From: Spirochaetota bacterium
GTDB taxonomy: Bacteria; Spirochaetota; Brachyspiria; Brachyspirales; JACRPF01
NCBI GenBank assembly: GCA_038043445.1
Contig: JBBTBY010000059.1
Location: 1 to 36,814, forward strand
Direction of reading: 5' to 3'
Length of the DNA stretch: 36,814 nucleotides
Below, one piece after another: positions 1 to 36,814 of the stretch; within the stretch, counting starts at the first letter, position 1; every line of letters starts with the position of its first letter. The position numbers and the translations under genes were made by a program. The notes below the pieces were generated by a model that searched no databases, had not been told where the DNA came from, and worked only from the letters and a program-made list of their open reading frames with translations.

Positions 1-923
1 GCATGGATGTCGAGTACAGCGCCGAAGGGAACTTTACGAGCGACGTGCTCGACGCAGGGAATGCTTCGCGCTGGGGGAGCATATCGTATAAGGCGAAAGT
101 CCCGTCATCGACGGAGATGATCGTCGAGACACGCAGCGGGAACTGCCTCTTGCCCGATGCGACATGGAGTCCGTTCAGGAAGGCCGCCCCCAGGATAGAG
201 AGCCCGGACGGGCGTTTCATCCAATTCCGGATAGTGATGAAGAGCGCGGATGCGAAGCGCACGCCGGAACTCGAATCGTTCATGCTGTCGTATGTACAGA
301 AGAATTCCGCCCCCGAGGTGAGGAGCGTGGCGCTCATCACCGCATATCAGCAGGGTGCATCAAAGGATGCGCCGAAGAAACCGCTGCTTTCCCAACACCA
401 GGCAATGGTCACTTGGAGCGCGCATGATGCGAACGAGGATGCCATGCGCTATGATGTGTTCTACCGCCGGGATGGGGAGAAGTCGTTCAAGCTCCTTAAG
501 GATGACCTTGCTGAGACATCGTATGTGTTCGATGCGAACAAGATGCCTTCAGGCGTGTACTATTTCAAGGTGACGGCGACCGATCGCATGAACAATGATG
601 AGCGTTCCACCCTGAGCGGTTACTCGCTGTCATCGCCCGCTGCCATTGACAGACTCCCGCCGACGGTACGGGATCTTGTGTATGTCGCGGTGAATGGCCG
701 CCGACGGGTGTCGTTCAAGGCGTCCGATACGCTCTCGACCATCATGAGCGTACGCATCGCTCTCGACGGCGGGGAGTGGCGGTACATCGACCCCAAGGAC
801 GGTCTTTGCGACAGCAGCGTTGAGGAGTACGAGGTCGATACCCCGCTCGATACGGACTCGTTCTCAGTAGAGGCGACGGATTCGGAAGGGAATGCTGCGT
901 ATCAGGCGTTCGTGTTGCGGTAA
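1..923 (+). CDS. C-terminal part of a secreted fibronectin-like protein (partial)
   Basis: The reading frame is open from the left edge, so the gene begins outside the window and the first ATG (base 3) is probably internal. About 306 residues are visible. The first 100 contain a pattern I recall from the tails of bacterial beta-propeller proteins: a change from one state to another (FTSDVLDAG, RWGSISYKA), a WSPF block and SPDGRFIQFR. They are followed by a fibronectin type III-like module around residues 105-210 (YDVFYRRDGE, YYFKVTATD) and another beta-rich module to the end. There are no membrane segments or catalytic motifs in this part. It is probably an exported structural or carbohydrate-associated protein. 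The function is unknown, and the module assignment rests on sequence style only. Confidence 0.6.
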   Translation, partial: MDVEYSAEGNFTSDVLDAGNASRWGSISYKAKVPSSTEMIVETRSGNCLLPDATWSPFRKAAPRIESPDGRFIQFRIVMKSADAKRTPELESFMLSYVQKNSAPEVRSVALITAYQQGASKDAPKKPLLSQHQAMVTWSAHDANEDAMRYDVFYRRDGEKSFKLLKDDLAETSYVFDANKMPSGVYYFKVTATDRMNNDERSTLSGYSLSSPAAIDRLPPTVRDLVYVAVNGRRRVSFKASDTLSTIMSVRIALDGGEWRYIDPKDGLCDSSVEEYEVDTPLDTDSFSVEATDSEGNAAYQAFVLR

Positions 924-1020
924 GGGAATACCCCGCCGCAGCCTCTGTGCTTTCTCAGCCTTTTTTCCGTGGCTTCTCTTTTTCTTTATGTGAGAATTTG
1001 GATGGGGTGCCCTGAAAACG

Positions 1021-1052
1021 TTGACAAAGGGCCAGACGGCGTGTACTATACT
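1021..1052 (+). promoter_or_regulatory. Sigma-70-like promoter of the FecR-domain gene
   Basis: A perfect -35 box TTGACA (1021-1026) is followed 17 bases later by TACTAT (1044-1049), with an overlapping TATACT (1047-1052) as an alternative -10. Transcription would start near 1058 and give a leader of about 100 bases. This argues that translation starts at 1160, not at the far-upstream ATG at 1058. Confidence 0.5.
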
Positions 1053-1159
1053 CTCAGGTGCGGGATTACACATGGCGGGCGGAGAACTTTTACGAGTTCT
1101 GCGCGTCAAACCGTGCGTATGAGCGATCGATCAGCGGTACAAGGAAGCAGGAGGAATAT

Positions 1160-2398
1160 ATGATACGATGTTCATTCATTATCGCGGCAGTCGCTGCGGC
1201 GATGCTCTCAGCGGCCGACCCTATTGCGACACTGACCGCGCGAACGGGCGCAGTGTATGTCATCCTTGAGGATGATGCAGGGAAGGAGCGTTCACGTTCC
1301 GAGGCGCGCCCGGGGGCGGTGTTCAACGGCGGAGAGAAGCTCGCCACCGCGAAGGGCGCAAAGGCATCGCTTTCTTTCATCGACGGTACCGTAGTCGATG
1401 TTGCCGAGAATTCAGAGCTTATGATAACACCGACGGACGAATGGTCCGATAAGAACAAGAACACGATAGCGCTCCTGTTCGGCTATCTCGTTGCCAAGGT
1501 ACAGAAGATAACCGGCGATGATTCGGTGAAATTCCAGGTGACGACACCGTCGGCCATCGCCTCCGTGCGCGGCACGGTGTTCGGCGTCGGCGTCGGGGAT
1601 GACGGATCGAGCCTCATCGGTGTGGAGGAAGGCGTCGTCGATGTGCTCGGCGATGTGGGCGGCAAGAATACGGTCTCCCTCGCGCAGAACGAAGGGGTGG
1701 AGACGGGTCTTGCCGGCGGACCCATGCAGAAGAAACGCGAGTTCATGCTGAAGAATTTCGAGTACGGGAAATGGAACGACCAGCTCAAGGAAGCGTTCGC
1801 GAAGAACCCCGAAATGGCCATGAAGGCGATAGACAAACGTTTTGAGACAGCGATGAAGATGATGGTCTTGAACGAAGAGGGGACGAAGCAGGTCCTCAAG
1901 AAAATGCATGAGGTCGCCCAGGCGCGTGAGCATGCGGAACGGGCGAACAATCGCGAGCTCGTGAGGAAGCTTTCCGAATCCGAGGAAAAACTGTTCGATG
2001 CGCTGTTCATGCAGAAGATGCAGGAGAAGGCGCTGACGGGGGCGTTCATCAGCTATCGCGGCATATATATGAAGATATTCGAAGGTGCGAAAGGCAGCCC
2101 CGAGATGATGCAGAAAATCGGCCCGGCGATGAGATCAATGCGCGAGATAGATATGAAGGTGCATGAGCGTAAGCAGGAGATGAAGCGTATCGTCGAAGGG
2201 GACAGGGATTTCATGCAGGCGCGCATGAAAGCGAACAATATCGATCCGATGCGCGTACGCGGCCGCATGGAACAGAAGATGCGGGAAGCGCAGGAGAAGG
2301 GTGCCGTCGACCGTGAACGGCTCGAGCGCGAGCGGCGGGAGCGAATGGAGCGCGAGAAGGATGCCCCGAAACCGCCGGACAGGAAGCCGCCGCGATAA
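1160..2398 (+). CDS. Exported FecR-domain protein with charged helical C-terminus
   Basis: The protein has 412 residues. The start at 1160 is chosen because GGAGGAA lies just upstream and a signal peptide follows directly (MIRCSFIIAAVAAAMLSAADP). Residues of about 20-150 form a FecR domain: an early TARTGAVYVI strand, FNGGEKLAT, LSFIDGTVVDVAENSEL, and the hallmark VTTPSAIASVRGTVFGVGV followed by EEGVVDV. From about residue 180 onward the protein is helical, very rich in Met, Lys, Glu and Arg, and likely coiled coil. It ends in a Pro/Lys/Arg tail. Many FecR-domain proteins in spirochaetes and related phyla are periplasmic or surface proteins unrelated to iron, and no sigma factor or TonB receptor is adjacent, so an iron-signalling role is not supported. 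The role is unknown. Confidence 0.8.
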   Translation: MIRCSFIIAAVAAAMLSAADPIATLTARTGAVYVILEDDAGKERSRSEARPGAVFNGGEKLATAKGAKASLSFIDGTVVDVAENSELMITPTDEWSDKNKNTIALLFGYLVAKVQKITGDDSVKFQVTTPSAIASVRGTVFGVGVGDDGSSLIGVEEGVVDVLGDVGGKNTVSLAQNEGVETGLAGGPMQKKREFMLKNFEYGKWNDQLKEAFAKNPEMAMKAIDKRFETAMKMMVLNEEGTKQVLKKMHEVAQAREHAERANNRELVRKLSESEEKLFDALFMQKMQEKALTGAFISYRGIYMKIFEGAKGSPEMMQKIGPAMRSMREIDMKVHERKQEMKRIVEGDRDFMQARMKANNIDPMRVRGRMEQKMREAQEKGAVDRERLERERRERMEREKDAPKPPDRKPPR

Positions 2399-2417
2399 GG
2401 AACGGAACTGGAATAAA

Positions 2418-2453
2418 GCGTATGCCGAAGTCGGTATGCGCTTTTATTTTTTT
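2418..2453. terminator. Intrinsic terminator between convergent genes
   Basis: A 9-bp stem (2418-2426 with 2433-2441, including two G-T wobbles) with a 6-base loop is followed by a T-rich run at 2442-2453. It ends the FecR-domain transcript on the plus strand and overlaps the last codons of the opposing GlmU-like gene. On the minus strand the tail is only weakly T-rich, so termination there is less certain. Confidence 0.65.
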
Positions 2454-3937
2454 ACAACGGGCGCAGCGCGGCTTATAGCATCAAGCCCTTCGGGTTCGGG
2501 GAGCACATACCGCACTTTTTTGATCTCCCCCGACGGCGTTCGGATGGCGCGGACCGTGCGCCGTGCGATGACCGAATGCTCGATGAAGACATCATCATCG
2601 ATGATGGAGCCGAAGAGATAACTTGTTCCCTTGATGGTCACGTTCGAACCGATGCGTGTCGGGTACTCATCGCTCCCGGTGATATTGACCGAACTTTCGA
2701 TGCGGGTGTTCGCGCCCACGGATATGTTCCCCTTGATGATGTCCCCCCAGAGTATCTCCGCATTATCCCCGATGGTCAATGTCTGCTCGGGATAGCAGGA
2801 GAGATGTGCGTTCGCCCACACGGTGACGTTCCTGCCGAATACGACGTTCCCTTCTACGAAGACGTTCTTTTTCAGCGTGAGACCGTAATTGACCGTGACG
2901 CCCGCGCCCAGATGCACGCCCTTGCCGATGACGATATCGAGCGGAATACCCTTGCCGTCGAGCGCGATAATAGCATCGATAACATCATCCGCTGTGAAGA
3001 AATCATCCTCATCCGATATGGTGACGATGTCTTTCAGCCGCTCGTAGACGCGATTTCTCGCTATGCCGTCCATTTCCTTGAGAACACTTTTATTGTTGAA
3101 CCCGAGCACCACCGAGCTGTCCTTCGGTGAGGCGGCACCTACGGTACGCCCGTGCCGATTGAACAGAGCGATGAGGTCGGTGATATAAAGCTCTTTCTGC
3201 GCATTGTCGCTCGAAAGTTCGTTGATATGTTCTGCCAGGTGTTCCATGCGGAACACGTACACGCCGGCATTGAATTCGCGTGCGGCAAGGAGCTCATCCT
3301 TCGTGTAGGTGAACGACTCCCCTTTGAACGTAACGCGGTAGTCCGCACTGAGGGCCGTGATGTCCTTGTATTCCTTTATCTCGATGACGGCGCCGGGAAA
3401 TCGCGTCGCCTTCCCGTCCGCTGTCCTTTCTTTCGTTCGCACGATGCGTCCATAGTGGTTCAATGCCGCCGGTCCGTCATACATGCCGGTAAGCACCATC
3501 ATATCGTTCCCGGAAGCCGTGAACGCCTTCTGGAAATCGCGCAGCGCATCCGCATTGACAAGGCCCATGTCGCCGGGGAGCACATAGCAGTATTTCATCC
3601 CGTCAGTATCGGCCGCGGAAAGCCCGACGCGTACCGCATCGCCCGTGCCGCGCTGTTCGCGCTGGAACGCGAAACGCGTTGCGGGGCGCTTGCCCACCGC
3701 GCTCGCGACATCCTCGGCCTTCACGCCGACGACGATGACCGTGTTCGCGCCCGGGAGCCCCGATGCGGCGGCGCGATACACGCGTTCGACCGTACTTAAG
3801 CCCCATATCTCATGGAGCATCTTCGAGCGTTCGCTCTTGATGCGCTTGCCGTGACCGGCGGCGAGAATGATGATGCAGTTCTCCGCCCCCGGCATGAAAT
3901 TCGAGTTGAGCGATGCGAGCCGTTCTTCAATGCTCAT
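2444..3937 (-). CDS. glmU: GlmU-like nucleotidyltransferase with left-handed beta-helix domain
   Basis: The protein has 497 residues. Start MSIEERL is preferred over upstream in-frame codons because AAAGGAAC precedes it. The N-terminal half is a GlmU-type uridylyltransferase: the signature LAAGHGKRIKSERSKMLHEI at about 26-45, QREQRGTGDAV, LPGDMGLV, EFNAGVYVF and NAQKELYITDLI. The C-terminal third has hexapeptide-repeat character (IGKGVHLGAGV, VFGRNVTVWANAHL, IGSNVTIKGTSYLFG). I do not see the acetyltransferase signature of bifunctional GlmU, with its catalytic His and the asparagine-rich NYDG loop. It may therefore only make the UDP-sugar (probably UDP-GlcNAc) for cell-wall precursors. Its start overlaps the end of the small upstream gene by 11 bases, suggesting translational coupling. 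Confidence 0.8.
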   Translation of the reverse strand: MSIEERLASLNSNFMPGAENCIIILAAGHGKRIKSERSKMLHEIWGLSTVERVYRAAASGLPGANTVIVVGVKAEDVASAVGKRPATRFAFQREQRGTGDAVRVGLSAADTDGMKYCYVLPGDMGLVNADALRDFQKAFTASGNDMMVLTGMYDGPAALNHYGRIVRTKERTADGKATRFPGAVIEIKEYKDITALSADYRVTFKGESFTYTKDELLAAREFNAGVYVFRMEHLAEHINELSSDNAQKELYITDLIALFNRHGRTVGAASPKDSSVVLGFNNKSVLKEMDGIARNRVYERLKDIVTISDEDDFFTADDVIDAIIALDGKGIPLDIVIGKGVHLGAGVTVNYGLTLKKNVFVEGNVVFGRNVTVWANAHLSCYPEQTLTIGDNAEILWGDIIKGNISVGANTRIESSVNITGSDEYPTRIGSNVTIKGTSYLFGSIIDDDVFIEHSVIARRTVRAIRTPSGEIKKVRYVLPEPEGLDAISRAAPVVKK

Positions 3938-4238
3938 CGGTTGTTCCTTTCTCCGCCGGCGTGTCGTCACGGAGTATCTTCTTGAATGCGAATACCATAC
4001 GTTCGAATATCTCATCGACCTTTCTGTTCGCGCGGTCGCTTTTTACCTTGAAATAGTAGGGGAGCGCAACGAGCGGCTGCCGTTCTGTGTAGAAGTAGAA
4101 ATCTCCTATCTTTTCTATACCGGCCTGATAGTGAGCGGTGACATAGCATCGGTATGCTGCCTGTATCTTTCCCTGATTATAGAGCTCATTGCCCTTGCGC
4201 ACGAGCGCGGCTTTTGTTGCTTCATCGATGTCCGCCAT
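3927..4238 (-). CDS. Small TPR-like helical protein upstream of glmU-like gene
   Basis: The protein has 103 residues, starting MADIDEATKAALVRKGNELY. Residues of about 12-50 look like one to one-and-a-half TPR-type helix pairs (GNELYNQGKIQAAYRCYVTAHYQAG), followed by a basic, aromatic helix (FYFYTERQPLVALPYYFKVKSD). The frame remains open further upstream to 4877, but that part overlaps surE on the other strand and has no protein-like character, so it is excluded. No Shine-Dalgarno site precedes the ATG, and a good promoter lies so close that the mRNA may be leaderless. The gene overlaps the glmU-like gene and should be co-expressed with it. I recognise no specific family. Confidence 0.6.
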   Translation of the reverse strand: MADIDEATKAALVRKGNELYNQGKIQAAYRCYVTAHYQAGIEKIGDFYFYTERQPLVALPYYFKVKSDRANRKVDEIFERMVFAFKKILRDDTPAEKGTTDEH

Positions 4239-4246
4239 GATGCTGC

Positions 4247-4274
4247 ATTTTATGCGATGGACGGTGCTTGTCAA
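4247..4274 (-). promoter_or_regulatory. Promoter of the small TPR-like gene and glmU-like gene
   Basis: On the minus strand TTGACA (4269-4274) is followed after 16 bases by TAAAAT (4247-4252). The expected transcription start falls at about 4240, two bases before the ATG at 4238. Either the transcript is leaderless or this promoter is fortuitous. Confidence 0.45.
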
Positions 4275-4331
4275 CAAGGGCTCGGGGATATGCATTGCAT
4301 TTTTCCCATACTTATGTAAACTCGATGGAAT

Positions 4332-5099
4332 ATGGCAATACTGCTCACCAACGACGACGGCATCGATGCGCCGGGAATACGAGCGCTTACGGATGCGCTT
4401 TCCGATATCGATACGGTCTACGTCGTCGCGCCGCATGTGGAGCGTTCCGGCTGCTCGCATTCGGTGCTTATCGGGAGGACATTCGGCCTTACCGATCGCG
4501 GGAACAACCGCTATGCCCTTGAGAGCACGCCTGCCGACTGCGTACGCGCCGCGCTCTCGGGGCTTATCACCGGAGACACGATAGATCTTGTGGTGTCGGG
4601 TATCAATCGCGGGTTGAACGCGGGGTACGATGTCCATTATTCCGGCACGGTCGCCGCGGTGCGCGAGGCGCTCATCGAGGGTGTGAGCGGCATCGCCTTC
4701 TCGCTCGATAATTATCTTCCCACGGCGGTATTCGATGAAGCCGCACGCATCGCACGGTCCATCGTGGTTCGCATGCGCGGAGAGAACGCGGTCGATGCGC
4801 CGTTCTGTCTGAACGTCAATATTCCGGACGTCCCTTTGGACAGGGTGAGCGGTGTACGGGTGACGACGCTCGCTCACCGCACATACGAGGATTCGCTCTC
4901 AGCGGTATCCGTAGATGGTCCGCGCCGTATCGTCGAATTCCGCGGGGAGATACCCGACGGCGACCGGTCCATCGATACCGATTTCGGTGCGGTGAAGGCA
5001 GGCTATGTCTCTGTAACGCCGCTGTCGCTTCGGTATGCGGCACCCGCTGCAGGGATAGCGGCGGTGTTCAACGATCTTATTTTCCGGGGTGTATCATGA
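4332..5099 (+). CDS. surE: 5'/3'-nucleotidase SurE
   Basis: The protein has 255 residues, the usual length for SurE, a metal-dependent nucleoside monophosphate phosphatase acting in the cytoplasm. The N-terminus MAILLTNDDGIDAPG carries the metal-binding Asp pair (D8, D9). VVAPHVERSGCSHSV matches the serine metal-ligand region, and VVSGINRGLNAGYDVHYSGTVAAVREA is the conserved Asn/substrate-site block. The C-terminal DTDFGAVKAGYVSVTPL is also typical. The Shine-Dalgarno is weak. The stop overlaps the start of the next gene by four bases (ATGA), so the TPR gene is probably translationally coupled to surE. Confidence 0.93.
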   Translation: MAILLTNDDGIDAPGIRALTDALSDIDTVYVVAPHVERSGCSHSVLIGRTFGLTDRGNNRYALESTPADCVRAALSGLITGDTIDLVVSGINRGLNAGYDVHYSGTVAAVREALIEGVSGIAFSLDNYLPTAVFDEAARIARSIVVRMRGENAVDAPFCLNVNIPDVPLDRVSGVRVTTLAHRTYEDSLSAVSVDGPRRIVEFRGEIPDGDRSIDTDFGAVKAGYVSVTPLSLRYAAPAAGIAAVFNDLIFRGVS

Positions 5100-5785
5100 T
5101 AGCACGGGAACAGTGGAACGCTATCCTTGCCGAGGGCATTAAGCTCCTTCGGGAAGAGGATTTTACCGCGGCAACGGAGAAGCTTGAAACGATAGTGAAG
5201 AACGATCCGTCGAACGCGGAAGCGGCGTATTACCTTGCCATATCATACGCGAATGAGAAGGAGTACGACAAGGCGATACCGCTCTTCGAACGCATCATGC
5301 CGCTCCTCACCGAGCCGGTACGCGTGCTGCAGGCGCATTTTCTCCTCGGGTATATCTACGCGGTACGTGACATGTTCGAGCTTGCCGAACTTGAGCTCAA
5401 AGAGGTCATTTCGCTCGGTATCATCAATGCGCAGGTGTACGCCTCGCTCGGCTATGTCTACCACAAACGCAAAGAATACGCGCTTGCGGTGGAAACGCTC
5501 AAGAAGGCGCTTGCGATAGACCCGGTCAACGGCAATGCCCACAACTCATTGGGGTTCATCATGGCGGAAGCAGGGGATGATATCGACGAAGCGATAAAAC
5601 ATATCCGCGATGCGCTCGATGTGAGCCCGGAGAACCCCGCATACTTCGACAGTCTGGGCTGGGCATATCATAAGAAGGGCGATATCGTCAATGCACGGCG
5701 CTACCTTATGAAGGCGTTCCAGCTTGCCCCCTACCATGAGGAGATAAAGGAGCATCTGCGCATTGTCAGGCAGGTGACGTTCTAG
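5096..5785 (+). CDS. Tetratricopeptide repeat protein
   Basis: The protein has 229 residues made almost entirely of TPR units. Clear examples are at about 6-75 (EDFTAATEKLETIVKNDPSN, AAYYLAISYANEKEYDKAI) and 118-215 (ASLGYVYHKRKEYALAVETL, AHNSLGFIMAEAGDDIDEAI, YFDSLGWAYHKKGDIVNARR). There is no signal peptide, so it should act as a cytoplasmic protein-interaction scaffold with unknown partners. It overlaps surE by four bases. Its stop codon also overlaps the stop of the convergent membrane-protein gene by three bases within a CTAG. Confidence 0.85.
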   Translation: MIAREQWNAILAEGIKLLREEDFTAATEKLETIVKNDPSNAEAAYYLAISYANEKEYDKAIPLFERIMPLLTEPVRVLQAHFLLGYIYAVRDMFELAELELKEVISLGIINAQVYASLGYVYHKRKEYALAVETLKKALAIDPVNGNAHNSLGFIMAEAGDDIDEAIKHIRDALDVSPENPAYFDSLGWAYHKKGDIVNARRYLMKAFQLAPYHEEIKEHLRIVRQVTF

Positions 5786-6261
5786 TCTTTGACGCGTTTC
5801 GGCATGAACGCCTGTATCAGGATAAGCACCCCGAGGCCGATAAGCACCGCCGGTACGGCGATATGCGAACGGGCGATGAAGAACCCATAGCAGGCGCCTG
5901 CGATGCCGATAAGGATGAGCGCGGGGATGAATGTCTTTTCGCGCGTAAAGAACGACATGACGAGCAGGCCGACACCGGGTGCGGCGATATATATCGGCCA
6001 TGTCCACGCGGCATTCGTCCATGATGTGAAATTGAGCCAGAGGAAATACGCTGCGAGGACGGTGAGGATCGTTGCCGGCATGAGTATGCCGCGGCTCCCC
6101 TCCACGGTAAAAGCGATGATGGAGAACCATATCGCCAGCGCGAGTATGAAGAGCGGCCAAAGCCTGGCGACGGGGATCCCTGCGGTATTGCCCGCAAGAA
6201 TGACGCCGCCGATGACCACGAAAACAATGCCGAGGAATACCACACCTGTCCGCTGTTTCAT
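5782..6261 (-). CDS. Small polytopic membrane protein (LiaF/DUF5668-like)
   Basis: The protein has 159 residues. Start MKQRTGVV follows AAGGAG with good spacing; the longer frame upstream overlaps the preceding gene. It has five or six hydrophobic helices: GVVFLGIVFVVIGGVILAGN, LWPLFILALAIWFSIIAF, ILMPATILTVLAAYFLWL, WPIYIAAPGVGLLVMSFF, FIPALILIGIAGACYGFFIA and VPAVLIGLGVLILIQAF. The pattern of paired helices with small polar loops recalls the membrane segment found in LiaF-type envelope-stress proteins, but the extracellular domain is absent. It is likely co-transcribed with the preceding gene, whose stop lies one base upstream of its ATG. Its function is unknown. Confidence 0.7.
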   Translation of the reverse strand: MKQRTGVVFLGIVFVVIGGVILAGNTAGIPVARLWPLFILALAIWFSIIAFTVEGSRGILMPATILTVLAAYFLWLNFTSWTNAAWTWPIYIAAPGVGLLVMSFFTREKTFIPALILIGIAGACYGFFIARSHIAVPAVLIGLGVLILIQAFMPKRVKD

Positions 6262-6262
6262 G

Positions 6263-6727
6263 TCAGCTCCTTTTTGCCCGATAACGCACCGGGCGTCTTC
6301 GCTCGAGTATCGCCGAATAGATGATGCCCTCGCGAATTGCCGCGGGCGAAAGATCGATGCGGTGCGGGCGGTCTCTGCGCACACCCGTATCGGACGATGC
6401 GGCGATATGATGCAGTTTCAGGGAGTATTGCTCGGCCTCAGCCTGCTTCTTTCTCAGCTCGACTATCTTTTTATCCCAGATGTTCTCTTCATGCTGCGAC
6501 GGCTTTTCAAAGTCGTTCTTTGCGGCGACCGCCTCGTCGTCTTCGGCGGTCTCTTCCGCGGGGGCGCTTTCTTCGACCGGCGCCGAGAATACTCTGCGTA
6601 ATTGCTCTTCGGCATCGACGTCATCGGGGAATTCATTCCCGCTTCCCTCGCCGCGCTTGCGCCGCGCGTTCATGACGCCCGATATTATCACGAAGGCGAT
6701 GACGATGACGGTTATTATCGCTTCCAC
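6263..6727 (-). CDS. Single-pass membrane protein with acidic linker (GTG start)
   Basis: The protein has 154 residues. Translation starts at a GTG with GGAG seven bases upstream. One N-terminal helix (EAIITVIVIAFVIISGVMNA) is followed by a basic stop-transfer stretch (RRKRGEG), a long acidic Ala/Glu-rich region (about 40-80), a short charged helix (WDKKIVELRKKQAEAEQYSL) and a basic Arg-rich tail with a conserved-looking DLSPAAIREGIIYSAIL block. The layout suggests a cytoplasmic domain tethered to the inner membrane. I recognise no family. It is followed by the five-to-six-helix membrane protein one base later. Its ribosome-binding site sits directly behind the terminator of the flaA operon. 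Confidence 0.65.
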   Translation of the reverse strand: MEAIITVIVIAFVIISGVMNARRKRGEGSGNEFPDDVDAEEQLRRVFSAPVEESAPAEETAEDDEAVAAKNDFEKPSQHEENIWDKKIVELRKKQAEAEQYSLKLHHIAASSDTGVRRDRPHRIDLSPAAIREGIIYSAILERRRPVRYRAKRS

Positions 6728-6737
6728 GCATTACTCC

Positions 6738-6766
6738 AAAAAAAAGAGGCGGAATTGATCCGCCTC
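6738..6766 (-). terminator. Rho-independent terminator of the flaA operon
   Basis: On the minus strand a perfect 8-bp stem GAGGCGGA/TCCGCCTC (6746-6753 with 6759-6766) with a 5-base loop is followed by eight T residues (6738-6745). It lies 22 bases downstream of the second flaA stop. Confidence 0.85.
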
Positions 6767-6788
6767 TTCATTCCTATCGATCGGTATG

Positions 6789-7475
6789 CTACCAGTCGTC
6801 GCTCGGATCATCCGCATCGCGGAAGTTCTCGAGGTACAGGTCGGTTTCCGCTACGATATCGTCGAAATATACGTAGTATTTTCCGTGAGTGAAGAGCGGG
6901 TCGCATTCGATGCGAAGCCCGCGGAGATGTATGCCGCGCTCCGTAGATGAATGATATTCATCCTGCGGGAGGAACGGCGATATCTGCGCGGTCACCTGCT
7001 TCCATCCGGTGAAGTTGAGCTTCTCATTGCCGAGCATGTTCACCTGGCCGTAAAAGTCGGAGATGACGAAATAGAGCCGATGCTCATAATTCCGTCCGGC
7101 GACCCATACCGAAAGCTGCTTCGTTATGCCGGGGATCTTTATCGGGCGCGGGGGTACGGCGCTGAACCAATTGTACCCCGTGCGGAAATATTCCACCTTG
7201 AGGCCGACGATGAATCGGTTGGCATCCTCTCCCTTCGAGCGGACATCCGCCGGACCGCCTTCTTTTCGAAGGAGGCTTATGATGCCCTGGTCGCGCGGCA
7301 TCGCGGCTTCCCATGCGGTAGCCATTTCGAAATTCTCAACGACATAATTGGTCACGTTCTCGACGTTCGTTACGCCGCCGGAAGGCGACGATTTGGGGGC
7401 GGTTGCCGCGCCCTGCGCGAACGCCATCGTTGCGAGCGCTGCTATCACTGCGATTACTGTAAGCGTGCGTTTCAT
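6789..7475 (-). CDS. flaA: Flagellar filament outer-layer (sheath) protein FlaA
   Basis: The protein has 228 residues. Two in-frame ATGs are present. AGGAG abuts the first but is six bases from the second (7475), so MKRTLTVIAVIAAL is taken as the start. A Sec signal peptide ends near AFAQ. The mature part shows the FlaA pattern: VENFEMATAWEA, GLKVEYFRTGYNWFSAVPP, IPGITKQLSVWVAGRNYEHRL, SDFYGQVNML, LNFTGWKQV and GLRIECDPL...YVYFDDI. FlaA is exported to the periplasm, where it coats the FlaB core of spirochaete flagella. The gene is the distal member of a flaA pair, 24 bases behind its paralogue, and is followed by a strong terminator. Confidence 0.9.
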   Translation of the reverse strand: MKRTLTVIAVIAALATMAFAQGAATAPKSSPSGGVTNVENVTNYVVENFEMATAWEAAMPRDQGIISLLRKEGGPADVRSKGEDANRFIVGLKVEYFRTGYNWFSAVPPRPIKIPGITKQLSVWVAGRNYEHRLYFVISDFYGQVNMLGNEKLNFTGWKQVTAQISPFLPQDEYHSSTERGIHLRGLRIECDPLFTHGKYYVYFDDIVAETDLYLENFRDADDPSDDW

Positions 7476-7499
7476 ATTCATCTCCTTAACCCGTCTCGC

Positions 7500-8282
7500 T
7501 TATTTCCCACCGGTTCCGCCGGTGGTCTTGCCCTCAGGGGCGCCATCGCGCGAGCGTACCGAGTACTGTTCAGCACCGGCGCCGCCGAGTTCCTTGGCGA
7601 GCGTTTGTTCGAGGCTGTCGCCGTCATACTGCTCACGGAAGATATCGGTGACCGCTTTGAAATAATCGAGGAAGACGTGGAAGCGGTCCTTGCGTTCGTT
7701 CGGCGTGGACCAGAGACGGAAGCGGAGGAACTTAAGGCCTTTCACGCGGGGGACATACGGCTCGTCCTGCGGTATCGCCGTCGGGATGGTCACCGTGAGG
7801 TTGCGCCAGCCGACATAGTGGAGATTGCCCATCGGGAGCGCATGCACGTAGCCGATGTAGTCCTCGATATGCATTTCCATATTGTACATGAAGTTACCGC
7901 CCCACACCCACACGTCAAGCGATTTGACGCGGCCGGGGATGCGTTTCTGTACTTTCGGGGTGATGTCGAAATAGTTGTAACCGCGGCGGAACCATGAGAC
8001 CGTTACGCCGAGACTGTTCGTCGAGTCGTCCCCGAGAACGCCCATGCCGACAGGGCGTGTCGGGTAGAGCTTCATGTCCGGGAGGGTGAGCTCGGTGTTG
8101 TTCTCGTTGGTGATCTTGCCGTTGATGAGGAATTTGCTCCCCGTTATCGGCAGCCATTCGTCGGCCGTCTCAAAGTTGTACATGATCCGGCTCTCAACGT
8201 ACACCGGTTTTGTCACCTGCTGCGCCGTAAGCGCGGACGCGATGACGCACAGCGACAGAAGCGCTCGTACCGTGATCTTCAT
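7500..8282 (-). CDS. flaA: Second FlaA-family filament sheath protein
   Basis: The protein has 260 residues, starting MKITVRALLSLCVIASALTAQ (signal peptide) behind AAGGAG. Landmarks parallel the downstream copy: YNFETADEWLP, LGVTVSWFRRGYNYFDITP, IPGRVKSLDVWVWGGNFMYNM, EDYIGYVHALPMG, LHYVGWRNLTVTIP, KGLKFLRFRLW and FHVFLDYFKAVTD. The two copies share architecture but diverge strongly in sequence. This one has a longer N-terminal segment and a Gly/Thr-rich C-terminal tail (about 240-260). Spirochaetes often carry more than one FlaA, so distinct positions in the sheath are possible. It is transcribed first, from a promoter at the end of the SpsF-like gene. Confidence 0.88.
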   Translation of the reverse strand: MKITVRALLSLCVIASALTAQQVTKPVYVESRIMYNFETADEWLPITGSKFLINGKITNENNTELTLPDMKLYPTRPVGMGVLGDDSTNSLGVTVSWFRRGYNYFDITPKVQKRIPGRVKSLDVWVWGGNFMYNMEMHIEDYIGYVHALPMGNLHYVGWRNLTVTIPTAIPQDEPYVPRVKGLKFLRFRLWSTPNERKDRFHVFLDYFKAVTDIFREQYDGDSLEQTLAKELGGAGAEQYSVRSRDGAPEGKTTGGTGGK

Positions 8283-8358
8283 AACGTTGACTCCTTACTG
8301 AGATACGATAATTTCACGATCATTACTCACCGGCCGCTTGCGACGACCGTTGCGGGTA

Positions 8359-8387
8359 AGTCTAGCATAAAACGCGCATATTGTCAA
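8359..8387 (-). promoter_or_regulatory. Sigma-70-like promoter of the flaA-flaA operon
   Basis: On the minus strand TTGACA (8382-8387) lies 17 bases from TAGACT (8359-8364). The -10 overlaps the stop codon of the SpsF-like gene, giving a leader of about 70 bases before the first flaA. This suggests housekeeping sigma control of the sheath genes. Confidence 0.5.
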
Positions 8388-9102
8388 TGCGTTTGTAATA
8401 TCTGCGTTCGATGAGCGAGCGCTCGGTACGTTCGACATAGCGGATTATTCTGTCAACTCCGACCGATTCGCTGTCGGCCCCGAAATGCCTGAAGATGCGC
8501 GATACCGTTCGGTAATCGTTCTCGGTGTCGACGGTAAGGGAGAGGTCATCGCGGCAGAATCGCCTGGGCGCCCGGGGCTCCCGCACGGAATAGCGGTCGC
8601 GGTTGCGGTACATATGCTGGGTGATATGCTCGCGGGAGAAGGCGTCCTTCGCCTCTCGGTGTGCACGGGCGAGTGCGGGGAACGATATGACCTCGACACC
8701 GGTCCCCAGGGGAAGCCCGAGGTAATGCGACAGGTCGGGGTGATGACGACGATGATAGCGTACTATCATATCGATCGCTTCCGGGGATACCAGGGGGTTA
8801 TCGCCGGTGGCCCGCACTACGATGCCGGCATGCGCACGTTTCGCCGCACGATAATAACGCCCGAGAACGTCGGTTTCGCTCCCTATAAAGAAGGAAATGC
8901 CCATCCGTTCGATGACATCACGCACATGGGGGTAGGTGGCGCGTGTTGTGGCGAGGACGATCTCGTCCACCTCTTTTGAACGCTTGAGGCGGCGTATGAG
9001 CATTTCGATGAGCGGGCGGCGGTTTATCGGCAGGAGCATCTTCCGCGGCAGACGCCGGGAATTGATACGCGCTGCGAGCACTACGACCGTTCTATCACGC
9101 AT
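8362..9102 (-). CDS. SpsF-type cytidylyltransferase-like glycosyltransferase
   Basis: The protein has 246 residues. It begins VVVLAARINSRRLPRKMLLPI, the nucleotide-binding signature of the SpsF / CMP-KDO-synthetase-like family (PF02348), followed by RPLIEMLIRRLKRSKEVDEIVLAT, FFIGSETDVLGRYYRAA and VVRATGDNPLVSPEAID. The later block LSLTVDTENDYRTV is also typical. Members activate acidic sugars with CTP or act in surface-polysaccharide synthesis. Its position between an envelope-protein gene (18 bases upstream) and the flaA genes makes a role in surface or flagellar glycan synthesis possible, but the substrate cannot be read from sequence. The Shine-Dalgarno is weak. Confidence 0.75.
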   Translation of the reverse strand: MRDRTVVVLAARINSRRLPRKMLLPINRRPLIEMLIRRLKRSKEVDEIVLATTRATYPHVRDVIERMGISFFIGSETDVLGRYYRAAKRAHAGIVVRATGDNPLVSPEAIDMIVRYHRRHHPDLSHYLGLPLGTGVEVISFPALARAHREAKDAFSREHITQHMYRNRDRYSVREPRAPRRFCRDDLSLTVDTENDYRTVSRIFRHFGADSESVGVDRIIRYVERTERSLIERRYYKRIDNMRVLC

Positions 9103-9120
9103 CGAGGGTATATCCCGTTC

Positions 9121-9861
9121 TCAGTAGAATATATTGTAGTAATTGAGCTTGATCATACGATTGAAGAAGTGTGCACCGTTCCGATAGGTATACTGCACAT
9201 CGACCTCTATTTCGAACATTTCGGTGAAATGCATGCCGAGCGACCCGTTGAATATCGGGGGTTCTTCCTGTCGGAACGTGATGTTCTCCGCCTCGATCTT
9301 TACCTCGAATTCCTTGCCGATACGCGTGCTGAACCCTGCGAAACCGCTTACGAAATTCTGCTGCCGGTATGCTTCCGGGAGCAATGGATAGCGGATGCCG
9401 AGCGTGAAGAACTGGAATATATCGGGGACGATGAAGGCGAACCCCTTGCGGACGACGGCATACGCGCCCTGTACCGGCTCGCCGAGACGCTGGCCCAGGC
9501 TCGAATACGCCTGCGGGCCGAAGCCGAGCGAGATGTGGAACGCATCCGCCGGACCGCCCATGAGCCGAAGGCGGGCTATCACCATGGGGATATGCCATAC
9601 GGCCGAATTGGGGCTTATGGCATAATCGACGGTCTCAGATACCCCGAGCGTGATGTTCTCGGTGATGCCGATGAGGGTGCGCACATAGATACCGCCGCTG
9701 TCATACACGAAGAAGCCCACGTTGTAGAAACCCCGGTCGAGCGTGTAGGCGCTCGGCGTATCGATGAGGTCCACCGGTTCCACAGAATTGAGCCGCATCG
9801 CCGCGATGATGGCGATGGTGATGAGGAGAATCAGGAATTGCCGTTCTTTTTTGGTAATCAT
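9121..9861 (-). CDS. Predicted envelope beta-barrel-like protein
   Basis: The protein has 246 residues, with start MITKKERQ behind AAGGA. A hydrophobic N-terminal helix (FLILLITIAIIAAM) serves as signal or anchor. The rest alternates short amphipathic beta strands rich in Gly and aromatics: SAYTLDRGFYNVGFFVYDSG, YVRTLIGITENITLGVSET, FHISLGFGPQAYSS, FVSGFAGFSTRIG, FEIEVDVQYTYRNG. The end, KLNYYNIFY, is aromatic, as in outer-membrane barrels. I recall related uncharacterised proteins with the TLxRGxYxxGFxxYDxGG opening in other bacteria but no assigned function. It is the first gene of a likely two-gene unit with the SpsF-like gene. Confidence 0.65.
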   Translation of the reverse strand: MITKKERQFLILLITIAIIAAMRLNSVEPVDLIDTPSAYTLDRGFYNVGFFVYDSGGIYVRTLIGITENITLGVSETVDYAISPNSAVWHIPMVIARLRLMGGPADAFHISLGFGPQAYSSLGQRLGEPVQGAYAVVRKGFAFIVPDIFQFFTLGIRYPLLPEAYRQQNFVSGFAGFSTRIGKEFEVKIEAENITFRQEEPPIFNGSLGMHFTEMFEIEVDVQYTYRNGAHFFNRMIKLNYYNIFY

Positions 9862-10048
9862 AATTCTGGTCCTTAGTCCGATTGTCGACCGTCCGCTGCT
9901 TTCCTTAAGACAAAAAAAATCAGCACGCCCCCCTCATTTTTATGGAAGTGCATGCCGATAATGTGAGTGTACGTGCCGCGAACGCTTCTGATAAGATGTG
10001 GCGTCTGATCAAGCGTAGGCGATACGTGGTTGTGCATCAAGCATCCCA

Positions 10049-10087
10049 CTGGCGCCCTTTATTGGGCGTCAGCGTGCGCTCGCGCAC
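10049..10087. other. Tandem hairpins upstream of flaB
   Basis: The first stem pairs 10049-10057 with 10064-10072 (9 bp, one G-T wobble, 6-base loop). The second pairs 10074-10078 with 10083-10087 (5 bp, CTCG loop). The second is not followed by an uninterrupted T-run, so this is not a convincing terminator. It could be an mRNA structure or a protein-binding site. Confidence 0.4.
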
Positions 10088-10204
10088 GGTGCGTTTTGTA
10101 CACGCTCTTTGAAAAGTCCGATAAAGGGTTTCTCACGACACCTTCATCGTAATCTGGCAGTTACAATATCGGTGTTGTGCGAATTTCCTTGAATACATTT
10201 TGAA

Positions 10205-10246
10205 CATAAGGACAAGGATGTCCTTATGATATAAAATTCAAGGAGG
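10205..10246 (+). promoter_or_regulatory. Probable dual CsrA-binding site in the flaB leader
   Basis: A perfect 10-bp stem (10205-10214 with 10219-10228) presents AGGA in a four-base loop. The loop and flanks, GGACAAGGATGT, match the CsrA consensus RUACARGGAUGU at 11 of 12 positions, including the paired ACA/UGU. A second AAGGA lies within the Shine-Dalgarno AAGGAGG (10240-10246), five bases before the flaB ATG. CsrA represses flagellin translation in Bacillus (hag) and Borrelia (flaB) through an upstream hairpin site plus a site over the Shine-Dalgarno, and this leader has the same layout. Confidence 0.65.
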
Positions 10247-10251
10247 ATCGT

Positions 10252-11112
10252 ATGATCATCAATCACAACATGAACGCGATCAATTCGAACCGCGTCCTCA
10301 AGTTCAAGCACTGGGACGTGAACAAAAGTGCGAACGCACTTTCGTCCGGTATGCGAATTAATCGCGCGGGTGATGACGCGTCGGGTCTTGCGGTGAGCGA
10401 AAAGCTCCGCTCGCAGATCCGCGGGCTCAATCAGGCTGTACGGAATACCGAGGACGGTATCTCGTTCATCCAGACGGCCGAAGGATACCTGCAGGAGTCG
10501 CAAGACGTATTGCAGCGCATCCGGGAACTCGCTATCCAGGGCTCCAACGGTATCTATACCGCTGAGGACCGGATGCAGATCCAGGTCGAAGTATCGCAGC
10601 TCGTCGACGAGATCGACCGCGTTGCTTCCCATGCACAGTTCAACGGTCTCAAAATGCTCACTGGCCGGTTCGCGAACCCGCTGCAGGGCGGTACGGCAAC
10701 AGCGTCGATGTGGTTCCACGTCGGCGCGAACATGGACGAGCGCAAACGCGTGTTCATCGGTACGATGACCGCGCGCGGCCTCGGCGTCATGTTCGCCAAC
10801 ACGAACTCGACCGTTTCCGTGAGCTCGCCCGAGAAAGCCAACCAGGCCATCGGTGTCGTGGATCAAGCGCTGACGAAGATCTCGAAACAGCGCGCTGATC
10901 TCGGCGCTTATCAGAACCGCCTCGAATACACCGCGAAGGGTGTGTCGGTCGCGGCTGAGAACATGCAGGCTTCCGAATCCCGCATCCGTGACGCGGATAT
11001 GGCATCCTACATGGTCGACTTTGCCAAGGATCAGATCCTTGTCCAAAGCGGCACGGCTATGCTCGCTCAGGCGAATCAGACCGGTCAAACGGTGCTTCAG
11101 CTGCTTCGCTAG
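10252..11112 (+). CDS. flaB: Flagellin FlaB, core filament protein
   Basis: The protein has 286 residues, typical for spirochaete FlaB. The conserved flagellin N-domain ([56 protein letters not shown]) and C-domain ([52 protein letters not shown]) flank a short middle with no large variable domain. There is no signal peptide, as expected for export through the flagellar type III system. It is the periplasmic-flagellum core on which FlaA forms a sheath. It has a strong Shine-Dalgarno (AAGGAGG) and is monocistronic, with a terminator 30 bases after the stop. Translation is probably CsrA-controlled. Confidence 0.96.
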
Positions 11113-11142
11113 TTGTACGAATCAGAAGATCCGACAAAAAAA

Positions 11143-11169
11143 GGACGGCGGTAACGCCGTCCTTTTTTT
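11143..11169. terminator. Bidirectional terminator between flaB and hypD
   Basis: A perfect 8-bp stem GGACGGCG/CGCCGTCC (11143-11150 with 11155-11162) has a GTAA loop. It is flanked by an A-run (11136-11142) on the left and seven T (11163-11169) on the right, so it works as a terminator for flaB on the plus strand and for hypD on the minus strand. Confidence 0.88.
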
Positions 11170-11191
11170 GTAAGCGGTGACCATACCCCGG

Positions 11192-12277
11192 TCACCGCTT
11201 ACCGTAGCGGAAAAAGATATTGCATGACCCTTCCGGGCTTACCATGCATGCGCCCTCGGGATGTTCCGGCGTGCATGCTTTTGCGTAGAGCGGGCAGTCG
11301 GACGGGACCTTTTTCGCGCGCAGCACATCGGCGCAGACGCAGGCAGGATTCTCCCGCGATGCCGTCGACACCGGCCCAAAACGCTTTTCTGCATCGAATC
11401 GTTCGTATTCCTGACGTATCCCGAGCGCGCTCTCTGGGAGCGTGCCGAGCCCGCGCCATTCGCCGTCGATGGGTGCGAATATTTTCTGTATCATCGCCTG
11501 TGCGGTGCGATTTCCTTCGCGGGTAACGGCGCGCGTATACTCTATTTCGACCGCGGCTTCACCGCGTTGTGCCTGGCGCACTATCATGAGGATAGAGCGG
11601 AGCATGTCGGCGGGTTCAAATCCGGATACGACGCAGATCTTTTTGTGTTCGCGTGCGACAGGTTCGTATATCTGCGCTCCCGTGATGACCGACACATGTC
11701 CGGGGCAGATGAAAGCATCGATGGGTATATCGCCGTCAGCGACGAGGGCGGCCATTGCCGGGGGCATGACGCGATGCGAGGGAAGTACGACGAGGTTGTC
11801 GATCTTTTTTTCGGCCGCTTCATCGATGAGCGCGGCGGTGAGCGGCGTCGTCGTCTCAAAGCCGATGGCGAGGAAGAGCACGGTGCGTTCGGGGTTCTCC
11901 TTTGCGATGACGAGCGCCTCCGCCGGCGAGTAGGAGACGCGTACATCGGCGCCCAGTTCCCGTTCGCGCATGAGCGTACTGACACTGCCCGGGAGCCGGA
12001 TGAGGTCGCCGAACGTTACGGTGATGACGCCGGGCCTTTGAGCATATTCGACAGCGCTGTCGATATACCGTATCGGTGTAACGCATACCGGACAGCCGGG
12101 GCCGGATACGAGCGTGATCGTCGGAGGGAGAATGTCCGCAAGGGCATAGCGTATTATCGTGTTCGTATGACCGCCGCATATCTCCATGATGGAGAGCGGC
12201 CGTTTCGATCCGGTGCGTATGGCGTCCGCAAGCGGGCGAATGATGGCACTCGTGCGGAACTCATCGATGTATCTCAT
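11192..12277 (-). CDS. hypD: [NiFe]-hydrogenase maturation protein HypD
   Basis: The protein has 361 residues, full length for HypD, the iron-sulfur scaffold on which the Fe(CN)2CO group is assembled with HypC. All usual blocks are present: IMEICGGHTNTI (about 30-41), SGPGCPVCVTP, GFETTTP, SHRVMPPAM, FICPGHVSVITG, VSGFEPADML and EGNRTAQ. The C-terminal cysteines that hold the cluster are also present (PACVCADVL, DCPLYAKACTPEHP, ACMVSPEGSC). No hypC, hypE, hypF or hydrogenase gene is in the window. It lies 20 bases behind tdh on the same strand and probably shares its transcript. The Shine-Dalgarno is weak. Confidence 0.93.
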   Translation of the reverse strand: MRYIDEFRTSAIIRPLADAIRTGSKRPLSIMEICGGHTNTIIRYALADILPPTITLVSGPGCPVCVTPIRYIDSAVEYAQRPGVITVTFGDLIRLPGSVSTLMRERELGADVRVSYSPAEALVIAKENPERTVLFLAIGFETTTPLTAALIDEAAEKKIDNLVVLPSHRVMPPAMAALVADGDIPIDAFICPGHVSVITGAQIYEPVAREHKKICVVSGFEPADMLRSILMIVRQAQRGEAAVEIEYTRAVTREGNRTAQAMIQKIFAPIDGEWRGLGTLPESALGIRQEYERFDAEKRFGPVSTASRENPACVCADVLRAKKVPSDCPLYAKACTPEHPEGACMVSPEGSCNIFFRYGKR

Positions 12278-12297
12278 GCATCAACTATATCGTTCCC

Positions 12298-13329
12298 TCA
12301 CGATATCGTCAATACTACCTTCCCGCATGCGCCGCTTTCCATCGCAGCGAACCCTTTCTCGAATTCATCGAAGGGATACCGATGCGTTATGACAGGCGAT
12401 ATATCGAGCCCGCTTAAGAGCATCTGTTCCATCTGATACCATGTCTCGAACATCTCGCGGCCGTATATCCCTTTCAGGAAAAGCCCCTTGAAGATGATCT
12501 TGTCCCAGGGTACCGTTGTCGTCTCGGGGAGTATGCCGAGGAGCGCTATCTTCCCGCCGTTGTACATATTCGCTATCATGTCATTGAACGCCGCGGGCGA
12601 CCCCGACATTTCAAGGCCGACGTCGAATCCTTTCGTTATACCGATCTCCTTCATGACATCGGTAAGTTTTGACGACCGCGGATCGACGGCCATGGTCGCG
12701 CCCATTTCTTCGGCAAGTTTCAGTCGATACTCGTTCACATCGGTCACGACGATGTTCCGCGCACCGGCGAATTTACAGACAGCGACCGCCATGCATCCGA
12801 TGAGCCCTGCTCCGGTAATGAGCACGTCTTCCGCGAGCACGGGGAATGAAAGCGCGGTATGTGTCGCGTTGCCGAACGGGTCCATGACGGCGACGATATC
12901 GTCAGCGATGTATTCGCTTATGCGGAGCACATTCCCTGCCGGCACCGCGATGTATTCGGCGAAGCAGCCGTCGCGATGCACGCCCACGCCGATGGTATTC
13001 TCGCAGATATGCTGTTTTCCGCGCCAGCAGTTGCGGCAATGCCCGCAGGCGATATGCCCTTCGGCGGTCACGCGCTCCCCGATACGGAAATTCTTCACGC
13101 CCTCGCCGAGCGCGGCTATTGTCCCGACATATTCGTGGCCGACTGTCATCGGCGTGCGTATCGTCTTCTGTGCCCACGCATCCCATTGATAGATGTGATG
13201 ATCGGTGCCGCAGATAGCGGCCTTCTTCACCTTGATGAGCACATCATTCACGCCGACGGCGGGAACGGGGACCTCTTCGAGCCAGAGACCGCGTTGCGGC
13301 TTCGATTTCACGAGCGCTTTCATCTTCAT
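12298..13329 (-). CDS. tdh: L-threonine 3-dehydrogenase
   Basis: The protein has 343 residues. It oxidises L-threonine to 2-amino-3-ketobutyrate with NAD+. Sequence along the whole length parallels the E. coli enzyme: [20 protein letters not shown] (catalytic zinc Cys), [26 protein letters not shown] (structural zinc cysteines), [40 protein letters not shown] (NAD site), [20 protein letters not shown] and [13 protein letters not shown]. Two ATGs (13329, 13323) are possible; GAGAGG upstream favours the first. Divergent from the XRE-cupin regulator and kbl, with which it forms the threonine-to-glycine pathway; hypD follows downstream. Confidence 0.95.
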
Positions 13330-13362
13330 GCATGCCTCTCATGGGTGGTGACAGTGTGACAC

Positions 13363-13396
13363 TTGACAAAGAATGGCTTGTTCATTATATTGAACA
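13363..13396 (+). promoter_or_regulatory. Divergent tdh / regulator promoter with palindromic operator
   Basis: On the plus strand TTGACA (13363-13368), 17 bases, then TATATT (13386-13391) makes a near-consensus promoter for the regulator-kbl operon. On the minus strand a perfect TATAAT (13384-13389) could serve tdh, although its -35 is poor. A perfect inverted repeat TGTTCA-N6-TGAACA (13379-13396) covers both -10 elements. This is the natural place for the XRE-cupin protein to bind and repress both directions. Confidence 0.6.
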
Positions 13397-13453
13397 GCAT
13401 GTATAGTATAATGCACGCGGATGTTTTCGTCAAATACGTACAGGCGGTGCGCA

Positions 13454-14011
13454 ATGGGCGGTAAAGTCCCCGATATCGGAAGGAACATCGCGGCCATACG
13501 GAGCACGAAGAACCTTTCGCTTGACGACCTTTCGAAAAGAAGCGGCGTATCGAAATCGATGTTAAGCCAGATCGAGCAGAACAAGGTCAATCCCACCGTG
13601 GCCACTGTCTGGAAGATAGCACGGGCCATAAACGTATCCATCGAAAAGCTCATCGATGAGGGCGGGGAAAAGGTATTCGAGATAGTCACGAAGCGAGAGG
13701 CTGCCGAGATGTTCTCATCGGACAGGTCATGCCGCATAACGATACTCTCGCCGGTACATTACATCGATAAGACCGAGCTCTATTCCCTTGCGTTCAAGCC
13801 GAGAGGTAAACTTATCTCCGAACCGCATTTCCCCGGCACCGAGGAGATATTCAGCGCCATTGATGGATCGTTCATTGTGCGTACGCGCGAGACGACAGCG
13901 GAGGTCGCCGCGGGCGATACGGTACGCTATAAAGCCGACAGCCGTCATGAAATAATCAGCAAGAGCGCAAAACCATCGCGGGGGATATTGCTCGTGATGT
14001 TCCATGCGTAG
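13454..14011 (+). CDS. XRE-family regulator with cupin sensor domain
   Basis: The protein has 185 residues from MGGKVPDIG; an upstream ATG at 13421 would add 11 residues without a better ribosome-binding site. Residues of about 5-65 form a Cro/CI-type HTH (IGRNIAAIRSTKNLSLDDLSKRSGVSKSMLSQIEQNKVNPTV split over two helices, then WKIARAINVSIEKLI). Residues of about 105-180 form a small cupin barrel (SLAFKPRGKLISEPHFPGTEE, DGSFIVRT, AGDTVRYKADSRHEI). This architecture is common in regulators of amino-acid and amine catabolism. Its place between tdh and kbl suggests that it senses threonine or a pathway intermediate. The palindrome in its own promoter suggests autoregulation. Confidence 0.85.
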   Translation: MGGKVPDIGRNIAAIRSTKNLSLDDLSKRSGVSKSMLSQIEQNKVNPTVATVWKIARAINVSIEKLIDEGGEKVFEIVTKREAAEMFSSDRSCRITILSPVHYIDKTELYSLAFKPRGKLISEPHFPGTEEIFSAIDGSFIVRTRETTAEVAAGDTVRYKADSRHEIISKSAKPSRGILLVMFHA

Positions 14012-14023
14012 AACCATAGATAA

Positions 14024-14063
14024 CAAGGGTCTGTTGGTGAGCTTGTCGAACCATGACCCCTTG
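14024..14063. repeat. Imperfect palindrome, REP-like, between regulator and kbl
   Basis: Nested arms CAAGGGTC (14024-14031) with GACC(C)CTTG (14055-14063) and TGGT (14035-14038) with ACCA (14050-14053) enclose GAGCTTGTCGA. The core TGGTGAGCTTGTCGAACCA resembles dispersed palindromic repeats I have seen in unrelated bacterial genomes. It lies between cotranscribed genes, so it would form a hairpin in the mRNA. Confidence 0.45.
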
Positions 14064-14086
14064 TGCAGGAAGAGACAGGAAATAGT

Positions 14087-15253
14087 ATGAACGCACACGA
14101 CATTTTCTCCGCAACCGTGAACGACATCCGGAAGAACGGTCTTTTCAAGAACGAGCGCATTATCGTAAGCCGCCAGGGACGGACGATACGACTTGCCGAC
14201 GGCCGCGAGATGCTCAATTTCTGCGCGAACAATTATCTCGGCCTCGGCGGGAGCGACATGATCGCCGGTTTTGCCGCGGAGGGTTTGTCGCGCTATGGCT
14301 ACGGGATGAATTCCGTGCGTTTCATCTGCGGTACGCAGGACATTCACCGCGAACTTGAAGGACGTATCGCCGCGTTCTCAGGCTGCGAGGATGCAGTCCT
14401 CTACTCATCCGCATTCGATGCGAACGGAGGCCTCTTCGAGACGCTTCTCACTGCGGAAGACGCGGTGATAAGCGACGAGCTCAATCATGCGAGCATCATC
14501 GACGGGGTACGGCTCTGTAAAGCGGAGCGGAAAATATTCAAACACAGCGACCTGAGCGACCTTGATGCAGTACTGTCATCAGTGAAGGATAAGCGGATAA
14601 AGCTCATCGCTACCGACGGCGTGTTCAGCATGGACGGGCACATCGCCGATCTTGCCGGTATACGAAAAGTCGCCGACCGGCACGGCGCACTCCTCATGAT
14701 CGATGATTCGCATGCTGCGGGCGTTATCGGTATGCGCGGACGCGGAACACCGGAGCATTGCGGCGTGTTCGGCAGTGCCGATGTCATTACCGGTACCTTC
14801 GGTAAAGCGCTCGGCGGCGCCAGCGGCGGGTATACAGCGACGACGAAGACGATAGCCGATCTTCTGCGCAACCGCTCGCGGCCGTATCTTTTTTCCAACT
14901 CGCTTGCACCGCTCATCGCCTACGCCGAAAATGAAGTCCTAAAGCATCTGGAGAAGGATGATTCCGCAGTACGGACAGTGCAGGAAAATGCTCGGTATTT
15001 CCGCAGCGCACTCACTCGCGCGGGCATATCGATACTCCCCGGCGATCATCCCATAGTCCCGATAATGTTCGCCGATGAGACGCGTGCGCTTCTAACCGCC
15101 GAACGTATGCTTGCGGACGGCATCTATGTCATCGGCTTCTGCTATCCGGTGGTGCCGAAGGGCAAGGCGCGGATACGCGTACAGATAAGCGCGCTGCATA
15201 CGAAAGAGGATATGGACCGATGCGTGGCGGCATTTCAGCGCTCGATGGCCTGA
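14087..15253 (+). CDS. kbl: Glycine C-acetyltransferase (2-amino-3-ketobutyrate CoA ligase)
   Basis: The protein has 388 residues, starting MNAHDIFSATVNDI behind AGGAAA; an upstream GTG is discounted. It is a PLP enzyme of the alpha-oxoamine synthase family that splits 2-amino-3-ketobutyrate with CoA to glycine and acetyl-CoA. Match to Kbl is strong throughout: MLNFCANNYLGLGG, NSVRFICGTQDIHRELE, DAVLYSSAFDANGGLFETLL, SDELNHASIIDGVRLCKAER, DGVFSMDGHIADL, MIDDSHAAGVIG, and TGTFGKALGGASGGY with the PLP lysine at K240. It lies downstream of the XRE-cupin gene on the same strand and completes the Tdh pathway. Confidence 0.95.
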   Translation: MNAHDIFSATVNDIRKNGLFKNERIIVSRQGRTIRLADGREMLNFCANNYLGLGGSDMIAGFAAEGLSRYGYGMNSVRFICGTQDIHRELEGRIAAFSGCEDAVLYSSAFDANGGLFETLLTAEDAVISDELNHASIIDGVRLCKAERKIFKHSDLSDLDAVLSSVKDKRIKLIATDGVFSMDGHIADLAGIRKVADRHGALLMIDDSHAAGVIGMRGRGTPEHCGVFGSADVITGTFGKALGGASGGYTATTKTIADLLRNRSRPYLFSNSLAPLIAYAENEVLKHLEKDDSAVRTVQENARYFRSALTRAGISILPGDHPIVPIMFADETRALLTAERMLADGIYVIGFCYPVVPKGKARIRVQISALHTKEDMDRCVAAFQRSMA

Positions 15254-15263
15254 GCAGGACGCA

Positions 15264-16919
15264 CTATTCTTTGACGAGTTCGAAGCGTGCAGCATCAGCG
15301 CGCAGCCATCCGCTGCCTTCGCCGGTCATTCGCAGGAAGCCCTGCGTGCCTTTGGCGAATGAAAAGGTGCCGATAGCGACCCAGTCACTGCCGCCTTCGC
15401 TCAGGTCGAGCGTCGTCTCTCGCTCGCCCTTGTCATAGGCAACGATGACTTTCGCTGCCGCATTCCCCTTTCTCCCCAGCCGGTACAATGACACGCGATA
15501 CGTTCCGGGGATGATGATGTCCGGCCGCCAAGTCACCGATCCTTTGCTGTTCGCCTCGATATACTGCGATGGGCTGTTCGCATATCCGAGCACCGAGCTT
15601 TCCTTCCATTGCCCCTCAAGAATACACTCGGGATCACCGGGATACATAACGATACGAGAAGCATCCTTTGTCTCAAGCGCGATGGGCGCATCATCCATCG
15701 GTCTTCCTGTGGTCTGCACGAATTCGACAGCATCGACCGCAAGCCACTGGCCGGCATCAGCGTCCGAGGTGAACGCTATCTGCGCACCATTCGTACCGGT
15801 GACAGGGATGGTGTCGATCGATATCTTCACCCAGACATCGCTTTTTGGTATGGGAACGTTCAGCTCTTCACCGCCATGTCCGTACACGCGCATGCGCGCG
15901 GTCTTCTGCCCGCCAGAGCTCATCACTTGCGCCGAGAGCCGATACGTCGCCGGCATGAGGAACGGCACGTGCTGGCGCGTCGTTACCGCATACGTTTTAT
16001 CTGCGGTGTGTTTCAGCGCATGGAATTTCGAAAATGCTTTCGGCTGATCCGTCACGAAGGATGCGTCGGCATCGCCGTCCTCTATCCACGCGACGGGTAT
16101 CTGCATATTCCGTTTGTAGACCTTCTCGAATGCCGGGCCGTCATTGTATTCGAAGTCATAGTTCGCTGCGATATTCACACCGACAAGATCGCGAGCGTAG
16201 TAGCGGAAATAATCCCATGACGAAACGCCGGGGAGTGCACTGTCATCGATCGGCTTTCCGAGGTCCCAGGCAAGCGCGGTGAGCCACTGGTTCTGCGGGC
16301 CGTACCATTCGCGGCGGGAGATGACATTCGTATGCACCGGCTTCCCGTTGATATAGAAAACGATGCTGCCGGGCAGCCATTCGAATCCCGCGATAAAATC
16401 ATCAGCGGATGTATCGACATCGGAATAGACGGCGTGTCCGTGCGACTTATGCGCTCCGACATAGGTATGCCGATTGAACGCGATATTTGTCGGATGCAGC
16501 GAATCGATCTCATAGCCGTCTATCTCGGTAAGCATATTCGCTTTTGGCGTATGCACCCCGTCACCGCTTACGCCCATCGTCCAGAAAGACGAATGCAGCC
16601 CTGCCCTGCCGTGGAGCTTCGCCTTCGTTTCGAAATAACCGTACCCGAAAATACGTTTCGATATAATGCCGCCGCAGGTATACTGATTGCTTCCTCCGAT
16701 GATCTCTTTCTTGAAATCGATGCACAATCGGCCGTTCTCCGTACGCACATTCTCCGGCAGATTGAGCCCGTTGAAACGCGCCCCCGTGCGGTACGTCCAT
16801 TCTTTGCCGTTGAGCGGTCTGTCGAATTCGTCGGCGAAACGCAGCGTATAGCGGTCCGACGGCGGAGCGGCGGTGATCGATCCGGCGATGACCATTATCA
16901 GGGATAATCGATGGCACAT
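15264..16919 (-). CDS. Secreted GH16-like glycoside hydrolase with C-terminal carbohydrate-binding region
   Basis: The protein has 551 residues, with start at 16919 behind GAGGTGA. A signal peptide ends near ITAAPP. Residues of about 22-270 form a GH16-type beta-jellyroll: RFADEFDRPLNGKEWTYRTG, IISKRIFGYGYFETKAKL, and the catalytic ExDxxE motif TEIDGYE with nucleophile E132 and acid/base E137. Then come HTYVGAHKSHGH and FEWLPGSIVFYINGKPV. Beta-rich modules follow at about 300-430 and 450-550; the last (IPGTYRVSLYRLGRKGN, FSFAKGTQGFLRM, WLRADAARFEL) resembles the golvesin/xanthan-lyase type binding domain. It probably cleaves a beta-1,3 or beta-1,4 glucan or galactan outside the cell. Convergent with kbl, ten bases apart. 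Confidence 0.82.
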   Translation of the reverse strand: MCHRLSLIMVIAGSITAAPPSDRYTLRFADEFDRPLNGKEWTYRTGARFNGLNLPENVRTENGRLCIDFKKEIIGGSNQYTCGGIISKRIFGYGYFETKAKLHGRAGLHSSFWTMGVSGDGVHTPKANMLTEIDGYEIDSLHPTNIAFNRHTYVGAHKSHGHAVYSDVDTSADDFIAGFEWLPGSIVFYINGKPVHTNVISRREWYGPQNQWLTALAWDLGKPIDDSALPGVSSWDYFRYYARDLVGVNIAANYDFEYNDGPAFEKVYKRNMQIPVAWIEDGDADASFVTDQPKAFSKFHALKHTADKTYAVTTRQHVPFLMPATYRLSAQVMSSGGQKTARMRVYGHGGEELNVPIPKSDVWVKISIDTIPVTGTNGAQIAFTSDADAGQWLAVDAVEFVQTTGRPMDDAPIALETKDASRIVMYPGDPECILEGQWKESSVLGYANSPSQYIEANSKGSVTWRPDIIIPGTYRVSLYRLGRKGNAAAKVIVAYDKGERETTLDLSEGGSDWVAIGTFSFAKGTQGFLRMTGEGSGWLRADAARFELVKE

Positions 16920-16953
16920 ACGATCACCTCGTATCCAATAGCACAACAATATA

Positions 16954-16982
16954 AATATAATCGTTCGCTCACGCGGCAGCAA
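16954..16982 (-). promoter_or_regulatory. Possible promoter of the GH16-like gene
   Basis: On the minus strand TTGCTG (16977-16982), 17 bases, then TATATT (16954-16959). The -10 is good and the -35 weak. It lies about 35 bases upstream of the chosen start codon. Confidence 0.3.
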
Positions 16983-17061
16983 AGACGGTTTTTACCGGGA
17001 ATAGCACTCTATTGACCGGTACTTCTTTCCGTCGATGGAAACGCGCATGGCATCGGGCGCC

Positions 17062-19752
17062 CTATGTTACCACGATGTTCACGAGCTTTTTCGGTACGAA
17101 TATCACTTTCACGATCGTCTTCCCGGCGATGTACTCCTTGATCTTCGCGTCCGCGAGCGCCGCTTCTTTCGCCTGAGCTTCGTTCGTATCGACGGGCATC
17201 TGTGCGCTCCCGCGGAGCTTGCCGTTCACCTGGAACACGATGGTCATCTCATTGTCGGCCGCGAGCTCCGCATTGAACGACGGCCATACCTCATCGATGG
17301 TATATCCTTGCTTACCGAGCGTTTCCCAAAGTTCATCGGCGGTATGCGGTGCCATAGGCGCAAAGAGGAGCGGTATCATCTCAAGCGCTTCGGACGCCAG
17401 GAGCTTCTGTGTGTCGGTCGGCGCTTTTCCCTCGAGCGAATTGCGGAACGCGGAAAGCTCGTTGGTGTATTCCATTATCGCCGCGATGGCCGTGTTGAAT
17501 CGGAAGTTCTCGACGTCGTCGGTGACCTTGCGTATCGTCTGATGGAGCTTGCGCTCAAGCTTTCGTTCGTCATCGCTCAAGTCCTTGAGCACAGCGGGAA
17601 GCTTCGTCCTCCAATCGGTCTGATAATGCGCTTTGAGATCATGCCACATACGCCACACGCGCGCGATGTAACGGTTCGCCGCTTCTACGCCGGTCGAATC
17701 CTTCCATAGTACTGTCTCTTCGAATGGAGCCGCGAAGAGCATGAACACGCGAAGCGCATCCGCCCCGAAGAGTTCTGCCATTTCATCCGGCGTCACCACG
17801 TTCTTAAGGCTTTTGCTCATCTTCACCCAGCGGTATTCCCACTGATCTTCCGGTATCGATGCTTTCTCTTCCGGCTTAAGCACTTTCCAGTTCTCAAGCG
17901 GTTCACCGGTGTCAGCTTCATCACCGGTCTCGCTCGCTTCGACAGCGGCGACCTTTCGCCCCGCCGTCCATGCGAGGAGCATGCCCTGATTGCGCAGCCG
18001 CGTGAACGGTTCGTCGAAGGCTACGAGCCCCTCATCATGCATGACCTTCGTCCAGAACCGCGCATAGAGTAGATGCATGACGGCATGTTCGGCGCCGCCG
18101 GAATAAAGATCGACCGGGAGCCAATAGTTCGCCGCGTCCCGGCTGAACGCTTCTTTGCTGTTCTTCGGATCGGCGAATCGGAGGAAATACCATGACGAGC
18201 AGGCGAAACCGCCCATGGTGTCCGTCTCGCGCTTCGCTGCCCCGCCGCATGCGGGACATTTCACATTCACAAATTCTTTTATTCCGGCAAGCGGCGATTC
18301 ACCGGTGCCTGTCGGCTGATATTTCTCGACATCGGGGAGCAGTACCGGCAATTGATCTTCCGGTACGGGGACGACGCCGCATTTCTCGCAGTGGATTATC
18401 GGTATCGGTGCACCCCAGTAGCGCTGACGCGATATGAGCCAGTCGCGCAGGCGATAATTGATGACGCCCTCCCCGAACTTTTTTTCTTCGAGCCAGCGTA
18501 TCACTTTCCCGATAGTTTCTTTATTATTGGGCGACCCTGCGAGCGGTCCAATGCACATGGTGCCGAGGTCCGCTATCGCTTCGGTCATCGACTCTGCCGT
18601 CTGAGCCGCATCGTTCCTGTACACGAGCACTATGGGTATGGAGAACTTCTTCGCGAATTCGAAGTCGCGCTGATCGTGCGCGGGCACGGCCATGATGGCG
18701 CCGGTGCCGTATCCCATGAGCACATAGTCCGCGATGTAGATCGGTATCTTCTCGTTGTTTACGGGGTTGACCGCATACGAACCGATGAACACACCGGTTT
18801 TCGCGCGCCCCGCCGCAACGCGATCGATGTCCGTTTCCGACGACGCCTTTGCGATATACGCATCGACTTCTTTCTTTTTATCGGCGGCTGTCAGTTTGGC
18901 AACGAGCGGATGTTCCGGGGCAAGCACGAGGAATGTTGCGCCCCAGAGCGTATCGGGGCGTGTGGTGAAAATACGGATATTCTCTTTCGAACTGCGATCC
19001 TCGCGAATCGCCCTCCTTGGCTCGCTCGGACTCACGCCATCCTGGCGTACGCACGTAAAATCAACTTCGGCGCCTTCGCTTCTGCCTATCCAGTCGCGCT
19101 GCATCATCTTGATGCCGTCGGGCCATTGTATCGTGTCGAGCCCGGAGATAAGCCTGTCGGCATACGACGTTATCTTGAAATACCATTGCGGGAGCGGTTT
19201 CTTTTCCACCGCCGTGCCGCAGCGCCAGCATTTGTTGGCGACAACCTCTTCATTGGCAAGCCCCGTTTTGCATGACGGACACCAGTTGATCGGCGCGTTC
19301 GCACGGTACGCCAGCCCTCGTTTGTAAAGAAGGAGGAACATCCATTGCGTCCAGCGATAATAATCGGGAAGACTAGAATTGATCTCGCGGCTCCAATCGT
19401 AGGATATGCCCACAAGATCCAGCTGCCGTTTATAATTGGCTGCGTACTCGGGCACCATTTCCTTTGGATTGCGCCCCTGCTTTATCGCTTCGTTCTCGGC
19501 CGGCTGCCCGAAAGCATCCCATCCCATCGGCTGAAGGACATTGAAGCCGTTCATGCGCTTGAATCGCGCGGCGACATCGACCGGGATATAATTCTTGCAA
19601 TGGCCGATGCTTATGCCCGCACCGGACGGGTACGGAAAGAATACCAGCGAATAGAATTTCGGCTTTTTGCTTTCGTTCGATGTACGGAAAAGATCGCTCT
19701 CTTTCCAGCGCTTCTGCCATTTTTTCTCGATTATTTCCGGGCGGTAATCCAT
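17062..19752 (-). CDS. leuS: Leucyl-tRNA synthetase
   Basis: The protein has 896 residues and charges tRNA-Leu. It starts MDYRPEIIEKKWQKRW behind GAGG. Landmarks are PYPSGAGISIGHCKNY (HIGH motif, here S48-I-G-H51), GWDAFGQPAENEAIK, the zinc-like CPSCKTG and CWRCG pairs, WIGRSEG, the CP1 editing motif TTRPDTLWGAT, YGTGAIMAVPAHDQRD, NYRLRDWLISRQRYWGAPIP, ETDTMGGFACSSWYFLR, YSGGAEHAVMHLLY and KMSKS at 644-648. The C-terminal end is VNGKLRGSAQMPVD ... KVIFVPKKLVNIVV. Two oddities: the first His of HIGH is Ser, and residues 239-257 are an extra Arg/Ser-rich insertion in CP1. The reading frame is intact, so the gene is presumably functional. Confidence 0.96.
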   Translation of the reverse strand: MDYRPEIIEKKWQKRWKESDLFRTSNESKKPKFYSLVFFPYPSGAGISIGHCKNYIPVDVAARFKRMNGFNVLQPMGWDAFGQPAENEAIKQGRNPKEMVPEYAANYKRQLDLVGISYDWSREINSSLPDYYRWTQWMFLLLYKRGLAYRANAPINWCPSCKTGLANEEVVANKCWRCGTAVEKKPLPQWYFKITSYADRLISGLDTIQWPDGIKMMQRDWIGRSEGAEVDFTCVRQDGVSPSEPRRAIREDRSSKENIRIFTTRPDTLWGATFLVLAPEHPLVAKLTAADKKKEVDAYIAKASSETDIDRVAAGRAKTGVFIGSYAVNPVNNEKIPIYIADYVLMGYGTGAIMAVPAHDQRDFEFAKKFSIPIVLVYRNDAAQTAESMTEAIADLGTMCIGPLAGSPNNKETIGKVIRWLEEKKFGEGVINYRLRDWLISRQRYWGAPIPIIHCEKCGVVPVPEDQLPVLLPDVEKYQPTGTGESPLAGIKEFVNVKCPACGGAAKRETDTMGGFACSSWYFLRFADPKNSKEAFSRDAANYWLPVDLYSGGAEHAVMHLLYARFWTKVMHDEGLVAFDEPFTRLRNQGMLLAWTAGRKVAAVEASETGDEADTGEPLENWKVLKPEEKASIPEDQWEYRWVKMSKSLKNVVTPDEMAELFGADALRVFMLFAAPFEETVLWKDSTGVEAANRYIARVWRMWHDLKAHYQTDWRTKLPAVLKDLSDDERKLERKLHQTIRKVTDDVENFRFNTAIAAIMEYTNELSAFRNSLEGKAPTDTQKLLASEALEMIPLLFAPMAPHTADELWETLGKQGYTIDEVWPSFNAELAADNEMTIVFQVNGKLRGSAQMPVDTNEAQAKEAALADAKIKEYIAGKTIVKVIFVPKKLVNIVVT
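18982..19038 (-). repeat. 57-bp in-frame insertion in leuS (possible palindromic coding repeat)
   Basis: Nineteen codons (residues 239-257, beginning GVSPSEPRRAIRED) sit between VDFTCVRQD and NIRIFTTRPDT, where my recollection of E. coli LeuRS has only a short link. Within it, 18995-19010 forms a 6-bp hairpin with a GCGA/TCGC loop. The length is a multiple of three and the frame is kept. The pattern recalls palindromic elements that insert inside genes, but no second copy is visible in this window. Confidence 0.4.
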
Positions 19753-19823
19753 GCTATTGTCCTCGATAAATATTGCCCGAGAGTATATATCAGAACGCTA
19801 AAAAAAACATCGCCTCCCGCCAG

Positions 19824-19933
19824 ACTGTCGCGAAAATAGGGAACAGCGGGTTGCAACCCGCTGTTCTCATCGGTTCAGATAAATTATTGATACCCCGGAT
19901 TCTTCGTTATGGGCGAATAGCTTTTGCGACAGT
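19824..19933. repeat. Nested palindromic element (MITE- or REP-like) between leuS and kinase gene
   Basis: Outer inverted arms ACTGTCGC(G)AAAA (19824-19836) and TTTTGCGACAGT (19922-19933) enclose a perfect 26-bp palindrome, GAACAGCGGGTTGC plus its complement (19841-19866). There is no ORF inside. The layout of terminal inverted repeats plus an inner hairpin suggests a small non-autonomous mobile or structured repeat. The inner hairpin lacks a T-run, so it is not a standard terminator. Confidence 0.6.
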
Positions 19934-19946
19934 TCCCCACTCGGCG

Positions 19947-20486
19947 TCAACGCCCGTTCATCGCCCCGATGCGATCCAGCAGCGCATTGGCTTCGGCATA
20001 ACCCCTGATAATAAATATGTTTTTTCGATTTTTATGTCCCGACAGAAGCGCCATGAAACGCGCCCTGTGCTTCCTGTTGTAATTGAAGATCCAACTGAAG
20101 AAGTCAAGATCAAAGCGCTCCCGGCAGGTTTCAGGGACATCGCTCCTGCGCGCGCCGAGGAATCTGCCTTTTATCACTCGCAGCGCCGCATTCCAGAGAC
20201 ATTGTACGGTCGGGAAATCGAAATAGATGACCGTATCGGCGCGCTTCAATCGCATCGGAAGCGTACCGCTGTAATTGCCGTCCATGATCCACTCGCGCTT
20301 CTTTATCACCGATCGAACGATACGCGTCCACGTATCACTGGGCGTGGGGATCCAGTTGCCCTTCCAGTAAAGCATATCCAGATGTATCAATTCATGATGG
20401 AGTATGCCGCTCAGTTTTTTCGCGAACGTCGATTTACCCGCGCCGCCGCAGCCGATGATGAGTATGCGTTTCATCGATACAGCCAT
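19947..20486 (-). CDS. P-loop nucleotide kinase-like protein (topology-modulation/FlaR-like)
   Basis: The protein has 179 residues. The Walker A motif GCGGAGKST is at 12-20, followed by HHELIHLDMLYWKGNW, WIMDGNYSGTLPMRLKRADTVIYFDFP and a basic helical region with a run of Arg/Lys (ALRVIKGRFLGARRSD). The order of WIMDGNY, then DTVIYFDFPT, then an aromatic RxxFDLDFFSWIFNYN block matches small adenylate-kinase-like proteins often annotated as DNA topology modulation protein or FlaR. Whether these phosphorylate a nucleotide or another small molecule is not established. The first ATG is chosen because GGGAG lies upstream; MKRILII at 20474 is an alternative. It is monocistronic, with its own good promoter. 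Confidence 0.75.
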   Translation of the reverse strand: MAVSMKRILIIGCGGAGKSTFAKKLSGILHHELIHLDMLYWKGNWIPTPSDTWTRIVRSVIKKREWIMDGNYSGTLPMRLKRADTVIYFDFPTVQCLWNAALRVIKGRFLGARRSDVPETCRERFDLDFFSWIFNYNRKHRARFMALLSGHKNRKNIFIIRGYAEANALLDRIGAMNGR

Positions 20487-20527
20487 GATCTCGGATCTCC
20501 CTCATCGCGGATGAACAGCCGCCGCCA

Positions 20528-20555
20528 AGTATACTACCCGCCGAATTCCTGTCAA
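20528..20555 (-). promoter_or_regulatory. Promoter of the P-loop kinase gene
   Basis: On the minus strand TTGACA (20550-20555), a 16-base spacer, then TATACT (20528-20533), about 40 bases upstream of the start codon. This is one of the best sigma-70 matches in the window. Confidence 0.6.
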
Positions 20556-20754
20556 TTCAGAAAGAAAATGATCCGGGAAATAACATCGATGCTTCGTTAT
20601 CCCGCTATCATTGTTCATGCTCGACCGTGAACAGCCGCTTCGCCGCGTTTACACCGCCCGCACCGGCATATAGTCTATACCATCCCGAATAACAAGTCAT
20701 GTCAATCACGGAGGGACGAGACGTTATGCCGAAAAATGCATTCGAAACAATACG

Positions 20755-21801
20755 TTATCGGATCATTATTTTCATTCCATTCTTTGATGATTTATATGCA
20801 GCATCGATGATCTTCTGCAAATGTACACCATCCGCTCCACTTACTTCTGTCGGGTTATTATGCAGAATGGAATCGCTGAACGATTCGATCTCCTTTGCGT
20901 AGAGATTCCCGAACACGGCGGTTACGGGATATCCTCGTTCAAACACCGTGCGCTGCAGTGCATCATACGAAGCATTCGGATCCGCCTGTCGCAGGAATGC
21001 TTCGCCGCCGTCATCCTGTGCAAGTGTGCGCTCAGCTGTGATGCTTCCAGCAGTGCCGAAAAATGAAAGCGGCGTTGTCCCGACAATGTCCGGTATGTTA
21101 AAATTACTTTCCGATATCGCATACGCTCCGTTCTCGAGTTCAAGAAGCACCGAAGCGGAATCATCAGATTTGTACCGGAATGATTTCGTACCGGTTAGCG
21201 CCATTACCGATCTTGCTTTCTGTCCACTGATCTGTTCTATAATATCTATGGAGTGAATACCTAGATCGATAAGCGCACCGCCCCCACTCAATGCAGGATC
21301 CTGCCGCCACGCGTTAGGTATATCCGGATACCAGCATGAGAACTGCGCATGCGCGGAGACAATAGCACCTATCCCGTTCGATGTGATGATCTTTTTCATT
21401 TCGACATGCAGAGCGCTGTACCGCATCATCAGTCCCACGGCAAACTTTACGCCCTTTTTTTCGCAGTATGCTACTGCAGCGTACGCCTCGTTCGCATTGA
21501 GCCCGATAGGTTTCTCGATGAGAATGTGTTTTCCGCGATCCGCCGCTGCGTGTATTTGCTTGCAATGCTCAAAAACCGGTGTGGCTATATACACTGCATC
21601 AACGTCCGGATCATCCAGTAGGTCGTTGCATGTAGGATAGGGCTTTGCTTCCGGGTACTTTTGCGCGAGCGCCGCAAGCCGCTTTTCATCAACATCCATG
21701 ATCGCTGCAAGTCGGGCATTGTTCGACAGAAGCATACCCGGTATCGTACGTCGATCGGCGATGCCTCCTGCTCCGATAACGCCCCAGGATACTTTATTCA
21801 T
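20755..21801 (-). CDS. Gfo/Idh/MocA-family sugar oxidoreductase
   Basis: The protein has 348 residues, with start MNKVSWGVIGAGGIADRR behind AAGGAG. An N-terminal Rossmann fold (GVIGAGGIA, residues 7-15) is followed by the family signature HILIEKPIGLNANEA at about 92-106, with the EKP catalytic/NAD-site Lys. The conserved GGGALIDLGIHSIDI at about 172-186 carries the His of the active site. These enzymes oxidise or epimerise sugars or inositols with NAD(P). It lies 35 bases behind the HTH-only AraC gene, at the end of the NagB-like / PIG-L operon, and probably acts on the same amino-sugar-derived substrate. The exact reaction is unknown. Confidence 0.88.
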   Translation of the reverse strand: MNKVSWGVIGAGGIADRRTIPGMLLSNNARLAAIMDVDEKRLAALAQKYPEAKPYPTCNDLLDDPDVDAVYIATPVFEHCKQIHAAADRGKHILIEKPIGLNANEAYAAVAYCEKKGVKFAVGLMMRYSALHVEMKKIITSNGIGAIVSAHAQFSCWYPDIPNAWRQDPALSGGGALIDLGIHSIDIIEQISGQKARSVMALTGTKSFRYKSDDSASVLLELENGAYAISESNFNIPDIVGTTPLSFFGTAGSITAERTLAQDDGGEAFLRQADPNASYDALQRTVFERGYPVTAVFGNLYAKEIESFSDSILHNNPTEVSGADGVHLQKIIDAAYKSSKNGMKIMIR

Positions 21802-21836
21802 CGTCAGTTGCTCCTTATTTTATAACCATTTTTATA

Positions 21837-22265
21837 CTAGCACGATCGGGAGATGACGTCTTGTCCTGTTATGCTATATTTTTGTCCGATGATGCTCAAT
21901 TGCAGACCCCGTGTATCGTCTGCCATAAGCGAATAGACAGGCGCTACTCCTGTAATTTTCCTGAATATCCGCGAAAAATAAAATACATCATCATACCCCA
22001 CCATTCTTGCTACCTCGTTGACGGGCATATTCTCTGAATGCAGCAATGGCATGGCTGCTGACACCCGCGCCCTTACCAGATACCCCTTTAATGTACAATT
22101 GTATCTTTCCTTAAACAACTCGGACAACCGCCGCGCGCTGACACCGGAGTAAGCGGCAATATCGGAAACACGGATATCTTGAGTGTAGTTTTCTCCGATA
22201 TAACCAAGTGCTTTTTTTATTCGCGGGTCGTCATCACTGCTTTTTATTTTCACCACGTGCGCCAT
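21837..22265 (-). CDS. AraC-type HTH protein lacking a sensor domain
   Basis: About 142 residues from MAHVVKIKSSDDD. The frame extends to 22382, but the extra residues are antisense-like reading of the PIG-L gene. Starts at 22277, 22265 or a GTG just below are all possible, and none has a good Shine-Dalgarno. Residues of about 12-115 are a complete AraC double HTH: ALGYIGENYTQDIRVSDIAA, SGVSARRLSELFKERYNC, LVRARVSAAMPLLHSENMPV, EVARMVGYDDVFYFSRIFRK, ITGVAPVYS. No N-terminal effector-binding domain is present, unlike the usual family members of about 280 residues. It overlaps the end of the PIG-L gene. It may be a remnant or a genuine stand-alone DNA-binding protein. Confidence 0.7.
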   Translation of the reverse strand: MAHVVKIKSSDDDPRIKKALGYIGENYTQDIRVSDIAAYSGVSARRLSELFKERYNCTLKGYLVRARVSAAMPLLHSENMPVNEVARMVGYDDVFYFSRIFRKITGVAPVYSLMADDTRGLQLSIIGQKYSITGQDVISRSC

Positions 22266-23040
22266 CCTTGCGGCCATTCTCTGCATATATGGCTTTCGTG
22301 CCAAGCACTTGCATGAGCGGGTCATAATTGATCGCTGAAAGCCCACGTGTACAATGCTGTCGGAACCCCTCTGCGTATTCATAACGCATCGACATGCTGC
22401 CTACAGCGGCGGACATTGATGTCATCGCCTCAAGGTATGCGTTCATGCCCTGACTGGTATCAAGCCATTTTTTCTGGGTGTGGTGCATCGCAAGCATTTT
22501 TCGCTTCTTTTCGATCGCCGGTGTAATATCGATATAGATCTCGGGGACGATGCGCTTGCGCATGCCGTCATGTAATCCATATGGCTCAGCATGATACACA
22601 GCGATATCTTTTGATATTTTTGCACGCTTTGGTTTTGTTCCATAATTCTTCATGCCGCGGCAGAACGCCGCCGTAACCGCAATTCGGGCAGTATTCATAT
22701 GATCTTCCATGTAATCTTCAAGCGATGGCACGAGCATGATATCCGGGGCAACCTCGCGAACAATAGCTGCCATTCGCCGAACAATTTTATCTTCATAATA
22801 GACCATTAAATCATCAACAAGGCTTTCGTGATAGAAGGCGCCGAGAAAAGCAGCAGCAGCTTTCGCCTCAGCTCGCCGCAGACGGACGATATTGCGCACA
22901 GAGTGCTCGTCCGTACCGCATGATCCGTTCGCAACATTTATGTAATGGATATCAGCGCCCTTCTCGCGAAGAAGAAAAAGCGTTCCCACCATCATGAATT
23001 CTATATCGTCGGGATGACAGCCGACGGCAAGTACGGTCAT
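22234..23040 (-). CDS. PIG-L/LmbE-family deacetylase
   Basis: The protein has 268 residues. The zinc motif is VGCHPDDIE (H9, D12), followed by INVANGSCGTDE, IVRLRRAEAKAAAAFLGA, APDIMLVPSLEDYMEDHMNTAR (second metal His) and EIYIDITPAIEKKRKMLAMHHTQ. Members remove N-acetyl groups from GlcNAc-containing conjugates or related sugars in the cytoplasm. The start overlaps the upstream NagB-like stop by one base (TAATG), a strong sign of translational coupling. A deacetylase coupled to a NagB-like protein fits processing of an N-acetylated sugar. Confidence 0.88.
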   Translation of the reverse strand: MTVLAVGCHPDDIEFMMVGTLFLLREKGADIHYINVANGSCGTDEHSVRNIVRLRRAEAKAAAAFLGAFYHESLVDDLMVYYEDKIVRRMAAIVREVAPDIMLVPSLEDYMEDHMNTARIAVTAAFCRGMKNYGTKPKRAKISKDIAVYHAEPYGLHDGMRKRIVPEIYIDITPAIEKKRKMLAMHHTQKKWLDTSQGMNAYLEAMTSMSAAVGSMSMRYEYAEGFRQHCTRGLSAINYDPLMQVLGTKAIYAENGRKDGARGENKKQ

Positions 23041-23969
23041 TAGTGCATCTCCACCGCGCAGATGCCGATGCCGCTGCGCAGATAATTGAAACGCACATCC
23101 TGATGATCGGCAAGAAGCGACATCGGTACTGCTGTATCAGGGATCTTTTTAGCTATCATGAGAGCGGTCAGGCGCATGCCGAAAGGATTATCATGCCACC
23201 CCGGGTTCCAAATCGATACGGTATCCGTCTTCCACGTTTCAGCTGGACCGACCGTAAGCGCCCGCGTGGGTATATCGGTGACAATACCGCCTCCGGAGGT
23301 CCGTGCATTCTGCATTATTGTCATCGGATGCAGATCGACGATGCGTGTACCGAGCGCCCGATATTCAGCGGGAGTCGGTGGCGCATCGAAATATTTTCCT
23401 TCACGTTTTGGCGGATCATTGAACGCCCAATGTTTTACCTCGCCCTGGCCGCCCTGCATGATGAGGCAGCGGATTTCATCGTATGCGCGGCTGTATTCCG
23501 AAAGACCGTCAACACTCGGGAAATGCATATTCTCTTTCGGCATTCGCAGTTTCGGTTTTATACGATTGAAGCAGAGGTCCATATCGCATTTTGCAAATCC
23601 GAGGGGGTGCTCAACACTCACTTCTCTGCCGTCAACTACCCATTCATCCATGCCCCAAAAGTGACAATGTTTTAAATTGATATCAAGCGCATTGACAAGC
23701 TCGGCGACAAGCGGGAGCTGCTCGGTAGGTCCGACCGGTCCGCAGATGCCGGCGGGTTCCGCTGCACTCGCCGTTCTCCATGCGCTGATATATTCAAGCG
23801 CTTCGGCCATAAAAAATGCCTCGCGGGTCTCATAAAACTTCACCGTAAAACCCGGACGCGCAAGTTGTTCGATATCGCGTACCGTCAATCGTGCTGCGTC
23901 GTGTAGAATTGCATCATCAATCGTGGTATAGTCCCACCAACCGTGTGCTACCGAACTTTCTCTGCGCAT
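23040..23969 (-). CDS. Glucosamine-6-phosphate deaminase (NagB)-like protein with altered active site
   Basis: The protein has 309 residues. Start at 23969 follows GGAGG at seven bases. NagB-type fold markers are [27 protein letters not shown] (D108, matching the NagB base Asp72) and [14 protein letters not shown] (173-186). In the last block the NagB triad Asp141-His143-Glu148 reads Val178-His180-Asp185, so the triad aspartate is lost. The protein is also longer than canonical NagB (about 266 residues) and contains Trp-rich insertions. It may deaminate or isomerise a different amino-sugar phosphate, or have another function. It is first in an operon with the deacetylase, the AraC-HTH protein and the oxidoreductase. 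Confidence 0.8.
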
Positions 23970-24281
23970 ATGCGACCTCCGCTATTTGACATATCTGAAC
24001 ACCGATGTGGCGGTTCATTCGAGTACTGCAAAGCTTTTCCTTTTTTCATGCCCGCCTTTATTTCGCTGTAGTTTATAGCGATACCATTGTATGGTTTATG
24101 GCGATCTCCATATTTTATTTTGTTTTTGCAATGTCCGGCCGCATTGCTGGTATACTCGGGCCGCTCCGGCACTTCACGATCGCACCACATATTATAGCTC
24201 AGATGAATGAGATCACCCCATAGCAGCGATGTTTTCACGGGCATACTCCCCGCACTCTTTTCACTCCGATCCGTATCGTTT
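23970..24281. other. 312-bp non-coding region upstream of the NagB-like operon
   Basis: No coding ORF is visible. On the strand of the operon there is a perfect TATAAT (complement of 24191-24196) without a good -35. Two inverted repeats that could be operators are ACCAT-TGT-ATGGT (24083-24095) and TCGCT-N9-AGCGA (24063-24081). A weak core promoter with nearby dyads fits activator control, for example by an AraC-type protein, but this is inference. The region also contains the 3' flank of ald with no clear terminator. Confidence 0.45.
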
Positions 24282-25382
24282 TCATGCGGAAAGTTCGGTC
24301 GCCTGCATGCCGTGCGCTTCGGCAACACCGGCATGCGTGAGCGTTCCGTTTATCGTGTTTACACCCGACCGCAACTCTGTTATCGTTGCAAGCGCCCGCT
24401 CGACGCCGAGATCGGCTATCTTCTGCGCATAGGGAAGCGTTGCGTTCGTCAGTGCCTGCGTTGCCGTACGTGCATATGCGCCGGGCATATTGGCTACACA
24501 ATAATGCGTAATGCCCTCTTCCACGTAGGTCGGGGCGACGTGTGTCGTCGCATGCGATGTTTCTGCGCATCCGCCCTGATCGATTGCGATATCGACGAAC
24601 ACTGAACCGGGCTTCATCATGCGGAGCATGTCGCGCCGGATTATTTTCGGTGCCTTCATGCCCGGGATGAGCACCGCGCCGATAAGAAGATCCACAGACG
24701 GCAGCTTGTCCAGAAGATTCTGCTCATTTGAGAACAGCGTATGCGCCGAGCTGTGAAGCGCCACATCGAGAAATCGCATCTTCTCCAGGTCGACCTCAAG
24801 TATCGTTACATCAGCGCCCATGCCCATGGCCATGCGTCCCGCATTTATGCCCGCAGTACCGCCGCCGATGACGAGCACCGAACCGGGGAGCACGCCGGGT
24901 ACGCCGCCGAGAAGCACGCCCTTGCCGCCTATCGCTTTGCTCAGGAGATTCGCCCCCACAATGGACGACATGCGTCCGGCAATCTCACTCATCGGTTCAA
25001 GGAGCGGCAGACGCCGACCGACCATGACCGTTTCATACGCTATGCCGGTAGTCCCCGAAGATATAAGCGCATCCGTAAGTTTTTTTTCTGCAGCAAGATG
25101 CAGGTACGTGAACAGGATTAGTCCGCGGCGCAGGTATCGATATTCATCGGGAAGCGGTTCTTTTACTTTTATTACCATATCGCAGCCCCAGGCATCCGCC
25201 GACGACGGTACGATACGCGCTCCCGCGGAACGATATGCGTCATCGTCAAACCCGCTGCCGATGCCGGCATTCGATTCAACGAGTACAGAGTGTCCCGCGC
25301 TTGCGAGCATGCGTGCTCCACCCGGTGTACATGATACACGATTCTCCTTTGTCTTGATCTCTCTAGGAATTCCAATGGTCAT
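24282..25382 (-). CDS. ald: Alanine dehydrogenase
   Basis: The protein has 366 residues, full length. It interconverts L-alanine and pyruvate plus ammonia with NAD. The N-terminus MTIGIPREIKTKENRVSCTPGGA is diagnostic, followed by VESNAGIGSGFDDDAY, VIKVKEPLPDEY, LFTYLHLAAEK, EPMSEIAGRMS, the GGVPGVLPGSVLVIGGGTAG nucleotide site (about 158-177), VDIAIDQGGCAET and HYCVANMPGAYARTAT. Arg and Lys positions of the substrate site are retained (R15, K73-equivalent). The Shine-Dalgarno AAAGGAG is strong. It lies 16 bases behind the polysaccharide deacetylase gene and probably shares its transcript, which suggests a role in nitrogen release or assimilation during amino-sugar or amino-acid catabolism. 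Confidence 0.95.
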   Translation of the reverse strand: MTIGIPREIKTKENRVSCTPGGARMLASAGHSVLVESNAGIGSGFDDDAYRSAGARIVPSSADAWGCDMVIKVKEPLPDEYRYLRRGLILFTYLHLAAEKKLTDALISSGTTGIAYETVMVGRRLPLLEPMSEIAGRMSSIVGANLLSKAIGGKGVLLGGVPGVLPGSVLVIGGGTAGINAGRMAMGMGADVTILEVDLEKMRFLDVALHSSAHTLFSNEQNLLDKLPSVDLLIGAVLIPGMKAPKIIRRDMLRMMKPGSVFVDIAIDQGGCAETSHATTHVAPTYVEEGITHYCVANMPGAYARTATQALTNATLPYAQKIADLGVERALATITELRSGVNTINGTLTHAGVAEAHGMQATELSA

Positions 25383-25398
25383 ATGTATCTCCTTTGTT

Positions 25399-26409
25399 TT
25401 ATCTCTTGCGGCTGATATAAAAGTCGACTAATTGGCTGCACGTCGGGGTCCAGATACGCTTATCCTGCTGGAGTTCACCTGCATACCGTATGATAGGCAA
25501 TAGAAATCCATTGAGCGCGTCAATATCCCATGCCGCGTTCTGAACGGCAAGATTTATCGGATGGCATAGCAGCGTGAAGACGATATTGTGCTCGATCGCC
25601 ATATCGATGAGCCGTTTCCAGACCAGAAAAGCACCGTGCGGTGTACGGTCGAAGCCTACGATCGTATTCTCCGCAGCAAAACGATGTACCGCATCGAGAA
25701 ATCCTTGATTATTCTCATCAGCGATCAAGAGTGGCCAGTCGTATGAGGTTCCATCCATTGGTATTTCCACGATATTGTATCGTTTTCCGGATAATTCCGC
25801 GTAGCCGGGGCTCGATCCGAGCCTGTTGCTTTGTATCGTTGCGTTACTTGCCCATGACAGCCCTGCTGATTCAAATGCATCATAGCAAAAATTATTGAAA
25901 TGTCCGTACGGCAGCCGGCAACCTTTGACCGGTATTCCGGAAATGCGCGTAAGCACTTCCACGCTTTTCTCTATATCCGATCGCACCGCGTCGTAATCGA
26001 AATGACCATGATACACATACGGTTCTTTTCCCTGCATGTCGTGCCGATATCCATGACTTGCTATTTCAGCACCTGACGCAGCGATCGCTTTTACAAAATC
26101 CGAGCCGTGATCCTCCGCCATTTTACCGACAATATTATACGTCGCCGATACAGTGGCATTCTCATGCACTTTTGTCATCGTGAAATAATTTTTTATTTCG
26201 GTGCGGACATCGCCGCTGCCGTTGCCATAATCACCTTCTACATCGTAGGTGAAAAGCACGGCGGCCTTTGCGCCGTTGGGGAATGTGGTGCCCGGTTGCA
26301 TTGCATCGGTTATAGAAAAACCACCAACTGGTTTGCCGGAAAAAAAGCTCCCACCGCAGGTGCCCTCGTGTGAGTCCATGAGCGCACGAATATCGATATT
26401 TTGTCCCAT
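25399..26409 (-). CDS. NodB-type polysaccharide deacetylase family protein
   Basis: The protein has 336 residues. Start MGQNIDIRALMD at 26409 follows GGAGG; upstream ATGs lack a site. The NodB motifs are FTYDVEGDY (53-61; D55 and the acidic motif 1), SHGYRHD (118-124; metal His pair, motif 2) and CRLPYGHF (164-171; motif 3). Later WTPTCSQLVDFY and FTLLCHPIN complete the barrel. There is no signal peptide, so it acts in the cytoplasm. This fits the subgroup that hydrolyses small N-acyl or C-N substrates rather than cell-wall glycans. It is first in an operon with ald, so an amino compound released here may feed nitrogen metabolism. The substrate is unknown. Confidence 0.85.
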   Translation of the reverse strand: MGQNIDIRALMDSHEGTCGGSFFSGKPVGGFSITDAMQPGTTFPNGAKAAVLFTYDVEGDYGNGSGDVRTEIKNYFTMTKVHENATVSATYNIVGKMAEDHGSDFVKAIAASGAEIASHGYRHDMQGKEPYVYHGHFDYDAVRSDIEKSVEVLTRISGIPVKGCRLPYGHFNNFCYDAFESAGLSWASNATIQSNRLGSSPGYAELSGKRYNIVEIPMDGTSYDWPLLIADENNQGFLDAVHRFAAENTIVGFDRTPHGAFLVWKRLIDMAIEHNIVFTLLCHPINLAVQNAAWDIDALNGFLLPIIRYAGELQQDKRIWTPTCSQLVDFYISRKR

Positions 26410-26522
26410 TACCGGCCCTCCACGACGAAAGATCTGCATGGCGCCTGAGTGCTCCATTTCAGCCGAAGCGGAATGGAAAAGCTTTTCACATACGTCCCGC
26501 TGAACCGCCCTAAGTGTATCAT

Positions 26523-26551
26523 ATTACACAACGCAGCGATACTCATGTCAA
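26523..26551 (-). promoter_or_regulatory. Promoter of the deacetylase-ald operon
   Basis: On the minus strand TTGACA (26546-26551), 17 bases, then TGTAAT (26523-26528), five of six bases of the -10 consensus. The predicted start lies about 105 bases upstream of the deacetylase ATG. Confidence 0.6.
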
Positions 26552-26635
26552 ATAGTCCCTTAGTTCTTTCTTTTGTCATCATAAGTTCCCGCGTAGTATG
26601 TGTCTATGGCATAGTCCCGAACACGGCTGCTATCG

Positions 26636-27949
26636 CTAGCGCTTCATCGCCGTTACCGATTTGATCACCGCATCCGCCATGCAGGCGATATCCTTCTGTG
26701 CAAAATCGTACAGCGGCAGATGCGTGAAGCGATGAAGGAATGCATCCTCCGCACGAGGGCATGTTCTCGCAATGGCGGCGGTATCATAGCCGAGCTGCCT
26801 GAGCATTGAAAAACGATACAGCGGTGCAAAATGTGCTATCTGTGTAACTCCATGGGCGCTGAGATTTTTCTTGAAATCCTGAATGTCGCCGCGTAACGCA
26901 GACGGATCAATTTTCAGAAGATAGAGATGATGCGTGCTTTTTATATCCTTTGAATCGAGCGGCGGCACTTCAATGCCGGGTATCCCGGAAAGCCGCGAAT
27001 TAAGGTACGCCGCGTTCTTTCTGCGTTTTGCGATTATGGTGTTCAATCGCTTGAGCTGCCCGGATAACGCAACCGCCTGAATCTCCGTTGCCGAATGATT
27101 GCCGGGAACGAAATGTTCCCCGCGCCACTTAAGCGCTGCGATATCATAGAGCCAATGATCTATTGGGTGCGCGATGTCGAATCCTGCAAAGCGGGCCTTT
27201 GCGAAATCTTCGCCGCACGGTTCATTCGTGACGAGGATGCCGCCCTCGCCGAGCGAGGTGATGTTCTTTACTTCGTGGAAACTGTACGCACCGAAGTGTC
27301 CTATAGTGCCGAGATGCTTCCCCTTGTACATGCCGCCGAAGCCGTGAGCAGCGTCCTCAAGCACTGTTATGCCACGTGCGTTCGCGATCTTCATTATAGG
27401 GTCCATGTCCACCGGATAGCCGCCGAGATGCACCGGCATGATGACCTTTGTCTTTGCGGTGATCTTCCGTTCCACGTCCGCCGGGTCCATATTCAGTGTT
27501 ATCGGGTCGACATCGGCGAATACCACCTTCGCACCGAGAGAAAGAGGATAGAGCATGGTCGCGGCAAACGTTATTGCGGGAACAATGACTTCATCCCCCG
27601 CTTTCACACCGGCAAAACCGTGTGCGATCTCAAAGCCGGCCGTAGCGTTCGTGAGGAATACTGCATGTTTTGCACCGAGGAATGCACTCACTTTTTTTTC
27701 AAGCTCTTTTACTTTGGAGCCGAGCGTAAGTTTTCGTGCGTACCCGCCGAGGGCGCAGGTCTTATGCACTTCTGCCGCAAGACGTGAGAACTGAGCGCGA
27801 TACTTCGTCTTGGCATCTCCCGCCGGCACCAGGAACTTCAGGATGTCCACGATATCATCGGCGTGTACCGATTCACCGACCGTTGCCCAGGGGATCCGTG
27901 TCGCACCCGTATTGTATCGAAAATCTGTTGCGTTCTGTTTCTTTGACAT
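26636..27949 (-). CDS. DegT/DnrJ/EryC1-family sugar aminotransferase
   Basis: The protein has 437 residues. ATG at 27949 is six bases from GGGAG; a TTG six bases earlier is less likely. It is a PLP enzyme transferring an amino group to keto-sugars. Signatures are FLGAKHAVFLTNATAGFEIA, AGDEVIVPAITFAATM, VVFADVDPITLNMDP, VIMPVHLGGYPVDMDPIM, VLEDAAHGFGGMYKGKHLGTIG and FGAYSFHEVKNITSLGEGG, with the PLP lysine at K228. The N-terminus is longer than usual and carries a charged region before the domain. It lies 158 bases downstream of the large putative glycosidase on the same strand. Members also act in catabolic clusters of this kind, and the substrate is not evident. Confidence 0.9.
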   Translation of the reverse strand: MSKKQNATDFRYNTGATRIPWATVGESVHADDIVDILKFLVPAGDAKTKYRAQFSRLAAEVHKTCALGGYARKLTLGSKVKELEKKVSAFLGAKHAVFLTNATAGFEIAHGFAGVKAGDEVIVPAITFAATMLYPLSLGAKVVFADVDPITLNMDPADVERKITAKTKVIMPVHLGGYPVDMDPIMKIANARGITVLEDAAHGFGGMYKGKHLGTIGHFGAYSFHEVKNITSLGEGGILVTNEPCGEDFAKARFAGFDIAHPIDHWLYDIAALKWRGEHFVPGNHSATEIQAVALSGQLKRLNTIIAKRRKNAAYLNSRLSGIPGIEVPPLDSKDIKSTHHLYLLKIDPSALRGDIQDFKKNLSAHGVTQIAHFAPLYRFSMLRQLGYDTAAIARTCPRAEDAFLHRFTHLPLYDFAQKDIACMADAVIKSVTAMKR

Positions 27950-28107
27950 GGTCAACTCCCATTATCGTTTATCTATACAATAACACAGAGATATCCCACC
28001 GTCTTGCCGTGTACTGCTGTTCATTTGCTCAATATTGCTTTGATTGTCGCGCGTGCTGGGTGCATATTTTATTCTCAGCGCGTAGATCCGCGGTGCTGAA
28101 TGAACCC

Positions 28108-30324
28108 TTATGCAACAGGCATCTTTAAGAGTGCATCGATCTTCGTCAATGTCGCTTTTGTCACAGTAATTTTTGCATCTATCTTCTTCGGCGTATATTG
28201 GTAGCCGAATGCTTCGCCATGGAACCCCAGCATGGGGTTTTTTACGGCTAGTGTACGGCAGTGCCGTGCATTTGCTATTTCTTCGCGTGCTATGGCGGAC
28301 ATGCGACTCAACAGCGTATGCGATGCCCGTACATTTGTTTCTTCAAGATAGGCATTCCTGAGACTGATGAACTCGGTAACATGTGCTGCCGTAAGCAGCT
28401 GTGAATGAACCGCCGCCGATACAGTGTATTCGCGAATATAGTTCGGTTTTAATGCGGGAGGGACCATCTTTGCCGTTTTCTTCATCACCGCAAGCCCTTT
28501 TTCCCATTCCCTGCAAAAGTTTCTGAGACAAGACACCAGTTTTTCAGGTGTAAATGGACCGAGATAACAGGTAATGTCGTCACCGAAGTCTATACGTTCC
28601 ATGAGTACGTGGTACATGTCATATTGTATCTCGGCGGGGAGAAGCCATGCTACCGGTGTTGGGGCGTCATTCTTTTCGAATACCAACGGATACGCCGGTC
28701 CGTAATTCTGCGGCCCCCAGTAGAGGAGCGGAATGCTGAACGGATAGTGCTTAGCTGCAGAATCGAAATGCCTCCATGCGTTACAGAATCCCGGTGCAGC
28801 GGTCGTGCCGAATTCACGCTGTGCGAATGTCAAAAGATATTCATCAATATCTGACGGGATCGGGTCCCAGGAAAATGCGTTGGCGACTTCGGTGTTCGGC
28901 GAAAGTATGTTGCCGAAATTCCAGCATTCCATCGCGCCGGAAACGCCACGCTCTTTTGCGCGGATGAGCTTTTCAGCTAAATTCCGATAGAGTGGGAAAT
29001 ATGGTACTGATGCGATCTCGTGAGTTGTCCCGATCTGCAGCTTTGCATACACCTCTCGGCCGCTTGACATCACTTCTTGTGCGGTCCTGGAAAATCGGTC
29101 GGCGGGACCGACAAAAGTCAGGCTGTATTCGTCAATAAGATGTTCAAACCCGTCAGTCACGCGCTGAGATCCACGTTCAAAGTCAGCCATGATGATGACA
29201 TCATGCGGAACTTTCGCGATGATCTTTGATTGCGGATCGTCATAATACATGCTCCAGCTCCAGTTCCAGGCGATGACCTGTGCCTCGGGGTTTGCAGCCT
29301 TGACACCATCGCGTATGAGCGTTATGACCTCGCCGATAACATCTTCGGGTGTGCGTTCTCGGCAGCGTGGGCATTGCATTGTGCTCACCCCCGTTTCGAA
29401 CTGATTTTCCCGAGTGGTGAAGTGAGAATAACAGTGCGTATGATACTCCGACGCTGTAATAAGTATAACACCCCCGAGCAGTGGGATACGAGAAAAAATG
29501 GAACGCATGCCATCGCGGAGAAATGACTTTACCTCAGGTGTGCTCGTGCAAAGCGCGGCTGCTTTTTCATCAGCATGCAACTGCCCCTTGACGTGCGGAT
29601 ACGAATCAAAAAACGCGCTGTTCTCGGGCATTGCAAGCGGTTCATTGAAATAGAGATACACCCTGATGCCGTACCGTGATGCTCGTACAACGAGGTCATT
29701 GAGCTCAGCGATCTTTTCATCCGAACCGACCCCGAACTCGGGGAATACATCGACCTTGGCCAGGTCGGATAGCTTTCCGCGCAGCCAAATACCGTTGAAG
29801 CCACTGTGGGCGATTTTGTTGAGATAGTTGTCAGGGTATGCGATCTTCTGTCGTGCGAATTCATCCGCATAAAAAAACGCCATGGGTGAACGGAGAATGC
29901 GCGTCTGAAGCGATGGACTTTTCGATATCGTGCCGATAGGCAGTATCGGAGCGCCGTGTACGCGCATGATATCTTCCAGATGGAAAAGAGCATACATGAT
30001 GCCGCTGTCATCGCCTTCGATTCGTATCACTTCACGAGTAACATCTATGGAATACGACTCTGCTTTTTTGCTTGCTTTGCATATAAGTGAAATGGTGTTT
30101 TTCACGGCCATGCGCCGTTCATGGATGGTGACGCCGGACGCCTTCATGAACGCCCTCAATCCCTTCACCGCCTGAACGACCCGTGGCGATGCATTTTCGG
30201 GAAGCGTTATGCCCCATGTGTCGGAAAGGCAGATCTCGTTGCTTTTCGGTACTGACTTTCTGAAACGCGGGATAGTGGTATTCATCGCTTTTTTTAGATC
30301 GGCAAAGAACGGTATCGTTTTCAT
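28108..30324 (-). CDS. Large putative glycoside hydrolase (GH20/GH67-like N-terminal fold)
   Basis: The protein has 738 residues. Start MKTIPFFADLKKAMN at 30324 has GGAG seven bases upstream; the frame further upstream overlaps the preceding gene. An N-terminal alpha/beta domain (to about 130) ends in VIRIEGDDSGIMYALFHLED, the type that precedes GH20, GH67 and GH84 barrels. The middle resembles a TIM barrel: YLNKIAHSGFNGIWLRGKLSD, ASRYGIRVYLYFNEPLAMP, GVILITASEYHTHCYS, VIAWNWSWSMYYDDP, VPHDVIIMADFERG, GVSGAMECWNFG. A CPRCRER pair may bind metal. The last 200 residues are helical. No signal peptide, so it would act on imported oligosaccharides. I cannot place it in a numbered family or name the catalytic acids. 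Confidence 0.65.
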   Translation of the reverse strand: MKTIPFFADLKKAMNTTIPRFRKSVPKSNEICLSDTWGITLPENASPRVVQAVKGLRAFMKASGVTIHERRMAVKNTISLICKASKKAESYSIDVTREVIRIEGDDSGIMYALFHLEDIMRVHGAPILPIGTISKSPSLQTRILRSPMAFFYADEFARQKIAYPDNYLNKIAHSGFNGIWLRGKLSDLAKVDVFPEFGVGSDEKIAELNDLVVRASRYGIRVYLYFNEPLAMPENSAFFDSYPHVKGQLHADEKAAALCTSTPEVKSFLRDGMRSIFSRIPLLGGVILITASEYHTHCYSHFTTRENQFETGVSTMQCPRCRERTPEDVIGEVITLIRDGVKAANPEAQVIAWNWSWSMYYDDPQSKIIAKVPHDVIIMADFERGSQRVTDGFEHLIDEYSLTFVGPADRFSRTAQEVMSSGREVYAKLQIGTTHEIASVPYFPLYRNLAEKLIRAKERGVSGAMECWNFGNILSPNTEVANAFSWDPIPSDIDEYLLTFAQREFGTTAAPGFCNAWRHFDSAAKHYPFSIPLLYWGPQNYGPAYPLVFEKNDAPTPVAWLLPAEIQYDMYHVLMERIDFGDDITCYLGPFTPEKLVSCLRNFCREWEKGLAVMKKTAKMVPPALKPNYIREYTVSAAVHSQLLTAAHVTEFISLRNAYLEETNVRASHTLLSRMSAIAREEIANARHCRTLAVKNPMLGFHGEAFGYQYTPKKIDAKITVTKATLTKIDALLKMPVA

Positions 30325-30347
30325 TGCAGGCTCCGAGGGCGCTATTC

Positions 30348-32414
30348 CTACGGTGTACGAAGATCGACGCTTTGTTTCCACTTTCCCGGTGCAGTGATCA
30401 GCTTGCTTTGATCGATCTGCCACCGATTCGACTCCCTCAGCTGCTCCGTTCCATCGGTCTCAGCATACAAGAGTTGGTCACCGACAACATTGTCGATGAT
30501 CAGCTTGCTGCGCCGCTGTTCAGTAAATCCCTGGATATTCCCGAGAATTAATGCATTTGTATTGTTCGGTATGTTCATATTTCGAATGGTCACATTCATT
30601 CCGCTGCATAAAACGCCAAGCGGAGACTTAAGTCCAGCTTCAATGGCACTTGCTGTTTTCCACACAACACAATTTTCAATATTGATCTGAGCACTTAATG
30701 TGCCGTCATCGACGGCGTCGAATAGAAGCGGCTCATCTTTATCCCACTCGAAACGCACATTCATGATGTTGAATTTACCGTTGCTTCGGTTTATTGTCGG
30801 CCCGCCACCGCACCCATCGTTATAGATACTGTTCGGCATCAGTTTCAATAGAGAGCCAATACAGGTCATCGAACCACCGAACACATTGATAAATCCGCCA
30901 GCCTCGACAAGGAATGCAGTGGCATGTCCGGTGTTCTCTGGACGGTGCGCCCCATACCATGCGCATCCGAAAAAATCGATGTTAAACGCCTGTGCATTAC
31001 GCAGATGCAGTGCGATCCCGTTTTTTCTGAAGATGCACGAATAAAATTGCTGTGTATCGCCCATGTCGGTACCTGCGATATCGACAGCCTGGTAAAGACC
31101 GGAAAAGGTTATATTTTCAAATCGATTCAGATACATTGACGGACGTCCTGTACTATTCTTATCCTTTGGATAAGAACTGACCATGTAGAAACCGGTAGTT
31201 CTATTATTTCGCTCATGCTCGGGACCGGCGCTGATCGTAAAATCACGGAATGAGAGCGTAACAGCATACTGTATCCAGAAGAGTGGCACTGGCTCGGTAC
31301 AATAGAGCACGGTCATTCCTTCAGGACCTGCGCCGGACAATGAAAATCCGCGAAAGTCCTGTATTTTTATCGTACGATTGATGATGTATTGTCCATTGGG
31401 CATATAGACAGGACTTGTACCATACTGATAATCTTTTTTCCAATTCTGTGTCGCTGAGACCTTTTCGTCAAGCGTTTTCCCAATATATCGATTGGCGCGT
31501 GCATATCGGATAGCCTCGCAGAGTCCGACGAAGTCTCGCTCATCCTCAGAACGATAGCGATCTTTGCCATATCGGATATCGATCTCGTTTTGCGTTCTGT
31601 AGAGTTCACTCAGGGGGTGTGATGTGCCGTCGCCAACGGCGCCAAAATCACGGATGTTCAATCTGCTGAACGCTTTCTCTTCGCTCAGGCCGGGGAGATT
31701 TGTTTCCGGCACATAGTGCGGTGTGTTGCCGAAATCATAGCGCTGTCCGATAGGCAGTGGCATTGGGACAATAGAAAGTATTGTCGACGGGTCGTATCCG
31801 GAATCTTTTCTCGCAATAATTATCGTATCGATTTTAAGACCGCCCTCACGGTTCCTTAGTGTAAGCGTGTGCTTTCCCTGCGCAAGTGTAAATGTATACC
31901 GCTGCTTGTAATTTACCGCCTTTTCAATACGATCACGAATCCCATCATATTGCCACGAACTGCAATTTTTAACATCCCAGGTAATAGGCATGCCATTATC
32001 GACGATGACGAATATGGAATCGCTTCTGCTGTCTTCGGCTATTACCCGAGCGAATATTGTATAGTCGCCGGGTATGGCAACAGTAAATGAAAGTAAACAG
32101 TCGCCCGTGTTCTCTCCGGCACTCCTTGGGGTAACGATATATTTTTCTCCGGAGGCCAATTCATCAGTTTCAACCGTCATCGGCGATGTGCAAATGCCGG
32201 ACTCAGCTTCCACTAATGTGACTCCGGGCTTAGTGACAGCAAGCGAAGTCGCATACCCATGTGCGAATGCAGCAAGTGCGCAAGTCAACGCAAGTATGCT
32301 CGATCGACAATAGCTATGTATGAATGTGGATCCTATCGCTCGCATGCGTACAACATACGTGGGGATCATATCCAGTATCTCGCCGAAGCACAAGAAAATC
32401 ATTTTATTTTCCAT
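30348..32414 (-). CDS. Exported right-handed beta-helix (pectate-lyase-like) protein with CBM-like N-terminus
   Basis: About 688 residues from MENKMIFL, which has AAGGA ten bases upstream; ATGs at 32426 and 32345 (MRAIGSTF) are alternatives. The latter would give a cleaner signal peptide (SSILALTCALAAFAHGYA). Residues of about 65-210 resemble a CBM6/35-type module (VTLVEAESG, CLLSFTVAIPGDYTIFARV, KHTLTLRNREGGLKIDTI). From about 255 the pectate-lyase superfamily opening LNIRDFGAVGDGTSH begins a long right-handed beta-helix (YINRTIKIQDFRGFSLSG style turns, then many NxxF/IxN strands). Catalytic residues cannot be assigned. It probably cleaves or binds an acidic polysaccharide at the cell surface. 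It lies ten to twenty bases behind the Gfo/Idh/MocA gene and 23 bases before the glycosidase. Confidence 0.75.
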   Translation of the reverse strand: MENKMIFLCFGEILDMIPTYVVRMRAIGSTFIHSYCRSSILALTCALAAFAHGYATSLAVTKPGVTLVEAESGICTSPMTVETDELASGEKYIVTPRSAGENTGDCLLSFTVAIPGDYTIFARVIAEDSRSDSIFVIVDNGMPITWDVKNCSSWQYDGIRDRIEKAVNYKQRYTFTLAQGKHTLTLRNREGGLKIDTIIIARKDSGYDPSTILSIVPMPLPIGQRYDFGNTPHYVPETNLPGLSEEKAFSRLNIRDFGAVGDGTSHPLSELYRTQNEIDIRYGKDRYRSEDERDFVGLCEAIRYARANRYIGKTLDEKVSATQNWKKDYQYGTSPVYMPNGQYIINRTIKIQDFRGFSLSGAGPEGMTVLYCTEPVPLFWIQYAVTLSFRDFTISAGPEHERNNRTTGFYMVSSYPKDKNSTGRPSMYLNRFENITFSGLYQAVDIAGTDMGDTQQFYSCIFRKNGIALHLRNAQAFNIDFFGCAWYGAHRPENTGHATAFLVEAGGFINVFGGSMTCIGSLLKLMPNSIYNDGCGGGPTINRSNGKFNIMNVRFEWDKDEPLLFDAVDDGTLSAQINIENCVVWKTASAIEAGLKSPLGVLCSGMNVTIRNMNIPNNTNALILGNIQGFTEQRRSKLIIDNVVGDQLLYAETDGTEQLRESNRWQIDQSKLITAPGKWKQSVDLRTP

Positions 32415-32436
32415 CGTTGATACCATCCTTGTTCAT

Positions 32437-33534
32437 TTACCATGTTCGCGGGTCTGGGATATTGATCTTTTTTCCGCCAGCACGTATCGATTGTTCGGCG
32501 CATATTCCCGGCAGCCCGAAGTCAAGCGCTGTATACACATCGATCGGTGGTTTCGTATTGTTTTGTATAGAACTTATAAAATCACGTATCAAATAGTATT
32601 CACTGGTGCCGTGCCCGCCTTTATTCGCTTCCTCCGGCGCATGCGGATCGTTTATCGTTATCTGAGCGGGAGTTAAGGACGGGGTCGCGGGGGCGTCCTT
32701 GAAGTGCACATATCCCTCTGTATTGGGATTCCAGCGGGAATTCTCGATACAGCCCTTGGTTCCGTAAACTGAAATGAAATGATGGTCGCGCCCTCGCTCG
32801 TGAGAAAACCCGACAAGCAGTTTTATTACTGCACCGCTCTCCGAATGGAAAACCCCAAGCTGCATATCAACGGTTCCATTTTCCGGTGAAATACGGGCGC
32901 CGGTTGAAAACCCGGTCGCATCGACGAGTCGCTCACCCAACATCGTTATAATCGGACCTAAGTCATGCATGCAATACATTATCGGCGGAAGATTGGTGCG
33001 CCACGTAGCTGAACCGTCGGGCGTTTTAAGAAGCGACGGTATGTGGTGTATATACTCGACTTCTGCATAGGTAATTGCTCCGACCGCCCCGCCGCGAACA
33101 CGTTGTATCCATTCCCGTATGAAATGGATGTAGTTATAGTTTGCCGCCATCATATACTTGCGATTACTGTGTTTCCGTACTGCCCTGACGAGCTGTTTTG
33201 CCTCATTGACAGTATACGCGGGCGGCACTTCCGAAAGCACGTGTTTGCCCTGTTCAAGCGCTTTTATTACATGCTCGACGTGCAGCGGAAAAGGTGTTGC
33301 GATCACCGCGATATCAAAATCACTCCGGATGAACGATTCGAAATCGCGGTACGATCGTTCAATGTCGAGATCAGCAGCGACAGTTTCGGCACGGGCAAAG
33401 TCAGTATCGCATACCGCAGCAACGCGTGTTTCGCTATGATCATTGAAAAGCTCTACAAATGACATGCCTCGCCGCAATCCGGCGATGCCGACAGTATAGG
33501 CAATAGGAAATTTGTTCGATTTGTTTTTCATCAT
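32437..33534 (-). CDS. Gfo/Idh/MocA-family oxidoreductase, first gene of polysaccharide operon
   Basis: The protein has 365 residues. The N-terminal Rossmann motif is YTVGIAGLRRGMSFVELF (GxxGxxxG variant), followed by ETRVAAVCDTDFARAE, VIATPFPLHVEHVIKALEQGKHVLSEVPP, MMAANYNYIHFIREWIQ and MHDLGPIITML. The usual EKP of the family reads EVP (SEVPPA), so the conserved lysine is absent. This is seen in some members and may mean altered chemistry. It starts a minus-strand run of four genes with the beta-helix protein, the glycosidase and the DegT enzyme, and diverges from a PocR-AraC regulator. Two adjacent ATGs and no clear Shine-Dalgarno leave the exact start uncertain. Confidence 0.82.
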   Translation of the reverse strand: MMKNKSNKFPIAYTVGIAGLRRGMSFVELFNDHSETRVAAVCDTDFARAETVAADLDIERSYRDFESFIRSDFDIAVIATPFPLHVEHVIKALEQGKHVLSEVPPAYTVNEAKQLVRAVRKHSNRKYMMAANYNYIHFIREWIQRVRGGAVGAITYAEVEYIHHIPSLLKTPDGSATWRTNLPPIMYCMHDLGPIITMLGERLVDATGFSTGARISPENGTVDMQLGVFHSESGAVIKLLVGFSHERGRDHHFISVYGTKGCIENSRWNPNTEGYVHFKDAPATPSLTPAQITINDPHAPEEANKGGHGTSEYYLIRDFISSIQNNTKPPIDVYTALDFGLPGICAEQSIRAGGKKINIPDPRTW

Positions 33535-33555
33535 TGTAGGTTAGCACCGGCACGC

Positions 33556-33581
33556 GCTGCTGTTCATGGGACAATAGCAGC
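33556..33581 (-). promoter_or_regulatory. Hairpin in the leader of the oxidoreductase operon
   Basis: A 9-bp stem (33556-33564 with 33573-33581, one G-T wobble) with an 8-base loop. Read on the plus strand it is followed by six T (33583-33588) and would look like a terminator, but no plus-strand gene precedes it. On the minus strand it lies in the 5' leader about 25-50 bases before the start codon. Confidence 0.4.
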
Positions 33582-33612
33582 CTTTTTTAAGAAGTCTATT
33601 ACTGCTGACAGC

Positions 33613-33640
33613 ATTATACTGCACAGTATTCTGCTGTCCA
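33613..33640 (-). promoter_or_regulatory. Promoter of the oxidoreductase / beta-helix / glycosidase operon
   Basis: On the minus strand TGGACA (33635-33640), a 16-base spacer, then a perfect TATAAT (33613-33618). The dyad ATACTG-CA-CAGTAT (33616-33629) overlaps the -10 and spacer, a position suited to repression. Confidence 0.55.
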
Positions 33641-33728
33641 CTCATGCGGAGACGAGTTACGCATTCGAATATATGCAATATTAATGGGTGCTGTTTAACC
33701 ATATATGACTTCCTCACTTGATTCTTCT

Positions 33729-33745
33729 GTAAGTATAATACTTAC
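33729..33745. promoter_or_regulatory. Perfect 17-bp palindrome, operator candidate
   Basis: GTAAGTAT-A-ATACTTAC, two 8-base arms around one base. It contains TATAAT (33734-33739) reading toward the PocR-AraC gene, about 110 bases from its ATG, so it may combine a -10 element and a regulator site. No good -35 is visible for it. Confidence 0.5.
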
Positions 33746-33849
33746 GTGTCGGCTTTCTTGCTGCCTATTGCCGCCAATTTGCCCGATGTTGCTCGCGAAA
33801 CCCGATCGGGAATTTGCTCTTTTTTGCCGAGGCCATATACTCAAAGCGT

Positions 33850-34758
33850 ATGAGCAGCGAACAGACCATGCCAACGGGCGATAATACGCAGCGCTATGCC
33901 GCATTCCTGAGAAGCCCCCGGATCAAGGACCTGTGCATAATGTTCTCACGGATAACCGGTCTTGTCATCGATATCGACGGCGCGGACGGTGTGCCGATAG
34001 CATCGTTCTACGATCGTGCCGCCGAGAACCCGTTCTGCCGGAAGCTGAAGCAGGAGCGTTCGGGATTCGCTGCATGCGCTGCATGTACCGCACGTGCGTT
34101 CGCCCATATCCGCAAAACGAGCGCCCCGTACGTCTATCGCTGTGACTTCGGACTTACCGAGATAGTCATACCCATACTCATCGGGAAACAATTCGTGTGC
34201 GCCCTGCTGACCGGGCAATTCTTCACACGTGCCGCAGACCGCCTGCGGGCATCCGAAATACATCGTATGCTGCGAAACACAGGGCAATCGCCTACTGAAC
34301 TCATTTCCCTCTATCGCAAAACCCGCATTCTGTCACCAGATACGACGAACGCTATAATCGATTTCCTTACGCTCATCTTCCAGCAGGTACTCGGGGACTT
34401 TGAAGAAAAAATTTCCCACTACGAACATTATCAGGAGCACGCCCCTGTGGGTCGTGCGGTATCGTATCTGAAGGCCAACTTCCATTCGACAATCCGGCTT
34501 ACGGACATTGCCGCTCACGCAGGGGTAAGCAAATTCTATTTCACGCGGCTTTTTAAAGAGGCGATGGGTTTTTCTGTTTTCGAATATATCACTATACTTC
34601 GCATGACAAAAGCAAAGGATTTGCTTCACACCCGTTCTGTGCTCGATACGTGCTACGATGTTGGCTACTCGAGTCTCTCATTTTTTACACGGGCGTTCAA
34701 AAAAGCGAACGGCATAACGCCGGGGCAGTTCCAGCGAGAGATCAATAAAAGCCGATAG
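33850..34758 (+). CDS. AraC-family regulator with PocR-type sensor domain
   Basis: The protein has 302 residues from MSSEQTMPTGDN; a TTG further upstream is possible and the Shine-Dalgarno is weak. Residues of about 20-180 form a PocR-type ligand-sensing domain: FSRITGLVIDIDGADGVPI, NPFCRKLKQERSGFAACAACTARA with its Cys cluster, and PYVYRCDFGLTEIVIPILIG followed by FVCALLTGQFF. Residues of about 200-300 form the AraC double HTH (AVSYLKANFHSTIRLTDIAA, AGVSKFYFTRLFKEAMG, DTCYDVGYSSLSFFTRAFKK, NGITPGQFQRE). PocR domains bind small hydrocarbon or sugar-derived ligands. Its divergent position suggests that it controls the polysaccharide operon to its left. Confidence 0.88.
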   Translation: MSSEQTMPTGDNTQRYAAFLRSPRIKDLCIMFSRITGLVIDIDGADGVPIASFYDRAAENPFCRKLKQERSGFAACAACTARAFAHIRKTSAPYVYRCDFGLTEIVIPILIGKQFVCALLTGQFFTRAADRLRASEIHRMLRNTGQSPTELISLYRKTRILSPDTTNAIIDFLTLIFQQVLGDFEEKISHYEHYQEHAPVGRAVSYLKANFHSTIRLTDIAAHAGVSKFYFTRLFKEAMGFSVFEYITILRMTKAKDLLHTRSVLDTCYDVGYSSLSFFTRAFKKANGITPGQFQREINKSR

Positions 34759-34839
34759 TGCTCTACAAACTCCTCATGCCGCTTTACTTTATCCATGATG
34801 ATTTATATAATCCTATCCATCTTCCTACAAGGATACCCT

Positions 34840-36501
34840 ATGCGTTCCGATGCAATGAAAAAAGGCGTTGAAAAAGCGCCCCACCGCTCTCTCCTCTATT
34901 CACTCGGACTCACTAAGGAAGAGATCGATCGCCCTATCATCGGCATAGCCAACTCGGCGAATGAGATAATCCCCGGCCATATTCACCTCGACAAGCTCGT
35001 CGAAGCGGTGAAAGCGGGCATTCGCATGGCAGGCGGAACGCCGCTTGAGTTCTCCACCATCGGCGTCTGCGACGGCCTTGCGATGAACCATGAAGGCATG
35101 AAATACTCCCTGGGCAGCCGCGAACTCATCGCCGATTCCTGCGAGATAGTCGCAAAGGGACATCCCTTCGACGGCATGGTCTTTATTCCGAACTGCGACA
35201 AGGTCGTGCCGGGCATGATCATCGCCATGGCGCGGCTCAACATTCCCGCACTCGTCGTCTCCGGCGGACCGATGCTCGCCGGCAAGATGAGCACATCCGA
35301 GCTCGGGCTCGATAATATGTTCGAAGCGGTGGGCAAGGTCGCCGTCGGCAAGATGAGCGAAGAAGAGCTTCATGAAATGGAGATGTGCACCTGCCCGTCC
35401 GCGGGAAGCTGCTCGGGTCTTTTCACCGCCAATTCGATGAACTGCCTCTCCGAAGCGCTCGGTGTCGCTCTCCCCGGCAACGGTACCATACCGGCCGTGT
35501 ACTCGGAACGCATGCGTCTGGGCAAATACACCGGTATGAAGATAATGGAACTCGTCGAAAAGAACATACGCCCGTCGGACATCATGACGCGCGATGCTAT
35601 CGAGAACGCAGTCACGGTGGACATGGCCATAGGCGGGTCATCGAACACCGCGCTTCATATCCCCGCAATTGCGCATTATGCCCGCGTACCCATCACGATG
35701 GACCTTTTTAATGAGATAAGCACGCGCACGCCGCATCTGTGTTCGCTTGCGCCCGCGGGACCGCACCATATGGAAGATATGTACCATGCGGGTGGCGTCT
35801 ATGCCGTCATGAGCGAGCTTGCAAAGAAGAATCTCCTTAAGACGAACGTTAAAACGGTCACCGGGAAAACGCTCGGCGAGAACCTTATCGGTGTAAAGAA
35901 CAAGAACACTGCGGTGATACGCTCCATCGATAAACCGGTGCACGCGGACGGCGGTCTTGCGGTGCTTTTCGGCAATCTCGCGCCTGCCGGCTCGGTCGTG
36001 AAGCAGGCTGCCGTTGTCGAGAAAATGCTCCGGCACAAAGGCCCCGCGCGCGTGTTCGAAAGCGAAGAGTCGGCATGCGAGGCAATACTCGGCGGCAAGA
36101 TAAAGAAAGGCGATGTCATCGTCATACGCTACGAAGGTCCTGCCGGCGGTCCCGGCATGCGCGAGATGCTCTCTCCCACGGCGAACATCGCCGGCATCGG
36201 TCTCGGCGAGGATGTCGCGCTCATCACCGACGGACGATTTTCCGGCGCAACGCGCGGATCATCCATCGGACACGTTTCCCCGGAAGCGGCGCTCGGCGGC
36301 CCCATAGCAGCGGTGAACGAAGGGGATATCATCTCCATCGATATACCGGCGAAGAAGCTTACGCTCGAAGTCCCCGATGAAGAGATAAAAAAGCGTCTTG
36401 CGAGCATCAAGCCGCGCGAGCCGAAGATAAAAGAGGGATACATGGCGCGTTACGCGAAGATGGTGTCATCAGCGGATAAGGGCGCGGTATTCCCGCTCTA
36501 G
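34840..36501 (+). CDS. ilvD: Dihydroxy-acid dehydratase IlvD
   Basis: The protein has 553 residues, standard length. Start [18 protein letters not shown] behind AAGGA; an ATG 45 bases upstream adds an unlikely N-terminus. It dehydrates 2,3-dihydroxy-isovalerate and -methylvalerate in valine and isoleucine synthesis with an iron-sulfur cluster. Cluster and metal motifs are present: [25 protein letters not shown] and [22 protein letters not shown]. The late blocks [25 protein letters not shown] and [14 protein letters not shown] are also present. No other branched-chain gene is in the window. The next gene starts on the base after its stop. Confidence 0.96.
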
Positions 36502-36814
36502 ATGCCGGAAAAACTGAAAGTATCGGCTGTTCTTCCCGCCTCTCCGAAAGAAGTGTTCGAGGCATGGCTTGACAGCAAGGCGCACGGCAGCTTCACCGGC
36601 GGCAAAGCGAAGATAGCCCCAAAGGTCGGCGGGGCGTTCACCGCTTGGGATGACTATATTTCGGGAACGACGCTCTCGCTTGAAAAGCACAAGCGTATCG
36701 TACAGTCATGGCGCACCGCGGAATTCCCGGACGGCAGCCCCGATTCAGAATTGGAAGTGCTCCTTGCGCCGGTGAAAGGCGGAACGAAGATCACACTGGT
36801 GCATACCGAAATCC
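36502..36814 (+). CDS. SRPBCC/AHSA1-family protein (partial, runs off the window)
   Basis: The ATG begins on the base after the ilvD stop, so translation is probably coupled. The first 104 residues are visible. MPEKLKVSAVLPASPKEVFEAWLDSKAHGSF is the typical opening of AHSA1-like SRPBCC proteins (strand, then PxxVFxAWxD helix), followed by a Gly-rich strand (GGAFTAWDDYISGTTLSLEK), the IVQSWR motif and GGTKITLVHTEI. The C-terminal helix lies outside. These proteins have a hydrophobic ligand-binding cavity. The specific role is unknown, and no functional link to ilvD is evident beyond position. Confidence 0.85.
   Translation, partial: MPEKLKVSAVLPASPKEVFEAWLDSKAHGSFTGGKAKIAPKVGGAFTAWDDYISGTTLSLEKHKRIVQSWRTAEFPDGSPDSELEVLLAPVKGGTKITLVHTEI

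Follow-up and report, generated by a model that had tools for sequence, protein, structure and literature searches.

In the parts of the published accounts available to us, the XRE-cupin proteins of Pseudomonas are described as local, specialized inhibitors with palindromic sites, and DbuR of Pseudomonas putida protects 44 bp that include a 20-bp palindrome and a predicted -10 element (PMC12724383, PMC7901475). As far as these parts of the sources extend, DbuR and the P. aeruginosa regulators PsdR, PauR and ErfA combine an XRE domain with a cupin domain, a gene beside the target pathway and a palindromic, promoter-proximal site, traits that they share with the locus analyzed here; they differ from it in pathway and in palindrome sequence, none of the four was seen controlling tdh or kbl, and the present locus has one site serving two predicted facing promoters. 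The E. coli bioA/bioBFCD control region likewise has divergent promoters that face each other and share a single palindromic operator; its regulator, BirA, is unrelated to the one considered here. Both enzymes and the pathway are those of E. coli kbl-tdh, which forms one operon under the global regulator Lrp, whereas our locus has split genes and a dedicated XRE-cupin protein. Local XRE-cupin repressors and single operators under two facing promoters are each already known; the threonine regulon is without a description that we could find in open-access papers. No XRE-cupin regulator of tdh or kbl was described in that literature, with which the survey was mainly concerned, and the names TdhR and KblR have unrelated meanings in the available parts of the literature.

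A candidate operator between tdh and an XRE-cupin gene

The window, the whole 36,814-nucleotide stretch of spirochaete DNA that was analyzed, contains the following features around the gap between tdh and the regulator gene:

12298-13329, minus strand: tdh, zinc-type (MDR) L-threonine 3-dehydrogenase (NF003808, 549 bits; TIGR00692, 488.5 bits, cut-off 458.35)
13363-13391, plus strand: predicted promoter of the XRE-cupin regulator and kbl, TTGACA-17-TATATT (11/12 of consensus)
13379-13396, no strand: palindrome TGTTCATTATATTGAACA, candidate operator (from the sequence; kept 5' of the same genes in relatives)
13400-13417, no strand: weak second pseudo-palindrome TGTATAGTATAATGCACG, holding the tdh -10 (4 mismatches, 21 bp from the first)
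13405-13433, minus strand: most likely tdh promoter, TTGACG-17-TATACT (10/12, predicted; its register recurs in relatives)
13421-14011, plus strand: XRE-cupin transcription regulator (HTH_3; ATG at 13454 the probable start, from relatives)
14087-15253, plus strand: kbl (NF005394, 558.7 bits; TIGR01822, 544.1 bits, cut-off 493)

Both tdh and kbl score above the curated NCBIfam cut-offs, which places them in the threonine dehydrogenase pathway. On the same strand as tdh and 20 bases downstream of it lies hypD for hydrogenase maturation (11192-12277, minus strand; TIGR00075 over its cut-off), and the region 10252-11170 holds an open reading frame that looks by eye like a flagellin, then a G+C-rich inverted repeat with a T run that resembles a terminator.

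The preliminary description of this DNA had proposed that a single TGTTCA-N6-TGAACA palindrome covers the -10 elements of both divergent promoters. The arms are present exactly at 13379-13396, with 8 of 9 base pairs symmetric. In the 5.1-Mb genome the arms pattern has two exact copies (none for a reversed-pattern control), and the fuller form, TGTTCANTATANTGAACA, occurs exactly once. With two mismatches allowed, TGTTCANTATANTGAACA has four more sites in its own genome, and 27 sites carry three mismatches. At the level of the two-mismatch sites, a wider regulon in this genome was rejected, all four of the other sites lying within open reading frames.

The rightward promoter, predicted to be strong, has its -35 element (TTGACA) at 13363-13368 and, after a 17-bp spacer, its -10 element (TATATT) at 13386-13391, entirely within the palindrome and at its centre, as had been claimed for the regulator-kbl side. 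The tdh side fared differently. The TATAAT within the palindrome (13389-13384, leftward) is preceded by a -35 sequence, ATTATA, that matches at only 3 of 6 positions (9/12 overall), and a better leftward promoter has TTGACG at 13433-13428, a 17-bp spacer and TATACT at 13410-13405, that is, a -10 element 8 bp outside the palindrome. The earlier claim for both -10 elements is therefore half right: with the tdh -10 element beyond its edge, the palindrome would cover the predicted tdh start and the first transcribed bases, not the -10 itself. The predicted starts of both promoters fall near the same base, at about 13398 on the edge of the palindrome, and the two promoters, in spite of the divergent genes, point at each other and overlap, so that one palindrome touches both of these predicted elements.

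The XRE-cupin protein

The N-terminal part of the regulator is an XRE/Cro-CI helix-turn-helix (HTH_3, 53.4 bits, cut-off 23), and its model matches the DNA-binding domain of SinR (Z 13.2 over 66 residues, rmsd 1.1). Cupin_2 scored 22.6 bits in the C-terminal part, under the cut-off of 27.2; a cupin sensor domain is nevertheless recognized by structure matches. The AlphaFold2 model (pLDDT 90.3, pTM 0.60) shows five helices followed by a barrel of strands, for which the nearest solved cupin is 1y9q (Z 15.3, 97 residues, rmsd 2.0; profile match E 5.9e-33), and 6b8w also aligns with the cupin domain (Z 14.8, 95 residues, rmsd 1.9). Judged from the sequence alone, the protein further has a palindromic site at the promoter of the adjoining pathway genes. 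Across 80 sequences the helix-turn-helix residues R16, L26, G31, S33, K34, M36, L37, S38, Q39, E41, N46, P47 and T48 are invariant, as are the cupin residues E108, Y110, S122, H125, E131, Y159, D162 and H165, the latter set being one that would fit a polar ligand or a metal.

No NCBIfam model names this regulator group above its cut-off. The two loci with split genes, the window and L033, group as sisters in the phylogenetic tree (support 99/91). A metagenome-assembled genome labelled Gaiellales (Actinomycetota) carries a regulator (L052) that falls inside a spirochaete clade, for which mis-binning or gene transfer are possible explanations. A plasmid origin of the regulator region was also considered, and blastn gave no plasmid match.

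Conservation of the site with the regulator and the threonine genes

The palindrome was followed through 81 loci, consisting of the window and the best 80 of 533 regulator relatives (L033-L112), drawn from a species-genome collection by a three-protein alignment scan; two contigs were seen twice (L004/L033 and L005/L055), and the counts use L033 and L055. KBL or TDH was encoded in the fetched flank of 70 of the 81 loci, so that a dedicated regulator is widespread among these relatives and not a local oddity. A site with at most three mismatches was present in 58 of these 70 threonine loci, which answers the earlier suggestion to look for the palindrome upstream of tdh or kbl in related genomes. 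In this tally, which allowed arms of TGTTCA or of TGTTCG (the second added after viewing Burkholderiales sites), the best site had 0 mismatches in 8 loci, 1 in 19, 2 in 19, 3 in 12, 4 in 10, 5 in 1 and 6 in 1, the last 12 loci thus having weak matches only. The 11 loci where neither KBL nor TDH was found had 2 mismatches in one case, 4 in one, 5 in two, 6 in four and 7 in three.

Using the single consensus TGTTCANTATANTGAACA and 320 bp at the regulator start, at most three mismatches were found in 51 of the 81 loci and at most four in 63. The 80 loci (best 80 of 533) together span 628,648 bp, and all 42 of their sites with at most two mismatches lay 5' of the regulator, tdh or kbl, regions that make up 7.9% of the bases. 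The window, L004, L005 and an initial set of matches had already been viewed when the consensus was fixed, so the counts of 51/81 and 42/42 are not fully blind. The consensus was fixed beforehand for a scan of 392 genomes of the phylum, in which the exact core had 14 sites in 13 genomes (2 for the reversed control). Six of the 14 lay between a regulator orthologue and TDH (the window, L132 and L125-L128) and eight did not, and the four hits other than those of the window and G040 may be closely related to loci that the set of the best 80 of 533 already includes.

Among 100 genomes of the phylum, the nearest relative of the regulator (L004, 53%) has tdh leftward and the regulator and kbl rightward, the same order as in the window. 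The preliminary description had held that loss of the palindrome from such a relative would count against it; the site is kept there (L004/L033) with 2 mismatches, as TGTTCAATATATTGAATT followed 21 bp on by TGTTTATTATAATAAACA, between two perfect-consensus facing promoters. The second nearest (L005, 41%) has kbl and tdh leftward and the regulator rightward, with CGTTCACTATAGTGAACA as its site. Across several bacterial phyla that are distant from one another, the predicted site is found beside this set of genes.

Gene order and promoter registers in relatives

In the 81 loci (the window and the best 80 of 533), the regulator in most cases reads away from a kbl-tdh operon that has stayed whole. 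The commonest layouts were KBL-TDH(SDR)-XRE (17), TDH(SDR)-KBL-XRE (16), KBL-TDH(zinc)-XRE (15) and XRE-KBL-TDH(zinc) (9), followed by smaller classes. In Spirochaetales, the gene that separates kbl from the regulator encodes an L-threonine 3-dehydrogenase of the SDR type (matches to the structures 7ol1, 3wmw and 2yy7 with E < 1e-90, the query being the L065 homologue). With SDR-type as well as zinc enzymes at these loci, the site accompanies dehydrogenases of two kinds that are unrelated to each other. Separation of tdh from the regulator and kbl was seen in only 2 of the 81 loci, both from sister lineages, the split being a single, uncommon rearrangement of a layout that is widespread. The arrangement had been presented as a different solution from that of E. 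coli; this stands for the gene split and fails for the dedicated regulator, which most of the same loci share.

Promoter positions were compared across the 50 divergent loci whose site has at most three mismatches, requiring at least 10/12 of consensus unless stated. The enzyme-side -10 element begins at -2 from the palindrome centre in 21 of the 50 (mean 2.0 and largest 6 in shuffled flanks), the regulator-side -10 begins at -20 to -24 in 17 (shuffled flanks 0.05, largest 2), and both registers occur jointly in 16, never in shuffles; since the loci are related the effective number is smaller, and Sphaerochaeta-type loci inflate these counts. The window is the mirror image, with its regulator side at -2 and its tdh side at -23, a geometry found in a minority of loci (4 of 50 at 9/12; shuffles 0.04, largest 1). 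Six of the 50 had no 9/12 promoter in either register.

A second, weaker match to the arms is enriched near +19 to +21 in the 50 loci. This peak hints at two dimers about 20 bp apart, although the -10 and -35 elements share its letters, and in the window TGTATAGTATAATGCACG at 13400-13417 is possibly a second dimer site.

Proposed mechanism and alternatives

That the palindrome acts as a conserved operator, tied specifically to this XRE-cupin regulator and to the threonine dehydrogenase and kbl genes, is strongly supported by the comparisons above, and it is very probably the predicted regulator site through which both halves of threonine breakdown are controlled. From the site, the genes, the promoter-like elements, their conservation and the specificity of the association, we infer binding, repression in preference to activation, and the nature of the ligand. 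The reading that we favor with considerable confidence is that the XRE-cupin protein would be a local, autoregulated repressor of the conversion of threonine to glycine and acetyl-CoA. Its dimer on the palindrome would overlie the regulator-kbl -10 element as well as the position where transcription from the facing tdh promoter begins. A single bound dimer could then shut both transcripts, and a threonine-pathway metabolite in the cupin pocket, most likely L-threonine or 2-amino-3-ketobutyrate, would release it. Taken separately, co-control of both halves via one operator appears very likely, and repression by the XRE-cupin protein likely. The two promoters would also exclude each other, since their starts nearly coincide. 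The earlier idea of one protein switching both halves is thus retained insofar as the site is conserved and placed for one dimer to hit both promoters, and revised insofar as both -10 elements are not overlapped.

Alternatively, the palindrome could be the regulator's operator and mainly activate tdh, or only autoregulate the regulator and kbl, the two halves then not being switched together. The position of the tdh -10 element outside the palindrome would agree with this, as would co-directional alphaproteobacterial loci (L077, L080, L087, L093 and L111) with two separate sites, one before the regulator and one before kbl. In the available part of its published account, NceR, a regulator of the XRE family, activates ompA, so family membership alone is no ground to exclude activation. 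Against this stands the location of the site over the tdh start region, which is typical of repression. Autoregulation alone is also insufficient to explain sites found upstream of dehydrogenase genes that have no adjoining regulator gene. In eight genomes where the regulator flank had neither KBL nor TDH, there were 22 sites with at most two mismatches under the consensus fixed in advance; 16 were fetched, of which two lay upstream of dehydrogenases and 14 did not. These two belong to G393 and G398, both with no KBL or TDH in the 4-kb regulator flank. The first (L140:882-899, Spirochaetales, 1 mismatch) precedes an SDR-type TDH gene, with the regulator (L101) about 5.5 kb away and other genes between; the second (L145:1501-1518, G398, 2 mismatches) precedes a zinc TDH gene, with the regulator (L048) on a different contig. 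L140 and L101 are apparently on one contig, so only G398 has site and regulator on separate contigs. With these points on both sides, we consider activation or mere autoregulation unlikely.

It is far less plausible that the palindrome is the operator of another regulator, by chance or through cross-control. An example of such a protein would be a PuuR-like XRE-cupin reading the same half-site: PuuR of E. coli (putrescine use) is itself an XRE-cupin, and the AAAATATAATGAACA boxes of the puu region, which we take to be PuuR boxes, share the 12-base half-site ATATAATGAACA with the minus strand of the window. The E. coli K-12 puu region examined (L163:3953-4139) contains AAAATATAATGAACA-like boxes with the half-site of the threonine palindrome, and the best match to the full palindrome in this stretch departs from it at 3 positions, which all fall in one arm. 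A common half-site may therefore be recognized by XRE-cupins of different pathways, with symmetry setting them apart. The window regulator itself is not PuuR, scoring 42.3 bits with NF007408 against an equivalog cut-off of 211, and the complete palindrome is associated with the present orthologue group and the threonine genes. No site with at most four mismatches was found at 24 XRE-cupin paralogue loci (of 27, L019, L030 and L031 being dropped when tblastn did not re-find them). A true tdh over its cut-off was present in 7 of 100 phylum relatives, among them G087, G068, G047 and G058, which have no regulator match; in these four and in G035, which is just under the cut-off and likewise has no regulator match, the site was absent upstream of the dehydrogenase gene, and the best matches at the loci had 5 (G087), 3 (G068, inside kbl), 4 (G047), 5 (G058) and 5 (G035) mismatches.

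Two further readings, that the palindrome is an RNA hairpin or attenuator or that it arose by chance in AT-rich promoter DNA, can be set aside almost entirely: a small stem is possible (-8.6 kcal/mol, z -1.74) but weak and not unusual, 12 of 200 shuffles folding equally well; a search for a terminator-like site found none; from its predicted start, the rightward transcript would not include the palindrome; conservation is specific to position and gene; and chance is ruled out by rarity in the genome, the paralogue control and the gene-specific placement of sites.

A proposed threonine-catabolism regulator across phyla

On balance, we lean towards regarding the repressor proposed above as a previously undescribed, cross-phylum regulator of threonine catabolism, formed by one XRE-cupin orthologue group with the operator code GTTCR-N-TATA-N-YGAAC. 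Its association with the pathway would have persisted through exchange of the dehydrogenase between two unrelated folds and through many changes of gene order. With an operator core that also serves as a -10 element, a single palindrome would in many loci set two facing promoters whose starts almost coincide. This might involve two dimers spaced by about 20 bp and a switch that lets either the regulator or the enzymes be made, but not both. An XRE-cupin group found in several phyla would thereby gain a testable function, a predicted binding site and a target pathway, and facing promoters with an operator core as -10 element would offer a compact natural case for studies of promoter interference.

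Since the site marks enzyme genes even where no regulator gene adjoins them, it can help to annotate threonine catabolism, including SDR-type dehydrogenases, for which the NCBIfam listing had no threonine dehydrogenase model. In the Bacillota genome that carries L145, the regulator orthologue (L048) lies by glycine cleavage genes (GcvPB over its cut-off, GcvPA by reading of the open reading frame), which hints that the breakdown of threonine is connected with that of glycine.
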